Origin: Candidatus Sulfuritelmatomonas gaucii
Lineage (GTDB): Bacteria > Acidobacteriota > Terriglobia > Terriglobales > Acidobacteriaceae
Direction of reading: 5' to 3'
Assembly: GCA_900290245.1 (NCBI GenBank)
Contig: OKRB01000080.1
Location: 1-64,000, forward strand
DNA length: 64,000 bases
A program made the translations under genes and the position numbers. Positions 1 through 64,000 of the stretch are shown here, in pieces. Position 1 is the first letter of the stretch. Every line of letters begins with the position of its first letter. The notes beneath the pieces are model-generated. The model searched no databases, was not told the origin of the DNA, and was given only the letters and a program-made list of their open reading frames with translations.

Positions 1-403
1 GCTCGACGAGCTGCTTGTGGGTGAGCCTGCTCCACGCTGCCGGCATCGGCTGCTTGCCGGGGTCGGCCCAGCTATCGGAGTAGTGGAAATCGAGCAGAAC
101 ATGAAAACCCTGCGTCCTGGCGCGAGCCGTTAGCGCCAGAGTGTAGTTGAGATCGTTGGGCAAATGATCGGGCGCGACAGCGGGGCCGTGAAAGATCCGC
201 AGCCGGACCCAGTTGTAATTGTGCTCGTGCAAAAGAGCAAGAACGTCGATGGGCCGACCGTTCTCTTTAAAGATCACTCCATCTTGTTCGCACTTTGCCA
301 GGAACGAAACGTCGGCACCGACGGCATAGTTTTGCGCGCCTTCCTGCGATAATGCGCAAGCAGCAAAACAAGCGAAGAAGACCGGCGCCCAGAGGGTTCG
401 CAT
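1..403 (-). CDS. Arabinogalactan endo-beta-1,4-galactanase, GH53 (N-terminal part)
   Basis: Reads from ATG at 403 down to the window edge, so about 134 N-terminal residues are visible and the C-terminus is missing. A Sec signal peptide (MRTLWAPVFFACFAACALSQ) is followed by the GH53 opening GADVSFL and then by NYNWVRLRIF and FHVLLDFHYSDSWADPGKQ, which are hallmark strands of the GH53 TIM barrel. The family is usually 340-400 residues long and cuts internal beta-1,4-galactosyl bonds in type I (arabino)galactan. The catalytic glutamates lie outside the window. It is probably exported and works with the GH35 beta-galactosidase next to it, which could release galactose from the oligomers. The promoter region carries a 15-bp block at 496-510 that is repeated in front of that GH35 gene. 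Domain assignment is recognition of family motifs; co-function is inference. Confidence 0.9.
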   Translation of the reverse strand, partial: MRTLWAPVFFACFAACALSQEGAQNYAVGADVSFLAKCEQDGVIFKENGRPIDVLALLHEHNYNWVRLRIFHGPAVAPDHLPNDLNYTLALTARARTQGFHVLLDFHYSDSWADPGKQPMPAAWSRLTHKQLVE

Positions 404-495
404 ATTGGCCCCACGTTCACGCTGGCGGCAAGAACGAGCCGGCGCTCTTTCTCATCCCCGAAGTATGGTATCTTAGCGCACCGATTTGGAGCCGC

Positions 496-510
496 GAATC
501 CGCCGAAAGT
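496..510 (-). promoter_or_regulatory. Shared 15-bp block, copy 1 (upstream of GH53 gene)
   Basis: On the minus strand this reads ACTTTCGGCGGATTC. The first base of the GH53 start codon is 93 bp away. A possible -10 box (TAAGAT, 470-475) lies 20 bp downstream, so the block sits at or just upstream of the -35 region, where class II activators bind. The identical 15-mer occurs once more in what I read of the window, at 3293-3307 before the GH35 gene. Function as an operator is inference. Confidence 0.55.
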
Positions 511-573
511 ACGAGGGGTAAGCGAACACTGAAAACCCGCAAATGAATCGGCGTCCGTTTTTTGAATCGTGCT

Positions 574-3201
574 CTATTCGGCACAGCGTCCAGGGGCATC
601 AGCCGCCTTGGTCTTCGCCGTCTCATGCTCGCATTCCCGCTGAGCATTGATCTCAAGCTGGTATTGCGGCACAAGCTTGATACTGTCCAACGTATCAATT
701 TGGCCATTCGCGGCAAACTGCGGCGGCTGCGCGAATTCAAAGTAAACCGGGGCGTCGTTGCGGAGCGGCAGAATGTTCAGCTCGAACGTATTTGCGCCCT
801 GCGGATTGAGAAAACGCTTGAGCCCGATCGTCCAGGGTTCTCCGTTGTAAAAATTGTCGGTGAGCAGACGGCCGCCGTTCGAGAAGCGCGCCACATCTCC
901 GTCGTAATTGATTTTGAGAAACAACTCGCCGAGTCCGTTCATCGAGTTTGTAGGAACGGTCAAGGCCCATTTTCCCGCCTGCGGCAGATCGCCTTCGGCA
1001 GGCGCTTCAGCCACGCCTTTGGGCCGCCACGCGAGCGGCGGACCGAACTGAATCGGAGGCGCGCTTCCCGGCGCCTGGATTTCACGGACGGATAACGCAA
1101 CCTCCCGTAACGGCGCTTCGGCAGTGAAATGATCTACGTCTGCGCCCATCGTAACGCGCTCCAGCGGCAGGCTTCCTTTGAGATCACCCGCGACCGGCGG
1201 CGTCACGGAAAAATCAAAATGCGGTGATCCGGTGGACCCAAGCCAGATCCGTTCGGGCTGCGTATCCGGATCGGCATAGAAGTCATTGCCGGTCACAAGC
1301 AGATGGTCTGCGCCCGCGATGCGGACTTTCCATGCCTCTTTCGCTTCCTCGGCGCTCAGCACGACGAAGCGAATGGATTCGCCGCTCTTCGCAACCACCT
1401 CGATCTGCGAGTCGATTCCCGGCTTGATGTCAGAAATATAGATCGCGCCCCCATCGCGCTGCGTATCCCCACTTGTCGCGTGCAGCGAGCGCACACTCGC
1501 CGCATCAAAAGTAAACTCCGCCGGAATGCCGGGGATCGCTTCAAAGTACAGCGTCGTCACTCCGCCATCGCTGAGCCGCGTAAACAGCTGCGCGGTACTG
1601 TAGCGGAGAGTCGCGCCGCCTGCGCGCAGATTGAAAGGCCAGATGAAGTACGCGCCCGAAGGCAAATCCACGGGATGACGTGGCACCGCCAGCGTGTGGC
1701 CGGGCAAGCGAACCAGGAACTGCGCCGCAGGCCACTCGGGCATTGAGGCGCCGCGAACGTGGTTGTTGAAGAAGATGAACCCAGAATCGCCTTTGGAGCG
1801 CACCGCGGCGCGCGGAACCGACAGGTTGGCAGGATCGCAGAGCAGGGAATCGGGCGCGTGAACCGTCATGGGAGCGAGGTCCGCGCCAAAGTCGTTGAGG
1901 AAATACTGAAACACTTTCAGCTTTCTCAGCGATTCGCGTTCCTGCCCAAACTCGCCCAGCGGTGCTTGAAAGTCATACGATTTGATCGGCAGATCGTTTG
2001 GATAGCCTGTCGCCTGCGACTCCTGCAGAGTCGAGAGCTTCCCGTCAGGGTTTTCGCCACCCTGAAACATGTAAGTGCCATAGAGGTTGACACCCGCGCC
2101 CAGCATCACTGGGAATATTGCCGCGATATCGTCTGCTGCGATCACTGGCCGCCGGTGATACGTGTCTTCAATGCCGCCGCCGATCTCCGCTGTCAGATAC
2201 GGAAGCGAATCCTGTGCGGCCGACTGCGCTCCGCGAGCACCTTGTTCGCCGGCCGTGTTCACATTGGCAGCCACTCGGCTCTGAAAGCGGAACGCGTAAA
2301 TCTCCGGCGGCGGCAACTTCCCAATGGAGCCGTCCCACGGCGCTGCGGGGTATCCGCCATAAACTGGAATCACAGCGCGCGGCGGCACTGCGGCATCGTC
2401 CCACCCGGTAACGAGATAGAGCGGCGCGTCCAGCCCGCTATCGATCGCTATTTTCTTCAGTTCGAGGATGTGTTCTTCGCCGGCGGCGGGCCCACGCTTG
2501 GAATACTCATTTTCAATCTGAATGCCGATGACCGGTCCGCCATCCTTCCAAAGCAGACCCTGGAGTTGTGTGCCGATCTGCCCGTACCAGGAGCGAACAC
2601 TGGCGAGGTAGATCGGGTCATTCTCGCGGATGGGTCCCTGCTTGAGCACCCAATCCGGCAGCCCGCCGTTCCGCACCTCGCCGTGGTCCCACGGCCCGAT
2701 GCGCGCCACCAGCAGCATCTGGTGCTTGGCGCAAAGTTCGGCAAACGCGCGCAGGTCGCGCTGTCCGCTCCAATCAAATTGGCCCTTGATCTCCTCGTGA
2801 TGAATCCAGATCACGTAGCTGGCGATGATGTTCACGCCGGCTGCCTTCATCTTCAGGATCTCTTCTTCCCATTGCTCGCGCGGGTAGCGGGAGAAGTGAA
2901 ACTCGCCCACCACCGGCAGCCAGGGTTTGCCGTTCAGCGCCAGGTACCTGCTGTTGACTCCAAGAACGCTGCCCAATGGAGAGGTTGCCGTGCCCCCGTC
3001 ATAGAGAGCGGGCCCCGGCTCCGTAGTTGGCATGCTGGCGTCGATTCGGATCGGCGTCCCTGCCTGGGCGCGAGCCAGCGCCGGTGCGCAAGCCAATCCT
3101 GCGATGATTGCGCCTGCGACCATTCCGTCGGCCACAGCCGCTCGCGCCAGCGTGGGCGAAAGCCGTGAGCCCTTCGAAAAAAATCCTAAGAAAAAAGACA
3201 T
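574..3201 (-). CDS. Beta-galactosidase, glycoside hydrolase family 35
   Basis: About 875 residues. I start at ATG 3201 because GGAG lies 9 nt upstream; the frame stays open for 15 more codons but has no better site. The N-terminus carries a long hydrophobic export segment ending near ALARAQ. The GH35 core follows: GEFHFSRYPREQWEEEI, then GIQIENEY with the presumed acid/base glutamate near residue 232, then YLTAEIGGGIE with the presumed nucleophile. Beta-sandwich accessory domains fill the C-terminal half, as usual for large GH35 enzymes. The enzyme would remove terminal beta-galactose in the periplasm or outside the cell. It sits beside the GH53 endo-galactanase and divergently from a sensor kinase, and shares a promoter block with the former, so a galactan-utilisation unit is likely. 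Exact linkage specificity cannot be read from sequence. Confidence 0.9.
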   Translation of the reverse strand: MSFFLGFFSKGSRLSPTLARAAVADGMVAGAIIAGLACAPALARAQAGTPIRIDASMPTTEPGPALYDGGTATSPLGSVLGVNSRYLALNGKPWLPVVGEFHFSRYPREQWEEEILKMKAAGVNIIASYVIWIHHEEIKGQFDWSGQRDLRAFAELCAKHQMLLVARIGPWDHGEVRNGGLPDWVLKQGPIRENDPIYLASVRSWYGQIGTQLQGLLWKDGGPVIGIQIENEYSKRGPAAGEEHILELKKIAIDSGLDAPLYLVTGWDDAAVPPRAVIPVYGGYPAAPWDGSIGKLPPPEIYAFRFQSRVAANVNTAGEQGARGAQSAAQDSLPYLTAEIGGGIEDTYHRRPVIAADDIAAIFPVMLGAGVNLYGTYMFQGGENPDGKLSTLQESQATGYPNDLPIKSYDFQAPLGEFGQERESLRKLKVFQYFLNDFGADLAPMTVHAPDSLLCDPANLSVPRAAVRSKGDSGFIFFNNHVRGASMPEWPAAQFLVRLPGHTLAVPRHPVDLPSGAYFIWPFNLRAGGATLRYSTAQLFTRLSDGGVTTLYFEAIPGIPAEFTFDAASVRSLHATSGDTQRDGGAIYISDIKPGIDSQIEVVAKSGESIRFVVLSAEEAKEAWKVRIAGADHLLVTGNDFYADPDTQPERIWLGSTGSPHFDFSVTPPVAGDLKGSLPLERVTMGADVDHFTAEAPLREVALSVREIQAPGSAPPIQFGPPLAWRPKGVAEAPAEGDLPQAGKWALTVPTNSMNGLGELFLKINYDGDVARFSNGGRLLTDNFYNGEPWTIGLKRFLNPQGANTFELNILPLRNDAPVYFEFAQPPQFAANGQIDTLDSIKLVPQYQLEINAQRECEHETAKTKAADAPGRCAE

Positions 3202-3292
3202 GTAATCACGCTCCGAAGAGCGGCTCTTTCTCAGACGCGAACCCACGCCTCTGCTTTGAGAAAGATCACTCTACCGTTGCCGCCTGGTTTTT

Positions 3293-3307
3293 GAATCCGC
3301 CGAAAGT
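3293..3307 (-). promoter_or_regulatory. Shared 15-bp block, copy 2 (upstream of GH35 gene)
   Basis: Minus-strand ACTTTCGGCGGATTC, identical to 496-510. It lies 92 bp from the chosen GH35 start, against 93 bp for the GH53 copy. A possible -10 (TAGAGT, 3268-3273) lies 19 bp downstream. The block is inside the divergent intergenic region shared with the sensor kinase gene, so it could influence both directions. Binding protein unknown. Confidence 0.55.
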
Positions 3308-3381
3308 CTGATTGCCTGCCGATTTCCCCTGCCATCGGCCTTCGACGTCCAATTCACGCTCGCTGTATACTGAGCCCCGCC

Positions 3382-6312
3382 ATGCAAACACTCCGAAGGC
3401 ATGTTGCCTGCCTGCTGCTATTGGCAGCCGGCTATGGGGCTTCATGGGCTGCAGACCTTGCCGGATATACCCGGCGGGTATGGCAGGTATCTGACGGTTT
3501 GCCCGAGCAAACGGTGCAGGCCTTCGCGCAAACCTCCGATGGCTACCTGTGGATTGGCACCACCGGCGGATTAGTGCGCTTTGATGGCGCAACTTTCACG
3601 GTCTTTGACCGCCAAAACACTCCCGTATTGCATGAGAACAGCGTCTTCTGCCTGATGGTGTCGCGCGATGGTTCGCTTTGGATCGGAACCGAAGGTGGCG
3701 GGCTTCTCCGCTACTCCAATGGTGTGTTTCGCGCCTGGACCGCGCGTGAAGGGCTGAGCAACGATTTCGTCAGAACCATCCTCGAGGACGCCGGAGGAAC
3801 CATCTGGGCGGGCACCGACAACGGGCTGCTGCGCCTCGATGAGGACCATTTTGTGCGCGTCGACGGGAGCCCGGACATTCCTTCGCTTGCCGTGCACGCC
3901 CTCTACCAGGATCGCTCGGGCCGCATCTGGGTGGGCGGATCCAGGCTGCTCAGTTTCAAGGGCAGCGCCGTCACCGAATATACGCTGCGTGGAGAGGCCA
4001 GCCAGAACCGGGTGAAATCGATCATCCAGACGCGTAACGGGACCATGTGGGTGGGCACCGTCTCGGGCTTGAATCGCATGCGCTCCGGCCAGACCCAGTT
4101 TGAACGGGTCAGTGGCATTGTCGGGACCGTTCGCGTCCTGCGGCAAACGCCGGACGGTGTATTGTGGATCGGCACCATCGGCCATGGCGCTTTCCAGAGC
4201 AGCGGAGAAACCCTCACCTCCGTCGCCGCACCCGCGCTGCTGCCCAGCAATACTGTGCTCAATTTCTTTGAGGACAACGAGCAGGACTTCTGGATCGGCA
4301 CCCAAGCCGGAATGGTTCGGCTGACCAAAGGGCAGGCCAACATCGTTCCGCTGCCCAAGGCCAACGACTCCGATTTCGGCACCATTTACCAGGATCGCGA
4401 CGGCAGCTACTGGATCGGGTCCACGTCTCTGTTCCGCATGGTCAACGGCGTCATTACCCAGCAAACGCTGCCCGGTATCAAAGGCACGCATGTGCGCAGC
4501 GTCTACCGCGACCGCTCGGGCGCGCTGTGGGTGGGAACCGATGGGGATGGTGTTTACCGGATTGCTAATGGCCGCACCGCGCACCTGACCACTGCCGACG
4601 GCCTTTCCAACAACTTCGTGCGCGCCATGACGCAGGACCGGGATGGAAGCATGTGGGTGGCCGCGGACGAGGGCCTGAATCACATTTTCTGTTGCGCCCC
4701 CGGCCCCCGCATCGTGAGTTACCAGATGCGCGACGGCCTGGCTTACTTCAGCACGCGCGCCTTGCTCGAAGATGCCGGCGGCGATCTCTGGGTCGGCACC
4801 GATCGCGGCCTGAACCACATGCGCGCCGGCAAATTCCTCAGTGATGCCGCCACGCGGGCCCTGGCCGATATGAAGGTTTGGGCCATCCACGAGGACACCG
4901 ACGGCACCCTGTGGTTCGGCACCCGCAACAACGGCCTTTTCCGCTTCCACTCGGGCAAGCTCGCCCAGTTCTCCTCGGCCGACGGCCTGCCGAGCAACGC
5001 GATTTATCAGATTCTCGAAGACGGCGAGGGCCATCTTTGGATCAGCGGCCCCAATGGGGTTGAGCTGCTCAACCCGCACGAGCTCGACGCACAGGCCAAC
5101 TCCTTTCCCCGCCGTCTCGCCCTCACCTTTTACTCCACGGCCGACATGGCGGCCAACACCGAAATCTACGGCGGCACGCAGCCCTCAGGCTGCATCACCG
5201 CGGCCGGCGACGTCTGGTTTCCGACCAATCTCGGACCCATTCACATTGTTCCTTCCGAACGGACGCCGCTGCCGCCGCCGCCTCTCCACATTCATTCTGT
5301 GCTCGCCGACGGCCGGTCCCTCGCCATCACAGAGCCCGTTGTCCTGCGGCCCGGAAGTAGCCGGCTCGAGGTCGGCTTCACGCCCATCCAGCTTCGCTCG
5401 CAGGATGGTCTTCGCTATCGCTATATGCTCGCGCCTTTTGAGAGATCCTGGAGCCAGCCCACCACAACCCGCACCGCCGAATACACCAACCTTCCTGCCG
5501 GCCGCTACCGCTTCCGCGTCCAGACCTTCGAGGTCAGCAATCCCAATGCGGTCAGCGAGGCCGCCATTCTCATCGTGCAAAAGCCTCTTTTCTATCGCAC
5601 GTGGTGGTTTCTGCTGATCTGCGCGGCGCTGGTTGCGTTGCTCACCTATGCCATCTACCAATACCGGTTGCGCCAGATCCGCTCCCGCTTCGGTGCCGTC
5701 CTGGAAGAGCGGAGTCGCGTAGCGCGCGAGATGCACGACACCGTCATCCAGGGATGCACGGGCGTTTCCGCTTTGCTTGAAGCGGTCTCAATGGACGACG
5801 TGCAAAGCGAAGCAGGCTCAGGCCTGATGGACGTGGCCCGCGTCCAGTTGCGCTCCACCATCGACGAAGCCCGCGAAGCCATCTGGAACCTGCGCGAGTC
5901 CGACGGCAATACCAGCCAGCTTGGCGAGAATTTGGAAACCATGGCGCGGCAGGTCGGCGAGGAGTTCGAACTTCCCGTCACCTGCGCCGTCGCCGGAACT
6001 CCGTTCCCTGTCAGCCATCCTGTCGCGCACGATTTGCTGATGGTGGCGCGCGAAGCCGTGTACAACTCAATGCTGCATGGCAAGCCGTCGCACGTCGATG
6101 TCAAGCTGACCTACCGGAGCAGAGAACTACTGCTGCGATTGCAAGACGACGGTTGCGGATTCGATCACCAGCAACCGGACAGAACCAACGGCCATCACTT
6201 CGGACTGCGTGGGATGAAAGAACGCGTCGAGCGCTCTGGCGGCGAATTCCGTTTGACCACGGCGCCCGGCAAAGGCGTTCACATCGAAGCCCAGATGCCC
6301 CGCCAGCGGTGA
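3382..6312 (+). CDS. Sensor histidine kinase with Reg_prop beta-propeller and Y_Y_Y sensor domain
   Basis: 976 residues. A signal peptide is followed by a long series of Reg_prop propeller repeats, recognisable by recurring (L/M)W(I/V)GT and DRDGSxW patterns from about residue 45 to 580. A Y_Y_Y domain (RYRYML...PAGRYRFRV) precedes one membrane span (about 740-760, WWFLLICAALVALL). Inside the cell there is a HisKA_3 dimerisation helix with REMHDT (phospho-acceptor His near 785) and an HATPase_c domain with DDGCGFD and GLRGMKERV. Such proteins sense oligosaccharides outside the cell; partners are normally NarL/LuxR-type response regulators, none of which is in this window. Divergence from the GH35 gene suggests a galacto-oligosaccharide signal (inference). 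A TATACT -10-like box (3366-3371) lies only 10 nt before the ATG, so the leader would be very short. Confidence 0.9.
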   Translation: MQTLRRHVACLLLLAAGYGASWAADLAGYTRRVWQVSDGLPEQTVQAFAQTSDGYLWIGTTGGLVRFDGATFTVFDRQNTPVLHENSVFCLMVSRDGSLWIGTEGGGLLRYSNGVFRAWTAREGLSNDFVRTILEDAGGTIWAGTDNGLLRLDEDHFVRVDGSPDIPSLAVHALYQDRSGRIWVGGSRLLSFKGSAVTEYTLRGEASQNRVKSIIQTRNGTMWVGTVSGLNRMRSGQTQFERVSGIVGTVRVLRQTPDGVLWIGTIGHGAFQSSGETLTSVAAPALLPSNTVLNFFEDNEQDFWIGTQAGMVRLTKGQANIVPLPKANDSDFGTIYQDRDGSYWIGSTSLFRMVNGVITQQTLPGIKGTHVRSVYRDRSGALWVGTDGDGVYRIANGRTAHLTTADGLSNNFVRAMTQDRDGSMWVAADEGLNHIFCCAPGPRIVSYQMRDGLAYFSTRALLEDAGGDLWVGTDRGLNHMRAGKFLSDAATRALADMKVWAIHEDTDGTLWFGTRNNGLFRFHSGKLAQFSSADGLPSNAIYQILEDGEGHLWISGPNGVELLNPHELDAQANSFPRRLALTFYSTADMAANTEIYGGTQPSGCITAAGDVWFPTNLGPIHIVPSERTPLPPPPLHIHSVLADGRSLAITEPVVLRPGSSRLEVGFTPIQLRSQDGLRYRYMLAPFERSWSQPTTTRTAEYTNLPAGRYRFRVQTFEVSNPNAVSEAAILIVQKPLFYRTWWFLLICAALVALLTYAIYQYRLRQIRSRFGAVLEERSRVAREMHDTVIQGCTGVSALLEAVSMDDVQSEAGSGLMDVARVQLRSTIDEAREAIWNLRESDGNTSQLGENLETMARQVGEEFELPVTCAVAGTPFPVSHPVAHDLLMVAREAVYNSMLHGKPSHVDVKLTYRSRELLLRLQDDGCGFDHQQPDRTNGHHFGLRGMKERVERSGGEFRLTTAPGKGVHIEAQMPRQR

Positions 6313-7004
6313 GGGCAGACAGTGATCAGTGATCATTGGCCAGTGGTCAGAGAGGTTGTGATCGGGGGTCGGGTATCGGCGCCGGCCGGTAGCGGGGAAC
6401 TTGTAGCTCGTAGTCCTGATTCGGGCGATCGTCTTCCGGGTCCCGGGCCAATCTGTCAGACATGTCCCCGGTCCGTACCGATGTGAATCCCCGGCCCCCC
6501 CGCGTACGTGATACCTCCATATTTGAAAACAAGGGACTTGCGGGGGAGAGGTACGGACTCCATACCTTGTTCCCCGGGACGCTTCAACGGCTCGATCGAC
6601 AGGAAGGCGGGCGACCGACGGAGTACAGCGGCCGGACGCATGATCCGGTGGCGGCGCGGGAGCGCCGGCCACGACTGCCGATCGCGCTCCGGCGAGGGGG
6701 GAGGCCCGTCCCCACGGGCCTGATCGTCCCTGCCCCCGGGTACGAAATCGTTCCCGGGGACCCCACACGCCAAAAGCTCTACGCCCCCGCGCCGCCACCG
6801 GATCAGGGAAGCCGCCTAACTCTATTTCCGAGTCTAGCCATTGGCCGAAAATACCTTGCAAATACAAGTCACATGGGTGCAATGGCTTGCGAAGATCTGC
6901 ACTTGACAGCGCGATTGCTCATCCATGCCGACCCCCGCGATCAATGGCGCCCGAATCCTGCTTTTGCACTGGATTTTCGTATTTTATTCGCCTATGATGC
7001 GGCC
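6313..7004. other. 690-bp spacer without a convincing gene, rich in strong hairpins
   Basis: No open frame here has the look of a conserved protein. The start holds a TCAGTG-type repeat (6317-6350). Then come a nested inverted repeat (6471-6479 with 6550-6558, inside it 6497-6503 with 6540-6546), a perfect 7-bp stem with CCCC loop (6703-6720), and a 10-bp stem with AAAT loop and one T-T mismatch (6734-6759). A weak TATGAT box (6993-6998) lies just before the next ATG. It could be a structured RNA, a stack of REP-like elements, or decayed DNA. Confidence 0.5.
6317..6350. repeat. TCAGTG(A/G) heptad-like repeat
   Basis: Contains CAGTGATCAGTGATC and CCAGTGGTCAG just after the sensor kinase stop codon. 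Same family as the inverted pair around 62591-62685 between lysC and dapB. Confidence 0.7.
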
Positions 7005-7376
7005 ATGTTTCAAGGACCTGCGAATCGCAAGATCTTCGTGGTCACCTGTAAGCGGTGCCGGCGCGACGTGCCAACCGGCCTCAGCGAGTTTCCGTTCCAA
7101 TCCGTCACCGTGGTCTGCTGCCTCTGCGGCGAGACGCGGCGCTACCTTCCGTCTGAAACCTTTCTCGGGCGGGTCGACCACCTGGTGGTGCACCAGAGGA
7201 AGGCAGGGAACGAGGGAACGAGGGAACGAGGGATTAGGGAACAGAAAACAGGGACCAGGAATAGAGAACAGGTTCGGAGATCAGCTTGCGATGAGGGATT
7301 GATGCCGGCGGGCCGCGAGAAGCGGAAGGACCTGCTCGCAGGCGGCATCGACGGTGAGGCCGTAGCGCGCGCGTAG
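7005..7376 (+). CDS. Small zinc-ribbon-like protein, C-terminus read into repeat DNA
   Basis: ATG 7005 opens a basic protein whose first 65 residues look genuine: IFVVTCKRCRRDVP, then VVCCLCGETRRYLP about 20 residues later, giving a CxxC...CxxC pair as in zinc ribbons, then FLGRVDHLVVHQ. After about residue 65 the frame passes straight into the GGGAACGA-type repeat (7204-7272), giving a low-complexity Glu/Arg/Gly tail, and ends only inside the antisense 3' end of dxs (overlap 7281-7376). The native stop may have been lost when the repeat arrived, or the true end may differ. Function unknown; probably a small cytosolic metal- or nucleic-acid-binding protein. A TATGAT box sits 6 bp before the ATG. 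Confidence 0.5.
   Translation: MFQGPANRKIFVVTCKRCRRDVPTGLSEFPFQSVTVVCCLCGETRRYLPSETFLGRVDHLVVHQRKAGNEGTRERGIREQKTGTRNREQVRRSACDEGLMPAGREKRKDLLAGGIDGEAVARA
7204..7272. repeat. GGGAACGA/GGGATTA tandem repeat array
   Basis: Units of 7-8 bp (GGGAACGA three times, then GGGATTA, GGGAACA and degenerate copies). It lies between the small zinc-ribbon gene and the 3' end of dxs. Related arrays recur through the window. Confidence 0.8.
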
Positions 7377-9167
7377 TTGGTCGATCTTGCCGTGCTCGAT
7401 GAACTGATCGGGCCAGCCGATGCGAACGACGGGAACGGCGTGGCCCATCTCTTCGAGAGCCTCAACGACGGCGGTACCGAAGCCGCCCATCTTCACGTGA
7501 TCCTCAAAGGTGACGAAGGCAGCGACGCGCGAGGCATAGCGATCGAGCATCTCGCGATCGAGCGGCTTGACGAAACGCGGATTGATGACGGCGGCGGAGT
7601 AGCCGTCACGCTCGAGGATTGCAGCGAGATCTTTTGCCAGCGAGATCATGGGGCCAAGTCCGAGGATGGCAACATCAGAGCCGTCGGAGAGGACTTCAGC
7701 CGTGCCCACCGGAAGCGATTGCGGCTCGGGCTTGCGAGCGACGCCTGTGACCGCTCCGCGAGGATAGCGAATGGCACTTGGGCCGGGAAGATCGAGCGCA
7801 GTCTTGAGCATGTCGGCGAGTTCGTCCTCGTCTTTCGGCGCCATCAGCACGATGCCGGGAATGCCGCGCAGGTAGGCGATATCGAAGAGGCCGTGGTGCG
7901 TGGGACCGTCATCGCCGGAGAGACCGGCGCGATCCATGCAAAAGAGGACGGGCAGTTTTTGCAGGCACACGTCGTGGACGACGGGATCGAAGGCGCGCTG
8001 CAGGAAGGTGGAGTAGATGGCGCATACGGGGCGAAGGCCGCGCGTGGCCATGCCGGCAGCGAAGATGACCGCGTGTTCCTCAGCGATGCCCACGTCGAAG
8101 TAGCGCTTCGGGTGGTGCGGCCTGAAGTAGTCAAGCCCGGTGCCGTTGGGCATGGCGGCGGTGATGGCGACAATGCGGTTGTCGTGATTGGCAAGATCGG
8201 CGAGCGTAGTAGCGAATACTTCGGCCCAGGTAGGCGAACCGTCGGGAGTCTTGCCGGTCTCGGGATCGTAAGGGCCGAGGCCGTGGAATTTCTTCTGGCC
8301 GTCGAGCGCCGGCTGAAAACCGCGGCCCTTTTGCGTGAGCACGTGCAGCAGGACGGGGTGGTCGAGGGTCTTGAGGAACTTGAAGGTCCCCACCAGCAGC
8401 GGAAGGTTGTGGCCGTCGATGGGCCCGAAGTATTCGAGGCCGAACTCCTCAAAGAGGATGGAGGGCCAGAGCATGCTCTTTGCAGCTTCTTCGGCGCGCC
8501 GGACCACCTTGATGGCGGTCTTGCCGCCGAAACGCTCAATGAGGCGCGTAGCGCGGTCGTGCAAGTGCTGGTAATGCTCGTTGGTGACAATGCGGTGCAA
8601 GTAGCGGGCGACGGCGCCCACGTTGCGGTCGATGGACCACTCGTTGTCATTGAGCACGACGATCATGCGCCGAGTTTGCTCCGCGATGTTGTTCAGCGCT
8701 TCAAATGAGATGCCGTTGGTAAAAGCCGCATCACCGGCGACGGCGATTACGTGCTCGTGGCCTCCGGCGAGGTCGCGGGCCACAGCCATGCCGAGAGCGG
8801 CGGAGAGAGCCGTGCCCGCATGGCCGGCGCCATAGCAGTCGTGCTCACTCTCAGTGCGCAGCATGAAGCCGTTGAGTCCGCCCGGCTGACGAATTGTTCC
8901 GAACTGCTCGCGGCGTCCAGTGAGGATCTTGTGGATGTAGGCCTGGTGACTGACGTCGAAGACGATTTTGTCCTCAGGCGTGTCAAAGACGGCATGCAAA
9001 GCGAGAGTGAGCTCGACGACACCGAGATTGGGGCCCAGGTGGCCGCCGGTTTTGGAGAGAGTCTGGATGAGGAAGGCCCGAATCTCCTCGGCAAGCGCAG
9101 CCATCTGCTCGGAATTGAGTCGTTTGAGGTCGGCGGGAGATTGAATGGACTCCAGCAAAGTTTCCAT
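7281..9167 (-). CDS. dxs: 1-deoxy-D-xylulose-5-phosphate synthase
   Basis: 628 residues, the normal DXS length. It condenses pyruvate and glyceraldehyde 3-phosphate to DXP, the entry to the MEP isoprenoid pathway, and also feeds thiamine synthesis. Visible are the thiamine-diphosphate segment GDAAFTNGISFEALNN followed by VVLNDNEWSIDRNVGA, the DRAGLSGDDGPTHHGLFD motif of the central transketolase-like domain, and the C-terminal transketolase domain. Some positions differ from the commonest DXS text (SHQAYIHKIL for GHQAYPHKIL, GHAGTALS for GHSSTSIS), which suggests a divergent branch of the family but the active-site scaffold is intact. The start is well supported: GGGGGGAGGAAG directly precedes the ATG at 9167. 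Cytosolic, monocistronic as far as can be seen. Confidence 0.93.
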   Translation of the reverse strand: METLLESIQSPADLKRLNSEQMAALAEEIRAFLIQTLSKTGGHLGPNLGVVELTLALHAVFDTPEDKIVFDVSHQAYIHKILTGRREQFGTIRQPGGLNGFMLRTESEHDCYGAGHAGTALSAALGMAVARDLAGGHEHVIAVAGDAAFTNGISFEALNNIAEQTRRMIVVLNDNEWSIDRNVGAVARYLHRIVTNEHYQHLHDRATRLIERFGGKTAIKVVRRAEEAAKSMLWPSILFEEFGLEYFGPIDGHNLPLLVGTFKFLKTLDHPVLLHVLTQKGRGFQPALDGQKKFHGLGPYDPETGKTPDGSPTWAEVFATTLADLANHDNRIVAITAAMPNGTGLDYFRPHHPKRYFDVGIAEEHAVIFAAGMATRGLRPVCAIYSTFLQRAFDPVVHDVCLQKLPVLFCMDRAGLSGDDGPTHHGLFDIAYLRGIPGIVLMAPKDEDELADMLKTALDLPGPSAIRYPRGAVTGVARKPEPQSLPVGTAEVLSDGSDVAILGLGPMISLAKDLAAILERDGYSAAVINPRFVKPLDREMLDRYASRVAAFVTFEDHVKMGGFGTAVVEALEEMGHAVPVVRIGWPDQFIEHGKIDQLRARYGLTVDAACEQVLPLLAARRHQSLIAS

Positions 9168-9373
9168 GCGCTTCCTCCCCCCAGGGAATCGGCGGGACGT
9201 CCGGGGGGAATGTCTCCGTCACGGTAAAAACAGCCCCTGAAACGGGGTCTAATTCGCTAGCTTTTCCAATCCTTAGTATACCTGCATGCGAGATCGCCGT
9301 TTTGCCTGGTTTGACGAGTGCAAATGGGGTTGAGTTGACGTGGGGAGACTGCGGCGGCGAGTTCGAAACCAGC

Positions 9374-9379
9374 TATACT
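9374..9379 (+). promoter_or_regulatory. Possible -10 box (TATACT)
   Basis: TATACT, preceded by GC and followed by TGTG, 25 bp before the ATG at 9405. No matching -35 hexamer is visible at normal spacing, so this is tentative. Confidence 0.3.
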
Positions 9380-9404
9380 TGTGCCGCGGCGAAACGAGTT
9401 GGTG

Positions 9405-10649
9405 ATGATGCGCAAGTGGGTGACACTGCTGTTTTTGGTGGGAACGGCGTGGCCGGCGATGGTGGAAAAAAGCGTGTCGATTCAGCAGCTTGAGCAGATG
9501 CTCTTCGCCGATCACGGAAAGTCGGATGAAAAAGTGGCAGAACGGCTCTCCGACGTGACGCTGACGGAACGGGTGAGCCCGATACGCCTGGCCAAGTGGG
9601 AAAAAGAATATCCCGGGAGCCACACGCGCGAGGCGCTGATGAAACTGGCCGACCAGGCGGCATTTCTGGATCCTCCCGAGGCCGATGTGTTGCGCGATCC
9701 GCCGCCGGACAATGAAACACAGGAGAGGATGCTGGCGCTGGCGCTCGATTACGTAAAGACGGCCATTCGGCGGCTGCCGAATTTCTACGCCACGCGAGAG
9801 ACGACGCACTTTGAAGACGCTCCCTCGCAACAGTCGACCTCCGCGAGCCCAGCCTCGTTTGGATCGGCGGTTCGAAACATGCGAGTGCCTGGGCTCGCCA
9901 TCGGCAGAACAGAATCCAAGCCACTGCGCAGTACAGGCGCATCCAGCGTGACGGTGACATACCGCGATGGAGGCGAGGTGGGCGTGACGCAGACCGATAA
10001 GAGCAAGACAGAGGATCATCCAGTGACCGGATTGACGACGAGCGGTGAGTTTGGGCCGATTCTCGGCGTGGTGCTGGGCGACGCCATGCGGGGCCAGGTG
10101 ACATGGGCGCGATGGGAACAGGGCGCAGGCGACCCGGTAGCGGTGTTCCGCTATTCGGTGGCTGCGGATGCTTCGAACTACACCGTGAGGATTCCGAATG
10201 AGTCAAAGTACGAGGAGGTCCATTCGGCATACCATGGCGAGATCGCGATCGATCCGGCGACGGGAAGCGTTCTGCGGCTGAGCATTGTGGCGGAGCTGGC
10301 TCCTCCGTACGAAACGATGCGGACGGCAATTGCGGTGGAGTATGCACCGGTTGAAATCGGAGATCGCACATACGACTGCCCGGTGCACGGCGTGGCGTTT
10401 TCGAAGGTTCCCGTCCCCAGCGCAAAGGCGGAACCGCCGGACGCGGCGCCCGAGGTGCAGACGCAGTTGAACGACGTCGCATTTACGCACTACCACCTGT
10501 TCGGGTCTGAAGCGCGGATCGTGGGAGATGGAAGCGGAACAGGTGCGGGCAGTCCAGCGGCATCGGGTGCAGTGCCGGCAGCGGCAGGCACACCTGCTGC
10601 GGTGACAGGAGATTCTTCCAGCGCGCCGCCAACGAATCAGAAGCAATAG
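9405..10649 (+). CDS. Secreted protein of unknown function
   Basis: About 414 residues from ATG 9405 (a second ATG follows at once; a GTG at 9381 is also in frame). The N-terminus is a good Sec signal, MMRKWVTLLFLVGTAWPAM. The first third is helical and charged (LAKWEKEYPG, RLPNFYATRETTHFED). The middle has alternating strands such as SVTVTYRDGGEVGV and GEFGPILGVVLGDAM. A YDCPVHGVAFSKVP segment carries the only obvious cysteine. The end is a low-complexity Ala/Gly/Thr/Ser tail. I do not recognise a named domain; the overall style resembles exported acidobacterial proteins with a FEDxP-like opening. No operon partner: the next gene downstream is on the other strand. Confidence 0.75.
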   Translation: MMRKWVTLLFLVGTAWPAMVEKSVSIQQLEQMLFADHGKSDEKVAERLSDVTLTERVSPIRLAKWEKEYPGSHTREALMKLADQAAFLDPPEADVLRDPPPDNETQERMLALALDYVKTAIRRLPNFYATRETTHFEDAPSQQSTSASPASFGSAVRNMRVPGLAIGRTESKPLRSTGASSVTVTYRDGGEVGVTQTDKSKTEDHPVTGLTTSGEFGPILGVVLGDAMRGQVTWARWEQGAGDPVAVFRYSVAADASNYTVRIPNESKYEEVHSAYHGEIAIDPATGSVLRLSIVAELAPPYETMRTAIAVEYAPVEIGDRTYDCPVHGVAFSKVPVPSAKAEPPDAAPEVQTQLNDVAFTHYHLFGSEARIVGDGSGTGAGSPAASGAVPAAAGTPAAVTGDSSSAPPTNQKQ

Positions 10650-10724
10650 CAGGGGCGGGGCAGAGCGCGAGTGGATTGCTCGTGACTTCGCGGGCCTGGC
10701 CGGACAGGTTAGCGACAGCGCAGC

Positions 10725-10889
10725 CTAGCTTTTCTTTGAGGTGACGGTGGAGAAAGCTGTTACCAATTGCTCCACGCGTTTCCCCCCGCAGTGTGGGCAC
10801 ACGACCTTGTTGGTTTCGCGGTCCGACATGTGGAGACTCTCTGTAAACTCCTTCTTGCAATCGCGGCAGTAGAAGACATATTGCGACAT
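10725..10889 (-). CDS. 54-residue FmdB-like zinc-ribbon protein
   Basis: Short gene that length filters would miss. It starts at ATG 10889 with GGAG 8 nt upstream and ends with TAG at 10725. The protein opens MSQYVFYCRDCKKEF and continues with VVCPHCGGKRVEQL, giving CxxC...CxxC with 21 residues between the pairs, the zinc-ribbon layout of FmdB/regulatory zinc-ribbon proteins. The C-terminus is TAFSTVTSKKS. Codon use and the well-placed ribosome site support a real gene. Its role is unknown; such proteins are thought to bind metal or nucleic acid. It lies convergent to the secreted protein gene upstream and divergent from the DUF4440 gene. Confidence 0.72.
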   Translation of the reverse strand: MSQYVFYCRDCKKEFTESLHMSDRETNKVVCPHCGGKRVEQLVTAFSTVTSKKS

Positions 10890-11026
10890 AGCCGTTCTCC
10901 AGCCACATCATAACGCCGGCGGCGCTCGCGCGGGGGCGTTTCCACGGGTTGCTCGCGTTGCCGCGCTGATCGAGCGAAGCGTTGTAGGATGGGCGCAGAG
11001 ACTTCATACCCACTGGGGGAGCGAAG

Positions 11027-11587
11027 ATGTTGAAATCTCGTCATTTTCTTTTTTCTATCATTGCGATTACGGGATTGACGGCGGGAACCTGCTCCGGAAT
11101 TGCCCGGGCGCAGCTGCCGGAACCCGGTGTATCGTCAGCGGCACCCAATCCGCTCACTGACTCGACCGCGAATCCGGGAAAGATGCTGCTTTTCCAACTG
11201 GAGGCGCGCTTTGCCAAAGATGTCGAGGAGCGCGGCGGGGCGGGATTTGCCTCCTGGTTTGCCGCAGATGGCGTGGCGCTGGGAAACGGGAAGGCGCCGC
11301 TGATCGGGAAGGTGGCCATTGCCAAGTCGGCAACCTGGTCGCCGAAGGATTACCAACTGACCTGGACGCCGACGGATGGAGCGATGGGTCCCTCGGGCGA
11401 TATGGGTTATACGTGGGGCCACTTTGAGGGCCGCTCCAGGGACGCAAACGGCAACCCCGTGTTGACCAGCGGCAGGTACATCACCACGTGGCGCAAAGAG
11501 CCGGATGGAAGCTGGAAGGTGGTGCTGGACGCGGGCGCCAATGACGCGCCGGCGGTGGGCGATTGCTGCAAGCTGCCTGGAAGTTGA
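11027..11587 (+). CDS. Exported DUF4440/SnoaL-like (NTF2-fold) protein
   Basis: 186 residues with GGGGGAG 5 nt before ATG. The signal peptide runs MLKSRHFLFSIIAI to about ARAQ. The mature part matches the cone-shaped NTF2 fold as used in DUF4440: LEARFAKDVEERG...ASWFAADGVALG, GKVAIAK, DMGYTWGHFEGR, and the closing GRYITTWRKEPDGSWKVVLD. These proteins bind small ligands or act as isomerase-like enzymes, but DUF4440 as a family has no single assigned reaction. The end DCCKLPGS has a vicinal cysteine pair. Periplasmic location is inferred from the signal peptide. It appears to be transcribed alone. Confidence 0.82.
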   Translation: MLKSRHFLFSIIAITGLTAGTCSGIARAQLPEPGVSSAAPNPLTDSTANPGKMLLFQLEARFAKDVEERGGAGFASWFAADGVALGNGKAPLIGKVAIAKSATWSPKDYQLTWTPTDGAMGPSGDMGYTWGHFEGRSRDANGNPVLTSGRYITTWRKEPDGSWKVVLDAGANDAPAVGDCCKLPGS

Positions 11588-11779
11588 AAAGGCAGGGAGC
11601 GAGATCAGAGGGATCGGCAGTCGACGTTCATTGTGCGACAAATCACAAGTTGGATAGGCTCGGTAACATGCGGCGAGTGTCTAACGTAATGCGTGGATGC
11701 GTCGCCCGCCTGAAAACATCCGAGGTACTTCGGTTGTACCAGTTTTCCTCTGGATTAACCGAATTGTGGAAGAGCCAAG

Positions 11780-14221
11780 TTGGTTAATCTCGCAGATACT
11801 GACAATCGGGTACCTAAAATTATGTGTGCGATGCTCGGTTCGCAAGCCGGTGAGAACCCGAACGCGGTGGTACGCCCGGAGTTGAGCATCTTCGATCGAA
11901 ACCCAGATCCTGCGTTGGATGAGCTCACGGAGCTCGCGGCAGTCTTGTGCAATGCGGACTATGCGTACATCGGTTGGATGGACTACAACCGGTTGTGGTT
12001 CAAGGCACGGTTCGGCTTCAAGGCGATGGAACAGCCGCGGGCGTCGACCGCGGACCATTGGATGCTGGAAAAGGGTGAGCCTCTCCTGATCGCGGATGCA
12101 AGCCAGGATCCCCGTTTTCCGCCAGAGGGCATTCCTCTGGCCGGCGCCAGTCCCTGCCTTTCTTACGCTGCGGCTCCGTTGATCTCGGGCGACGACCAAA
12201 CCATCGGGACATTCGCGGTTCTTGCGCGCGAGCGCGACCAGTTCAAGCCGGAGCATTTGACGCTGCTGGAGATTCTGGGCCGCCAGGTGGTGACCCGGCT
12301 GGAACTGTATAACCGCATCCGGCTGCAGGAGCAGGCGCAGCGGCTGCGGCAACGCACTGAGCGGGCGCTGGCCATCGAGCGCTGCTTCGTGGCGGCCACG
12401 CTGGATTCCGTTCCGGCGCTGGTGGCCGTGCTGGATACTGCCGGACGCGTGGTTCGGATGAACTATTCCTGCGGGCAACTGACCGGGCTTACGCTGGCTC
12501 ACTCCGTGGGCCAGCCGTTCGTGGATGAATTTCTTGAGGCGGACGACCGCGGGTGGGTACGGGGGAAACTGCAGGAAGCGTCGAGCGGACAGGTATCCGG
12601 CCCGCACGAAACGGAGTGGCGAACGGCGGGCGGCGGAGGCCGGCGAGTAAGTTGGACGCTGAAGCCTCTGCAGGGACCGAGCGGCGAGATCCAATACCTG
12701 ATTGTCAGTGGCCAGGACGTGACCGACCAGCGGGCGATGGAACAAACGCTCCTGAAGAGCGAGGCCCGGTACCGGGAGGTCGTCGAAAACAGCCTTGGCT
12801 TCGTCTTCACCTGCTCCATTGAAGGCCGTCTGACATCGTTGAATGCGTTTACGGCTGAGACGCTGGGTTATCGCGCCGAGGCTCTCGTAGGGCGCATGGT
12901 TATGGAATTGATGGATGCGGAGGGAGTGGCCGCATTTCAGGATTGCCTGAACACGCTGGAGAGCGCGGAAGAGTGGCAGGGCGCTTTGCCGTTGCGGCGT
13001 AGCGATGGAGTTTTCCGGCGCATTGCAGTGCGCAGCCGGCGCATGCAGCTCCCGGGCGAGCGGCCATTCGTGCTGAACCACGGCATGGATGTGACCGAGC
13101 AGCACGAGGCGGAAGAGGCTCTGCACCTGGCGACGCGGCAGCGTGAACTGATTCTGGAGGCGGTGGGCGACGGCATCTTCGGCATCGATCTCGAGGGAAA
13201 GGTGACCTTCATCAACGAGGCGGGCGCGAACGCGCTGGGATGCGCTCCGGAAGAATTGGTGGGGCGCGACGCGCATGAACTCATCCATCACAGCCATGCT
13301 GACGGAACGCCTTACTCACGGTCGACCAGCCCGATTTTGCAGGCGTTGCGGCGCTCAGAACCGATCCGCATGCGGGACGAGGTCTTCTGGCGCAAGGATG
13401 GTTCGGCAATTCCGGTGGAATACAGCGCGAATCCGATCGTGGAAGATAATTCCGTGAACGGCATGGTGGTCGCTTTCCAGGACGTGAGTGAACGGAAACG
13501 CCTGGAACATATGAAGGACGAATTCATTTCCACCGTGAGCCACGAGCTGAGGACGCCGCTGACCTCGATGCGCGCGTCGCTGGGATTGATTCAATCGGGA
13601 TCGCTGGACAAACGGCCGGAGAAACAGCGGCAGATGATCGATATGGCGATTGCCAATTCCGACCGCTTGATCCGGCTGGTAAACGACATTCTGGACTTCG
13701 ATCGCGGAGAACGCGGGCGGCTGCTGCTGCATCGCCAGGCCCTGGAGAGTGACATCCTGCTGCGGCGCGCGGCCGATGTGGCGCACATTGCGGCCTCACA
13801 GGCGCGCATCGATTTCCGCATCGAGGCGCACGCGCCGCCGGTGTTCGCCGACGAGGAGCGCGTGTTGCAGGTGCTGAGCGAACTGGTGGGCAACGCCCTC
13901 AAGTTCTCTCCGCAAGGAACAACCATCCGGCTGGCTGCGCAGGCAGTCAGCGGCAACGTGCCGGGCACAACCGAAGTGTGCTTCATGGTGGAAGACCAGG
14001 GCCGCGGCATCCCGCCAGGAAAACTGGAGCGTATCTTCGACCGCTTCCAGCAGGGCGACGGATCGGATTCGCGGGCAATGGGCGGCACTGGGCTGGGGCT
14101 GGCGCTGTGCCGCAGTATCGTGGAGCAGCACGGCGGGCGCATTTGGGCCGAGAGCGAGCCAGGCAAGGGAAGCCGGTTCCTGTTCACGCTGCCGGCAGCG
14201 ACGGGGCTCGAGGGGCGGTAA
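11780..14221 (+). CDS. Cytosolic sensor histidine kinase with GAF and three PAS domains
   Basis: 813 residues from TTG 11780, chosen because GGAAGAG lies 5 nt upstream; ATG 11822 and 11831 are alternatives without such a site. There is no membrane span. A GAF domain (ADYAYIGWMDYNRLWFKARF...LTLLEILGRQVVTRLELY) is followed by three PAS units (near 210-320, 330-440 and 445-565; note GDGIFGIDLEGKVTFINEAG). The catalytic part has HisKA with VSHELRTPLTSM (phospho-acceptor His near 588) and HATPase_c with N-box LVGNALKFSP, DQGRGIPP and GTGLGLALCRSIV. It would autophosphorylate in response to internal signals such as redox state, light or small molecules. The cognate regulator is not adjacent; a PPM-type phosphatase gene follows 83 bp downstream, so both may act in one signalling route (inference). 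Confidence 0.9.
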   Translation: MVNLADTDNRVPKIMCAMLGSQAGENPNAVVRPELSIFDRNPDPALDELTELAAVLCNADYAYIGWMDYNRLWFKARFGFKAMEQPRASTADHWMLEKGEPLLIADASQDPRFPPEGIPLAGASPCLSYAAAPLISGDDQTIGTFAVLARERDQFKPEHLTLLEILGRQVVTRLELYNRIRLQEQAQRLRQRTERALAIERCFVAATLDSVPALVAVLDTAGRVVRMNYSCGQLTGLTLAHSVGQPFVDEFLEADDRGWVRGKLQEASSGQVSGPHETEWRTAGGGGRRVSWTLKPLQGPSGEIQYLIVSGQDVTDQRAMEQTLLKSEARYREVVENSLGFVFTCSIEGRLTSLNAFTAETLGYRAEALVGRMVMELMDAEGVAAFQDCLNTLESAEEWQGALPLRRSDGVFRRIAVRSRRMQLPGERPFVLNHGMDVTEQHEAEEALHLATRQRELILEAVGDGIFGIDLEGKVTFINEAGANALGCAPEELVGRDAHELIHHSHADGTPYSRSTSPILQALRRSEPIRMRDEVFWRKDGSAIPVEYSANPIVEDNSVNGMVVAFQDVSERKRLEHMKDEFISTVSHELRTPLTSMRASLGLIQSGSLDKRPEKQRQMIDMAIANSDRLIRLVNDILDFDRGERGRLLLHRQALESDILLRRAADVAHIAASQARIDFRIEAHAPPVFADEERVLQVLSELVGNALKFSPQGTTIRLAAQAVSGNVPGTTEVCFMVEDQGRGIPPGKLERIFDRFQQGDGSDSRAMGGTGLGLALCRSIVEQHGGRIWAESEPGKGSRFLFTLPAATGLEGR

Positions 14222-14283
14222 CTCAGCGAGGGCTCGATGCCCAACGGCGCCCTTCCGTCAGCGCCGGCAAACCGGATCAGGCC

Positions 14284-14289
14284 TATAAT
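14284..14289 (+). promoter_or_regulatory. -10 box TATAAT before the phosphatase gene
   Basis: Perfect TATAAT 15 bp before ATG 14305. No clear -35 at 16-18 bp. Would give a very short leader. Confidence 0.35.
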
Positions 14290-14304
14290 CATGCTAAGAA
14301 TTCC

Positions 14305-15504
14305 ATGCAAGGTCAGCGTGTAAGTTCGCCGTACCCGCCTGTCCCGCCTGTGCCACTCAGCGGTCCGTCTCTTCCGCATCGGTTGCAGAGCTTCTGGCTT
14401 CGCGTCTCAGCGGGGATGCGGCTGAACGAACTTTGGGACCAGTTGCGGTCCGACGCCCGCTCCACGTATCGGCTCTATGCGCGTGAGGTCGATGCTGCGC
14501 GTCCTTCCGGCACGCCCAGGCAAAAGCACTTCGTCCATGTGGCAAAACAATTCTTTTGGGCGATTCTGGAAAAGTTGACGCCCGCGCGCCGCATCTTGCT
14601 GCTGGTGGCGTTAGTGCTGCTCGTGTTGCCACAGGCGGAGATGGTTGGCAATCCCGGCCAGCATTGGGAGTTCCGATTTGAAGCGCACCTGCTGGGCGGG
14701 CTGCTGATGTTCGGGCTCTTGATCCTTGAATTGACGGATCGCGTGGTGATGAAGCGCGACCTGCAGATCGCCAAGGAAATCCAGGCGTGGCTGCTGCCGG
14801 CGCGGCCGCCACAGGTGCCGGGACTGGAGATCGCGTTTGCGACGCGCCCGGCGAATACCGTGGCCGGCGATTACTATGACGTGTTTCCACGGCGAACGAG
14901 CGACGGCTCGGCGCCAGGTGCAACCAGCCAGACATTTCTGATCGCGGTGGCCGACGTGGCGGGCAAAAGCGTTCCCGCGGCCATGCTGATGGCGACGATC
15001 CAGGCGAGCCTGAGAGCGCTGTGTACGACACCGGGACCCGTGACGGAGCTGGTGACGCGCATGAACCGCTACGCATGCAGCAACAGCCAGAATGGCAGGA
15101 GATTTACCACTGCATTTATCGCCGAATACGATCCAGCCTCGCACGTTCTGCAATATGTGAACGCGGGCCATAATCCTCCGGTTTTGCGAAGAAGGTCGGG
15201 AACAACAGAAGAGTTGAGCGCGGGCGGGCTGCCGCTGGGCGTGATGGAAGATGCCCGCTATGAGTTTGGCACTGTGTCGCTCGAGCCGGGCGACTTGCTC
15301 GCCGCATACACCGATGGGCTCGTGGAAGCGGAGAATGCGCGAACCGAGGAATATGGCGAAGCGCGGTTTCTCAACCTGCTGCAGACGATGGCGGCGGCGC
15401 CGGCCGATGTGATCCTGGGTTCCGTGCTAATCGACATCGATCGTTTTGTAGGCTCCGCGCCGCAGCACGACGATGTGACCTTGATGCTTTTGAAGGCGGC
15501 CTGA
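14305..15504 (+). CDS. Membrane-anchored SpoIIE/RsbU-type PP2C serine phosphatase
   Basis: About 399 residues from ATG 14305; the frame is open farther upstream but overlaps the kinase gene, so the shorter form is preferred. Residues 1-95 are basic with LWDQLRSDARSTYRLYAREVD. Two hydrophobic helices follow (RRILLLVALVLLVLPQA and LLGGLLMFGLLILEL). Then comes the PPM/SpoIIE catalytic domain: QAWLLPARPPQVPGLEIA, AGDYYDVF with metal-binding Asp, VADVAGKSVPAAMLMA, YVNAGHNPPVLRR and YTDGLVEAENARTEEYG. Such enzymes dephosphorylate anti-sigma-factor antagonists (STAS proteins) in partner-switching systems. No STAS or RsbW gene is in this window, so the target is unknown. The neighbouring PAS kinase suggests a shared stress-response context (inference). 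Confidence 0.88.
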   Translation: MQGQRVSSPYPPVPPVPLSGPSLPHRLQSFWLRVSAGMRLNELWDQLRSDARSTYRLYAREVDAARPSGTPRQKHFVHVAKQFFWAILEKLTPARRILLLVALVLLVLPQAEMVGNPGQHWEFRFEAHLLGGLLMFGLLILELTDRVVMKRDLQIAKEIQAWLLPARPPQVPGLEIAFATRPANTVAGDYYDVFPRRTSDGSAPGATSQTFLIAVADVAGKSVPAAMLMATIQASLRALCTTPGPVTELVTRMNRYACSNSQNGRRFTTAFIAEYDPASHVLQYVNAGHNPPVLRRRSGTTEELSAGGLPLGVMEDARYEFGTVSLEPGDLLAAYTDGLVEAENARTEEYGEARFLNLLQTMAAAPADVILGSVLIDIDRFVGSAPQHDDVTLMLLKAA

Positions 15505-15662
15505 AGCCGCACTCGCCACTCTTGGTACAAAAACAAAACCGTCGCGAGGGTGGGGAACCGAGATGCGATTCGCGCGGCTTCACCCTGCCGCAGCGGCGCC
15601 ATGAGACACTGGCATCGGCGGCGTCCCAGCACTGAGTTATCAGAGCCGCCGGTCAATCTTTC
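15505..15662 (+). promoter_or_regulatory. Structured leader before the KimA-like transporter gene
   Basis: 158 nt with a stem AGGGTG/CACCCT enclosing GGGGAACC. GGGTGGGGAACC resembles one conserved block of the ydaO c-di-AMP riboswitch, which is named after the same transporter family, but the other near-invariant blocks (GGGGUGAA, CAGCUAAC) are not found. No Shine-Dalgarno sequence precedes the ATG. Regulatory role is possible, not shown. Confidence 0.3.
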
Positions 15663-17543
15663 ATGGGCGTATCCACACGCTTTTTCAATCTTTTTTTTGG
15701 GCGGCCGCTGGCGACCAGCGAGGAGCGCGCCGAGCATATCGGCCCCCTGGCCGGTATTCCCGTCTTCGGCCTCGACGCTTTGAGCTCGGCCGCATACGGG
15801 CCTGAGGCGGCGCTCACGCTGCTGATTCCGCTGGGCCTGCTGGGCCCGAAATATATTGTCCCGGTCAGCATGGCCATCGTGATTCTGCTGACCATTGTGT
15901 ACTTCAGTTATCGCCAGACAATCGAGGCGTATCCGCGCGGCGGCGGTTCGTACACCGTGGCCAGCGAGAATCTCGGCGAGGGCGCCGGTCTGCTGGCGGC
16001 AGCGGCGCTGATGATCGATTACGTGCTCACGGCGGCAGTGGGCATTTCGGCAGGAGTCGGCGCACTGATCAGCGCCGCACCGAGCCTGCAGCCGCACACG
16101 CTGGAACTTTGCCTCGCCGTTCTGGCCATCCTGACCATCGTGAACATGCGCGGAGTCCATGACACCGGCGTGGTGTTCATGATTCCCACGTACCTGTTCA
16201 CGGCGACGCTGTTGATCGTGATTGCGGTGGGCCTGTGGCAGATGGCGCAGGCAGGCGGACATCCCCACCCGGTGATGCAGATGCCGCCGGTGCCGAAAGC
16301 ATTGACAACGGCGGTCACCTGGTGGCTGCTGCTGAAAGTATTCTCCTCGGGCTGCACGGCGATGACCGGCGTGGAAGCGGTGAGCAACGGCGTGATGGCC
16401 TTCCGCGACCCGACGCGCAAAAACGCCAGGACCACGCTGACCATCATCATCGCTCTGCTGGCCATCCTGTTGCTCGGCATTGCGCTGCTGTGCCGAGCGT
16501 ACGGCATCGCGGCCACCGAACCGGGAAGCACGGGATACGAGAGCGTGCTCTCGATGCTGACGCGTGCCGTGATGGGTCATGGGTGGTTCTATTACGTCAC
16601 GATTGCGTCGGTATTGCTGGTGCTGGCGCTCTCAGCCAACACGGCCTTTGCCGACTTTCCACGGCTGACGCGCGCCATTGCGCTCGACGATTACATGCCG
16701 CGCATATTTCTCATTCGTGGCCGCCGCCTGCTTTACTCGTGGGGCATTTATGTGCTGGTCGCTCTGACGGCGCTGCTTCTGATTATCTTTGGCGGCGTGA
16801 CAGACCGCCTGATTCCCCTGTACGCTATCGGCGCATTCATGGCCTTCACCCTGTCACAGGCCGGGATGGTGATGCATTGGAGAAGGCAGGGCGGCGCCCG
16901 GGGACGCATGATCGTGAACGCGGTAGGCGCCGTGGCTACCGGCATCACGACACTTGTCGTGCTGGTGACCAAGTTCGTCGAGGGCGCGTGGATCACAGCG
17001 CTGCTGGTAGTGGTCATGATCTGGTTCATGCGCGCCGTGCACCGGCACTACGTCCGCGTCAACCGCGAAATCGATCTCGACCGGCCCATTGTTCCCGCTG
17101 AAGTCGGCGAGCCCATCGTGGTGGTGCCCGTAGACCGCTGGAGCCGCATCAGCGAGAAGGCGCTCTCGTTCGCATTGTCGATGTCGTGCGATATCCGCTG
17201 CGTTCACGTGCGAACCAGCGACGATCCCGATCCCTTTTGCGACGCGTGGGAAAAGGATGTGGCCGGGCCCCTGCGCAACGCCGGTCGCTGCGTTCCCAAA
17301 CTGGTGACGCTGACGTCGCCCTACCGGTACGTCCTGCATCCGATTGTGGATTACGTGCTGGGCGTGGAACGCGAAAGCGAAGCCTGCAAGGTGTGCGTGC
17401 TGGTGCCGGAGCTGGTAGTGCGGCACTGGTGGCAAGGCATGCTGCACAACCGGCGCTCTGACCTGCTGAAGGTAGTCCTGCTGATGCGCGGCAACCGCCG
17501 CATCATCGTCATCAATATTCCCTGGTACCTGGAGGATGATTGA
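15663..17543 (+). CDS. KimA/YdaO-like potassium transporter (APC superfamily)
   Basis: 626 residues with about 12 membrane helices and a C-terminal cytosolic domain. The text follows the KimA (YdaO) pattern: FGRPLATSE at the start, LDALSSAAYGPEAAL, FSYRQTIEAYPRGGGSYTVA, SENLGEGAGLLAAAALMIDY, and AVGISAGVGALISAAP. After the last helix a USP-like domain begins with EPIVVVPVDRWSRISEKAL and ends with RRIIVINIPWYLEDD. KimA proteins take up K+ with H+ and are often controlled by c-di-AMP at protein and RNA level. A general amino-acid permease is the alternative, but the GGG-rich loop and C-terminal domain favour KimA. It is transcribed alone, after a 158-nt structured leader. Family recognition is from memory of KimA motifs. 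Confidence 0.8.
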   Translation: MGVSTRFFNLFFGRPLATSEERAEHIGPLAGIPVFGLDALSSAAYGPEAALTLLIPLGLLGPKYIVPVSMAIVILLTIVYFSYRQTIEAYPRGGGSYTVASENLGEGAGLLAAAALMIDYVLTAAVGISAGVGALISAAPSLQPHTLELCLAVLAILTIVNMRGVHDTGVVFMIPTYLFTATLLIVIAVGLWQMAQAGGHPHPVMQMPPVPKALTTAVTWWLLLKVFSSGCTAMTGVEAVSNGVMAFRDPTRKNARTTLTIIIALLAILLLGIALLCRAYGIAATEPGSTGYESVLSMLTRAVMGHGWFYYVTIASVLLVLALSANTAFADFPRLTRAIALDDYMPRIFLIRGRRLLYSWGIYVLVALTALLLIIFGGVTDRLIPLYAIGAFMAFTLSQAGMVMHWRRQGGARGRMIVNAVGAVATGITTLVVLVTKFVEGAWITALLVVVMIWFMRAVHRHYVRVNREIDLDRPIVPAEVGEPIVVVPVDRWSRISEKALSFALSMSCDIRCVHVRTSDDPDPFCDAWEKDVAGPLRNAGRCVPKLVTLTSPYRYVLHPIVDYVLGVERESEACKVCVLVPELVVRHWWQGMLHNRRSDLLKVVLLMRGNRRIIVINIPWYLEDD

Positions 17544-17840
17544 CCGGGGAAAGCGCCGGAAGCGCGAAGCCCCGCAGCACCCCGCATGCGAAGCGTGTCG
17601 CAGGAGCTGCGCGCCATTTCCCTCCGGTGCCAGTCAAAAGGATTGGTACGATTCCTGCGCCGTCCGGGCTTCGTGAAAGCCGGGGTGAAAGGATAGTCTA
17701 GGAACGTACCGGAAACCATCCAGGATGCCCGTTCCGGAGCAAATTCCGGGGCCCCCGCGGACGGATGTTCGTCCCCGAGGTGGAAAATCAGACAGCGGCA
17801 GGTTTGTTTGAAGAGGGTAAGGATTGAGGAGAGTTTCAAG

Positions 17841-18452
17841 TTGAAGAGGACGCTCTTATTTTTGTTTTTTGGCGCAGTGGCGGGCGTACTCACGGCGTTG
17901 CCGGCTGCTAGCCAGGTGAATCCCGAAGCGGCGCCGGCGCCCGCGCAGGCCGCGCCCAACAGGTACGAAGTATATGCGGGCCTGGCCTATAGCCGCCTCA
18001 GGCAGGTGCCCGTTTCGTTCAGCGGCTTGATAGGCGGAAAGGTGTCGCTGTCACGCGATTGGGGAAAGTATTTTCAACTCATAGGGTCAGGGGACTACTA
18101 CAGGGTGGGAACCGGCCACAAAACGCTGCCGAATCCTGGCAACCCCTCGATCTACACATTCCTGGTTGGGCCGGCAGTCCACGCAACGCTCTATGAGAAT
18201 CTCAGCGGAGTGTTTTTCGGGGAAGTGGGCGGAGAGCATACCGGGGGCGAGAAAATGACGCCAAGCATTTCCTTCGCGGGCGGCTTTGGCGGAGGCCTGG
18301 CCTATGATGTGGGCCACAATTTCGCCGTGCAACTTACCGCCGACCGCGTCGCTGCATCGTTCTCGCTGCCCAACAATACCTCGCAGCTCGGGTACTCGAC
18401 ACATCGGACGTGGAACGCGCGCGCGACGCTGGGCGTGGTGTACCGGTTCTGA
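17841..18452 (+). CDS. Outer-membrane beta-barrel protein
   Basis: 203 residues from TTG 17841, which is preceded by GAGGAGAG at 7 nt spacing; an upstream in-frame TTG (17808) lacks such support. A signal peptide (LLFLFFGAVAGVLTALPAAS) leads to a mature part that begins NRYEVYAGLAYSRL and continues as alternating amphipathic strands of about 8-10 residues with glycine-rich turns (GFGGGLAYDVG, FAVQLTADRVAASF) and ends on RATLGVVYRF, with the terminal aromatic typical of barrels. This matches the small OmpA/OmpW-like eight-stranded barrel class often annotated as porin-family. The 297-bp spacer upstream holds short inverted repeats (17701-17706 with 17730-17735; 17759-17774) but no gene. No specific substrate can be inferred. 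Confidence 0.8.
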   Translation: MKRTLLFLFFGAVAGVLTALPAASQVNPEAAPAPAQAAPNRYEVYAGLAYSRLRQVPVSFSGLIGGKVSLSRDWGKYFQLIGSGDYYRVGTGHKTLPNPGNPSIYTFLVGPAVHATLYENLSGVFFGEVGGEHTGGEKMTPSISFAGGFGGGLAYDVGHNFAVQLTADRVAASFSLPNNTSQLGYSTHRTWNARATLGVVYRF

Positions 18453-18482
18453 AAGAGAAATCAAAGATCCGCCAACCTGCTC

Positions 18483-19298
18483 CTAATGGATCCAGCGCAG
18501 GCCCGCGGGACGATTTGGCGGAACCGGCAGAACAATGAAGCCTTCCCGCCAGTGACCCTCTTCGCGCTGCGGCGGATTGCCAACCATACGAAATCCAGCG
18601 TGATCGTGCTCTTCGAGCGCGAGACCCGCCAGGCCTCCGACGATTGCCTGCAACTGATCGTGGTTGGGCGGGCGATTCGTGGTGAAGGGAACCACAGAGC
18701 GCAGCGCCGCATAGGCCTCGGCTAGATCGCTCACTCTTGCGCGACGCTTGGCAGGCAGCGGCTTCAATCCGAGCGACCGCCAGGCCGCGTGGGGATAGCT
18801 TTCAACCAGCACGCGCTGCGACTGCAAGTCGAGCCCTGCGGATTGGGCCGGTTGGCCTAACGTGTCGAGCCGCCGCCAGCCTCGCCGGCAGAGCGCGTCG
18901 TACAGGTCCACACAAAACTCGGCAAACGTGCGGTAGGTGAATGGCTTCACCATACCTGGCAAGCCGGTTTTCGCGGCGGTGTTCAATTGCCGCTCGCAAC
19001 TGCGTGCGTGCTCGAGACCGCTGGCACGGGATTTCCACGCCTGCGGGCCATCCAGCATGAGAATGCGAATGTCGCGAACAGCGCATAGGTGATTGAGCCG
19101 GCCGGCGAGATTCTCGGGATCGATGGGGCCGCGATCGGCCTCCGGATCAACGCCTGGTGGCCCGAAAACAACGATCTCGCAGGCGACCACGGCGGGCAGC
19201 TCTCGAGAACCTGGCGATTCAGGCAGCGCGCGATCGAGGACGACGATGCCCAGGTCGGACCATCGGCGGCAGGCGAGATCGACAGAGAGGACGGCCAT
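18483..19298 (-). CDS. DUF429 family protein
   Basis: About 271 residues from ATG 19298; a further 30 codons are open upstream but look non-coding and lack a domain. The opening MAVLSVDLACRRWSDLGIVV is the first strand of an RNase-H-like fold with its acidic residue. Later come LMLDGPQAWK, a Ser/Arg-rich stretch near GLEHARSCERQLNTA, VESYPHAAWRSLG and AEAYAALR, in the order seen in DUF429 proteins. The family is predicted to be nuclease-like but no reaction is established. The C-terminus (HWREGFIVLPVPP) is also typical. It is convergent with the outer-membrane protein gene (30 bp gap) and divergent from the GH35-like gene. No Shine-Dalgarno site is visible, so the exact start is uncertain. 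Confidence 0.75.
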   Translation of the reverse strand: MAVLSVDLACRRWSDLGIVVLDRALPESPGSRELPAVVACEIVVFGPPGVDPEADRGPIDPENLAGRLNHLCAVRDIRILMLDGPQAWKSRASGLEHARSCERQLNTAAKTGLPGMVKPFTYRTFAEFCVDLYDALCRRGWRRLDTLGQPAQSAGLDLQSQRVLVESYPHAAWRSLGLKPLPAKRRARVSDLAEAYAALRSVVPFTTNRPPNHDQLQAIVGGLAGLALEEHDHAGFRMVGNPPQREEGHWREGFIVLPVPPNRPAGLRWIH

Positions 19299-19544
19299 GG
19301 GCTTGAGGTTACGGCTGATTTGGCCTTGAGGCAATCGTTGCGGGCGGCTGGGTGGATCTGTGAGTCCGGTTTCGGGGCTGCTCGCCAAAATGGGACGCCG
19401 TGGTCCGCCGGAAACAAAGGGTTCTCATCATTTCTCCAGGCAGTTGATGCACGGCAGCAAACTCGCGCAGCATCAAACGGATCCATGATCACTCACCATG
19501 TAGGACGCTCCCGCGTGGAGGCGCGTGGTACACTGCCTGCCGTT

Positions 19545-21155
19545 ATGAGGATTTTCATTTCACTCTCTATCTGCTGGCTGCTCTGCCTCAGTGCTGGAGC
19601 GGTTCTGTCTGAAGCCCAGGAGACCGGCACGCCGCATCTTGAAAAGCGCGGCGCGGCCACGCAGCTCATCGTTGACGGAAAGCCGTTCGTGATGCTTTCG
19701 GGCGAGCTGCATAACTCTTCCTCGTCGAATCTCGAGTACATGAAGCCGATCTGGCCCAAGCTGGTTGCGACGGGGCTCAACTCCGTGGTCACACCGCTGA
19801 GCTGGGAGCTGGTCGAGCCCGCCGAAGGCAAATACGACTTCACTCTCGTCGACGGTCTCATCGACCAGGCGCGGCAGGCGCATGAGCGCATCGTGTTTTT
19901 GTGGCTGGCGTCATGGAAGAACGGCATGTCGAGCTACGCGCCGGTTTGGGTGAAGGAAGATTCGCATCGATTCACGCGCGTTGTCGAGCGCGGGAACGAG
20001 GTGGAGATTCTGAGCCCGTTGTGCCTGGCCACGCGGGAGGCCGATGCGCGGGCATTCGCGGCGCTGATGCGCCACATCAAGGAAGTGGACGGGAGCCAGC
20101 ACACCGTGTTGATGATGCAGGTGGAGAACGAGGTCGGCGTGCTGGGTGACTCGCGCGACCGGTCAGATGCCGCCAACAAGGCGTTCGAGGGGCAGGTGCC
20201 GGCAGAGTTGACTGCGTATCTCAAGGCGCATCGTGAGGATCTGCATCCGGATCTGCGAGAGCTGTGGGAAGCGAATGGCGCGAAGTCCGCGGGGACCTGG
20301 ACGGAGGTATTCGGCGAAGGCGAGAGGGCCGACGAGATCTTCATGGCATGGCAGTACGCGAGCTACATCCAGGCCGTGGCGCGCGGCGGAAAGAAGGAGT
20401 ACGACATTCCGATGTATGTGAACACGTGGCTGGGCTCTGACAATACGCCTCCCGGCGGCTATCCCAGCGGAGGATCGCAGCCGCGCGTGGTGGATGTGTG
20501 GAAGGCAGCGGGACCGGGACTCGATTTCTATTCGCCCGATTTGTATGCGGCGAATTTTGAGGAGTGGTGCCAGCGATACCACCGCGACGGTAATCCGCTG
20601 TATATGCCGGAGACGCGCGGCAACGCGGCGGGCGCGGCAAACGTATTTTATGCGCTGGGCGAGGATGCGGGGCTTGGCTTTTCGCCGTTCGGAATTGAAT
20701 CGGAGGCGAGCGAGACCGATCCGCTGGGCGAGAGCTACAAGTCAATCGCCGCGGTGGCGCCGCAGCTGCTTGAGCATCAGGCCGCAGGCGACGTGCATGG
20801 ATTCCTGCTTGACCACGACCGGCGGTCCGTCGACTTCACAATGAACGGCTACACGCTGCACGTGAGTCTCGACAGCATCTTCGGCAACACGTCGGAAGGC
20901 GGGTTCGGAATGATCATGGCCGATGGAAAAGGTGCGTTCCTCGGCGTGGGCAAGGGATTCCGCGTTTCCTTCACGCCCTACCCTGAGAGCGGATCGCGGG
21001 CCGGCATCGGCGCGGTGACGGAGGGGAAGTTCGAAGACGGAAGTTGGGTGGCGGGACGGCGGCTCAACGGCGACGAGAACGACCAGGGCCAAGCCTGGCG
21101 GTTCGATTCACGCGCCGTGCACACCGAAAAGATTTCGCTGTACCGGTTTGAATAG
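19545..21155 (+). CDS. Secreted GH35-like beta-galactosidase with DUF5597 C-terminus
   Basis: About 536 residues from ATG 19545; the frame is open farther upstream through the DUF429 promoter, but the signal peptide MRIFISLSICWLLCLSAGAV begins here. The GH35-type barrel shows FVMLSGELHNSSSSN, GLNSVVTPLSWELVEP, the acid/base motif MMQVENEVG, and a likely nucleophile in LYMPETRG. The C-terminal third (GMIMADGKGAFLGVGKGFRV) matches the DUF5597 beta domain found in this subgroup. Members act on beta-galactosides or related glycans after export. A TACACT box lies shortly before the start. The next gene, a DUF5060 glycosidase, follows after 52 bp on the same strand, so the pair probably forms an operon. 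Confidence 0.86.
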   Translation: MRIFISLSICWLLCLSAGAVLSEAQETGTPHLEKRGAATQLIVDGKPFVMLSGELHNSSSSNLEYMKPIWPKLVATGLNSVVTPLSWELVEPAEGKYDFTLVDGLIDQARQAHERIVFLWLASWKNGMSSYAPVWVKEDSHRFTRVVERGNEVEILSPLCLATREADARAFAALMRHIKEVDGSQHTVLMMQVENEVGVLGDSRDRSDAANKAFEGQVPAELTAYLKAHREDLHPDLRELWEANGAKSAGTWTEVFGEGERADEIFMAWQYASYIQAVARGGKKEYDIPMYVNTWLGSDNTPPGGYPSGGSQPRVVDVWKAAGPGLDFYSPDLYAANFEEWCQRYHRDGNPLYMPETRGNAAGAANVFYALGEDAGLGFSPFGIESEASETDPLGESYKSIAAVAPQLLEHQAAGDVHGFLLDHDRRSVDFTMNGYTLHVSLDSIFGNTSEGGFGMIMADGKGAFLGVGKGFRVSFTPYPESGSRAGIGAVTEGKFEDGSWVAGRRLNGDENDQGQAWRFDSRAVHTEKISLYRFE

Positions 21156-21207
21156 CGCGAATCGCTGATGCTGCGATGTCAGGCGGGCATTCGGGGAATG
21201 AGAGCGG

Positions 21208-22779
21208 ATGGATAGGCGAAAGTTGATCAAGCTGGGAGCTGGAGCCGCAGTGGCCGGCTTTGTCCCGAAAGCAGTGCCGTCAGGCGCCGAGGCGCACAGT
21301 TCGGCGGTGGAGCAATGGGGCCTCTTCGAGGCGGTGGCGCACGGGCCGGCTGATGGTAATCCGTTTGTGGAAGTGCAGTTTGGCGCTCGCTTCACATTGG
21401 GGCACAGAACGGTGGAAGTGGCCGGGTTTTACGACGGCGATGGGATATACAAGGCGCGGTTTTCGCCCGATTCTCCTGGGCGCTGGAGCTACGAAACCAC
21501 GAGTAACGTGAAGGATCTGGCAGGCCAGACGGGAGCATTTGAGTGTGTGACGCCGGCCGAAGGAAATCGCGGACCGGTTGAAACCGCGCACCAGTTTCAC
21601 TTTCAATATGCCGACGGGACGCCGTATTTTCCGTTTGGAACCACGTGCTACTCCTACGGATTTATTGGAGAGCCTTATGCCGCCGAGGCGCTGAAAAACC
21701 TGAAGGGGGCGGGCTTCAACAAGGTTCGGATGTGCCTGCTGCCGAAGCCGCTTGGAAAACTGCAGCCGGTGGCCATGCCGTTTGAGCGGGTGGGAGGAGC
21801 GCCTCCGCAAAGCCCGCAGGGCAGCATGGCGAACCCGAATTACAACGAAAGCAAGGAGCAGTTTGATCTGTCGCGATTGAACCCCGCATACTTCCAGCAC
21901 GTGGAGCAGAAGATTCAGGATTTGCTTGCCGCGGGGATTGAGGCGGACGTGATCCTGTTTCATCCCTACGATTCGTGGGGATTCAAAGCCATGGGCCAGG
22001 AGGCTGACGACCGCTATTTGCATTATGCCGTGGCGCGGCTCGCAGCATACCGCAATGTGTGGTGGTCGATCGCCAACGAATATGACCTGGTGCGATCGAA
22101 GTCGATGGCGGACTGGGACAGATTCTTCCGCATTGTCGTGGAGAGCGATCCGTGCAGCAGGCTAAGGTCGATTCACTATAGCCGCGTGATGTACGACTAC
22201 TCGCGTCCCTGGTGCACGCATGCGAGCTTGCAGACCTACGACTTTGAGAAGTCGGCGGAGCGGCTGGCGGCATGGAACAAGCCGATCATCTATGACGAGA
22301 TACAGTACGAGGGAAATATCTCGCGGCGCTGGGGGAATCTGTCGCCGGAAGAGATGACGCACCGCTTCTGGCGGGCAATCATCTACGGGGTGTACTCGAC
22401 GCACGGCGAAACGTATATGACAACGGATGGGAGCCCGGTGTGGTCTGATGCGGGAGAGCTGCATGGCACAAGCCCCGCGCGCATCACGTTCCTGCGCAAG
22501 TTGCTGGAGAGCGCAGGTACAACGGGGCTGATGGCAGCTGAGAATCCGTACTACTTGAACGCCGGCAATCCGGGCGGGCCCATTCTTTACTACTTCGACT
22601 ATCACTGCGTGGGAGAATACGAATTTCCTCTGCCGGAGAATTTGAAGTTCACAGCGACGATGATCGATCCGTGGGCGATGACGAAGAGCGCGCTGCCGGG
22701 CACATTCAGCGGCAAGAGCAAGATTACGCTCACGGGCAAGCCGTTTATGGCCGTGCTGTTTGAAAAAGCCGGTTCGTAG
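21208..22779 (+). CDS. DUF5060/DUF5605 glycosidase with Tat-like signal
   Basis: 523 residues. MDRRKLIKLGAGAAVAGF is a twin-arginine-like leader. Residues about 35-105 form the DUF5060 beta-sandwich (VEVAGFYDGDGIYKARFSPD, GRWSYETTSN). A TIM-barrel domain follows: YFPFGTTCYSYGF, AGFNKVRMCLLPKP, VDVILFHPYDSWGF-type strand, VWWSIANEYDL with a candidate acid/base Glu, and KPIIYDEIQYEG with a candidate nucleophile. The C-terminal domain (from about 440) matches DUF5605. Enzymes of this layout are GH5-clan-like exo-glycosidases of plant polysaccharides; the substrate is unknown. It lies downstream of the GH35-like gene and converges on the BNR fusion gene with 63 bp between stops. Confidence 0.84.
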   Translation: MDRRKLIKLGAGAAVAGFVPKAVPSGAEAHSSAVEQWGLFEAVAHGPADGNPFVEVQFGARFTLGHRTVEVAGFYDGDGIYKARFSPDSPGRWSYETTSNVKDLAGQTGAFECVTPAEGNRGPVETAHQFHFQYADGTPYFPFGTTCYSYGFIGEPYAAEALKNLKGAGFNKVRMCLLPKPLGKLQPVAMPFERVGGAPPQSPQGSMANPNYNESKEQFDLSRLNPAYFQHVEQKIQDLLAAGIEADVILFHPYDSWGFKAMGQEADDRYLHYAVARLAAYRNVWWSIANEYDLVRSKSMADWDRFFRIVVESDPCSRLRSIHYSRVMYDYSRPWCTHASLQTYDFEKSAERLAAWNKPIIYDEIQYEGNISRRWGNLSPEEMTHRFWRAIIYGVYSTHGETYMTTDGSPVWSDAGELHGTSPARITFLRKLLESAGTTGLMAAENPYYLNAGNPGGPILYYFDYHCVGEYEFPLPENLKFTATMIDPWAMTKSALPGTFSGKSKITLTGKPFMAVLFEKAGS

Positions 22780-22842
22780 TGATGAGCCGCTGGCGGGCCT
22801 CGCTCGGGATGACGCACACAAATCTGTGAACCCGTTCGCGAA

Positions 22843-25110
22843 TCAATTTGTGTTCGCGAATTCGCAGTCAACCAGTGTTTTTCCGCGCCAATGGGATTCG
22901 GTTGTTTGCTTCCCGGCTTCGTCGAAGGTGCGCCAGGTCCATGTTCCGTCGGCGTTATAGGATTTGGCCCATTCTTTTTTTCCATTCGCACGATAGAAGA
23001 TTTCGTCGCCAACCCTCTTGCCAAGGTGGAAGTTTGCCGTCCACTGCGTGCCGCCATCTTCAAAGTAGAAAGTTTGCGGACCCTCGAGAAGAATCTCGCC
23101 GTCGTTGGCGCGCGTAGTGCCCCATTCCGCTTTCAGCTTTCCGTGGGGCCATTTTTCGGTGTGTTTTGTCACCGTCCCGATAGAATCGGGCTCCGGCGTT
23201 GTGGTGTTGTCATCAGCAAGCACCCACGCCTCATTCAGTACGATCTCGTAGTTGACCGTATTCTTCGAGGTCACTATGTGGATCAGCCCGTTTGGCCCCT
23301 GCGTCGCGGTCACGTAGCCCACCGTGAGAATGTCAGCGGGCAGGCGCTTCATCTTCCAGTTCTTGCCATCGTCGTTTGAGAGTGCGACAAACGCGCCATC
23401 TTTGTGAATGTGCTTTTCGTGGTTCGGATTGTGATCGGCAACGAAGAAGAGCCGGCCGGAGGCAAGCCGAATCACGCTCGGGCGCTCGCCGCTGATCAGT
23501 TCGTCAAATGGAGTCACCGTGACGCGCCAGGTTTTGCCGCCGTCGGAACTGATGGAGAGCGGCATGTGGCCGTCGATTTCAGAGTTCTTACCGCCAAAGC
23601 CGAGAATGTCACCATTCTTCGCGATGACGATGGTGGTGTGCCGGCCGCCGGTACGCCCGCCTGTGTCGTACCAGGTCTTGCCGTTGTCGCGCGTGGCCCA
23701 CACTGCCGATGCTGCAGGCAGGCCTCCGGCGCCGTGCCCCGTCGAATCGGTCGGGATGTAGATGGTTCCATCCTTGGCGCGCACGATCGAGTTGATGGGC
23801 TGCGATACGTAAGGTCCGATGGGAGCAGGGAAGTAGGGGAACTGAATCGGCGCCCACGTTGCGCCGTTGTCATCGGAGGTGGTGAAGGCGAATGGCGGCG
23901 CGCCGATGAGACGGGGGAAGCCGAAGAAGAGCCAGAGACGGCCGCGATCGTTCCAGAAGACCGGCGCGGCGCAGGCGGCGTCGGCAAGAGCCGGCCACGG
24001 CTCCGGCATGTCCCATGTTTCCGTGCCCACGCGGCGGCGCATCACCATCACGGTCTGGTCGGGATCGTCTTCCTTGTCGGGCGTGTTGTAGTAAGCGGCA
24101 ACGATATCGCCATTAGCCAGCACCTGAACCGCAGAGTTGTGATAGTTGATGCCGAGGCCGCGTGCAAGCCCCAGGCGCCAGCCAACGTCGGGCATGGATT
24201 TGCCGTTGAGATTGGGAAACAGTTCGTGCGTGCGGTAAAACGGCTTTGTGGGATCGGGCCCTTCGCTCACGTCGATGGGCGTCTGCTTGACGCCTGTCCA
24301 GAAGAAGTACTGCTCAGCGGGCGACGGGTGCGGCTCGAGGCTGGGCGCCTGCACCACGCGGAATCCGATATTGCCTTGCTTCGATGCGAAACTGGGCGCC
24401 ATGGTGACGCGATTCGCCGAGCGCATGAAATAAGGCGCCGTGGCGGGGTAGTCCTCGCCGGGTTTGGATTTTCGGAAATCGAGGCCGCCGCCGCGGACGA
24501 CACGGAAGGTTCCGTGCTCAGGGCCGGTAGGATCGGTTTGCCCGGCCGAGGGATATGGCGCATACCAATCGGCGACCCACTCCGGCGTACCTTCGCTCAT
24601 GATCACGCCCCACGCATTGGCCTGGCCCGGCGCTGGTGGCGCGTCGCCAGTGAAGCATGGTGATTGCGTGCCAGCGCGCGCTGCGTATTCCCATTCCGCT
24701 TCGGTCGGCAGCCGGTAGGGCTTTCCGGTTTTCTTCGTGAGCCACGCGCAGAAGGCAACGGCCTGGTTGTAACTGATGCCCGCTGCATAGTCAGGGTAAG
24801 CGGCAACAGCTTTGTAGGACGGATCGAATTGCTGGAATTCCGCGACGGTGATGAGATGGTTGGCGATCTGAAAGTCGTGAGTTATTGTCACCTTGTGTGC
24901 CGGGTGCTCGTCCCAGTCGCCATGCGCGGGCCGGCTCGACATCACGCCGAAGCCGTTGGTGATGGCGGGCGAGAGCGTGACGTCATCGGCGCCCATGGTG
25001 AATGAACCGGCGGGAATGCGCGTCAGGGGGATTGCCGGCGCGGGCTGGGCGACGAGTGGCACAGCGAGGAAAATGGTCGCGATGATTGCAGTAAATTTCA
25101 GGGCACTCAC
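22843..25110 (-). CDS. Three-domain exported protein: FGE-like, BNR/sialidase, MORN-like repeats
   Basis: About 755 residues from GTG 25110, where AAGGA lies 9 nt upstream and a proper signal peptide begins (MSALKFTAIIATIFLAVPLVAQ). The frame is open 21 codons farther, but that part is two palindromic repeats, not protein. Residues 30-260 form an FGE-sulfatase/SUMF1-like domain (IPAGSFTMGAD, YRLPTEAEWEYAARAG, FRVVRGGG, GNIGFRVVQ) lacking the catalytic cysteine pair of true formylglycine enzymes. Residues about 290-660 are a sialidase/BNR six-bladed propeller with Asp-box-like SDDNGATW, TRDNGKTW, SSDGGKTW and SNDDGKNW. The end has MORN_2-like repeats (DGGTQWTANFHLGKRVGDEIF). It is the last gene of the minus-strand acid-sugar operon. 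Substrate unknown; true sialidase activity is not implied. Confidence 0.85.
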   Translation of the reverse strand: MSALKFTAIIATIFLAVPLVAQPAPAIPLTRIPAGSFTMGADDVTLSPAITNGFGVMSSRPAHGDWDEHPAHKVTITHDFQIANHLITVAEFQQFDPSYKAVAAYPDYAAGISYNQAVAFCAWLTKKTGKPYRLPTEAEWEYAARAGTQSPCFTGDAPPAPGQANAWGVIMSEGTPEWVADWYAPYPSAGQTDPTGPEHGTFRVVRGGGLDFRKSKPGEDYPATAPYFMRSANRVTMAPSFASKQGNIGFRVVQAPSLEPHPSPAEQYFFWTGVKQTPIDVSEGPDPTKPFYRTHELFPNLNGKSMPDVGWRLGLARGLGINYHNSAVQVLANGDIVAAYYNTPDKEDDPDQTVMVMRRRVGTETWDMPEPWPALADAACAAPVFWNDRGRLWLFFGFPRLIGAPPFAFTTSDDNGATWAPIQFPYFPAPIGPYVSQPINSIVRAKDGTIYIPTDSTGHGAGGLPAASAVWATRDNGKTWYDTGGRTGGRHTTIVIAKNGDILGFGGKNSEIDGHMPLSISSDGGKTWRVTVTPFDELISGERPSVIRLASGRLFFVADHNPNHEKHIHKDGAFVALSNDDGKNWKMKRLPADILTVGYVTATQGPNGLIHIVTSKNTVNYEIVLNEAWVLADDNTTTPEPDSIGTVTKHTEKWPHGKLKAEWGTTRANDGEILLEGPQTFYFEDGGTQWTANFHLGKRVGDEIFYRANGKKEWAKSYNADGTWTWRTFDEAGKQTTESHWRGKTLVDCEFANTN

Positions 25111-25127
25111 GCTGGAGAATCCTTCAG

Positions 25128-25139
25128 GGGCTGAAGCCC
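25128..25139. repeat. Small palindrome GGGCT-GA-AGCCC
   Basis: Five-base-pair stem with outer partial pairing (TTCAGGGGCTGAAGCCCTGA). Sits directly before the ribosome site of the BNR fusion gene and falsely extends its reading frame. Confidence 0.6.
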
Positions 25140-25161
25140 TGATCCTCTTGCGGTTTTTTTC

Positions 25162-25181
25162 GGCACGACTCAAGTCGTGCC
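25162..25181. repeat. Perfect 9-bp palindrome overlapping a stop codon
   Basis: GGCACGACT-CA-AGTCGTGCC. On the minus strand it supplies the last two codons and TGA of the upstream glycosidase gene (stop 25170-25172). Followed by A residues on that strand, so it is not a classical intrinsic terminator; more likely a REP-like element that may still stabilise the mRNA 3' end. Confidence 0.65.
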
Positions 25182-26873
25182 CTGATACAAAACTTTCTGA
25201 TTTGTCACAATCTCGATGCGCGTTGGCAAGTTCGTTTCAAGCGGTCCGAGGGTCGCGCGGCTTGCAATCTTTTTGCCATCGACAAAAATTGTGAGTCCGC
25301 GGCCGCGCTGGTAATGCTTACCGCTCTCATCGTAAACAATCGCCAGCAAATGGCCGTGATACGGCAAGCCGTCCAACGCAAAGTAACTCCAAACGCCGGC
25401 GGGCAATAGCGGATGGATGACGACCCTGTTGTCGGCGCGCGGTCGCAGGCCAATGAGTCCCGTAATCAGCGGATCGGCGAAGCCGGAGTGATTGTAATAG
25501 TTTCCGCGGCCGACCTGCTTGTGCTTGGCAAGCAGAATATCTTTCGCGATCCATTCGTCGGTGTCGGCGTCAAGATCCTCGTCAATCCAGTCGATCACGC
25601 GGCCGCTGGGTAATTTCAAGTGTTGCGACAAAACGTAATTTGAAAAGAGCTGGTAGTACTGCTTTGAGCCAATGTAGGGCTTCCACCCCAACGACGAAGA
25701 ACTGTCGTTGGGGACCCCGCGCTGCGCCGGGCCATTGAGCAATTCGGCGAGAGCAAGCAGTGTTTGCGTGGTTGCGTACGGCCACGCGGGGCCGTTCCAC
25801 GTGCATTGATCGTCAGAGGCGAAGCGGAAGCGCGGGCTGCGGCGTTCTGCGGTGGTTGGCCCGTACTTGCCGGCGAAGCCGTGGGCATCAAAGAGGTGTT
25901 TCCACGCAACGGCATGGTCCTCGGCCGGGCGGTAATACTCCCACGGAATATAGCCGATGAGCTCGCGCACACCGGCGAATTGCAAGTCGGTGCCGGGGTC
26001 CTTGAATCTCTTCTGTTTGCGGATGCCCGAGTCGGCAGAGGGTGATACGACCTCGTAGAACTGGTCTTTCGCGTTCCAAAGTCTGGTCTCGATCAGACGC
26101 TCCAGCGCGTCGGCCTTCGCTGCATATTCCTTTGCTGTTTCGGGCTCATTCGTCTCGCGCGCAAGATCTGCGATGGCGCACGCGTCGCCGACCAGGTAGC
26201 TGTTGAGCGTGGGCCGGTAGCCATCGCCGCTGATGGATTTCTCCATCGCGTCGCGCGTGTCAATCGACCAGAACAGACCAACGGAGGGATCGTACTGGGT
26301 TGCTTCCCAGGCTTTGTAGTTGGCGACCAATCCGTCCAGCATTGTGGTTCCGAGCTTCGCATCGCCGGTGGCCAGTGTCACCTCGTGCACGCTCGTCGCC
26401 AGCGCAAAGCTGTATTCACGCGGGCGGGCGTCAGGCGAGATCCAGAAGCGGGCGTAATCCTCGGCGATCTGCGGATCGCGCAGCCAGCGCGCTTCACCGA
26501 GATGGAATTGGGCAGCATCGGGCAACACTCCGTTGTTGGGAAGGTCGGGCCTGTGCAGCCACTCCGTGATCAGGTACCCGTGATCTGCGGTGTGCTCGAC
26601 ATGCTTTTCAAAGGAATACCAGCGGAAGTAATACATCTCTTCGAATTGCTTGTCAGACGAATCGAAAAAGGGGATGTTGGCTTCAATCCAGGGCCACTCC
26701 TCCGAAGATTGCTGACCCGTCGCCTTGAGCTCATCGGCGGCGAACTGAACGATGTAATGGTGGTAATCAGCCGGATGCAGAACGGTGACGGTAGGATTCG
26801 GCGGCTTGTCCTGTGCCGTCGCCACGAGGCGCCACAGCGCGAGAACCAGCGCGAGTTTGAGAAGAGATTTCAC
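25170..26873 (-). CDS. Exported MGH1/GH63-like alpha-glycosidase
   Basis: 567 residues from GTG 26873 with signal peptide MKSLLKLALVLALWRLVATA. The mature protein is an (alpha/alpha)6-barrel hydrolase of the mannosylglycerate-hydrolase/GH63-like type: YYFRWYSFEKHVEH, GYLITEW, SFALATSVHEV, YDPSVGLFWSIDTRDAMEKSISG, RPTLNSYLVGDACAIADLA, and CTWNGPAWPYATTQTLLAL, then HSGFADPLITGLIGLRP and a C-terminal beta domain. Such enzymes remove alpha-linked sugars from glycerate, lactate or oligosaccharide ends. The segment GVPNDSSSSLGWK is encoded by a perfect palindromic repeat (25686-25713), and the stop codon lies in another. It is 18 bp from the aldolase gene and upstream of the BNR fusion gene, so it belongs to the acid-sugar operon. 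Family is fairly sure, substrate not. Confidence 0.78.
   Translation of the reverse strand: MKSLLKLALVLALWRLVATAQDKPPNPTVTVLHPADYHHYIVQFAADELKATGQQSSEEWPWIEANIPFFDSSDKQFEEMYYFRWYSFEKHVEHTADHGYLITEWLHRPDLPNNGVLPDAAQFHLGEARWLRDPQIAEDYARFWISPDARPREYSFALATSVHEVTLATGDAKLGTTMLDGLVANYKAWEATQYDPSVGLFWSIDTRDAMEKSISGDGYRPTLNSYLVGDACAIADLARETNEPETAKEYAAKADALERLIETRLWNAKDQFYEVVSPSADSGIRKQKRFKDPGTDLQFAGVRELIGYIPWEYYRPAEDHAVAWKHLFDAHGFAGKYGPTTAERRSPRFRFASDDQCTWNGPAWPYATTQTLLALAELLNGPAQRGVPNDSSSSLGWKPYIGSKQYYQLFSNYVLSQHLKLPSGRVIDWIDEDLDADTDEWIAKDILLAKHKQVGRGNYYNHSGFADPLITGLIGLRPRADNRVVIHPLLPAGVWSYFALDGLPYHGHLLAIVYDESGKHYQRGRGLTIFVDGKKIASRATLGPLETNLPTRIEIVTNQKVLYQGTT
25686..25713. repeat. REP-like palindrome inside a coding sequence
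   Basis: CCCCAACGAC and GTCGTTGGGG form a perfect 10-bp stem with an 8-nt loop, flanked by CCA and ACCCC. It lies in frame inside the MGH1-like gene. The same layout (CCACC-stem-loop-stem-GGGGACCCC) occurs inside rhaD at 51604-51632. Confidence 0.75.
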
Positions 26874-26891
26874 GATCGCATAGAGCCTGAG

Positions 26892-27707
26892 TTACACGCG
26901 GGTTTCTTTCAAATCCCGGGCACTGTTCTTTGAGATATGCAGCAATGCCTTGCGGGCATTGCCCAACATATCGCTTGCTGCCTGCTTCAGGCAGGAGATG
27001 TCGTTGGCGCAGAAGAGCAAATCGATGCCGAGGCCAAGCCAGAAGCCGAATTCTTCAGGAGCGCAAGCTGTGGCAACACATTTGTCGTGAATGCGCGCTG
27101 CTTTCACAATTTTCGAGGCGGCTTGCTGAACTGAAGAATGCGAAGTCTGCCCGGGCACACCGAAACTGGCCGCCAGGTCCGCCGGCCCGATAAAGAGATC
27201 AACATCGGGAACAGCCGCAAGCTCTTCAACGCGATCCACCGCGGTGCTGGTTTCAATCTGTGCCATCAGGCAGAGGCCGGTGTTGAGTTTTTGCTGCTTG
27301 GCAACAACGTCTCCAGGGATGCCGTAGTTGATGGCGCGCGAAACAGAGAACATGCCGCGGCTGCCCTGCGGGGCGAAGCGCGCGTACTCGCGCAGGTCGT
27401 GCATCTGCGCAGCGGATTCGATCATGGGGACATCGAGAATGTCGGGCCCGCATTCGGCGCCCTTGAGTACGTTTTCACGCCGCACATCTGGAATGCGGAT
27501 CATGGTCAGCATGCCGGTGCCCGCGGCCATGCGGCAAAGATCGGCGGCTTCGGCAAAGGTAATGTGGCCGTGCTCCATCTCGATCCAGATGGCCTGGTAG
27601 CCGAGATGAGCGCAGATCTCAAGAAAAACGGGGTCATAGAAATAGGCTGCCGCCCCGAGGAGGGCTTTGCCGTCATTCGCATGGACGGCCTGTTGCAAAC
27701 GATTCAT
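26892..27707 (-). CDS. HpcH/HpaI family 2-oxo-acid aldolase
   Basis: 271 residues from ATG 27707, with AGGAG 7 nt upstream and the ATG overlapping the symporter stop (ATGA), so translation is coupled. The fold is the class II HpcH/HpaI barrel: YDPVFLEICAHLGYQAIWIEMEHG with the catalytic His/acid segment, GMLTMIRIPD, LKGAECGPDILDVPMIES, RGMFSVSRA, CLMAQIETSTAVDRVEE with metal-binding Glu, and DVDLFIGPADLAASFG with metal-binding Asp. These enzymes split 2-keto-3-deoxy acids to pyruvate and an aldehyde. In this operon it probably handles a product of acid-sugar dehydration or dehydrogenation, but the exact substrate is unclear; 2-keto-3-deoxy-rhamnonate or 4-hydroxy-2-oxo acids are typical for the family. 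Confidence 0.85.
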   Translation of the reverse strand: MNRLQQAVHANDGKALLGAAAYFYDPVFLEICAHLGYQAIWIEMEHGHITFAEAADLCRMAAGTGMLTMIRIPDVRRENVLKGAECGPDILDVPMIESAAQMHDLREYARFAPQGSRGMFSVSRAINYGIPGDVVAKQQKLNTGLCLMAQIETSTAVDRVEELAAVPDVDLFIGPADLAASFGVPGQTSHSSVQQAASKIVKAARIHDKCVATACAPEEFGFWLGLGIDLLFCANDISCLKQAASDMLGNARKALLHISKNSARDLKETRV

Positions 27708-29263
27708 GGAGTGTCTCCTAATTGGATGGCATAGATATTGGAGCGCTTGCGATCGGCAAGCCAGCCCCAGAGCGTATTTGTTGAAGAAAATGATGCGGGC
27801 GCCGGAAGAAGTGCGGCCCAAACCAGACCAACAGCCAGCAGCAGCAGGTTTCCAAACACACCGATGGTGTACTCGCTCCAGGGAAAGTTGTAGTTATGCA
27901 GGTTGAGGATCTTGCCGCCATCGAGCGTGAGCGTGGCATAGGCGGTGAATAACAAGTTGGCGGCGATGCCGGCCAGCGCGGCAGTGCGGCCTGCTCGTCG
28001 CGACAGGAACGCAAGCAGGAAAAGTCCGGCCAGGCCGCCGGCAACAATCGAAGCGGCTGTGTAGTAAAGCGCCAGCGCGGAGCCGTGCGTGACTGTGACG
28101 CACAGTGAGACTGCGATGGCCAGGGCTCCGCAGAGAACGACGGCGAGTTTGCCGAATCGCAGGCGCTGCGCATCTGTACGGCTCGGAAAGAAGTGTGAGT
28201 AGAAGTCCTCGACGAGAATCAGGCCGAGGCAGTTCAGGTCTGAGGCGAGCATCGACATGGCAGCGCCGAAGAGCGCCGCGAGAAACAGGCCGGCAACACC
28301 GACCGGCATCTGGGTAACCATGAAATAGGGGAAGACCTGGTCGGGCCTTGTGACCGCTGAAGGAGGCGCTTGGCCGGCGAGCCGGTAGAACGCCCAAAGC
28401 AACGAACCGATCAGCATGAAAGAGGTCCAGACCGGCAGGCACAAGGTTGCGCCCATCTGAATGCCGTGCAGAGCGGAGCGGTCAGAGCGAGCTGCGAGAT
28501 AGCGCTGCACCACGGTCTGATCGGCCGTGTACTTCTGCAGGTAGTAGAAGAATCCGTAGAGGGCCATGGTCCAGAAAGTGGGTTGGGCAAGATCAAATCG
28601 GCAACTGCCGAGACTCGTCTTGTGATTGGCGGCGATCAAGCGAAACATGGCGGCGGGATGCGCGTGGGGCCCGAAGAGAAGAATGGCGAGAGTGACCGCG
28701 ATGCCGGCGAATAACAAGAAGCCCTGCACCACGTCGGTCCAGATGACGGCGCGAAGACCACCAATGAAGGTGTAGAAGACGGTAATCACGCCGAGGCCCA
28801 CGATGAGCGGGATGACCCGCCAGCCGGTGAAGCCGGCAACCGCGAGCGCGAGCAGGTAGAAGACGAAGCCCATCTTGGCAAAGTGTCCTGCGGCAAAGGC
28901 GAAGGACGAGTACATGCGGACGCCGGGACCGAAGCGCTTGCCGAAATATTCATACACCGACATGGAGACGGCATGCCGGAAGAACGGTACGATGACCGGG
29001 CCGATGGACCAGATGACCGCGATAAAAAACAAATTGGGAACCAGCAAATTCCAGTTGCCGGAGTATGCCGCTCCTGGGAAGGCGATGAACGTGAGGCTGG
29101 TGATGATGGTCGCGAGCAGGGAGAGACCGGCAGCCCATCCCGGGACTGTGCGTCCAGCGACAAAATAGCTGTCGGTGGTTTTTTGCCGTCGCGAGACGAA
29201 GACCCCAATGCCGACGAGAGTGGCGAGATAGACGGCGATGATCAGAGTGTCGGCGAGGTGCAT
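27704..29263 (-). CDS. Sodium:solute symporter (SSS family)
   Basis: About 519 residues from ATG 29263, one base after the PdxA-like stop; GGAGG lies about 13 nt upstream. It shows around 13 hydrophobic helices and SSS hallmarks: a first helix LADTLIIAVYLATLVGIGVF, RRQKTTDSYFVAGRTVPGWAAGLSLLAT (split for length), FIGGLRAVIWTDVVQGFLLF, and QKYTADQTVVQRYLAARSDR, which is close to the Na+-coupled sialic acid/sugar transporter signature. It would import an acid sugar or related organic acid with Na+. It sits between the dehydrogenase and aldolase genes, overlapping the latter by ATGA, so substrate uptake and breakdown are made together. Substrate identity is inference from the operon. Confidence 0.88.
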   Translation of the reverse strand: MHLADTLIIAVYLATLVGIGVFVSRRQKTTDSYFVAGRTVPGWAAGLSLLATIITSLTFIAFPGAAYSGNWNLLVPNLFFIAVIWSIGPVIVPFFRHAVSMSVYEYFGKRFGPGVRMYSSFAFAAGHFAKMGFVFYLLALAVAGFTGWRVIPLIVGLGVITVFYTFIGGLRAVIWTDVVQGFLLFAGIAVTLAILLFGPHAHPAAMFRLIAANHKTSLGSCRFDLAQPTFWTMALYGFFYYLQKYTADQTVVQRYLAARSDRSALHGIQMGATLCLPVWTSFMLIGSLLWAFYRLAGQAPPSAVTRPDQVFPYFMVTQMPVGVAGLFLAALFGAAMSMLASDLNCLGLILVEDFYSHFFPSRTDAQRLRFGKLAVVLCGALAIAVSLCVTVTHGSALALYYTAASIVAGGLAGLFLLAFLSRRAGRTAALAGIAANLLFTAYATLTLDGGKILNLHNYNFPWSEYTIGVFGNLLLLAVGLVWAALLPAPASFSSTNTLWGWLADRKRSNIYAIQLGDTP

Positions 29264-29264
29264 C

Positions 29265-30299
29265 TCAGCGCGCGCCTCCAGCCCGAGCGTGATCGGCGGC
29301 CGAATGGTTTGTTGCGTCTGCTGGGAGTTTGCCGGCGAGTGCGAGTTTGCCCTCGGCCATGCGGACAGCAAGGCGCATGGCGGCCTTCATATTGGTGGCG
29401 TCAGCCTGGTTGCGGCCGGCAATATCGAAGGCGGTTCCGTGATCGACAGAGGTGCGGATGATGGGCAGCCCCAGCGAGACGTTGACGCCGCCCTCAAAGT
29501 CAATCAGCTTCATGGGAATGTGGCCCTGGTCGTGATACATGGCTACGATCAGGTCGAATTCGCCGCGCAAGGCGCGGATGAAGATGGTGTCGGGCGAGTG
29601 CGGGCCCGAACAGTCGATCCCAAGCGAACGCGCTTCGTCGATGGCGGGCGCGATGATTTCCTGATCCTGCCGTCCGAACAGCCCGTGCTCGCCGGCATGG
29701 GGATTGAGCCCGCACACGGCGATGCGTGGTGCTCGGCGCAGCATCCATTGCAGCGCGTCATTGCCGAGTTGGATGGTCTTCACGATGCGCGCGCGATCCA
29801 GGTAGCAGGCTTGTTCGAGCGGGATATGCGTGCTGACGTGAACCGTGGCGAGCTTCTCAGAGTAAAGCAGCATCCGAGGCTCGGCGGCTCCGGTGAGTTC
29901 GGCAATGTATTCGGTATGGCCTGAGAATGTGCGGCCGGAGAGCGTGACGGCTTCTTTGTTGAGCGGCGCGGTGACCATGGCGTCCGCTTCAGCGCTCACG
30001 CAAAGTTCCACGGCGCGGCGAACGTACTCGATGGCAGCGAGTCCATACTTTGCGCGAAGCTGGCCGAAGGCAACGGTGTGGCCAGCGGGCAAGCTGTTGG
30101 TTTCAACCAGCGTGAAAGGCAGCTTGGCGGCATCGATGGCACAAATGAGGGCAGCGGCATCAAGGGCAGGCCGATCGGCAACCAGGAACCATTGCGCGAG
30201 CGAAGCGACAGTGGGATCGCTGAGAGCCTTGAGGGCGATTTCAGCGCCGACGCCGGCCGGGTCTCCAATGCTGATGGCAATGCGTGCGGGCCTGCTCAT
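29265..30299 (-). CDS. pdxA2: PdxA2-like 4-phospho-threonate/erythronate dehydrogenase
   Basis: 344 residues. PdxA-family motifs are clear: AISIGDPAGVGAEIALKAL, GHTEYIAELTGA with metal-binding His, GLNPHAGEHGLFG, MYHDQGHIPMKLIDF with the second metal His, and GLPIIRTSVDHGTAFDIAG. Canonical PdxA makes vitamin B6, but genes next to DUF1537 kinases encode the PdxA2 form that oxidises 4-phospho-D-threonate or D-erythronate and decarboxylates it to DHAP. Here the start ATG overlaps the stop of the DUF1537 kinase gene (ATGA at 30296-30299), which strongly supports the catabolic role. Cytosolic. Canonical PdxA function cannot be excluded from sequence alone since no other pdx gene is in view. Confidence 0.82.
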   Translation of the reverse strand: MSRPARIAISIGDPAGVGAEIALKALSDPTVASLAQWFLVADRPALDAAALICAIDAAKLPFTLVETNSLPAGHTVAFGQLRAKYGLAAIEYVRRAVELCVSAEADAMVTAPLNKEAVTLSGRTFSGHTEYIAELTGAAEPRMLLYSEKLATVHVSTHIPLEQACYLDRARIVKTIQLGNDALQWMLRRAPRIAVCGLNPHAGEHGLFGRQDQEIIAPAIDEARSLGIDCSGPHSPDTIFIRALRGEFDLIVAMYHDQGHIPMKLIDFEGGVNVSLGLPIIRTSVDHGTAFDIAGRNQADATNMKAAMRLAVRMAEGKLALAGKLPADATNHSAADHARAGGAR

Positions 30300-31408
30300 G
30301 CCGGACCTCGAAACGCGCTAAGAATCTCGTTGAACACAGTGGGCGCGCCGAAACCGCCGGATTTTGTGATCACCACGCATCCGTGAGCCACGCCGCCCTG
30401 CACCAGGCCCCAGGGAATGCCGGGCGCAATCTCTCCCTGCAGAATAAAGGAGTGCGCTTCGAGCGCTTCAGCCGCGCGCAAAGCCGTTTCACCGCCGGTG
30501 AGAATCAGCGCTTCAGGAGAGGAGGAGCGAAATGCGGAGCGGATTCGCGCGCCGGCACGAAATGCCGACGGGAGGTTCAGTACGCGCAGTCCGGGGAATC
30601 GATCGCGGTCGAGGGTTTCGAGCTGGAGCTTCGTCATCGGGTGCGGAGAACCGGCGATGAGCAAGGCGCAAGAGACCGGAGGAATGAACGCGTATGGCAG
30701 ATTCAGCTTGCTCAGGCTTGCCAGCGCCTGGGCCAGCCCGGCAGATCCGGCGTAAAGAAGCCCGGGCAGCTCCTGCGCAGCGCGAGCGATGGCTTCCAGG
30801 TCAGCCTGCGTGGTGCTATTGCACAGCAAGATGGTTTTGCCGGAGTCAATCGCCGGAGCCAGCTCGGAAGGGTTGGCGACGCAGGCGATCTGGTCACGTG
30901 CTGAGGCCGGAAACAGGTCGGCAAGGAAAATGTCCGCGGGGAAGCTGGCTGCATCTTCGATATGCAGAACGCCGTCGCGAACTGTGCGTCCGGCGGAGGG
31001 AAACGCTGGGGCCAGCAGGATCGCGCGGGTCCCAAGAGCGCGGTGCGCCGCAAGAATTTCGGCGGCGAAAGGCCCGCGAGCTGCCGAATCGACTTTCTTG
31101 AAAAACAGTGAATTGGGATCGGATCCGAGATCTTCAACGGCCCGCGATACCGCGCGAGCAGCGCGGTGCGAAGGAAGTGATCGCGAATCTGTGTTGAAGG
31201 CCTGCACCGTTTCAGGCGCGGAAAACTGAACGGTGGTGCCGAACCAGACGCGGACCGTACGCCCAGAGCGGAGGAAGGCCGCTGCAGAGTCGCATGCGCC
31301 GGTCAGATCGTCAGCAAGAACGACAATGCGCCCGGAGTGAGCATCGGCGAATGAGGGGGAAAAGAACCCCGCGCTGTATGTGGAAGAGGGCACTGAGGCG
31401 GCACTCAC
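30296..31408 (-). CDS. Four-carbon acid sugar kinase (DUF1537)
   Basis: About 370 residues if started at GTG 31408; the frame is open 82 codons farther, but the domain begins just after residue 25 with RIVVLADDLTGACDSAAAF, the signature of this kinase family. The substrate-binding N-domain is followed by LLIAGSPHPMTKLQLETL and EALILTGGETALRAAEAL with the nucleotide-binding GGET, and WGLVQGGVAHGCVVITKSGGFG near the end. DUF1537 kinases phosphorylate D-threonate, D-erythronate or 3-oxo-tetronates. As the first gene of a minus-strand operon with PdxA2, a symporter and an aldolase it likely starts the pathway. No Shine-Dalgarno site is obvious at the GTG, so the true start may be a few codons away. 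Confidence 0.83.
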   Translation of the reverse strand: MSAASVPSSTYSAGFFSPSFADAHSGRIVVLADDLTGACDSAAAFLRSGRTVRVWFGTTVQFSAPETVQAFNTDSRSLPSHRAARAVSRAVEDLGSDPNSLFFKKVDSAARGPFAAEILAAHRALGTRAILLAPAFPSAGRTVRDGVLHIEDAASFPADIFLADLFPASARDQIACVANPSELAPAIDSGKTILLCNSTTQADLEAIARAAQELPGLLYAGSAGLAQALASLSKLNLPYAFIPPVSCALLIAGSPHPMTKLQLETLDRDRFPGLRVLNLPSAFRAGARIRSAFRSSSPEALILTGGETALRAAEALEAHSFILQGEIAPGIPWGLVQGGVAHGCVVITKSGGFGAPTVFNEILSAFRGPA

Positions 31409-31631
31409 GCTATGTTCGAGTGTACAGTGATTATCTCTCGCCGGAAACGTTGAATTTGCCGGAACAGATCGGTAGACGCGGCATTTGCGGTCGTGACCGG
31501 CGAGATCCTTATGGTGCCTTCGTGCAGTCTGCCTTTTGAGCATCTCAAAAAAGCGTGCGGAAATGGCCCGGTGAGTGAGTCCGCCGCCGCGTGCTGGACA
31601 ACATGATCCCGGATGCGGGAATGTGGATGTC

Positions 31632-32861
31632 ATGGACCGCCGAGCCTTCTGCATCTCTGCCGCTGCCGCCGTTGCAACTCGTACTCATTTGCTCGCCGCG
31701 CCCCCTGCTCAGGTTTCAGCCAACGCCCCGTTGATCACGCTGGGCGATATTGAGGTCATTGACCACGAGCGAATCCTGCGCGCGGCAAATGAATATCTAT
31801 CGCAGCCGCCCATTACCATCACTGCCTATTCCTCGCCGCGCAGCAAGGGCGGCAAGCACGACTATTTTTCCGAGGGCGATTACTGGTGGCCTGACCCCAA
31901 GGACCCCAACGGTCCGTATATTCGCCGCGACGGATATTCGGACCCGAAGAATTTCAACGATCACCGCGAGGCGCTGATCCGGCTGAGCCTGATGGTTCCC
32001 GCGTTGACGGCAGCGTGGATCCTCCTGCAGCAGAAGCGCTACGCGGAACACGCGGCCCTGCATCTCAAGGCGTGGTTTGTGGATCCGGCGACGCGGATGA
32101 ACCCCTCGCTTGATTACGCACAAGCGATTTGGGGTGTGTCACCCGGCCGGGGAACGGGAATCATCGACACGCTGCACCTCGTCGAAGTTTCAAGGGCCGC
32201 GCGGCATTTGGAGAGGGCAGATGTGATGACGGCCGCCGATTTCGCCGCAGTGCGCACGTGGTTCACGCAGTACATGCTCTGGATGATTTCGTCGAAGAAT
32301 GGCCAGGAAGAAGAGGCGGCAAAAAATAACCACGGCACTTGCTGGGCGGTGCAGGTGGCGGCATTTGCCGCTTTCACGGGAGACGAAAATGCCATGTCGC
32401 TTTGCCGCGGGCGGTTCCGCGATCACCTTTTGCCCGATCAGTTGGCGCCCGACGGCAGTTTTCCGCTGGAGTTGGCCCGGACAAAGCCATACAGCTACTC
32501 GCTTTTTGATCTGGACATGCTGGCGATGGTCTGCCTGATCGCCTCAGGCAGCGGCACGACTCCCACCGGAGCCACAAACAACCTGTGGGAGTTTGCGCTG
32601 CCCAATGGAAATCGTTACAAGAAGGCCGTCGACTTCATGTTTCCGTTTATCCAGGACAAGAGCAAGTGGCCCTACAAGCAGGATGTGGAGTACTTCGATG
32701 ACCTGCCCAACCGGCAGCCAAGCCTGCTGTTCGCCGGGCTCGCCTATCGCGAACCCAGATTCATCGCCCTCTGGCGCACGCTGCCCCCGGATCCCAAAAC
32801 TGCAGAAATCATTCGCAACTTCCCCATCCGCCAACCGGTGCTTTGGGTGGGGCCGATTTAG
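31632..32861 (+). CDS. Exported alginate-lyase-like protein (PL5-type alpha barrel)
   Basis: 409 residues from ATG 31632. MDRRAFCISAAAAVATRTHLLAA is a Tat/Sec-like leader. The mature part shows the alginate_lyase domain pattern: ITITAYSSPRSKGGKHDYFSEGDYWW (given in two pieces here: ITAYSSPRSKGGKHDY, FSEGDYWWPDP), FNDHREALIRLSLMV, RYAEHAALHLKAWFVDP, MNPSLDYAQAIWG, KNNHGTCWAVQVAAFAAFTG with the conserved Asn-Asn-His, and LARTKPYSYSLFDLDML. These proteins cleave uronic-acid polymers by beta-elimination. The neighbourhood (GH88, SDR, transporter) fits breakdown of an unsaturated uronate product. Whether the polymer is alginate or another polyuronate cannot be told. First gene of a plus-strand operon, divergent from the DUF1537 kinase gene. 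Confidence 0.83.
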   Translation: MDRRAFCISAAAAVATRTHLLAAPPAQVSANAPLITLGDIEVIDHERILRAANEYLSQPPITITAYSSPRSKGGKHDYFSEGDYWWPDPKDPNGPYIRRDGYSDPKNFNDHREALIRLSLMVPALTAAWILLQQKRYAEHAALHLKAWFVDPATRMNPSLDYAQAIWGVSPGRGTGIIDTLHLVEVSRAARHLERADVMTAADFAAVRTWFTQYMLWMISSKNGQEEEAAKNNHGTCWAVQVAAFAAFTGDENAMSLCRGRFRDHLLPDQLAPDGSFPLELARTKPYSYSLFDLDMLAMVCLIASGSGTTPTGATNNLWEFALPNGNRYKKAVDFMFPFIQDKSKWPYKQDVEYFDDLPNRQPSLLFAGLAYREPRFIALWRTLPPDPKTAEIIRNFPIRQPVLWVGPI

Positions 32862-32927
32862 CGCCCTTCGCAGCTGAGGCCGTTGCAAGCGGTGTGATAG
32901 CATTCCGTGGAACCGCCGGGAGAATTG

Positions 32928-34076
32928 ATGAGCGAACGCAGGGTGGGAATCATCATGAACGGCGTGACCGGGCGCATGGGGCTGAATCAGCACCTGGTCC
33001 GTTCGATCCTCGCCATCCGCGCGCAAGGCGGAGTGAAGCTCGACGACGGTAGCGTTTTAATGCCCAACCCGATGCTTGTGGGTAGAAATGAGGAGAAGCT
33101 CAAGGCGATCGCGGATGCCCATGGATTGACGCGATGGACCACCGATTTAACGCGCTCTCTCGAGAACAAAGAAGACACAGTCTATTTCGATTCGGGCGCT
33201 ACGGGGCTTCGCGAGCAAAACGTGTTACAGGCAATTGCGGCGGGAAAGCACGTCTATTGCGAAAAGCCTCTAGCCACCACGCTCGATAGCGCGCTGGCGC
33301 TGGCACGGGCTGCGGAAAAAGCGGGCGTCAAGCACGGCGTGGTGCAGGACAAATTGTTCCTGCCCGGTATCCGCAAATTGCGTGGACTGATTGACGCGGG
33401 ATTTTTCGGGCGCATTCTCTCAGTGCGTGGAGAGTTTGGTTATTGGGTGTTTGAAGGAACGGACCAGGCGCCCCAGCGGCCGTCGTGGAACTACAAGAAG
33501 GAAGAAGATGGCGGAATCATTTTGGATATGTTCTGCCACTGGCGCTACGTTCTCGACCACACCTTTGGCGCGGTTCAGGCAGTGTCGTGCACTGGAGAGA
33601 CGCACATACCGCAGCGTGTCGATGAAGCCGGCAGAAGTTACAAATGCACTGCGGAAGATGCGGCGTACGGCATGTTCAAACTGAAAGACGGCATCTTCGC
33701 GCAGATCAATTCGTCGTGGTCCACGCGCGTGTATCGCGATGAGCTGTTGAGCCTGCAGGTGGACGGCACGGAGGGCAGCGCTGTGGCAGGATTGCGCGAG
33801 TGCAAGGTGCAGGATCGCAAGAATACGCCGCGGCCGGTCTGGAATCCGGACCTGCCCAATCCCTTTCACTTTCGCGAATTGTGGTCTACGGTTCCCGGCA
33901 ACACCGAATACGACAATGCGTTCAAGGTGCAGTGGGAGATGTTTCTGCGTCACGTCGCAGAGGATGCGCCGTTTCCGCACAACTTTCTGGATGGCGCGCG
34001 CGGAGTGCAGTTGGCGGAGTTGGCAATGCAATCGTGGCGCGAACGGCTCTGGGTCGACGTCCCTGAAATTTCATGA
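32928..34076 (+). CDS. Gfo/Idh/MocA family oxidoreductase
   Basis: 382 residues from ATG 32928, with GGGAG 6 nt upstream, better supported than the GTG seven codons earlier. The N-terminal Rossmann domain contains RVGIIMNGVTGRMGLNQH, then VLQAIAAGKHVYCEKPLA, the classical EKP motif with the catalytic-site lysine. The C-terminal domain shows GVVQDKLFLPGIRKLRGLI, GGIILDMFCHWRYVLDH and the ending typical of sugar dehydrogenases. Such enzymes oxidise or reduce sugars and sugar acids with NAD(P). The insertion of about 20 residues after the nucleotide loop (ALDDGSVLMPNPMLVGR-like) is common in acidobacterial and planctomycete members. It lies between the lyase and the isomerase genes, so it likely acts on the released uronate. 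Confidence 0.86.
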   Translation: MSERRVGIIMNGVTGRMGLNQHLVRSILAIRAQGGVKLDDGSVLMPNPMLVGRNEEKLKAIADAHGLTRWTTDLTRSLENKEDTVYFDSGATGLREQNVLQAIAAGKHVYCEKPLATTLDSALALARAAEKAGVKHGVVQDKLFLPGIRKLRGLIDAGFFGRILSVRGEFGYWVFEGTDQAPQRPSWNYKKEEDGGIILDMFCHWRYVLDHTFGAVQAVSCTGETHIPQRVDEAGRSYKCTAEDAAYGMFKLKDGIFAQINSSWSTRVYRDELLSLQVDGTEGSAVAGLRECKVQDRKNTPRPVWNPDLPNPFHFRELWSTVPGNTEYDNAFKVQWEMFLRHVAEDAPFPHNFLDGARGVQLAELAMQSWRERLWVDVPEIS

Positions 34077-34126
34077 TCCGCCCCGCGATCGCTGTGGTTG
34101 GCTTGCGTTGATGTGAAAGATTCAGC

Positions 34127-34939
34127 ATGGCAGACAAGGCAAGGCTTTCGCTCAATCAGATTACGGTGAACCGTTGGAGTGTGGCTGAGGCCGTGGACGG
34201 CTGCGTTCGGCATGGCATCAGGTCGATCGCGCTTTGGCGCCACGAGATCGAAGAGGCAGGCCTGGCCGCATGTGCGCAGTTGGTGAATGATGCGGGGTTG
34301 CGCGTTACCAGCGTTTGCCGGGGCGGCATGTTTCCGGCGCCGACGCCGCAGGAGCGAAGAAAAAACATCGAGAACAACTTCCGCGCGGTGGATGAGGCAG
34401 CGGAGTTGCACGCTGATTCTCTTGTGATGGTGGTAGGCGGCAGCGCGGGGCTTGACCTCGAAGATGCGCGCATGATGGTCGTCGATGGAGTCGCGGCACT
34501 CGTTCCGTATGCGCGGGAACGCGGGGTACGCATCGGGCTTGAGCCGCTGCATCCCATGTATGCTGCCGAGCGGTCGGTCCTTGTCACCATCAGCCAGGCG
34601 CTGGAACTTGCACGGGACTATGACGCGTGCGAGGTGGGAGTTATCCTCGACACGTTTCATATCTGGTGGGATCCGAAGGTTGCAGAATTGATCCCAGAGG
34701 CGGCGGGGCGAATCTTTGGTTTCCATGTATCGGACTGGCTAGTTCCGCTTCCTGATGTGCTCATGGGCCGCGGATTGATGGGTGATGGAGTGATTGACAA
34801 CCGCAAGCTGCGGCTGCTCGTGGAGCGCGCAGGATACGACGGGCCCATTGAGGTGGAGATCTTCAATCGCGCGCTGTGGGATGCCGATCCAGACGTGGTT
34901 GTGGCGCAGGTGATCGAACGCTTTGAGAAATTTGTCTAG
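34127..34939 (+). CDS. Sugar phosphate isomerase/epimerase-like TIM barrel
   Basis: 270 residues. It has the xylose-isomerase-like (AP endonuclease 2) barrel: LSLNQITVNRWSVAEAVDGC, GIRSIALWRHEIEEAG, VTSVCRGGMFPA, LVMVVGGSAG, GVRIGLEPLHPMYAAERS with metal-binding Glu, CEVGVILDTFHIWWDP with Asp/His ligands, IFGFHVSDWLVP, and GPIEVEIFNRALW. Family members isomerise or epimerise sugars, inositols or keto acids. The acidic and histidine ligand set is complete, so a divalent-metal enzyme is expected. It lies 50 bp after the oxidoreductase gene and 15 bp before the GH88 gene. The exact reaction is unknown. Confidence 0.84.
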   Translation: MADKARLSLNQITVNRWSVAEAVDGCVRHGIRSIALWRHEIEEAGLAACAQLVNDAGLRVTSVCRGGMFPAPTPQERRKNIENNFRAVDEAAELHADSLVMVVGGSAGLDLEDARMMVVDGVAALVPYARERGVRIGLEPLHPMYAAERSVLVTISQALELARDYDACEVGVILDTFHIWWDPKVAELIPEAAGRIFGFHVSDWLVPLPDVLMGRGLMGDGVIDNRKLRLLVERAGYDGPIEVEIFNRALWDADPDVVVAQVIERFEKFV

Positions 34940-34954
34940 CGGAAGAGAGTGCAC

Positions 34955-36331
34955 GTGAAACCGAACGAAAAGATCACGCCGCAAGAGCTAACGCCCGCTA
35001 TTCAGCGCGCAGTCGAGCTTGCGTCGGGAAAAACGCTGCGGCTCAATCGCCGCTGGAACGAGCCCGGCCGCGCGCCGGTAGTTACGGTCAATGGCCGCTA
35101 TACCGCGCGAAGCTGGACGCAGTGGACGCAGGGATTCCAGTACGGCAATGCGCTGCTTTCCTTCGAGCTCGGCGGTGACCCTGAGCTGCTCGCGATAGCG
35201 CGGCGCCACATTGTGGCCGATATGGCCGAGCACCTGACGCACACGGGCGTGCACGATCACGGATTCAACACCATTTCGACGTATGGAAATTTGCGGCGCC
35301 TCATGCTTGCAGCCCGGATCGAGAGAAACGAGTGGGAACTGCGCTTCTACGAATTGGCGCTGAAAGTGAGCGGAGCGGTGCAGGCCGCACGATGGACCAG
35401 CCTGCCCAACGGTTCCGGATTCATCCACTCATTTAATGGGAGCCACTCGCTGTTCATCGATACCATGCGGTCCCTGCGTGTATGCGGGATGGCACATCGG
35501 CTGGGACATGCGCTACTGGGCGAGCAGGATGTTCGGATCGATCTGCTCCGCAGGCTCCTCCAGCACGCGCGAACCTCGTCGCAGTACAGCATCTACTATG
35601 GTGAGGGACGCGATCACTACGACACGCCGGAGCTGCGCGGGCGCACGGCGCACGAGGCAATCTTCAATCCCGCGAGTGGAGCATTTCGCTGTCCCTCGTC
35701 GCAGCAGGGTTATTCGCCGTTCAGCACGTGGACGCGCGGTCTGGCCTGGGCCATGCTGGGGTTTGCCGAGCAGCTTGAGTTCATTCAGTCATTGCCGGCC
35801 GGCGAGTTCGGCGGCGAGGGCGTTCCTGGGAAGGGCGAAGCGAGCGCAATGCTGGAGCGCGCAGCTCGGGCAACCTGTGACTTCTATATTCACCAGGCGA
35901 GCATGGCGGATGGCATCTGCTATTGGGATACCGGCGCGCCGCAGTTGCCCCAGCTTGGCGATTGGCGGAATCAGCCGGCGAATCCCTTCAATGATTTTGA
36001 GCCGGTCGATTCCTCGGCAAGCGCGATTGCGGCGCAGGGGCTCATCCGGCTCGGGCGTGCGCTGGGCGATGGCGGGCGGACGTACGCGCAGGCCGGGCTC
36101 ACCGTGTTGCAGACACTGCTTGAGGAGCCGTACCTGTCGGCGGATCTGCAGCACGAGGGGAGCCTGCTGCACAGTGTCTATCATCGGCCGAACGGATGGG
36201 ATCATATTCCGCCGAGCAGAAAGATTCCTTGCGGCGAGTCGAGCATGTGGGGAGACTATCATCTGCTGGAGGTGATGCTGCTGGTGGCGCGAATGGCAGA
36301 AGGAACTTACTACACGTTTTTCGAGGCCTGA
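34955..36331 (+). CDS. GH88-like unsaturated glucuronyl hydrolase
   Basis: About 458 residues from GTG 34955; GGAAGAG ends 7 nt before it, whereas the GTG two codons earlier is too close to that site. The (alpha/alpha)6 barrel is recognisable from WTQGFQYGNALLSFELGGD, HDHGFNTISTYGNLRRL, SLPNGSGFIHSFNGSHSLFIDTM (shown in part: FIHSFNGSHSLFIDTM), QQGYSPFSTWTRGLAWAMLGFAE, which is the GH88 signature strand, and EPVDSSASAIAAQGLIRL. GH88 enzymes hydrate the enol-ether bond of unsaturated glucuronyl residues left by polysaccharide lyases. No signal peptide is seen, so it would act in the cytosol on imported oligosaccharides. This fits the lyase upstream and the SDR and MFS genes downstream. Confidence 0.84.
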   Translation: MKPNEKITPQELTPAIQRAVELASGKTLRLNRRWNEPGRAPVVTVNGRYTARSWTQWTQGFQYGNALLSFELGGDPELLAIARRHIVADMAEHLTHTGVHDHGFNTISTYGNLRRLMLAARIERNEWELRFYELALKVSGAVQAARWTSLPNGSGFIHSFNGSHSLFIDTMRSLRVCGMAHRLGHALLGEQDVRIDLLRRLLQHARTSSQYSIYYGEGRDHYDTPELRGRTAHEAIFNPASGAFRCPSSQQGYSPFSTWTRGLAWAMLGFAEQLEFIQSLPAGEFGGEGVPGKGEASAMLERAARATCDFYIHQASMADGICYWDTGAPQLPQLGDWRNQPANPFNDFEPVDSSASAIAAQGLIRLGRALGDGGRTYAQAGLTVLQTLLEEPYLSADLQHEGSLLHSVYHRPNGWDHIPPSRKIPCGESSMWGDYHLLEVMLLVARMAEGTYYTFFEA

Positions 36332-36357
36332 GCGACGGTACGCTGGAAAGGTTGGAG

Positions 36358-37134
36358 ATGCAGAAGGGAAGCAAAGTTGCGCTTGTGACCGGAGGCGCTC
36401 GCGGCATCGGCCTGGGGATCGCGCGGCGTCTCGCGCAGGATGGGTTTGCCGTGGCGACCTCAGGGCGCCGATCGGCGCAAGACGCGCAGGCCGGGCTTGA
36501 AGCGATCGGGGAATTCGGCGAGGCCATCTATGTGCAAGCGGATGTGGCCGACGGTGCGGCGCGGGCACGGCTGCTTCTTGAAATCGAAGAGCGGTTTGGC
36601 AGGCTCGACGTTCTGGTGAACAACGCCGGAATCGCGCCGCGTATTCGCGCAGACATCCTGGAAGCGCGCGAAGAAAGCTTCGACGAAGTGATGAACGCGA
36701 ATCTCAAGGGGCCGTATTTTCTTACGCAGGCCGCAGCGGCGTGGATGATCCGGCAGCGGGAAAGCATCGGAGCGGCGCATCGAGCGGTCATCAACATTGG
36801 TTCGGTTTCAGCAACGATGGCGAGCGTGAACCGCGGTGAGTATTGCCTCTCGAAGGCAGGTGTTGCCATGGCGACGCGATTGTGGGCAGCGCGCCTGGCA
36901 GAGTTTGGCATCGGCGTGTATGAAGTGCGGCCGGGAATCATCGAGAGCGAGATGACCGCGGGCGCACATGCCAAGTACGATGCGCTGATCGACGGCGGTC
37001 TGCTGGTGGAGAAGCGCTGGGGCAAGCCGGAAGACGTGGCCAGCGCCGTCAGCGTGCTGGCGCGCGGCGAGTTGCCTTATGCCACCGGCGCATTGATCGT
37101 GGTGGACGGCGGATTGACGCTGGCGCGGCTGTAA
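36358..37134 (+). CDS. Short-chain dehydrogenase/reductase
   Basis: 258 residues from ATG 36358 (GGAAAGG and TTGGAG just upstream). Classical SDR: VALVTGGARGIGLGIARRLA, ADVADG, LVNNAGIAPR, INIGSVSATMASVNRGEYCLSKAG with Ser and Tyr-x3-Lys, then VRPGIIESEM and ATGALIVVDGGLTL. Length and motifs match 3-ketoacyl-ACP-reductase-like sugar dehydrogenases. In uronate pathways an SDR (KduD- or DehR-like) reduces the 4-deoxy-hexoseulose uronate formed by GH88 or lyase action to 2-keto-3-deoxy-gluconate. That role is inferred from position between GH88 and the MFS gene. A KDG kinase is not in this window. Confidence 0.85.
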   Translation: MQKGSKVALVTGGARGIGLGIARRLAQDGFAVATSGRRSAQDAQAGLEAIGEFGEAIYVQADVADGAARARLLLEIEERFGRLDVLVNNAGIAPRIRADILEAREESFDEVMNANLKGPYFLTQAAAAWMIRQRESIGAAHRAVINIGSVSATMASVNRGEYCLSKAGVAMATRLWAARLAEFGIGVYEVRPGIIESEMTAGAHAKYDALIDGGLLVEKRWGKPEDVASAVSVLARGELPYATGALIVVDGGLTLARL

Positions 37135-37161
37135 CGGAGGCCCTTTCTGAACGAGCAATCC

Positions 37162-38349
37162 GTGGAGACTGCGCGCGCGGCGCGATGGCAATTCGCGGTT
37201 GCGTCGGGAATCCTGGGGTGGATTCTTGACGCCTATTACTTTTTCATCGTGATTTTTCTGGTGGACGCGCTGGCCGCGCGGTTCGCGGTGAGCAAGAGCG
37301 CGATCGTCTGGTCCATCACGCTCACGCTTGCCACACGTCCTTTGGGAGCGGTGCTTCTGGGCGGGCTCGCGGATCGGTACGGGCGGCGCGGACCGCTGAT
37401 CGTGTGCGTGCTCTTCTTCTCCATCGTGTCGGCGCTGACGCCGTTCGCGCCGAATTACAACGCGTTTCTTTTGCTGCGCGCTCTCTACGGCGTGGGCATG
37501 GGCGGCTATTGGGGCATCGGTGCGTCGCTGGTGATGGAGAGCTCGCCGGGCCGGTTGCGCGGGTTGTTCAGCGGAATTTTGCAGGCGGGATATTCGGTGG
37601 GCTATCTGCTGGCGGCTGCGGTCATGCCGGTGGCGGCGCCGCGATTCGGTTGGCAGTGGGTTTTCCTGGGAGGGCTGCTGCTGGCGGTGCCCATTGTCGT
37701 GCTGGCGCTGCTTGCGCCGGAGCCACAGGCGTGGCGGAAGAACCGGCCGGGCGGATTTGGCGAAGTGGCGCGCGCGGTTTGTGAGCACAAGGGTGAGTTC
37801 GTTTATCTCGTGGCGCTGATGACCGCGATCACGTGTTTTTCCCATGGCTCGCAGGATCTCTATCCGGACTTTCTGCGCACGGTGCACGGCTTCTCGAGCC
37901 TGGCGATTTCAAACGTGGCCATCCTCTACAACGTGGGCGCCGTCGCGGGCGCGCTGGTGATCGGGCATCTCTCGCAAAAGATCGGGCGACGATGGAGCAT
38001 CATGGCGGCGCTGTGCGTGGCGCTCGTGGCGCTGCCGGCATGGGCGTTTGCGACGTCGGCTGCAGCGCTTGCGGCGGGTGCCGTCGTAATGCAGTTCGGA
38101 GTGCAGGGCGTCTTCGGCGTCATTCCCGCGCACCTCAATGAGCTTTCGCCTCCCACCGTGCGCAGCCTGTTTCCGGGCGTGGTCTACCAACTGGGAATGC
38201 TGATCGGCGCGCCTTCCGTGGGAATCGAATACGCGCTGCAACACCGGCTCGGATACGGCTGGGCGCTCGCGGCTTTTGAGATTGCCTCGATCGCGGCGCT
38301 GTTTCTTCTGTGCGGGTTTGGGCCAGAGCGGAAGGGGCGGGAGATGTGA
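37162..38349 (+). CDS. MFS transporter (sialate/organic-acid type)
   Basis: 395 residues from GTG 37162 with 12 predicted helices. Opening text ILGWILDAYYFFIVIFLVDAL and the loop GGLADRYGRRGPLIVCVL are the MFS signature; the arrangement resembles sialate:H+ and lactate transporters. It is the last gene of the uronate cluster and would import the breakdown product. The start is uncertain: the only good ribosome site (GGAGG, 37136-37140) sits 6 nt before an in-frame CTG at 37147, while the GTG at 37162 is 21 nt from it. If CTG is used the protein gains five residues (MNEQS). Confidence 0.83.
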   Translation: METARAARWQFAVASGILGWILDAYYFFIVIFLVDALAARFAVSKSAIVWSITLTLATRPLGAVLLGGLADRYGRRGPLIVCVLFFSIVSALTPFAPNYNAFLLLRALYGVGMGGYWGIGASLVMESSPGRLRGLFSGILQAGYSVGYLLAAAVMPVAAPRFGWQWVFLGGLLLAVPIVVLALLAPEPQAWRKNRPGGFGEVARAVCEHKGEFVYLVALMTAITCFSHGSQDLYPDFLRTVHGFSSLAISNVAILYNVGAVAGALVIGHLSQKIGRRWSIMAALCVALVALPAWAFATSAAALAAGAVVMQFGVQGVFGVIPAHLNELSPPTVRSLFPGVVYQLGMLIGAPSVGIEYALQHRLGYGWALAAFEIASIAALFLLCGFGPERKGREM

Positions 38350-38649
38350 AAGAGGCAGCGAGCGGGGGAGCAAGGGAGCATTGGAGCGTAAAGGCAGGGA
38401 ATAGGGAGAAGCCAGTAGGGAGTCGACAGCGAATAGAGAGCTGAGAATTGAGATTTGGGATTGGAGAATTAGTGGAAGAGAGGGAAGGCGCTGTGGGGAT
38501 CCGGGTGCCCGGGGGAAAGCCAGGTCGCGGCGGCATTTGCCCCCGACCCGACTACCCCCCTGGCCCACGTATTCGGTGAGATTAGCAAAATTGTGGAAAT
38601 CCTGGGTGAAATTCAGATCATTTTTTCACACGAAGGTAACGGATTGAGA

Positions 38650-38732
38650 AACAGGGGTCGGAAAGACAGGGAATAGGGATTACGGAACAGGGAACAGGGA
38701 TTAGGGAATAGAAAAACAGGGAAACAGGGGTC
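38650..38732. repeat. GGGAACA/GGGATTA heptad array
   Basis: Clear 7-bp periodicity in GGGAACA, GGGATTA, GGGAATA copies, decaying toward GAAACAGGGGTCAG. Lies between the MFS gene and the convergent protease gene. Confidence 0.8.
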
Positions 38733-38737
38733 AGGTG

Positions 38738-38764
38738 CCCCGCCCAGGCTGGGCCTGGACGGGG
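38738..38764 (-). terminator. GC-rich hairpin after the S53 protease gene
   Basis: On the minus strand CCCCGTCCAGGC pairs with GCCTGGGCGGGG (12 bp, one T-G wobble) around a CCA loop, 7 bp after the stop codon. There is no T-run directly behind it, so it may be a REP-like element acting as a transcript end rather than a classical terminator. Confidence 0.45.
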
Positions 38765-38771
38765 ACCGTTG

Positions 38772-41700
38772 TTAGTTGAACGTGACGGTGAAGGTTGGGT
38801 TGGTTGGGGGTGGAGTTACGGCCGGGGTGCCCGAACTCGTCACGGTGAACGTGTAGGTTCCGGCGGCTGTTCCTGGGTCCTTTGGTGTGGTGCCTCCGCC
38901 TCCTCCGCCGCTGCTGCCGCCGCCGCAACTGGACATGACGCCGAGCGCGACCATGGCGACCACGATGCCGAGCATGGCGCGCCAGCTACGGCGCCGAGCC
39001 GGAATCCCGAAGAAGAAGAGCAGCGCGAGTACCGTCCCGGAGCCTGCGCCGAGCCAGCCTTTGCCCTTGCCAAAGGCGGGAACGACGAGGCCGGCCGTGG
39101 CGGCGGTGCTGCTGACGGTTGCGGTCGCAGTACCGGGATTGGTCGTACCTAAATTCAGCGACGCCCCGCTTGTGATGGAGCAGGAAGGCGTATCCCCCGA
39201 CTGGTTGGTCGGTCCGCCTGAGTTGAGCGAGCAGCTGAGTGCAACGGTGCCTCCGTAGCCGCCACTGCCCGTGACCTTGATGCTCGCTGTTGCCGCAGTT
39301 CCTGGGCTCGCAGTCGAGGTGGGGCCTGTGGCCGTGACTGTGTACGACTGTGCAGCAGCCGCGTTCACCGTGACGTTGACTGTGGTAGTGTGAACGTCGG
39401 TCCCGGCGGTTCCAGTAACGGTGATGACGTAGGCGCCGGTCGTGGTTGAGCTCGAGGTGGTGGCTGTGAGAGTCGCATTCACCGGTGAGGCACTGGACAC
39501 ATTGACGGAGGTTGGGCTCAGGTTGGAGCTGCCACAAGTGAGCGAGTTACTCGCGCCGGCGGGAGCCGTGGTCACGGCGCAACTCAGATTTACGGTCCCC
39601 GTGAATCCCCCGGAGGGCATGACATTGATCGGAGTTGTGTTGCCCGTGTTTGTGCCAGCGTTCACGGTGATGGCGCCACCATTGCTCATCGAAAAGTCCT
39701 GAGGCAGGTTCACGGTGACGCCCACCGTCGTGAAGGAGGACACGCTGCCGGATGTTCCGGTGATGGTGACGACGTAAGCTCCGGCGGTGGTTGTCGACGT
39801 GGTGTTGATGGTGAGCACAGAGGTCAACGCGCTGGTGCCGGTGATGTTGACCGAGGATGGGTTAAGGTTGGCGGCGGCGCAGGTGATGGGATTGGCAGGA
39901 AGGGGCGAAGGGCTGGTGACGGCGCAAGTCAGGTTGACCACGCCTGTGAATCCGCCCGAGGGAGTCACGGTGATGGTGGAGGTGTTGCCCGAGTTCACAC
40001 CCTCCACGACGGTGATGTTGCCGCTGTTGGTGACGGTGATGGCGGGGCCTGACCCGCTAACGTCAGCAGTCACGGATAGAGTGTGGATGTACTCGCCGGT
40101 GGCTGCGTCCTTCGCGGTAATGAGCACGTTGTAGTTTCCGTTGGCGGTTCCGGCCGGGACGTTGACAGTGAGAGTGGAAGTGCTGCTGCCCTGGTTGCTG
40201 AGCGCGGGGTTGGGCGAGATGGTGCAGGTGACGGGGCTGACGGCGGCGCAGGTGAGATTGACGGTGCCGGCAAAGCCGTTGACCGAGGAGACGTTGATTG
40301 TGTCGGTGCCGCTGTTGGCTCCGCCGCTGATGTTGACGGGGACGATGGTGGTGACAGGCACGAGGGTGAAGTCGGCGAGCGGATTGGGAATCGAGTTGCC
40401 ACTGTTCAGGTTGAACTCCGAGCCCGCGTAGACGCTGTCGCCCGTGTACTGGAGGGTGACGAAGTTCGCTCCCTGGAAGAGGTCCTGGCTGTTGAGGATG
40501 GCAGAAAAGGTGGAAACATCGCCGGAACCCGCCGTCAGCCTGACACATTCGAGGCCCCCGCCCGACGAGAAAACAACTACGCCTGTGGAGATGCAATCAC
40601 CGGTGGGTGCGGGATGGCCACTTTGGCCGGTGACAGTGCCTGTAACGAGGATGGAACCGTTGGGCGAGATGGTGCTGCCACTGATGGTGGCGTTGACCGT
40701 GGATGCCAGGCCACTGCTGCCGCCGCCGACGCTGATGGTGCCAGTGGCCGAGCCGCCTGAATAGTTGTTGTCGCCGCTATAGGTGAAGGTGACGTTGTAG
40801 TTGTTGGCCGCCAGGCTCGACAGGGTGACGGTGCCGATGCCGGCCTGCGCGCCGTCAGAGGAGTCAACGCCGGAGCTGAGAGTAATGGTTCCGGAGATGC
40901 CGGAGGGTGAGCTCGAGAGCGTGATGGTGCCGGTGGGCGGGGCAACCGGGACGGGAGCGACTGAGCCGTTGGTTTGGGAAGCGACGTTGTACTGCGCACC
41001 GTTTTCGACGATGACATTGAAGACCGTGGGCTGGCCGGCGATGATGGCGCCGCTGGAATTCATATTTGAAGCGCCATAGAAGAATTCCGGCGAGTCTTTG
41101 ATAACGGTGAAGGTGATGGGCGAAGACGTGATCTTGTTGTAGCTCTGGTCGCCGTTGTAAGTGGCCACCACGGAATGCGTGCCCACGGCGAACGGCGCGT
41201 TGTATTCGGCGTCACCCTCGGCGTTCATCACGGCAGTGTTGATGGTGTTGGAATTGTCGGCGAACGTTACCGTACCGGTGGGCTGCGTGTAGCTGAGGCT
41301 GGAGCAGCCGGTACCTTTGGTGACGCAGTTCTGCAGATTGGTGAGCTGCGAGGTGGGCGCAACTTCAGAGCTGAGCATGAGCTGCGTGCCGTAATCGACC
41401 GAGGTGCCGGGACCGGATGACGGCGTGTAGACGGAGCCGAGGGCGGCATTGAAGAGGTTGAAGTTCATGCCGGGTGTTTCAGGCGTGACAGTGATTGAAA
41501 CGGGCGGCGTGGAAGTGCTCATGGCGTTCTTGGCGTCGCCGCCGTACTGGGCCCAGATGTGGTAGGTGCCACCGGGAAGGGTGCTGGTCGTCCCGGAGTA
41601 AGACCCGCTGCTGAGCGGGAAGGGTTCCTGGCCCTGCTCAAGAGGTTCCGTCGAATCGGTCATGAGGGCCACATTGCCGGTGGGCGCGCTGCCCGTAACC

Positions 41701-43895
41701 GTGCCGCTGATGGTGATGGAGGTGCCGTGGGCGAAGCTGGTCTGCGAAGGAGTCATGGTGGTCGCGCTCGCAGCCAGGGTGACTTTTGACCAGTCGGTGA
41801 CGAGCACGTTGGCGTCGATGGTGCCGAGGCCGGTGGCGAGGTTATAGCCGGCGGTGGCGTTGTACTCGGGGGTGGTGCCGGTGCCGATCTGCCCTTCGGT
41901 GACGCCGTTGACTGTTGCGGGGCTGGTGACGGCGATGCAGTTGAGCGAGACCGTGGGCGCGAACTCGCAGGGCACGGAGTTGGTGCCGTTGGTGACGTCG
42001 TGGAAGGCGGCGGGATATTGGGTCTTGAGCGCGTACAGGAGGTTATCGGCCTGGCCCTGGCGGCCCCATTTCTCAACGACAAGAGCCATGATGCCGGCGA
42101 ATGCGGGGGCGGAGGCGGATGTGCCGCCGACGCCGGAGATCTGGACGATTTGGCCGGAGCCGAGGCCCGCGGTCTGGCAGTCGCCGTCTACAGCGCAGAT
42201 GGGATAAAAGCTGAAGTTGGATCCGTTGGCGGCAAAGAGTGAGACGTCGGGCAGGTCGCGTACGTTGTCGTTGGGCACGCCCGCGCCGGTTTGCCACGAA
42301 GGCTTGGGATAGCCGGAGAGTGTGCCGGTGCATGCGCCGGTGGTGGTGTTATATCCGGCGGCACAGATGGCTGCATTGCTGGCGCCGCCGCTGCCGCCGG
42401 CGATCGAGGAAGTTCCGGTGGATGTGTATTGGTTGTAGGCGTCGAGTCCGTACTGGCTATCGTTCCAGGGCTGCTCGGGGATGGGCGCTTTAATCAGCGA
42501 GGTGACGGGCAGCTGGCTGGCCGTCGTGTTCCAGTAGGTAGCGAGCTGCGCATTGAGGTTGGTTGAGCCGGCATTGTATTGGCTGTAGAAGAAATCCGTT
42601 CCGCCGACGGCAACGTTGTAGGGCGTGGAGGCAAAGCCATTCACCGCCTGGCCCTGGGTGGCGTACTCGACGGAGTTGTCGTTGTCGCAGCCGGCGGAGC
42701 CGTCGTCTCCGGTGGAGACCATCACAGTTTGGCCTTGCGCGGCGGCCTGTTCCCAGAGGCTGTTGATGAAAGCGTTGGTTGCGCGAAGATTGGATTCGCA
42801 GGAGCCGAAGCTGATGCTGAGAACGGGTGCGACGTCGGCGTAGACGGCGTGCTCCATGGCCAGGACGAGGCCGCCCTCGATGGAGGTGTCGCCGGCGATG
42901 ACGAGATCGATCTGGGCATTGGGAGCTATAGCACCGGCCTCTTCGACATCGAGATAGGCCTCGAAGGAAGCGAAGTTGGGGCCGTCTGGGTTGTTGACGC
43001 CGTCGATGCCGGGATCGTTGCCGTCGATGATGACCTGGGGCGGGTTGGCGGGCAGGCCAAAGAGCGTGCGGTACTGGTTGACGAGATCGATGTTGATGTT
43101 CGACTCGTTGATGATGGCGATGGTCTGGCCGGTGCCGTTGACGTTGGCGGCATAGAGCGGAGCGAGATCGTACTGCGTGGCGAAGTCGCCGGGCGCGAGG
43201 ACGAAGTACTCGCTGGAGCTGGTGCCCCACGTCCACTGCGAAACCTGGTGCGTGGCGGGATTGAAGGAGGCGCGGCCGAGCTTCTGCAGATAGCTCCTGG
43301 GCCGGAAGTTGTTGAGCGAGGTGAAGCCGGCGATGGCCGGCGCCAAAGCTGCGGGGATCTGGGGGTCGTCGGCGTTGGCGTAGTGGGTTTCGCCGTCGAC
43401 CGCGTACCGGTGAATCTGGGTGTGGAAGGCGTCGCGAAGCTGGGCGACGCTGCCCGAGAACTCAAGCGTGCCTTTGCCGGGGTTCACGCGGGAGATGGCA
43501 AAGCCGTGGCTGCCGAGCCAGGATTCGACGGTGGCGATGTCCTGGTCGGAGGCTCCGAACTGCGTGCCAAATTGCTGGGGTGTGAGCCACTGGTGATAGC
43601 TGGGCGAGCCGGGGGTGTTCTCTTCGGCGATGAACTGGCGCAGCGCGGTTTCCTGCGCGGGGCTGCGCTGGAGCACGAGCTGCAACCGGTCGAGCTGCAT
43701 GCCATCGGGTGCGGCGCCACGATCGTTGGCGGCATTGGCGAGGGGGTTGACCGTGTGCGTGAGCGTGATGCGCTGGCTCTCATTGACAGGGTTGACAATG
43801 CGGACGGCGGGTGCGGCTTGCTGTGCCAGAGACGAAAGCGGAGAAACCAAGACACTGGCCAGCACGCACAGGGGGAGCGAGCGCAAATTGATCAT
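38772..43895 (-). CDS. Secreted S53 (sedolisin) protease with Ig-like repeats
   Basis: 1707 residues. A signal peptide (LPLCVLASVLVSPLSSLAQ) precedes a Pro-kumamolisin activation domain (AEENTPGSPSYHQWLTPQQF). The catalytic domain has FEAYLDVE (Glu 312, Asp 316), STGDDGSAG (oxyanion Asp) and GVGGTSASAPAFAG (Ser 593), so the Ser-Glu-Asp centre is complete. From about 720 to 1600 the chain is a string of Ig-like/Big_3-type beta domains with recurring TYNGDQSYN and VNLTCAV...PSGGFTG patterns. The C-terminus has two hydrophobic stretches around an Arg cluster (GIPARRRSWR), then LGVMSSCGGGSSGG and a short Ig remnant. It would digest proteins outside the cell in acid. AGGA lies 9 nt before the ATG. 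Lone gene. Confidence 0.9.
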   Translation of the reverse strand: MINLRSLPLCVLASVLVSPLSSLAQQAAPAVRIVNPVNESQRITLTHTVNPLANAANDRGAAPDGMQLDRLQLVLQRSPAQETALRQFIAEENTPGSPSYHQWLTPQQFGTQFGASDQDIATVESWLGSHGFAISRVNPGKGTLEFSGSVAQLRDAFHTQIHRYAVDGETHYANADDPQIPAALAPAIAGFTSLNNFRPRSYLQKLGRASFNPATHQVSQWTWGTSSSEYFVLAPGDFATQYDLAPLYAANVNGTGQTIAIINESNINIDLVNQYRTLFGLPANPPQVIIDGNDPGIDGVNNPDGPNFASFEAYLDVEEAGAIAPNAQIDLVIAGDTSIEGGLVLAMEHAVYADVAPVLSISFGSCESNLRATNAFINSLWEQAAAQGQTVMVSTGDDGSAGCDNDNSVEYATQGQAVNGFASTPYNVAVGGTDFFYSQYNAGSTNLNAQLATYWNTTASQLPVTSLIKAPIPEQPWNDSQYGLDAYNQYTSTGTSSIAGGSGGASNAAICAAGYNTTTGACTGTLSGYPKPSWQTGAGVPNDNVRDLPDVSLFAANGSNFSFYPICAVDGDCQTAGLGSGQIVQISGVGGTSASAPAFAGIMALVVEKWGRQGQADNLLYALKTQYPAAFHDVTNGTNSVPCEFAPTVSLNCIAVTSPATVNGVTEGQIGTGTTPEYNATAGYNLATGLGTIDANVLVTDWSKVTLAASATTMTPSQTSFAHGTSITISGTVTGSAPTGNVALMTDSTEPLEQGQEPFPLSSGSYSGTTSTLPGGTYHIWAQYGGDAKNAMSTSTPPVSITVTPETPGMNFNLFNAALGSVYTPSSGPGTSVDYGTQLMLSSEVAPTSQLTNLQNCVTKGTGCSSLSYTQPTGTVTFADNSNTINTAVMNAEGDAEYNAPFAVGTHSVVATYNGDQSYNKITSSPITFTVIKDSPEFFYGASNMNSSGAIIAGQPTVFNVIVENGAQYNVASQTNGSVAPVPVAPPTGTITLSSSPSGISGTITLSSGVDSSDGAQAGIGTVTLSSLAANNYNVTFTYSGDNNYSGGSATGTISVGGGSSGLASTVNATISGSTISPNGSILVTGTVTGQSGHPAPTGDCISTGVVVFSSGGGLECVRLTAGSGDVSTFSAILNSQDLFQGANFVTLQYTGDSVYAGSEFNLNSGNSIPNPLADFTLVPVTTIVPVNISGGANSGTDTINVSSVNGFAGTVNLTCAAVSPVTCTISPNPALSNQGSSTSTLTVNVPAGTANGNYNVLITAKDAATGEYIHTLSVTADVSGSGPAITVTNSGNITVVEGVNSGNTSTITVTPSGGFTGVVNLTCAVTSPSPLPANPITCAAANLNPSSVNITGTSALTSVLTINTTSTTTAGAYVVTITGTSGSVSSFTTVGVTVNLPQDFSMSNGGAITVNAGTNTGNTTPINVMPSGGFTGTVNLSCAVTTAPAGASNSLTCGSSNLSPTSVNVSSASPVNATLTATTSSSTTTGAYVITVTGTAGTDVHTTTVNVTVNAAAAQSYTVTATGPTSTASPGTAATASIKVTGSGGYGGTVALSCSLNSGGPTNQSGDTPSCSITSGASLNLGTTNPGTATATVSSTAATAGLVVPAFGKGKGWLGAGSGTVLALLFFFGIPARRRSWRAMLGIVVAMVALGVMSSCGGGSSGGGGGGTTPKDPGTAAGTYTFTVTSSGTPAVTPPPTNPTFTVTFN

Positions 43896-44456
43896 ATGGA
43901 GAGGTCCTAGACCCTTTCTTGAGAAAAACCCTTAGAGAGCTGAAGAGTTGCCGTGGGCGGAAAGAATCCGATAAAAGCCCGTAGATGACGCAGGGTGACG
44001 ACGAAGTTGGGAAACAGAACCATCATCGCGGATGGCCCCGGCGGCGCGCAACAAGGACGCCGCTGCATGCGCTCTGCATGCGGGCGTTGTGGCACGGGGA
44101 ATGAGAAGCCCGGATTTTCGCAGTGCATCCGGCAGTTGGACATTCCAAGCTATAAAACCAGCCGATGAAGCCGTATGAAAAGCTGAAGGAAAGATGTTTC
44201 CCCGATGACGAAGACAGCAGTATTGCAAAATTAGACGCGAGTGAAGTGAGAAGGTTGAGAAGAACAGGGAGCAAGGGGGCTAGAGAGCAAGGGGCCGAGG
44301 GAACTAGATGAGAGCGGGCAGGAACCAGGGACTGAAGGTTTTGTGAGGGCAGATGCGTATTGAAACGGGAGGAGATTGCAATAGACAATTGATTTCTGAG
44401 GGGTATATTATGCGGTTTCTTATTGAAACTTATACATTCAGGAATGAGTGGTTTTG
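43896..44456. other. Divergent spacer between S53 protease and lutA
   Basis: About 560 bp with no convincing gene. It holds a hairpin with GCATGC arms (44065-44070 with 44076-44081, extended by CGCC/GGCG), a GGGAGCA-type repeat (44262-44307), two copies of TATTGAAAC (44358 and 44421) and the lut promoter region. Confidence 0.55.
44415..44429. promoter_or_regulatory. Inverted repeat GTTTC-TTATT-GAAAC before lutA
   Basis: Perfect 5-bp arms with AT-rich spacer, 28 bp before the lutA ATG; its right half is part of TATTGAAAC, which recurs at 44358-44366. Could be an operator for a lactate or rhamnose regulator. Purely sequence-based suggestion. Confidence 0.35.
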
Positions 44457-45209
44457 ATGCGAGCTTCGCTTTTTATTACCTGCTACAACGACACGCTGTT
44501 TCCTGAGACGGGGCGCGCCGTGGTGACTCTGCTCGAGAGGCTGTCGGTGGAGGTCGAGTTCCGGCCGGGGCAGACGTGTTGCGGGCAGATGCACGCGAAT
44601 ACGGGATTCCGCGGCGAGGCGTTCAGCCAGGCCCGTCGGCTGGTGCGGATGTATCAGGATGCGGAGGCGGTGGTGATTCCGTCGTCGTCGTGCGTGGCGA
44701 TGATCCGCGATCAGTATCCGGGGCTGTTTGAAGAGCTGGGCAACGAAGAGCTGCGCATGCAATTCGCAGCGATGCTGCCGAGGGTGTACGAACTGAGCGA
44801 ATTTCTCGTGGACAAGCTGGGCGTGGAGGACGTGGGCGCATATTTTCCCCACAAGGTGACCTACCATGCGAGCTGCCATGGGTTGCGAGGGCTGCACCTG
44901 GGCGACCGGCCGATGCGATTGCTGGCCAAGGTGCGCGGGCTGGAGCTGGCGCCGTTGCCGAATCTCGACCGCTGCTGCGGATTCGGCGGGACGTTCAGCG
45001 TGAAGAATGGCGATGTGTCGTCAGCCATGCTGGCGGTGAAGCTCGAAGATGTGCTGGGTACGCGAGCGGAGTTCTGCACGGCGCTCGACAACAGTTGCCT
45101 GATGCACCTGGGCGGAGCGATGCACCGGCAGTTTGCGCCCATGAAAACGATTCACATGGCGCAGATCCTGGCGAGCACGCAGAGCCAACCGGCGGAGGTG
45201 CTGGCTTGA
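44457..45209 (+). CDS. lutA: L-lactate utilisation Fe-S subunit LutA
   Basis: 250 residues from ATG 44457; GTG 44448 is an alternative. It is a cysteine-rich heterodisulfide-reductase-like protein: ASLFITCYNDTLFPETGRA, PGQTCCGQMHANTG, IPSSSCVAMIRDQYP, KVTYHASCHGLRGL and LDRCCGFGGTFSVKN, the two CCG-type cysteine domains that bind Fe-S clusters. LutA works with LutB and LutC to oxidise L-lactate to pyruvate. The next start codon overlaps its stop (TTGA). In this locus lactate would come from rhamnose via lactaldehyde, so the lut genes complete that route (inference from gene order). Confidence 0.92.
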   Translation: MRASLFITCYNDTLFPETGRAVVTLLERLSVEVEFRPGQTCCGQMHANTGFRGEAFSQARRLVRMYQDAEAVVIPSSSCVAMIRDQYPGLFEELGNEELRMQFAAMLPRVYELSEFLVDKLGVEDVGAYFPHKVTYHASCHGLRGLHLGDRPMRLLAKVRGLELAPLPNLDRCCGFGGTFSVKNGDVSSAMLAVKLEDVLGTRAEFCTALDNSCLMHLGGAMHRQFAPMKTIHMAQILASTQSQPAEVLA

Positions 45210-46708
45210 GCGCGGTGGTTGAGCATTCGTTGACGGACCGACCCGTGCTGGATCCGGCGCTGGCGCCGCCGTTTCCAGTGGCTGCGCTGCCGGTGCTGCG
45301 CAATCCGCAACTGCGCAAGAACGTGGCGCATGCAATTGACGTGATCCAGGCAAAGCGGGCGCACCTGGTGGCCGAAAAGACCGATTGGCAGGAGCTGCGC
45401 GCGGCCGCCTCGGCGATCAAGGACGAGGCGCTCGCTCATCTGGACGCCTATCTCACGCAATTTGAGGGGCGGTGCACGACGGCGGGTGGCGTGGTGCACT
45501 GGGCGGCGGATGCGGCGGAAGCGCGAAGGATCATCCTGGAGATTCTGCGCGAAGAGAAGGCCGACGAGGTCATCAAGATCAAGACCATGACCTCGGCGGA
45601 GATTCAACTCAATCCATATCTCGAGGCCGCGGGGGTGCGTACTTACGAGACCGACCTGGCGGAGATTATCTTGCAGCTCGGGGAGGACGAGCCTTCGCAT
45701 ATCGTTGTGCCCGCGCTCCATGTGAATCGCAGCCAGGTGCGGGAGATTTTTGCGCGGAAGATGGGACTTCCGGATCTTTCGGACGAGCCGAAGTTGCTCA
45801 CGGCTGCGGCGCGGAATTATCTGCGGCAGAAGTTTCTCTCGGTGCCGACGGCGATCAGCGGCGCAAATTTCCTGATTGCCGAAACGGGCGCGGTGGTCAT
45901 CGTGGAGTCGGAGGGCAATGGGCGCATGTGCCTGACGCTGCCGCGGACGATGATTACGCTGGCGGGAATTGAGAAAGTGCTGCCGCGGTTCCAGGATCTC
46001 GAAGTGATGCTGCAGTTGCTGGCCCGCTCGGCTACGGGCGAACGAATGAGCCCCTACACGTCGTTGTGGACGGGCGTTACGCCGGGCGACGGGCCGCAAA
46101 AGTTTCACGTGGTACTGCTGGACAACGGACGATCGTCGATTCTCGCGAGCAAGAAGGAACGGCAGACGCTCAGGTGCATTCGCTGCGCTGCATGCATGAA
46201 TGCCTGCCCTGTGTACCGGCAGACCGGCGGGCATGCGTATGGATCGGTATATCCCGGGCCGATCGGCGCGATCCTGACGCCGCAGCTTGAGCATCTGCGG
46301 CACGCCCAGTCGCTGCCGTTCGCGTCGTCGTTGTGCGGCGCCTGCTACGAAGTTTGCCCGGTGAAGATCAATATTCCCGAGATCCTCATCGATCTGCGCG
46401 CGCAGGTGACGGACCAGGAACGGAAAACAGTGGGGAAGTTCTTCGATCCGATGTATGTCGGATTGCGCGCGGCGAACGTGATCTTTTCGCGGGCGTGGAT
46501 GTTTCATGCCGCGCAGCGAATGGGCCGCATGGGACTGAAACTCTTCACGCGCAAGGATGGATGGATCCACTCGCTGCCCAGCGTGGGAGGAAAGTGGACG
46601 CAGACGCGGGATCTGCGCGGCTTGCCGAAGGAAACGTTCCATCAGTGGTGGAAAGACAGGGGCCAAAGCAGCAAGGGAGCAAGGGAGCATGGGAGCGAGG
46701 CGCGATGA
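45206..46708 (+). CDS. lutB: L-lactate utilisation Fe-S protein LutB
   Basis: 500 residues from TTG 45206, which overlaps the lutA stop and has GGAGG 7 nt upstream. The LUD domain occupies the first two thirds (KIKTMTSAEIQLNPYLEAAG, IVVPALHVNRSQVREIF, LIAETGAVVIVESEGNGRM). Two [4Fe-4S] motifs follow: CIRCAACMNACPVYRQTGG and CGACYEVCPVKINIPE. The protein probably forms the electron-transfer unit of the lactate oxidase complex. The last 15 or so residues (SSKGAREHGSEAR) are encoded by a GGGAGCAA repeat, not by conserved sequence. The lutC start overlaps its stop (ATGA). Confidence 0.92.
   Translation: MSAVVEHSLTDRPVLDPALAPPFPVAALPVLRNPQLRKNVAHAIDVIQAKRAHLVAEKTDWQELRAAASAIKDEALAHLDAYLTQFEGRCTTAGGVVHWAADAAEARRIILEILREEKADEVIKIKTMTSAEIQLNPYLEAAGVRTYETDLAEIILQLGEDEPSHIVVPALHVNRSQVREIFARKMGLPDLSDEPKLLTAAARNYLRQKFLSVPTAISGANFLIAETGAVVIVESEGNGRMCLTLPRTMITLAGIEKVLPRFQDLEVMLQLLARSATGERMSPYTSLWTGVTPGDGPQKFHVVLLDNGRSSILASKKERQTLRCIRCAACMNACPVYRQTGGHAYGSVYPGPIGAILTPQLEHLRHAQSLPFASSLCGACYEVCPVKINIPEILIDLRAQVTDQERKTVGKFFDPMYVGLRAANVIFSRAWMFHAAQRMGRMGLKLFTRKDGWIHSLPSVGGKWTQTRDLRGLPKETFHQWWKDRGQSSKGAREHGSEAR
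46670..46700. repeat. GGGAGCAA array at the lutB 3' end
   Basis: Copies of GCAAGGGA repeated in tandem, in frame with the end of lutB and ending just before the lutC start. Confidence 0.75.
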
Positions 46709-47442
46709 GTTCGGTGGCTGACTCACGCCGGCAGGTGCTTGATCGCATTCGTGCCGCAACGCAGAACTCCGCAGCGACGGTGGAGCAGGTCGCGGGTGCG
46801 TACGAAGCGCTGCCTCGCGGCTATGTGCGGCACGGAACCATGACGGTCAGGGCCCGTCAGGAGCGGTTCATCGAACGGCTGCGCGAATATGATGCGGAAG
46901 TGGTGGAATGCGCGACGGAAGAGCTTGCGGCAACGATCGCGGCACAACTGGCAGCGAGCGGAAGGCAAAAGTTCGTCGCACCTGCGGCACTGCCGGCAGA
47001 GTGGCTTGCTGCGGGATTCGACTGGAAGATCGACCGCGGCTTGGCGGCGAGCGACGTAGAGCAATGCGAGGGCGTACTCACGGCGTGCTTTTGCGGCGTG
47101 GCGGAGTCGGGCACCATTGTTCTGCACCACTCCGAGACAGAAGGGCGCCGCGTGATCACGCTGCTGCCCGACTGGCACCTGTGCGTGGTGCGCGCCAGCC
47201 AGATCGTGGAGACGCTGCCGGAGTATTTTGACAAGTGCAGCGAACAAGGGAGCGAGGGAGCAAGGGAGCAGAGAAGCAGGGAGCAAGGGAGCGGGGAATT
47301 GCCGCGGTTGGTGACATGGATTTCGGGGCCCAGCGCGACCGCGGACATTGAGATGACACGGATCAAGGGCGTGCATGGGCCGAGGTTTCTGCATGTGGTA
47401 GTCGTGGAAGACAGGGACCAGGGACTAGGGACTAGGGACTAG
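46705..47442 (+). CDS. lutC: L-lactate utilisation protein LutC
   Basis: 245 residues from ATG 46705 (overlapping lutB stop). LUD-domain features: AALPAEWLAAGFDWKID, GVLTACFCGVAESGTIVL, RVITLLPDWHLCVVRASQIV, and TWISGPSATADIEMTRIKGVHGP split here as TWISGPSATADIE and GVHGPRFLHVVVV, which is the LutC ending. Between VETLPEYF and the ISGPSATADIE block lies an Arg/Glu/Gly/Ser-rich segment (residues about 180-198) made by a GGGAGCAA repeat in frame, and the last ten residues also come from a GGGACTA repeat that supplies the stop codon. The core is intact, so the protein may still work; the inserted loop is on the far side of the LUD core in related proteins (inference). Confidence 0.88.
   Translation: MSSVADSRRQVLDRIRAATQNSAATVEQVAGAYEALPRGYVRHGTMTVRARQERFIERLREYDAEVVECATEELAATIAAQLAASGRQKFVAPAALPAEWLAAGFDWKIDRGLAASDVEQCEGVLTACFCGVAESGTIVLHHSETEGRRVITLLPDWHLCVVRASQIVETLPEYFDKCSEQGSEGAREQRSREQGSGELPRLVTWISGPSATADIEMTRIKGVHGPRFLHVVVVEDRDQGLGTRD
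47242..47298. repeat. GGGAGCAA repeat inside lutC
   Basis: Repeat units AAGGGAGC, GAGGGAGC, AAGGGAGC, CAGGGAGC and relatives, 57 bp (divisible by three), so the reading frame survives. Confidence 0.8.
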
Positions 47443-47464
47443 GGAATAGAGAACAGAGAAAAAG
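47411..47464. repeat. GGGACTA/GGGAATA array across the lutC stop
   Basis: Three copies of AGGGACT followed by AGGGAAT and AGAGAAC, period 7. The lutC stop codon (47440-47442) is within the array. Confidence 0.8.
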
Positions 47465-47495
47465 GGCATCGGCCAACGAACGTGAAGGGGATCAT

Positions 47496-48689
47496 ATGAA
47501 GCTTTCGGAATTGAACATTCAGGATGTTGCATTCAAGGCACTGGACTCTTTCAAGATTGAGATTCCATCGTGGGGATTTGCCAACACCGGCACGCGCTTT
47601 GGCAAATTTGTGCAGGCTGCCGCCGCCACGACGATTGAAGAGAAGTTTGCCGACGCGGCCGAAGTGAACCGGCTGACGGGTGTGACGCCGACTGTCGCAC
47701 TGCATGTGCTGTGGGATTTGCCCGGCGGGCTGAAGGATGTGTCTGAGGTGAAGGGATTGGAGCGGCGCTTCGGCGTGCGCTCGGGTTCGATCAATCCCAA
47801 CTTGTTCCAGGACCAGGAATACAAATTTGGCTCGCTGTGCAATCCGTCGGCGGAGATTCGCGGGCGGGCTCTCGACCACATGCTGGACTCGATCGAGATC
47901 GCCAAGGCTCTGGGCTCGCGCGACATCTCGTTGTGGATGGCGGACGGCTCGAACTATCCGGGCACGCAGAGCATCCGCAAGCGAATCGGCTGGCTGGAAC
48001 AGGCGCTGCGCACCTCGCACGATCATCTCGCGGAGAACCAGCGCTTGCTGGTCGAGTACAAGCCCTTTGAGCCGGCGTTCTATCACACCGACATTGCGGA
48101 CTGGGGTATGTCGAGCCACTTTGCGAAAGTTGCCGGCCCCAAAGCGTGCGTGCTGGTGGACACCGGCCATCACTACAGCGCGCAGAACATCGAGCAGATT
48201 GTGGCGTGGCTGCTGCATACCGAGATGCTGGGCGGCTTCCACTTCAACGACCGGCGCTATGCAGACGATGATCTGACACTGGGATCGATCGATCCCTACC
48301 AGATCTTCCGGATCTTCCACGAGATTCACGCGGCCACCGACGATGGCCTGAAAATCGATATCGCCTACATGATCGACCAGAGCCACAACCTGAAGGGCAA
48401 GATGGAAGCGATGGTGCAGACGGTGATGACGGCACAGGAACTTTATCTGAAGGCGGCGCTGGTGAATCGCGGGCAACTTGCCGGGCTGCAGCAGAATTGT
48501 GAGCTCGTGGCCGCCGAGGAACTGTATCGCGGAGCGTTCTGGCGCGACGTGCGGCCGTTGACGCAGGCTTGGCGTGAAGCGCATGGGTTGCCGGCCGATC
48601 CGCTGGCGGCGCTGAGAGCCAGCGGCTATGTGGAGCGCGCGGCGCGTGAGCGCGGCAGCCGCAGCATGGCAGTGAGCAGCTACGCGTAA
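47496..48689 (+). CDS. rhaI: L-rhamnose isomerase, RhaI type
   Basis: 397 residues with AAGGGG 5 nt before ATG. It matches the RhaI/sugar-isomerase TIM barrel: FKIEIPSWGFANTGTRFGKF, GVTPTVALHVLWDLPGG, SINPNLFQDQEYKFGSLCNP, LWMADGSNYPGTQSIRKR, LLVEYKPFEPAFYHTD with metal Glu, VLVDTGHHYSAQNIEQIV with Asp/His ligands, GGFHFNDRRYADDDLT and IAYMIDQSHNLKGK. It interconverts L-rhamnose and L-rhamnulose and is unrelated in sequence to E. coli RhaA. It follows lutC by 53 bp of repeat DNA on the same strand. RhaB and RhaD are encoded a few kb downstream. Confidence 0.92.
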   Translation: MKLSELNIQDVAFKALDSFKIEIPSWGFANTGTRFGKFVQAAAATTIEEKFADAAEVNRLTGVTPTVALHVLWDLPGGLKDVSEVKGLERRFGVRSGSINPNLFQDQEYKFGSLCNPSAEIRGRALDHMLDSIEIAKALGSRDISLWMADGSNYPGTQSIRKRIGWLEQALRTSHDHLAENQRLLVEYKPFEPAFYHTDIADWGMSSHFAKVAGPKACVLVDTGHHYSAQNIEQIVAWLLHTEMLGGFHFNDRRYADDDLTLGSIDPYQIFRIFHEIHAATDDGLKIDIAYMIDQSHNLKGKMEAMVQTVMTAQELYLKAALVNRGQLAGLQQNCELVAAEELYRGAFWRDVRPLTQAWREAHGLPADPLAALRASGYVERAARERGSRSMAVSSYA

Positions 48690-48694
48690 CAAAG

Positions 48695-48860
48695 AAAGGG
48701 AACAAGTGAACGAGAAAGCAGGGAACAGATCCCCGCTCCTTGCTCTTTGTCAGTTTGGTTTTCGCAATTATCCTCAGGCCTGTGCGGGCGGAGACGCCCG
48801 CACGACAGCCGGTCAGGAGACCGGCGCTACTTGTTCCCTTGTTCCCTCGGTCCCTTATTC
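48695..48860. repeat. Inverted repeat arrays around two REP-like hairpins
   Basis: A degenerate GGGAACA array (48695-48728) and its inverted counterpart (48831-48860, TTGTTCCC units) flank two perfect hairpins: GTGCGGGCG-GAGA-CGCCCGCAC (48782-48803) and GCCGGTC-AGGA-GACCGGC (48808-48825). The double-hairpin layout is that of a bipartite REP element. It separates rhaI from the regulator gene. Confidence 0.7.
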
Positions 48861-48879
48861 CACGCGTTACCCTAAGTCA

Positions 48880-48889
48880 TTCCCGGGAA
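48880..48889. promoter_or_regulatory. Palindrome TTCCCGGGAA before the regulator gene
   Basis: Perfect 10-bp palindrome about 60 bp before the TTG start, a position suited to autoregulation. No second copy was found near rhaD or rhaI, so the suggestion is weak. Confidence 0.22.
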
Positions 48890-48950
48890 AGTTGTTCTAT
48901 GATGTTTACTTGCCTGAGTTTCATTAGAGACACAGGTGCGGAGGCGGCAG

Positions 48951-50105
48951 TTGGCCAAAGCGAAGATCAAGCGGCTGTACCTAATTCCGATTCTGTCGAA
49001 GGCGCTCGACGTGATCGAGCTGCTCGAGCAGGATAACTCTCCTCTGAGCCTTGAGGACGTGTACCAGAGAACGAAGATTTCCAAGACCAGCGTCTACCGG
49101 ATCCTGAAAACCCTGGTGCACCGCGGCTACCTGGCACAGACGCCGAGCGGGCAATACCGGCTGGTATCGCGGCCGAGGCGGCTGCGCTTCGGGTTCGCCG
49201 TGCAAAGCGCGGAGATGCCGTTCAGCGAGGCTGTAGCGCAGAGCGTAACCGCGGCGGCTGCGGCGTCGGGCGTGGAACTACTCATGCTCGACAACCGCTA
49301 CGATCCCCATGTTGCGGTGAGCAACGCCGAAGAGTTTGTGGCCAAGCGCGTGGACCTGGTGCTGGAATTCCAGGTGGAAGAGGCTGCGGCGCCGCGCGTT
49401 GCGCACATCTTCAAAAAGGCCGACATTCCGCTGGTAGCGATCGACGTGCCGCACCCCAATGCGACCTACTTTGGCGTGGACAACTTCGAGGTGGGATCCG
49501 AAGCGGCGTCGGTGCTGGCGCAGTATGCGCAGCGCAAATGGAAGAGCAAAGTGGACCGTGTGGTGGGCGTCGGATTCAGCGAAGCCGGCAGCTTTGTGCA
49601 GAATCGCATTACGGGCGCGTTCGACGGTATTCGCGAGCGATTCAAGGAACTGACGCCGGACCGGTTCGTGCAGATCGATGGCCGTGGCATGCGCGAGGCG
49701 AGCCGCAAGGCGATGAGCGAACTGCTGGGCCGCGGGCGGCCGGGCGAGCATGTGCTGGTGGCGGCTGCGAACGACACCAGCGCACTGGGTGTCCTGGATG
49801 CGGTGCGCGAGGCCGGGCAGGAAGCAAACTTTGCAATTGTGGGGCAGGATTGCATTCCTGAAGCGCTAGAGGAGATGCACAAGGGGACGAGCGCGATCGT
49901 GGGCTCGATCTCGCATGAGCCGGAGACGTACGGGCCGCGGCTGATCCAATTAGGGATTTCGATTCTGCGCGGCTATACGGTGCCTCCTTACAACTATGTG
50001 CATCACCGCGCGGTGACGCCGGAGACCCTTGGTGCGGAGGAGAAGGCACACAACGCGAAGCGCAAAGAAGCCGCACAGGCGGTTGCGGTGGAAGAGCCGG
50101 CGTGA
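48951..50105 (+). CDS. Transcription regulator: IclR-like HTH fused to periplasmic-binding-type sensor domain
   Basis: 384 residues from TTG 48951, preceded by GGAGG with 6 nt spacing (the GTG at 48936 overlaps that site). The N-terminus is an IclR-type winged helix: PILSKALDVIELLEQ, SLEDVYQRTKISKTSVYRIL, LVHRGYLAQTPSGQYRLV. Instead of the IclR effector domain there is a type 1 periplasmic-binding fold as in LacI regulators: GVELLMLDNRYDPHVAVSNA, RVDLVLEFQVEE, ADIPLVAIDVPHPNATYFGVDN, RGRPGEHVLVAAANDTSALGVLDA, FAIVGQDCIPEALEEM, IVGSISHEPETYG. No signal peptide, so it acts in the cytosol. Located between rhaI and rhaD, it most likely controls rhamnose genes and binds a sugar or sugar phosphate. 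Confidence 0.86.
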   Translation: MAKAKIKRLYLIPILSKALDVIELLEQDNSPLSLEDVYQRTKISKTSVYRILKTLVHRGYLAQTPSGQYRLVSRPRRLRFGFAVQSAEMPFSEAVAQSVTAAAAASGVELLMLDNRYDPHVAVSNAEEFVAKRVDLVLEFQVEEAAAPRVAHIFKKADIPLVAIDVPHPNATYFGVDNFEVGSEAASVLAQYAQRKWKSKVDRVVGVGFSEAGSFVQNRITGAFDGIRERFKELTPDRFVQIDGRGMREASRKAMSELLGRGRPGEHVLVAAANDTSALGVLDAVREAGQEANFAIVGQDCIPEALEEMHKGTSAIVGSISHEPETYGPRLIQLGISILRGYTVPPYNYVHHRAVTPETLGAEEKAHNAKRKEAAQAVAVEEPA

Positions 50106-50106
50106 A

Positions 50107-50140
50107 AAAGACAGGGATTAGGGAATAGGGACTAGGCACT
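50107..50140. repeat. GGGATTA/GGGAATA repeat
   Basis: ACAGGGATTAGGGAATAGGGACTAGG, period 7, directly after the regulator stop. The rest of the 257-bp spacer to rhaD holds no gene; a TATCAT box lies near 50317. Confidence 0.7.
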
Positions 50141-50362
50141 TGGAACCGACTCGCGAGCGCCTTTGCGCTGGTTTCCCATCAAATGATTTTGGAAATTTGC
50201 GGCCGTGCGGAAGCTGCTGAAGACAAATTCTTTTCTGCGCGAACCCGCATGCGCGCATATGCCGCGTGCGGTGAAATTCCCAAGATAAAACGGTTTCCTG
50301 ACGGTCCAGCGCTGTATCATGGGAATGTGCTCGATGAATTCCCCGCTTGAGTGCACCCAATT

Positions 50363-52624
50363 ATGACATCTGCAACTGCTTCGCCTTCGCCTGTATTGCA
50401 TTTCCTTGAGGACCGCTGGGATCCCAGCGTCGCTGCCACTCTCGATGAGCCTGAGCTCTTGCGTTATCGCTCGAACCTGCTCGGCTCGGACCTTCGCATT
50501 ACGAATTTTGCCGGCGGGAATACCAGCTCGAAGGTGATGGAGACCGATCCGCTGACCGGCCAGCCGGTGCAAGTGCTGTGGGTGAAGGGCTCCGGCGGGG
50601 ACCTGGGCAGCATCAAGCGCACGGGCTTTGCCCCGTTGTATATGGATAAGCTGCTGTCGCTGGAGCGCAAATACCGTGGCGCGGAATTTGAAGACGAGAT
50701 GGCGGAGATGTATCCGCTGTGCGCCTTCCGCACCAACCCGGTGGCCGCATCGATTGATACTCCACTGCACGGCTTTTTGCCGTTCAAGCACGTGGATCAT
50801 CTGCATCCCGACTGGGGCATTGCGCTGGCGGCGAGCGCCAACGGCAAAGCGAAGATGGAGGAGTTCAATAGTGAGTTCGGGCACCACTTGGTGTGGTTGC
50901 CGTGGCAGCGGCCGGGATTTGAGCTGGCCATGATGATGAAGCGCGCGGTCGAGCAGAATCCCGGATGCGACGGGATCGTGCTGGGCGGCCACGGTTTGTT
51001 CACCTGGGGCGAGACGCAGCGCGAGTGCTACATGAACACGCTGAACGTGATCGACGGTCTCGGTCAGTTTATTGAGCGGCATGGGCAGGGCAAGGTTCGC
51101 TTTGGAGGCGAGGCGGTGCCGGCGCGAACTGACCGCAGGCAAATGGCGATCCAGATTGCGCCGTTCCTGCGCGGGCGCATCAGCGCGAAGAAGCGGTATA
51201 TCTCGAGCTTCAGCGACGCGCAAGACGTGTTGCAGTTTGTGGACTCGGCGCAGGCCAGGGAGCTTGCCTATCTGGGAACGAGCTGCCCCGATCATTTCAT
51301 CCGCACCAAGATCCGGCCGATGTTTGTTCCGTGGCAGGCGGGCGAAAATCTGGAGGCATTGAAGCGGCAGATTGACTGCTCACTCGCCGAGTATCGCGAC
51401 CAATACCGCGCGTATTACCGGGCGTTTGCGAAGCAGGATTCGCCTGCGCTGCGCGACCCAAGCCCGGCGGTGGTGCTGATTCCCGGCATGGGAATGTTCA
51501 GCTACGGCAAGAACAAGACCGAAGCGCGCATTACCGGCGAGTTTTATACCAACGCCATTCATGTGATGGAAGGCGCAAGCCTGCTGGGCGAGGGCGACGT
51601 CCACCCCAGCGAGCAAAGAGCGCTCGCCGGGGACCCCGGATCTGCAGGGGGGCCTGTGCCGCAGTGCCCGCCGGGAATGGATCCGGCGAGCTTCAAGGTG
51701 GTTTCGAATTACGTTGCCCTGCCGGCGGTGGAGGCGTTCCGCATCGAATACTGGGCGCTGGAGGAGGCGAAGATTCGCCGCCAGCCGCCGGAGAAGGAAT
51801 TGAGCCGGCGCGTCGCGCTCGTGGTCGGCGGGGCGAGCGGCATTGGGCGCGAAGTGACTCTGCTGGCCGCGCGGCGCGGAGCGCATGTGTTTATCGCCGA
51901 CCGCAACGAAGAGGGCGCTGCTGAGGTGGCGAAAGAAGTAGGGGAGATGGCGTCACCGGAGTTTGCTGGCAGCAGCGGAGTGGATATCCGCAACCGCGAA
52001 TCGATTCGCGCGGTGATTGGCGAGGCGGCGCTCGAGTTCGGCGGCATCGACATCCTCATCAACACCGCGGCACTGTTTCCGGCGACACCGGACGGCGTGA
52101 TTCCCGACGACATGTGGGACGACACGCTGGCAGTCAACGTGACGGCGAATTATCTGCTGGCCGATGAGGCAGCGAACCTTTTTGAGGAACAAGAGCTGCA
52201 TGGGAACATCGTGTTCACCAGCTCGGCCAACGCAGTGGTGGCCAAGCGCGGCAGCGAAGCATACGACGTGAGCAAGGCGGCGTTGAGCCATCTGATTCGC
52301 GAACTGGCGGTGAGCATGGCGCCCAATGTGCGCGTGAACGGCATCAGCCCCGCAACGGTGGTGAAGGGATCGACGATGTTCGGCCGCGATCGCGTGCGCG
52401 CGTCGTTGAAGAAGTACAATATTCCTTTCCAGGAATCGTTCAGCGACGAGGAACTCCGCAGCCGGCTGGCCTCGTTCTACGCCGAGCGCACGCTGACGAA
52501 CAAGGCCATCGATCCGGCTGACTGCGCGGAAGCCATTCTCTTCCTGGTGAGCCCCCGGGCGCGCTGCACCACGGGCCATGTGATTCCCGTGGACGGCGGT
52601 TTGACCGAGGCCTTCCAGCGTTGA
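50363..52624 (+). CDS. rhaD: Bifunctional rhamnulose-1-phosphate aldolase / L-lactaldehyde dehydrogenase
   Basis: 753 residues from ATG 50363 (a GTG four codons earlier is possible). The N-terminal half is a class II aldolase/adducin domain: ITNFAGGNTSSKV, WVKGSGGDLGSIKRTGFAPLY (split: WVKGSGGDLGSIK, RTGFAPLY), PLHGFLPFKHVDHLHPDWG with zinc His residues, and IVLGGHGLFTWGE. The C-terminal half is an SDR: RVALVVGGASGIGREVTLLA, LINTAALFPATPDG, AYDVSKAALSHLIREL, GHVIPVDGGLTEAFQ. It splits L-rhamnulose 1-phosphate to DHAP and L-lactaldehyde and oxidises the latter to L-lactate. Residues near DVHPSEQRALAGDPGS are encoded by a REP-like palindrome (51604-51632) in a loop between the domains. rhaB follows after 50 bp. 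Confidence 0.93.
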   Translation: MTSATASPSPVLHFLEDRWDPSVAATLDEPELLRYRSNLLGSDLRITNFAGGNTSSKVMETDPLTGQPVQVLWVKGSGGDLGSIKRTGFAPLYMDKLLSLERKYRGAEFEDEMAEMYPLCAFRTNPVAASIDTPLHGFLPFKHVDHLHPDWGIALAASANGKAKMEEFNSEFGHHLVWLPWQRPGFELAMMMKRAVEQNPGCDGIVLGGHGLFTWGETQRECYMNTLNVIDGLGQFIERHGQGKVRFGGEAVPARTDRRQMAIQIAPFLRGRISAKKRYISSFSDAQDVLQFVDSAQARELAYLGTSCPDHFIRTKIRPMFVPWQAGENLEALKRQIDCSLAEYRDQYRAYYRAFAKQDSPALRDPSPAVVLIPGMGMFSYGKNKTEARITGEFYTNAIHVMEGASLLGEGDVHPSEQRALAGDPGSAGGPVPQCPPGMDPASFKVVSNYVALPAVEAFRIEYWALEEAKIRRQPPEKELSRRVALVVGGASGIGREVTLLAARRGAHVFIADRNEEGAAEVAKEVGEMASPEFAGSSGVDIRNRESIRAVIGEAALEFGGIDILINTAALFPATPDGVIPDDMWDDTLAVNVTANYLLADEAANLFEEQELHGNIVFTSSANAVVAKRGSEAYDVSKAALSHLIRELAVSMAPNVRVNGISPATVVKGSTMFGRDRVRASLKKYNIPFQESFSDEELRSRLASFYAERTLTNKAIDPADCAEAILFLVSPRARCTTGHVIPVDGGLTEAFQR
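51604..51632. repeat. REP-like palindrome inside rhaD
   Basis: CCCC-A-GCGAGC and GCTCGC-C-GGGG pair with one mismatch around an AAAGAGC loop, flanked by CCA and ACCCCGG. Same design as 25686-25713. Confidence 0.72.
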
Positions 52625-52674
52625 GCAACGGCGTTGAGGAATGGCGCTGACGGAAATGGAGTATTGCCGCAGAG

Positions 52675-54102
52675 ATGCAGAAACCTGCACGCGTTGCCAT
52701 TGATTTAGGCGCAGAGAGCTGCCGCGTTTCACTGCTTCGCTGGATCGACGAAAAGCCATCAGTCGAAGTCATCCATCGCATTCCCAATGGGCCCGTGCAT
52801 CGCGGCGATGCGCTGTATTGGGCGCTCGGCGAGATCCTTGCCGGACTTGAAGAAGGCTTGCGCAAGGCGGCCGCGGCCGCGCCCGAAGGCATCGCTTCGA
52901 TCGGTGCGGATAGTTGGTCGGTGGACTATGTGCGCCTCGGGCCGGACGGCAAGATGCTGCGCGAGCCCTTCTGTTATCGCGACGAGCGCACGTCGGCGAG
53001 CAAAGAAGCCGCGGACCGCATCATCTCTTCCTTCGACATTTATCAGCGCACGGGCGCATATCCGCTCAAGCTCAACACGGTGTATCAACTGCTGGCCGAT
53101 CCGGCCGCGAACATCGATGCGCGGGCACCGTGGGTCATGTTTCCCGAGTTTGTGCTGTATTGGCTGAGCGGGCGGCACGTAGCCGAATACACGAATGCGA
53201 GTCACACGGGACTCGTGAATCTGAAGACCGGCAACTGGGATGCGGAGCTTTTCGCGATGCTGGGGCTGGCGCTGGAAGCGGCGCCGCCGCTGGTTCCCAC
53301 GGGGACGGTGCTGGGTCCGCTACAGGGTCCGTTGATGAAGCTGCCCGCGTTTCGCAACACGCAGATCATTGCTCCGGCAACCCACGACACCGCCAGCGCG
53401 ATTGCGGGGATTCCCGGTGACCTGAGCGCGGCGGCGTATATCAGCTCCGGCACATGGTCGCTGGTGGGCACCATTACGCAAACGCCGGTGACCACGCAAC
53501 ATGCGTTTGACGCGGGCTATACCAATATCGGCGCGGCCGGCGGCGGGCTGCTGTTTCACTCGCTCATCAACAGCATGTGGCTGCTCAAGCAGTGCATGGA
53601 CGCGTGGGCGGCACAGGGGCGCGTTTGGCCAATCGACAAACTCGTCCAGGAGGCTGCTGCGTGCAAAGCTGCGGGCGGCGTGCTCGACATGGATGCCGAA
53701 ACGCTGATGCTCGACTCCGACATGCCGCAGCGCATCAACAAAGAACTGACGCGGCTGGGCTACGATGCGATTCCCGATGTCGCGGGCAACGAGCCGATCT
53801 TTGCGCGGACGATCTTTGAGAGCCTGGCGCTCCGGTACGCATCGGCGCTGGCGAATCTCGAAAAGATGCTGGGCCGCAAACTGGAGCGCATCCACATGAT
53901 CGGCGGGGCCACGCGCAATAAGCTGCTGATCGAGCTTACGGAGCGGGAGACCGGGCTAAAAGTGGAGATCGGCGAAACCGAGAGCTCGACTGTTGGTAAC
54001 CTCGCAGCGCAGCTTGCGGCGAGCGAAGCCGGCGGCAGGCGCGTGACACAGAGCGCGATTCGCGAATGGGCGAAACGGCTGTGCCAGGACAAAGCCTGCT
54101 AG
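52675..54102 (+). CDS. rhaB: Rhamnulokinase
   Basis: 475 residues of FGGY kinase fold: RVAIDLGAESCRVSLLRW as the phosphate-binding loop, GADSWSVDYVRLGPDGKML, CYRDERT, FPEFVLYWLSGRHVAEYTNASHTGLVN (split here: FPEFVLYWLSG, EYTNASHTGLVN), PATHDTASAIAGIPG with the catalytic Asp, YISSGTWSLVG, and IHMIGGATRNKLLIEL. The order and the residues match RhaB, which phosphorylates L-rhamnulose at C1. It is adjacent to rhaD and 12 bp before the AlkD-like gene. Length equals that of typical rhamnulokinases. Confidence 0.93.
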   Translation: MQKPARVAIDLGAESCRVSLLRWIDEKPSVEVIHRIPNGPVHRGDALYWALGEILAGLEEGLRKAAAAAPEGIASIGADSWSVDYVRLGPDGKMLREPFCYRDERTSASKEAADRIISSFDIYQRTGAYPLKLNTVYQLLADPAANIDARAPWVMFPEFVLYWLSGRHVAEYTNASHTGLVNLKTGNWDAELFAMLGLALEAAPPLVPTGTVLGPLQGPLMKLPAFRNTQIIAPATHDTASAIAGIPGDLSAAAYISSGTWSLVGTITQTPVTTQHAFDAGYTNIGAAGGGLLFHSLINSMWLLKQCMDAWAAQGRVWPIDKLVQEAAACKAAGGVLDMDAETLMLDSDMPQRINKELTRLGYDAIPDVAGNEPIFARTIFESLALRYASALANLEKMLGRKLERIHMIGGATRNKLLIELTERETGLKVEIGETESSTVGNLAAQLAASEAGGRRVTQSAIREWAKRLCQDKAC

Positions 54103-54114
54103 GGCAGGTACGCC

Positions 54115-54882
54115 ATGCGCAAGACAAGCTCCAAACAAAAAATTGCAAAGTTTCATCGAGCGGTGCGCGACGCGCTGCTGCCGCTGAAGAATCCGGAGCG
54201 CGCTGCGGCGATGCGCGCCTACGTGCGCGATCAGTTTGAGTACCTTGGCGCGGGAACGACGGAGCGGCGCGCAGCGGTTACGCCGCTGATTCGGGCGTTC
54301 AAGCCAGTGGACGCCGAAGGGATGCGCGCAGCGGTCGAGGGATTGTGGGCCATGCGCGAGCGCGAGTTTCTCTATTGCGCGGCAGAGCTGCTGGCGCGCT
54401 ACCAGGCAGCACTGAGCCTCGACGATCTGCCGTGGTTACTCTCGCTGGCGCAGCAGAAATCGTGGTGGGACTCAGTGGACAGCCTGGTGAAGACGGTGGG
54501 CAAGATTGTGCAGCGCTCGACCTTGAAGGGCGCGCGGGCGATGGACGCAGCGGTCAGGCATAAAAACTTCTGGGTGCGGCGGATTGCGATGCTCCACCAG
54601 TTAGGTTGGCGTGCTGAATGCGACACTGAACGGCTGTTCCGCTACGCCGAACTGCTCGCCGTGGAGAAGGAGTTCTTCATCCGCAAGGCGATCGGATGGG
54701 CGCTACGCGATTATGCGTGGCACGACTGGAGCGTGGTAGAGAAGTTCCTGAGCACGAGCGGCGCGCAGTTTTCGGGGCTTACGGTTCGCGAGGCGAGGAA
54801 GAATTTTGAGGCTCTGCGCGGAAGTTCTTCTGCGACCAAGTTGAGGAATAATCGGAACCAATCATCGGCGCGGCGCGTATGA
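54115..54882 (+). CDS. AlkD-like DNA alkylation repair protein
   Basis: 255 residues, GGGCAGG 6 nt before ATG. All-helical HEAT-like repeat protein with AlkD landmarks: AMRAYVRDQFEYLG, RAAVTPLIRAF, REREFLYCAAELLARY, KSWWDSVDSLVKTVG (the W-D-x-V-D motif that contacts the lesion in AlkD), NFWVRRIAMLHQLGWR, EFFIRKAIGWALRDYAWHD. AlkD glycosylases excise N3- and N7-alkyl purines. It is transcribed together with rhaB by position, but a functional link to sugar use is not evident. The C-terminal 25 residues are basic and not conserved in appearance. Confidence 0.88.
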   Translation: MRKTSSKQKIAKFHRAVRDALLPLKNPERAAAMRAYVRDQFEYLGAGTTERRAAVTPLIRAFKPVDAEGMRAAVEGLWAMREREFLYCAAELLARYQAALSLDDLPWLLSLAQQKSWWDSVDSLVKTVGKIVQRSTLKGARAMDAAVRHKNFWVRRIAMLHQLGWRAECDTERLFRYAELLAVEKEFFIRKAIGWALRDYAWHDWSVVEKFLSTSGAQFSGLTVREARKNFEALRGSSSATKLRNNRNQSSARRV

Positions 54883-54927
54883 CCCTTCAGAGCGCCTGGC
54901 CACGGTGTGCACGGCCTCGGAGGACGT

Positions 54928-55296
54928 ATGAAGCGGATTACGATTGCTACTCTGTTCGGTGTGGTAGCCGGCGCGTTGTGCGCAACCATTTCATTCTCTG
55001 CCGGCATTTTGAGTTTTTCTGCCGTCAATCTCTTGTGGATCCTGCTGAACTGGGCGGTAATGGGCTTCGCCATCGGCATCAGCGGGCTCAGATTCCACTG
55101 GGCGTGGCATGGCGTCGTGATGGGACTGGCGGTGGGTTCGATCTTTTCCTATTTTCTTTACATGCACGGGATGAAGATGGCGCCGTACACCATGATCGGC
55201 AATGCGATTTTCGGGTTGATGATCGAGTTCTTCACGACGGTGGTGTTCAAGGCGCCTGCAAAACCAGACAGCGTGGCGCGAGTGGCCGCGGCGTAG
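54928..55296 (+). CDS. Small four-helix membrane protein of unknown function
   Basis: 122 residues from ATG 54928 with GGAGG 4 nt upstream. Four hydrophobic segments: TIATLFGVVAGALCATISF, LLWILLNWAVMGFAIGIS, GVVMGLAVGSIFSYFLYM and MIGNAIFGLMIEFFTTVV. No charged catalytic motif or cysteine pair stands out, and I do not recognise the family. It lies 45 bp after the AlkD-like gene. Less GC-rich codons in its middle are explained by the hydrophobic residues. Function cannot be inferred. Confidence 0.7.
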   Translation: MKRITIATLFGVVAGALCATISFSAGILSFSAVNLLWILLNWAVMGFAIGISGLRFHWAWHGVVMGLAVGSIFSYFLYMHGMKMAPYTMIGNAIFGLMIEFFTTVVFKAPAKPDSVARVAAA

Positions 55297-55334
55297 CTCT
55301 GGCCGACAGCTTTGGTCTGGGCCTGCCGCTGCGC

Positions 55335-55364
55335 TTGACTTTGCGCCGCCTTTCGCCGTAATTT
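55335..55364 (+). promoter_or_regulatory. Promoter-like boxes before the structured RNA
   Basis: TTGACT (55335-55340), an 18-bp spacer, then TAATTT (55359-55364); shifting by one base gives 17 bp and GTAATT. Among the better sigma-70-like matches I saw in this window. The start of transcription would be near 55371. Confidence 0.5.
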
Positions 55365-55397
55365 GTCCTTACACGGGAAAGGAGGTTGATCCAGCCT

Positions 55398-55448
55398 ATG
55401 AGCAAAGATGGTTCGAGTTGTAACTTACGTGAGGTGACTGAGGCCTAG
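55398..55448 (+). CDS. 16-residue putative leader peptide
   Basis: ATG to TAG, peptide MSKDGSSCNLREVTEA. It is preceded by AAAGGAGGTTGATCCAGCC (55378-55396), which is the reverse complement of a typical 16S rRNA 3' end with one extra T. Codons 9-13 overlap helix A and codons 13-17 overlap helix B, so a translating ribosome would open both. A second in-frame ATG at 55497 would give MALALAAARWP, with its GGAGG hidden in the hairpin loop region. Confidence 0.35.
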   Translation: MSKDGSSCNLREVTEA

Positions 55449-55557
55449 GGCATCGCGCCCAAGACTCAGGTAAGTCCAGGCGGAGGGTTCTCCGTCATGG
55501 CTCTGGCACTCGCGGCAGCGCGATGGCCTTAGTCCAATCCCAACAGATCACCGGCAG

Positions 55558-55595
55558 CGGCCTGGGAACGCGAGTTCCCGGGCCGTTGTTGCTTT
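55558..55595 (+). terminator. Intrinsic terminator with GCGA tetraloop
   Basis: CGGCCTGGGAAC and GTTCCCGGGCCG form a 12-bp stem (one T-G wobble) closed by a GCGA loop, followed by TTGTTGCTTT. The best intrinsic terminator I saw in the window. It ends the structured RNA or attenuates the DinB gene. Confidence 0.75.
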
Positions 55596-55621
55596 GAAGG
55601 CAGGGTGCAAAGGACGATTCG

Positions 55622-55644
55622 CCACCCAAGCGGAGCTTGGATGG
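55622..55644. repeat. REP-like palindrome before the DinB gene
   Basis: CCACCCAAGC and GCTTGGATGG pair around a GGA loop (one mismatch), followed by GTCACCCGG. Same framing as the elements at 25686 and 51604. Confidence 0.6.
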
Positions 55645-55679
55645 GTCACCCGGCAAGGGAACGAGGAAGCGAGAAGACA

Positions 55680-56225
55680 ATGGAGCAGAAACTGGAGCAT
55701 ACAATTGCGCTGCTGGCGCGAACGCCTGCCACGCTGGATGCGCTGTTGCGCGATTTGCCGGAAGCATGGACGTTAAGCAACGAAGGCGGCAGCACATGGA
55801 GCCCCTGCGTGGTTGTGGCGCACCTGATTCAAGGCGAGCACCAGGACTGGCTGCCGCGCGCGAGGATGATTCTAGATTCGGGCGAGACGCGGGAGCTTGT
55901 TCCGTTCGAGCGCGAGGGGCACGTGCGCTATGGGCAAGGCAAGACACTGGCGCAGTTGCTGGACGAGTTTGCCTTGCTGCGGAGAGACAACCTAGACGAG
56001 CTGCGCGAATTGAATCTAACGACGGAGGATATGAAGCGCCGCGGGCGGCACCCGTCGTTCGGCAGCGTGACGCTGTCGGAGCTATTGGCCACGTGGGCTG
56101 CGCACGATTTGACGCATTTGCACCAGATTTCGCGAATCATGGCTTACCAATATCGCGAGGCCGTGGGCCCGTGGACGCGATTCCTGGGCGTGATGCAGTG
56201 CGCGGGGCACAGCGAGGCGGCGTAA
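55680..56225 (+). CDS. DinB/YfiT-like four-helix protein
   Basis: 181 residues from ATG 55680; the frame is open 25 codons upstream through a REP element, which is unlikely to be coding. The DinB fold is suggested by LEHTIALLARTPATLDALLRDLP, WSPCVVVAHLIQGEHQDWLPR with the first metal His, LLDEFALLRRDNLDELREL, FGSVTLSELLATWAAHDLTHLHQI with HDxxHxxQ metal ligands. DinB/YfiT proteins include thiol-dependent transferases and hydrolases binding Ni or Zn. The exact activity is unknown. AGGAAGCG lies about 9 nt upstream. Its transcript may pass through the terminator at 55558-55595. Confidence 0.82.
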   Translation: MEQKLEHTIALLARTPATLDALLRDLPEAWTLSNEGGSTWSPCVVVAHLIQGEHQDWLPRARMILDSGETRELVPFEREGHVRYGQGKTLAQLLDEFALLRRDNLDELRELNLTTEDMKRRGRHPSFGSVTLSELLATWAAHDLTHLHQISRIMAYQYREAVGPWTRFLGVMQCAGHSEAA

Positions 56226-56229
56226 GAGC

Positions 56230-56262
56230 GGGGACCAGGGGCCAGGGATTAGGGATTAGAAA
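56230..56262. repeat. GGGACCA/GGGATTA repeat
   Basis: GGGGACCAGGGGCCAGGGATTAGGGATTAG, mostly period 7, after the DinB stop. Confidence 0.65.
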
Positions 56263-56374
56263 GAGTTGCGACATCCGCGCTTTGAAAGGGAACGGGTCAG
56301 CAGTGAGGCAAGAGCGGCCAGCCAGGGTGCGCGCCGGCCGCGGGTCCGCAATGATGCCGTAGAATCCTCATAGA

Positions 56375-56845
56375 ATGAAGTGCCCATATTGTGGATTCGC
56401 GCAGGACCGTGTGGTGGACTCGCGCGAGAGCAAAGAGGCCGACTCGATCCGGCGGCGGCGAGAGTGCGAGCGCTGCAACCGGCGCTTCACCACCTACGAA
56501 CGCATCGACGAGATTCCCTACATGGTGGTGAAAAAAGACGGCCGGCGCGAGCGCTTTGACCGGCAAAAAATACTCAACGGCCTGCTGCGGGCGTGCGAAA
56601 AGCGCCCGGTTTCGTCGGTGCAGCTGGAGCAAATTGTGGATGCGACGGAGAGCTTTCTCATTGATGCGCCCGAGCGCGAGCGCACGACGGCCGAGGTGGG
56701 CGAACTGATCATGCAGGAGCTGAAGAAGCTGGACACGGTGGCTTACATCCGCTTTGCGAGCGTGTATCGGGACTTCAAGGATGTGCGCGAGTTCAAGGAA
56801 GAGCTGGAGGGGCTCCTGGGGAGCCATGGGAAAAAGAAAAGCTAG
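56375..56845 (+). CDS. nrdR: Transcriptional repressor NrdR
   Basis: 156 residues, standard length. Zinc ribbon [17 protein letters not shown]...[13 protein letters not shown], then the ATP-cone domain ([13 protein letters not shown]-like: [60 protein letters not shown] split for length). NrdR binds NrdR boxes before ribonucleotide reductase genes when loaded with ATP/dATP and represses them. No nrd gene is in the window. The C-terminus ends in a basic KKKS. Downstream is an unusual inverted pair of TTAGCT arrays. Confidence 0.96.
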
Positions 56846-56847
56846 CC

Positions 56848-56876
56848 TTTAGCTTTTAGCTGTTAGCTCTTAGCTT
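56848..56876. repeat. TTAGCTN heptad array (left arm)
   Basis: TTAGCTT, TTAGCTG, TTAGCTC, TTAGCTT in tandem, three bases after the nrdR stop. Inverted partner at 56965-56999. Confidence 0.8.
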
Positions 56877-56964
56877 CATTCGCGCTGGGCGGGAGGCATC
56901 GGCAAAGTTGAAGAAGAGAGAGCGCAGGCAAGAAGGCTGGGAAGAGTTTGATGGGCTAACGGCA

Positions 56965-56999
56965 AATAGCTAAAAGCTAAGAGCTAAAAACTAAAAGCC
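56965..56999. repeat. AGCTAAN heptad array (right arm, inverted)
   Basis: AGCTAAA, AGCTAAG, AGCTAAA, AACTAAA, reverse complement of the array at 56848-56876, ending just before the NAD-IDH start. The pair could fold into a long hairpin. Confidence 0.8.
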
Positions 57000-57009
57000 A
57001 GGAGCTTGA

Positions 57010-58020
57010 ATGACCGAACGCAAAACTCATAAAGTAACGCTGATCCCGGGCGACGGTATCGGGCCTGAAGTCACGCATGCGGTGGTGCGCATTCTTGAGG
57101 CTACCGGCGTGAAGTTTGAGTGGGAGCGCTACGCCGCCGGAGCGGAGGCGTTCGAGATTCATGGCGAGTACATTCCCGCGGCGCTGTATGCGTCGATCGA
57201 GCGCAACCGCGTGGCGCTCAAAGGGCCGGTCACGACGCCCATCGGCGGAGGCTTCAAAAGCATCAACGTTACGCTGCGCAAGAAGTTCGATCTGTTCGCG
57301 AACCTGCGGCCGATTCGCAACCTGCCCGGGCTCGATACCAAGTATCCAGGCGTGGACCTGGTGATTGTCCGCGAAAACACTGAGGGCGAATACGTGGGGC
57401 TGGAGCACGAAGTGGTTCCCGGCGTGGTCGAGAGCATCAAGGTGATCACGGAAAAAGGATCGACGCGGATTGCGCGGTTTGCGTTTGAGTACGCGCGTAA
57501 GCACAGGCGCAAGAAGGTCCACTCGATTCACAAGGCCAACATCATGAAGCTGTCGGATGGGCTGTTCCTGGAGTGCGCGCGGAAGGTGGCCGAGGAGTTT
57601 CACGATATTACTTACGGCGAGCACCTGATTGACAACACCTGCATGCAACTGGTGATGAATCCCTTCCAGTACGACACGCTGCTGCTGGAGAACTTGTACG
57701 GCGATATTGTGAGCGATTTGTGTGCAGGGCTCGTGGGCGGGCTGGGACTGGCGCCGGGCGCGAACCTGGGCGTGGAGTGCGCGATCTTCGAGGCGGTTCA
57801 CGGATCGGCGCCCGATATTGCGGGCAAGGACCTGGCGAATCCAACGGCGCTGCTGCAGTCGGCGATTTTGATGCTGCGGCACCTGGATGAAGACGCCGCG
57901 GCCGACAAGGCGCATAAGGCGCTGGAGACCGTGTATGCCGAGCGGAAGACGCTGACGCGCGACGTGGGCGGATCGGCAGGGACGACGCAGTTCACCGATG
58001 CAGTGCTGAAAGCGTTGTAA
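57010..58020 (+). CDS. NAD-dependent isocitrate dehydrogenase
   Basis: 336 residues. Beta-decarboxylating dehydrogenase with VTLIPGDGIGPEVTHAVVRIL, TTPIGGGFKSINVTLRKKF, LFANLRPIRNLPG, VIVRENTEGEYVGLEHEVV (the text of NAD-IDH, where isopropylmalate dehydrogenase has RELTGG), KVHSIHKANIMKLSDG, NPFQYDTLLLENLYGDIVSDL, and FEAVHGSAPDIAGKDLANPTAL (split: FEAVHGSAPDIAGK, LANPTALLQS). It oxidises isocitrate to 2-oxoglutarate with NAD in the TCA cycle. Length fits the IDH3-like class. A role as homoisocitrate or isopropylmalate dehydrogenase is less likely. Monocistronic. Confidence 0.9.
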   Translation: MTERKTHKVTLIPGDGIGPEVTHAVVRILEATGVKFEWERYAAGAEAFEIHGEYIPAALYASIERNRVALKGPVTTPIGGGFKSINVTLRKKFDLFANLRPIRNLPGLDTKYPGVDLVIVRENTEGEYVGLEHEVVPGVVESIKVITEKGSTRIARFAFEYARKHRRKKVHSIHKANIMKLSDGLFLECARKVAEEFHDITYGEHLIDNTCMQLVMNPFQYDTLLLENLYGDIVSDLCAGLVGGLGLAPGANLGVECAIFEAVHGSAPDIAGKDLANPTALLQSAILMLRHLDEDAAADKAHKALETVYAERKTLTRDVGGSAGTTQFTDAVLKAL

Positions 58021-58023
58021 GGC

Positions 58024-58052
58024 AGGGAACAGGGAACAGGGAACAGAGAATA
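58024..58052. repeat. GGGAACA heptad array
   Basis: AGGGAAC repeated three times plus AGAGAATA right after the isocitrate dehydrogenase stop. Confidence 0.75.
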
Positions 58053-58139
58053 AGAAGGCTTCCCCGGCTCGTTCGCGCTTTCCAGTTTTTTGTGCTAAGC
58101 GGCTTCGGCTCCTTACGGATGCTGCAGGACGCCTTGGTG

Positions 58140-58916
58140 TCAAGCTGTGACGTCGAGCTTCCGCAAAACTGAGGCGACTCCGATGACAGAGCCCGAGTCT
58201 TTATCCAGAATGGGCGAGGTGCTCATCTCGACTCTGACTTCCTGTCGGCCGCGAGTGAGCAACGTGGCGATGCCCGTGCAATGCCTCTCAATGGCTATGC
58301 GCCGGTCGAGCGGAGGTCCGTCTTTCGATTCATAGGCGACGATGGGGATGACTTCTTCAATGATTCTTTCGGTCAAGTCCTGAGCAGTCCAGCCGAACAT
58401 CTCTTCGGTAGCGTGATTGACTGACCGCACAAAACCCAGAGGATCCGTCAGAACGATGGCATCGGCCAGCGAGGCAAACGCATTCTCGAACCATTTCAAC
58501 GCAAGGCGTGTCTCGTCGAGTTGCTTCCTCGCATCGGTCACGTCCACAAAAACCATGCGCATTCCCGCAGGATTTCCGTCGGCGTCGCGAATGAAACTGC
58601 GATGCATCTGGTAGGTGCGGAAGCTGCCGGAGCGGTCAAAGATGTTGCGCGTGATGACCGGCGGATCGTCGCCTGACGCCATCTGGGAGAGGAAGGCGGC
58701 AGAGCTGAAGTTTTTCTCGCCGCAGGCCATCAGATCCCAGCCGCTTTTGCCGATCAAATCGCCTTGCCCGGGGTGGTTCAGGGCAAGGGCAGCGCGGTTG
58801 GCGCGAATGATGATGCCGCGAGCGTCGATCTCGGCGTAAGGCAGAGGCAACGCGTCGATATCCAGGTTGCTTGTGGCTACTGCCGTTGCGGGCGCGATTA
58901 CAAGAGTTCCGTTCAT
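58140..58916 (-). CDS. Two-PAS-domain sensory protein without output domain
   Basis: 258 residues. First PAS about 22-130 (LPLPYAEIDARGIIIRANRAAL, GKSGWDLMACGEK, MRMVFVDVTDARKQLDE) and second about 140-255 (FASLADAIVLTDPLGFVRSVN, EMFGWTAQDLTERII, EVRVEMSTSPILDKDSGSVIGVASVL). No kinase, GGDEF or other effector follows. Its ATG overlaps the stop of the degenerate-GGDEF gene (ATGA, 58913-58916), so the two proteins are made together and may form one sensor-effector complex. The ligand is unknown; nothing indicates haem or flavin binding beyond the general fold. Confidence 0.8.
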   Translation of the reverse strand: MNGTLVIAPATAVATSNLDIDALPLPYAEIDARGIIIRANRAALALNHPGQGDLIGKSGWDLMACGEKNFSSAAFLSQMASGDDPPVITRNIFDRSGSFRTYQMHRSFIRDADGNPAGMRMVFVDVTDARKQLDETRLALKWFENAFASLADAIVLTDPLGFVRSVNHATEEMFGWTAQDLTERIIEEVIPIVAYESKDGPPLDRRIAIERHCTGIATLLTRGRQEVRVEMSTSPILDKDSGSVIGVASVLRKLDVTA

Positions 58917-59884
58917 TGCGTTTTCCCAGGCGTTGTGAGCAAGGTGATTTTGTAAAGATCGTCGGCAGACTGCAACTGCTCGATGGGAGTGATGTCGAAA
59001 GTGATGGGAATGCGCAGCATTGTGGAGCGGCCTCCGATGTTGACGCTGGCTTTACGGTTCTGCATGGCGATCCGTTCCAGTTCAGCTGTGAGGATTTGCT
59101 CGTTGGCGCGGCCCTGCAGTATGGCGAGCAGGGAAGAGTCGCTCCAGTGATAGATGGCATCGTCGGAGTGGAGGCTTTGGGTGAGGAAAGCGGCAACGGC
59201 CATCAGGCAGTCCTCGACCGCTTCAGCGCCAAAGCGCTGGTTGATCATATTGAGGCAACTGAGGCGGAAGAGGACGATGAAGCCTTTGCCGCCGCCCTCT
59301 ATGAGCCCCTTCAGGTGTTCAATGGCGGAGCCCCCGCCGCGCGGGCCGGCAGCGTTGTCGTTGGCGGTGGAGTGGTCAGCGGCGCGGAGCGGCGATGCCT
59401 CGGCGGGAGCGGAGCCGGCTCCGGACGGATGCAGGAACTGTTCCATCTGGCGGCGATAGTCTTCGATGCCGGCGGCCGAGGCCACACCGGCGATCTTGTG
59501 CAGCAGGGATACGGCGTTGGAGGCCGAATGATCGATGCCCAGTGATTTCAGCAGTTCAGTAAAGAGAAACACGACCAGCGTGCGCGATTCGATGGTGCGG
59601 TTATGCAACTCCGCCTCGGATCGATTGCGATAGTTCTCGAACTCATGCAGGACACCGCGAATCTGCGCCAGCTTTTCTCCGTCGGGCAGCCGGTCGGGCA
59701 GTTGCAGCGCCAGCGTGGCCACTTGGCCGCGGAATTCTTTGTAGAGTTGATCATCGACCTCGGGAACAGCAAGAGCAGCGCCTTCGACCAGCAACGTGAG
59801 GAAGCGCTCCGGATTGGGAGACGCGGCCTCGTTGTTGTCAGTCGGGTGCGTCGGGCCCCGCGAGGTGATCTGGCGCAGGTTCAT
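58913..59884 (-). CDS. Signalling protein with degenerate GGDEF-like domain
   Basis: 323 residues. The first half is helical (LDQLYKEFRGQVATLALQL-like, FENYRNRSEAELHNRT, GIDHSASNAVSLLHKIAG). The C-terminal third resembles a GGDEF fold in spacing (IVLFRLSCLNMINQRFGAEAVEDCLMAVAAFL, then AIYHWSDSSLLAILQGRANEQIL), but the signature RxGGDEF is replaced by HWSDSSLL, so diguanylate cyclase activity is not expected. It may be a receptor or a scaffold. A Gly/Asn-rich linker joins the halves. Translationally coupled to the PAS protein gene. Confidence 0.72.
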   Translation of the reverse strand: MNLRQITSRGPTHPTDNNEAASPNPERFLTLLVEGAALAVPEVDDQLYKEFRGQVATLALQLPDRLPDGEKLAQIRGVLHEFENYRNRSEAELHNRTIESRTLVVFLFTELLKSLGIDHSASNAVSLLHKIAGVASAAGIEDYRRQMEQFLHPSGAGSAPAEASPLRAADHSTANDNAAGPRGGGSAIEHLKGLIEGGGKGFIVLFRLSCLNMINQRFGAEAVEDCLMAVAAFLTQSLHSDDAIYHWSDSSLLAILQGRANEQILTAELERIAMQNRKASVNIGGRSTMLRIPITFDITPIEQLQSADDLYKITLLTTPGKTQ

Positions 59885-60013
59885 CCGAAGATGCTCCTGA
59901 CCGCGTTTATCGGCCGGGATGTGTGGGCCTTTAGGCCCTGCCGATCGATGCCGTGCCGCTCCCGGCTACCGCGCGTCAACATATCCTTTAGTACACTGGA
60001 GAAGTACAAGGCC

Positions 60014-61099
60014 ATGAAAAACAAATACCCTGTCGGCATCCTGGGCGCGACCGGAATGGTAGGCCAGCGCTATATCCAACTGCTCGAAGACCATCCCTGG
60101 TTCGAGGTCACTTGGCTTGCGGCCAGCGACCGCTCCAGCGGGAAGAGCTATGGCGAAGCGGCGAAGTGGCGGCTGGACATGCCGCTGACGGAGAGGATTG
60201 CGAAGATGACGGTGTCGCCTGCGGAGCCCGACGCAGCGCCAAAGATTATTTTTGTCAGCGTGGACGCGGCCATTGCCCGCGAGATGGAGCCAAAGTTTGC
60301 TTCGGCGGGCTGTGCGGTGATTTCGAACTCGAGCGCATTCCGCATGGCGCCGAACGTGCCCCTGGTGCTGCCGGAGGTGAATGCCAATCACCTGGAGATG
60401 ATTGAGGAGCAGCCGTGGCGGAAGAATTCGGGCGGCTACATCGTCACGAATTCGAATTGCTCGGCGATGGGCCTGGTACTGGCGCTGAAGCCGATCGAGG
60501 AGCGGTTCGGGATCGAGCAGATCTTTGTGACTACGATGCAGGCGGTCAGCGGGGCGGGCTATCCCGGCGTGGCGTCGATGGACATTTTGGACAACGTGAT
60601 TCCGTTCATCGGCGGCGAAGAAGAAAAAATGGAGTCGGAAACGCTGAAGCTGCTGGGCAAGCTCGAGGGCCACGTGGTGACTCCGCTGGCCGCGAAGATG
60701 ACAGCGCACTGCAATCGCGTTGCAGTATTGGACGGACACACCGAGTGCGTGTCGATCAAATTGGGAAAGAAGTTGGGACGCGAAGTGCGGCGCGAAGATT
60801 TTCTCGCGGCGTGGGCCGACTTCAAGCCGCTTGCCCGGCTGGGATTGCCGTTTGCGCCGGAGCAGCCGATTGCGTGGCGCGAAGAGAACGACCGGCCGCA
60901 GCCGCGGCTCGATCGCAACCGCGGCAAAGGAATGACGGTGACGGTGGGGCGGCTGCGCCCGTGCAACGTGCTCGACTGGAAGTTTGTGCTGCTTTCGCAC
61001 AACACGGTGCGTGGTGCAGCGGGCGCAACGATTCTGAACGCGGAAATGCTGGCGAGTTTGGGCAAGCTGGAGCCGGCGGCGGTAGCGGCGCGGGGATAA
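60014..61099 (+). CDS. asd: Aspartate-semialdehyde dehydrogenase
   Basis: 361 residues from ATG 60014 (GGAGAAG about 9 nt upstream; the open frame farther up overlaps the antisense promoter). NADP-loop VGILGATGMVGQRYIQLLE, ISNSSAFRMAPNVPLVLPE, VTNSNCSAMGLVLAL with catalytic Cys, QAVSGAGYPGVAS, and KMTAHCNRVAVLDGHTE. This is the archaeal/fungal-like subtype of Asd. It reduces aspartyl phosphate to aspartate semialdehyde, the branch point to lysine/DAP, threonine and methionine. lysC and dapB follow on the same strand, so the three steps are made together; note that asd precedes lysC in gene order. Confidence 0.94.
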   Translation: MKNKYPVGILGATGMVGQRYIQLLEDHPWFEVTWLAASDRSSGKSYGEAAKWRLDMPLTERIAKMTVSPAEPDAAPKIIFVSVDAAIAREMEPKFASAGCAVISNSSAFRMAPNVPLVLPEVNANHLEMIEEQPWRKNSGGYIVTNSNCSAMGLVLALKPIEERFGIEQIFVTTMQAVSGAGYPGVASMDILDNVIPFIGGEEEKMESETLKLLGKLEGHVVTPLAAKMTAHCNRVAVLDGHTECVSIKLGKKLGREVRREDFLAAWADFKPLARLGLPFAPEQPIAWREENDRPQPRLDRNRGKGMTVTVGRLRPCNVLDWKFVLLSHNTVRGAAGATILNAEMLASLGKLEPAAVAARG

Positions 61100-61184
61100 G
61101 ATGATGTTCTTTGCTGAAAGCTGATAGCTGACGGCCATCAGCTCAAGGGAATTAGCAGGCCACGCAACAACGTTGGAACGAATC

Positions 61185-62612
61185 ATGAACCTGGTCGTGA
61201 TGAAATTTGGCGGCACGTCGGTGGAGGATCCGGCGGCGATTGGGCGCACCGCGGCGATTGTGGCCGGGCGCGTAGCCATGGGGAAGAGCCCCGTGGTTGT
61301 GGTGAGCGCCATGGCCAAGGTTACCGACCAGTTGCTGTGTGCGGCTGCGGCGGCTTCGCAGGGTGACCGCACAGGCGCGCTGGCCATCAGCTCGCGGCTG
61401 CGCTCGCGGCATCGTGACACGGCGGCTTGTCTGGTGAAGAGCGCCGATGGCGGGCCAACGCTCATGCAGATCATTGATGACAAGTTTGCCGGATTGGACG
61501 AGATTCTGCGCGGCCTCGCGGCGATCCGCGAGCTGACGCCGCGCATCTCCGATCTGATTGTGAGCCACGGTGAACGCATCTCAAGCCACATTGTGGCCGC
61601 GGCATTCAGGGAGTGCGGCCTTGATGCGGCGCACTTGGATGCGCGCGAGGTGATTATCACGGATTCTGAGTTCCAGAAGGCGGCGCCACTCGACGATTTG
61701 ATCGAGAAAAAAGCACAGGAGAACGTGTTGCCGCTGCTGCGCGCGGGCAAGGTGCCGGTGATGGGAGGGTTCATCGGGTCAAACGCTGCGGGATTGACCA
61801 CGACGCTCGGCCGCGGCGGTTCGGACTATACAGGAGCCCTGGTGGGCGGCGCTCTAAATGCTGAGACCATCGAGATCTGGACCGACGTGGACGGGATTAT
61901 GACCGCCGATCCGCGCGTGTGCCCCGACGCGCTGCGCGTGAAGGTGATCAGCTTTGAAGAGGCAGCGGAGCTGGCATATTTCGGCGCCAAGGTGCTGCAC
62001 CCGGCCACGATTCTGCCGGCGGTGCGGAAGAGCGTTCCGGTGATGGTGCTGAACAGCCGCAACGCGGCCAACGAGGGCACGCGCATTATGTCGACTGCGC
62101 CGCATTGCAGGAGCCCGTTCAAATCGATTGCGGTGAAAAAGAAGCTGACCATTATCGACATTGTGGCCAGCCGCATGCTGATGACGCACGGCTACATGAG
62201 CAAGATGTTCGCGATCTTCGACAAGCACAAGTGCCCGGTCGACATGGTCTCAACAAGCGAGGTGAGCGTGTCGCTCACCGTGGACTCGAATGCGAGCCTG
62301 CCGGAGCTTTCCGCCGACCTGAGCTCACTGGCGGACGTAACCTACGAGGGCAAGAAGGCGCTCGTTTGCATGGTGGGCGAGGACATTCGCGGGCAGAACG
62401 GAATTGCCGCGCAGGTGTTCGCAGCTATCCGGCACATCAACGTGAGAATGATTTCGCAGGGCGCGAGCGAGATCAACATGAGCTTCATGATCGACGAGGA
62501 CGACGCCGACGAAGCGGTGCGATCGCTGCATGCGGCATTCTTCAGGGATCCGGATCCGGCCGTGTTTGATGTGGAAGCGAGAAAGCAGTTGTCAGTGATC
62601 AGTGGTCAGTGA
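61185..62612 (+). CDS. lysC: Aspartate kinase
   Basis: About 475 residues from ATG 61185 (GGAAC 6 nt upstream; TTG 61173 is also in frame). Kinase domain: LVVMKFGGTSVEDPAAIG, VVVVSAMAKVTDQL, LIVSHGERISSHIVA, GFIGSNAAGLTTTLGRGGSD (split: GFIGSNAAGLTTTL, GRGGSDYTGALVGG), TDVDGIMTADPRVCPDA. Two ACT domains at the end (LTIIDIVASRMLMTHGYMSK, VDMVSTSEVSVSLTV, MVGEDIRGQNGIAAQVF) allow feedback by lysine or threonine. It phosphorylates aspartate. The last residues (QLSVISGQ) and the stop codon are encoded by a TCAGTG repeat. Followed by dapB. Confidence 0.94.
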   Translation: MNLVVMKFGGTSVEDPAAIGRTAAIVAGRVAMGKSPVVVVSAMAKVTDQLLCAAAAASQGDRTGALAISSRLRSRHRDTAACLVKSADGGPTLMQIIDDKFAGLDEILRGLAAIRELTPRISDLIVSHGERISSHIVAAAFRECGLDAAHLDAREVIITDSEFQKAAPLDDLIEKKAQENVLPLLRAGKVPVMGGFIGSNAAGLTTTLGRGGSDYTGALVGGALNAETIEIWTDVDGIMTADPRVCPDALRVKVISFEEAAELAYFGAKVLHPATILPAVRKSVPVMVLNSRNAANEGTRIMSTAPHCRSPFKSIAVKKKLTIIDIVASRMLMTHGYMSKMFAIFDKHKCPVDMVSTSEVSVSLTVDSNASLPELSADLSSLADVTYEGKKALVCMVGEDIRGQNGIAAQVFAAIRHINVRMISQGASEINMSFMIDEDDADEAVRSLHAAFFRDPDPAVFDVEARKQLSVISGQ

Positions 62613-62685
62613 TCAGAAGAACGCGTCTACGGAAAGATCAATCGTTATGACCACTCTTAACTGACCACTGACCACTGACCACTGG
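62591..62685. repeat. Inverted pair of TCAGTGG heptad arrays
   Basis: Left array 62591-62616 (GTCAGTG, ATCAGTG, GTCAGTG, ATCAG) and right array 62662-62685 (GACCACT three times), which are inverse complements with about 45 nt between. They overlap the lysC stop and end 27 bp before dapB. Confidence 0.8.
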
Positions 62686-62712
62686 ACACAGAACACTGTT
62701 CCGAAGGAACCT

Positions 62713-63390
62713 ATGCTGATTCTCGTGCTTGGCAAAGGCAAAACCGGCACGCTTGTGGCGGAGGTAGCGCGGGAACGCGGCCACGGCGTGCGGGCGCTCG
62801 ACATCAACGAGAACGAGCATGCGTCTGCGCTGACGGCTCCGAGCCTAGCCGGCGTGGATGTAGTGGTGGACTTTACAGCTCCCGAAGCTGCCGTCGAAAA
62901 CATGCGCGCCGTACTGGCCCTGGGCGGGCACATCGTGGTGGGCACCACGGGGTGGTACGCGAAGATGAACGAGATGAAGGCGCTGGCGCTGCAGCGTGAC
63001 GGCGGGTTGCTCTACGGGACAAACTTTTCGATTGGCGTGCAAAAACTCTTCCGGCTGACGGCGGAGTTGGCGAAGCTCGACGGATACAAGTTCTCGATTG
63101 AGGAGACGCACCACGTGACAAAGCTGGATGCGCCCTCGGGAACTGCGCTGACTTTGAAAGAAATCATTCTTGGCGTGCGGCCGGGGATCGATGTCCCCAT
63201 CGAGTCGCATCGCGTGGGCGACGCCAAAGGCGAGCACGTGGTGCATGCCGTAAGCGACCACGACACGCTCGAGCTGATGCACGATGCGCACTCGCGGCGC
63301 GGATTTGCGCTTGGCGCGGTGCGCGGGGCCGAGTGGCTCAACGGCAAGCACGGCGCGTGGGAGTTCCGCGAGATCTTCGACCAGCTTTAG
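62713..63390 (+). CDS. dapB: 4-hydroxy-tetrahydrodipicolinate reductase
   Basis: 225 residues, short for DapB (usual 240-275). The nucleotide loop is LGKGKTGTLVAEVA, a compact variant of GxxGRMG. Then VVVDFTAPEAAVENM, GGHIVVGTTGW, LLYGTNFSIGVQKLFRLTAE, the catalytic segment EETHHVTKLDAPSGTALTL, and RRGFALGAVRGAEWLNGK. It makes tetrahydrodipicolinate for lysine and peptidoglycan DAP. Co-oriented with asd and lysC. The missing length is in the N-terminal cofactor domain, so cofactor preference may differ. Confidence 0.9.
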   Translation: MLILVLGKGKTGTLVAEVARERGHGVRALDINENEHASALTAPSLAGVDVVVDFTAPEAAVENMRAVLALGGHIVVGTTGWYAKMNEMKALALQRDGGLLYGTNFSIGVQKLFRLTAELAKLDGYKFSIEETHHVTKLDAPSGTALTLKEIILGVRPGIDVPIESHRVGDAKGEHVVHAVSDHDTLELMHDAHSRRGFALGAVRGAEWLNGKHGAWEFREIFDQL

Positions 63391-63538
63391 CGCCCAATGG
63401 ATGCCTAGATTCAAGTCAATTTCACGTAACTGCGTCGTGCTTCCTCGTCATGTTTGTCAATGACTCCTGAACCTGTTACGTGGATTGCTACGTTCGAGTG
63501 CATGAGACTCGGAAGATCTCGATATGGAGGAAAGCGAA

Positions 63539-64000
63539 ATGGAACTGAAGAAGTTTTTCCTAGAGCAACTGGAGCGCGAGGGAGTGGCGTCGCGCAAGGC
63601 GATCGAGCGGGTACCTGAAGGGAAGAACACCTGGAAGCCGCATGCGAAATCGATGGAATTGGGTTATCTTGCCGCGCTCACGGCAACCATGCCGGGTTGG
63701 ATCGGGATGATGATTCGGACCGATGAGTACGATCTCGCCGATCCCAACCGCCATCGGCCGATGGTGATGGAGACCCGCGCTGAGCTGCTGGCGGCACTTG
63801 AGAATGCGCTCGCGGATTCGCGCAAGGCGCTTAACAACACCACGGAAGAGCACCTGATGAAGCACTGGAAGCTGCGCATGGGCGATATGGTAATGTCTGA
63901 CCAGCCACGCTACGCGGCGCTGATGGATGGCGCGATCACGCACCTGGCGCATCATCGCGGGCAGTTGACGGTTTACCTACGGCTGCTTGAGTCGAGTGTG
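63539..64000 (+). CDS. DinB-like protein (runs off the window)
   Basis: 154 codons visible, from ATG 63539 with GGAGG 8 nt upstream; another ATG five codons earlier overlaps that site. Helical protein: ELKKFFLEQLEREGVASRKAIE, GKNTWKPHAKSMELGYLAALTAT, ALENALADSRKALNNTTEEHLMKH-like helix, and DGAITHLAHHRGQLTVYLRLLE, with the HxxHHRGQ metal-site helix of DinB/YfiT proteins. The C-terminus is beyond the window, though the domain is nearly complete. Second DinB-type gene of this window. Reaction unknown. Confidence 0.84.
   Translation, partial: MELKKFFLEQLEREGVASRKAIERVPEGKNTWKPHAKSMELGYLAALTATMPGWIGMMIRTDEYDLADPNRHRPMVMETRAELLAALENALADSRKALNNTTEEHLMKHWKLRMGDMVMSDQPRYAALMDGAITHLAHHRGQLTVYLRLLESSV

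Follow-up and report, generated by a model that had tools for sequence, protein, structure and literature searches.

Sequence conservation gives good support to the view that positions 55335–55595 on the plus strand of the window, the 64,000-nt stretch of Candidatus Sulfuritelmatomonas gaucii DNA that was analysed, constitute an autonomous RNA gene that is new to Rfam and includes a translated ORF of 11–22 codons. In order, its parts are a pair of promoter boxes, the leader, an ORF of 16 codons, a region that folds and the terminator (Table 1). The unit is flanked on one side by an ORF for a small membrane protein, which ends there, and on the other by a DinB_2 gene, which is followed by nrdR.

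Organization and spread of the RNA unit

The earlier note had described a self-contained RNA between a TTGACT-18-TAATTT pair and a 12-bp, GCGA-capped terminator with a T-rich tail, and this description stands, with promoter, leader, ORF, fold and terminator all conserved and with neighbours that vary. An equivalent promoter pair (TTG[AC]-16..19-TANNNT) lies upstream of 49 of the 53 representative homologues, compared with 9 of 1,060 random positions in the same loci, and the terminator stem covaries among the 26 homologues from the window's genus. A generic scan called neither a promoter nor a terminator at the unit, so both assignments depend on conservation. The leader, the ORF end and the 3′ element are nearly invariant in the 26 genus homologues, and the RNA from 55371 to 55600 is predicted to fold at −101.5 kcal/mol, below all 200 shuffled sequences (z = −3.61).

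The next genes differ among 30 loci and are convergent in several. The commonest same-strand neighbour, thiG, was found at 64 of 181 loci; a second count gave 66 of 172 members of families f1 and f2 and, over the 400–500 nt covered, 0 of 20 members of further families, a distribution that marks thiG as a clade-level neighbour and on which its regulation in cis was rejected. In one part of f1 (66 loci, for example L212, L213 and L241), a same-strand thiG begins a short distance past the terminator. The proposal that the RNA regulates the DinB gene is not borne out by the neighbours, which vary and of which several are convergent, with a DinB-like gene (judged by resemblance to the DinB_2 protein of the window) next in about 9 of 181 loci. 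It is the conserved promoter, together with these varying neighbours, that leads us to regard the unit as autonomous.

Table 1 Features of the RNA unit in the window
Feature	Position	Strand	Detail	Basis or conservation
Promoter	55335–55364	+	TTGACT 55335–55340, 18 nt, TAATTT 55359–55364	Sequence and conservation
Leader ACACGGGAAAGGAGGTTGATCCAGCCT, likely RNA 5′ end	55371–55397	+	Putative transcript start	Nearly invariant in 26 genus homologues
Candidate closing helix P1	55375–55383 (GGGAAAGGA) with 55533–55541 (UCCAAUCCC)	+	Would hide part of the Shine–Dalgarno sequence	
Extended Shine–Dalgarno	55376–55396	+	Predicted 20 bp with the 3′ end of 16S rRNA; T55386 bulged	
Short ORF MSKDGSSCNLREVTEA	55398–55448	+	TAG stop	Open in 26 of 26 genus homologues
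Helix A	55423–55433/55465–55475	+	One G–G mismatch	
GAGGTG, Shine–Dalgarno-like, inside ORF	55431–55436	+	Three codons before stop	Homologue spacing
Helix B 5′ strand, ORF end	55438–55445	+	Partner 55525–55532	
Hairpin H2 (GGGC/GCCC), at/after stop codon	55448–55460	+	Overlaps B2 5′ strand	
Helix B2 5′ strand	55452–55457	+	Partner 55519–55524	
3′ strand of B2 and B	55519–55532	+	Pairs across 6-nt bulge 55446–55451	
Attachment-site core GTCCAATCCCAACAG	55532–55546	+	Used by G002 integrative element; its 15 bp recur at each end of a 42-kb stretch	
Conserved 3′ element CCAATCCCAACAGATCACCGG	55534–55554	+		Invariant or nearly so in genus
Intrinsic terminator	55558–55595	+	12-bp stem 55558–55569/55574–55585, GCGA loop, T-rich tail	

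BLAST found the element in 33 of 60 relatives, all belonging to the window's genus, and of the 249 genomes of the order, 183 were hit by a covariance model built from 26 genus members (R1). For a sequence-only model limited to the 5′ half (R2), the 53 representatives were used, before any outside-class sequences had been fetched; it matched 195 of 399 genomes in the class of the window and, in a 297-genome sample of the phylum, 32 of 33 genomes inside the class and 18 of 264 outside it. Sixteen of these 18 outside-class matches were read: 14 aligned and 15 were judged to be members, L355 being a chance match. Rebuilt with the outside-class members, the model (R3) matched 218 of 349 class genomes (195 of the 272 good ones) and 52 of 297 genomes in the phylum sample (33 of 33 inside the class and 19 of 264 outside, the latter count being partly by construction), the R2 and R3 searches alike having used stricter filters by which members can be missed. 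An exact two-block pattern, which matched 1 of 297 phylum genomes, was too strict and missed the window genome itself.

Named carriers include Granulicella, Edaphobacter, Terriglobus, Terracidiphilus and Occallatibacter, from a scan for the leader pattern in which, among the matches listed, the ORF core was also present in 109 of 119 stretches; some complete genomes gave no match, for example G018, of the same genus as the window. The search for homologues that had been proposed thus turned up members well beyond the strain, including in other classes, and it is well supported that the RNA gene goes back at least to the ancestor of the window's acidobacterial class. Two matches per genome were obtained in G309, G333, G487, G510 and G516. 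At L032, L033, L041, L040, L045 and L046, about 160 nt of additional sequence, structured and conserved, separates the H2 region from the 3′ strand of helix B; this longer form gave no Rfam match in L032, L033 or L041, and the window's genome contains a copy of it (L034; G000 C17 2217–2508) without leader and start codon.

The RNA had also been said to fit no known family, and a search of Rfam 15 agrees: no family reached its gathering threshold in the window or in five homologous loci, the best sub-threshold match being Pxr (16.7 bits versus 80). Text searches of open-access papers found no description of the RNA, from which its absence from print does not follow.

Leader, short ORF and the motif ahead of the stop codon

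The complementarity of the leader to the 3′ end of 16S rRNA, with which it should be able to pair, is well supported. The 16S 3′ end, as read in genomes G002 and G137 and confirmed with RF00177, is GCGGCTGGATCACCTCCTTTCTA, with its mature terminus placed approximately; no such 16S 3′ end was found in the window's own assembly. The predicted energy of pairing is −37.1 kcal/mol for the window leader, compared with a mean of −11.6 and a strongest value of −21.8 kcal/mol for the start regions of 71 comparison ORFs of at least 200 codons (taken from the window only, uncurated, and some of them not genes). For the 53 representative leaders, the mean is −33.2 and the weakest value −24.5 kcal/mol. When both strands of the window were divided into 12,794 tiles, the three that pair best with the 16S end all fell at the element. 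The leader of family f5, AGAAAGGAGGTGATCC, matches the reverse complement of the 16S end exactly; f5 and f6 have no bulge, their leader AGAAAGGAGGTG(A/G)TCC being complementary to the 16S end without interruption.

The ORF that follows is probably translated, or at least kept translatable, and conservation of its frame is well supported. Genus ORFs encode 15 or 16 residues, and the sole internal indel among the 26 members is one of three bases. Across 183 distinct sequences, an in-frame start was present in 183 and an in-frame stop in 182, giving 14–22 residues with all length changes in frame, a result that is partly by construction in that the start search ran in the frame of the core. The starts were ATG (177) or GTG (6) and the stops TAG (148), TGA (21) or TAA (13); the ORF stop is lost in L089. 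In an independent check, 172 of 176 sequences, and 51 of 53 representatives, had the first ATG after the leader in frame, and the remaining two frames were interrupted by stops in 35 and 52 of the 53 representatives. Single-base codon differences between near pairs, which are not independent of each other, comprised 221 synonymous and 487 other changes (31% versus 18.1% expected).

The encoded peptides, of 11–22 residues in 34 members of further families, have a conserved Ser/Asp/Cys middle and an E-V-x-x-x end and differ widely in sequence among families; Ser and Cys codons are common, with Cys not in every member. A Pfam search of the peptides gave sub-threshold matches only. At the level of nucleotides, the final six codons hardly vary. 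A type I toxin mRNA was considered and rejected, the peptides being Ser/Asp/Glu-rich by reading, with no hydrophobic membrane peptide among them. The earlier note had recognized the short ORF over both 5′ arms, in the layout of a ribosome-controlled element, and the homologues keep this ORF open. It had also taken a conserved protein in this frame to speak against a structured RNA; a peptide of 11–22 residues is indeed conserved, and the same stretch is constrained as RNA as well.

What had been overlooked in this layout were the complementarity to the 16S 3′ end and the Shine–Dalgarno motif at a fixed distance from the stop codon. The spacing of this motif, GAGGTG, appears well supported as a conserved feature: the stop follows it after three codons in 172 of 176 sequences and after four in the remaining 4, and further-family peptides, as read, end in E-V/G-x-x-x-stop in all 34 members, of which the spacing script scored 24, having picked a later GAGG in the other ten. 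Variants in the further families are GAGGGT in four members and GAGGTA in one, and f5 has GAGGGT. When the A site contains the stop codon, GAGGTG ends 6 nt before the P-site codon, and 6 nt is a normal initiation spacing for a Shine–Dalgarno motif. It is because of this geometry that we propose a held terminating ribosome, and the spacing suggests that anti-Shine–Dalgarno pairing may be used at termination.

Alternative helices and the 3′ element

The helix coordinates in the earlier note, and the order A5′, B5′, A3′, B3′ of the strands, proved correct. Of the two interpretations it offered, a pseudoknot of helices A and B fits poorly with the pairing of helix A in just 64.9% of genus cells (P1, 99.5%; B, 94.7%; B2, 86.4%), and, on an argument from geometry, a linker of 3 nt from one 5′ strand to the other would be too short to span the 17-bp helix B; it was rejected on both counts. 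The other interpretation, a switch, gains from the comparison: B2 and H2 share bases 55452–55457 and are therefore mutually exclusive, a ribosome at the stop codon would cover both, and both covary across genera.

Shuffling tests of covariation gave a divided answer. Within the genus, where P1 is nearly invariant, covariation is weak: up to 4 pairs are doubly changed, against 3.0 for shuffled data, and 129 of 500 shuffles do as well. Across genera, B, B2 and H2 exceed shuffled partners, in tests whose statistics ignore relatedness: among the 53 representatives, B2 forms at least 6 bp in 34 versus 11.4 with shuffled partners (0 of 200), H2 forms at least 4 bp in 50 versus 42.9 (0 of 200 reach the mean length), and helix B has a mean length of 6.58 bp versus 6.36 bp (0 of 200 as long). 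For P1, cross-genus covariation was not found in the same representatives (188 of 200 shuffles as good). Two additional pairings were rejected: P0, by which the 3′ element would mask the Shine–Dalgarno sequence in a pseudoknot (4 bp in 43 of 53 versus 39.9 when shuffled; 71 of 200 shuffles), and a weak third helix between the 3′ strands of A and B (11 of 200 shuffles). In the 34 further-family members, pairing of the ORF end with downstream sequence sums to 302 bp versus 290.5 bp, with 3 of 200 shuffles as high. Exchange between B/B2 and the post-stop hairpin would fit a ‘switch’.

Downstream structure is divergent in families f4, f6 and f10, where the 3′ element is unrecognizable. Some f6/f4 members (L326, L327, L329, L330 and L335) retain leader and ORF and have a different downstream RNA; in these, a downstream CTCACGCG seems to be the partner of the ORF end CGCGTGAG instead. 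Outside the class, the 3′ element is recognizable in several families and missing or weak in others.

In the complete genome G002, a tyrosine integrase (PF00589, E = 2.8e-17) is encoded 56 nt after the element, and about 42 kb (4474590–4516997; L338 and L339) separate the element from a displaced copy of its own 3′ end. At the far end, the 15-bp core stands at the displaced 3′ end with the original terminator. At the element itself, the island rebuilds the 3′ end, the new letters reading CAACAGTTTACCG, and brings another terminator at the terminator position. Such restoration supports a need for an intact 3′ end. According to PMC4383910, tRNA and tmRNA genes are restored in the same way by integration. 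The G002 island also has TTTGTGCTAATT arm-like repeats besides the core repeat, and G030 has a displaced end only. L042 and L043, considered as short RNAs sharing the 3′ end, were rejected as displaced ends, the one in G002 being the far end of the island. A plasmid search gave no match, and searches of viral contigs returned 1 and 0 stretches; L337 (IMGVR_UViG_3300050020_000295) is a 42,384-base viral contig carrying the element, and its stretch appears to end just past the attachment-site core (CACCG), as a provirus junction would.

Possible modes of action

The reading we favor, and hold tentatively, is that of a trans-acting translated RNA that captures the 30S subunit and parks a terminating ribosome, which in turn sets the fold. 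The leader would capture the 30S subunit by pairing with the exposed 16S 3′ end, and the captured ribosome would translate the short ORF to its stop, where GAGGTG, at initiation geometry, would hold it while the A site contains the stop codon. So held, it would cover the 5′ strands of B and B2 as well as the post-stop hairpin; once it had gone, or if it had never arrived, B/B2 or the hairpin could form. The likeliest surface for passing on either state to another partner would be the 3′ element. More doubtful is the wider proposal of a phylum-level RNA sensor, by which ribosome recycling or release-factor supply would be read out as two trans-acting folds.

Parts of this architecture have counterparts elsewhere. 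In prfB, an internal Shine–Dalgarno element lies near a stop codon, and its short spacing drives frameshifting. The likeness lies in a Shine–Dalgarno-like motif inside an ORF that acts, or here is proposed to act, on a decoding ribosome near the stop; by contrast, the motif in our RNA stands at initiation distance from the last sense codon, with no continuation in another frame. Like our RNA, tmRNA is a structured RNA with a short ORF whose 3′ end is used by integrases. Identity with tmRNA was rejected, a separate tmRNA being present in each of three genomes examined and no tRNA-like domain being seen: ARAGORN called no gene in the window and, across 34 loci, none at the element. In Staphylococcus aureus, 16S pairing is likewise longer than the usual helix, PMC13009471 reporting two additional base pairs towards and beyond the 16S 3′ end; in our case, unlike that account, 20 bp are possible, the pairing extends the other way too, and it belongs to one conserved RNA gene.

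Other readings account for parts of the evidence. It is unlikely that the unit is a dual-function small RNA in which the 3′ element CCAATCCCAACAGnnYACCG is an mRNA-pairing seed and the ORF a side product or brake. Such RNAs with a short ORF include SgrS, RNAIII and SR1, and ours resembles them in being small, structured and peptide-coding, with its own promoter and terminator (here assigned by conservation); it differs in sequence and in the phylum-level conservation of ORF end and leader. Autonomy, a terminator and a 3′ element conserved like the leader in the genus and recognizable outside the class favor a seed, yet 16S pairing and the fixed GAGGTG–stop distance would be left unexplained, and some families have lost the 3′ element while keeping leader and ORF. 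We give still less credence to a plain mRNA that has an unusually strong Shine–Dalgarno sequence and encodes a functional peptide of 11–22 residues. In-frame length changes, the excess of synonymous changes and the conserved middle and end of the peptide would all follow from it, but near-invariance of the last six codons in their nucleotides is what RNA or ribosome pairing would lead one to expect, the helices beyond the stop covary, and the peptide varies widely among families.

The long, conserved 16S complementarity could also mean that the leader acts as a sink for, or check on, 16S 3′ ends, binding free 30S subunits or precursors that the ORF merely clears; this we consider very unlikely, as neither the frame nor the GAGGTG inside the ORF nor the terminator would then be needed. 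Highly improbable, finally, is a cis-acting, ribosome-controlled attenuator of a downstream gene such as thiG. With attenuators of this type (trp/his and other leader peptide operons), the unit shares a short ORF lying over exclusive helices and an intrinsic terminator, and thiG does follow on the same strand in the f1/f2 members counted above; but thiG was not found downstream in the 20 further-family members counted, other neighbours vary and several are convergent, and inspection by eye found no antitermination pairing to the terminator stem. The unit differs from such attenuators in being autonomous, with no constant downstream gene, and in its 16S-complementary leader and second Shine–Dalgarno motif before the stop.

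One of the commonest soil phyla harbors a conserved RNA gene without an Rfam entry, the leader of which is far more complementary to 16S rRNA than the other ORF starts examined. Its novelty lies in the architecture; if its output were mRNA pairing, the RNA would fall among the dual-function small RNAs. If the trans-acting, ribosome-parking reading is true, it would become testable what strength of binding to the 30S tail still allows an mRNA to be translated, and whether an RNA can sense ribosome recycling.
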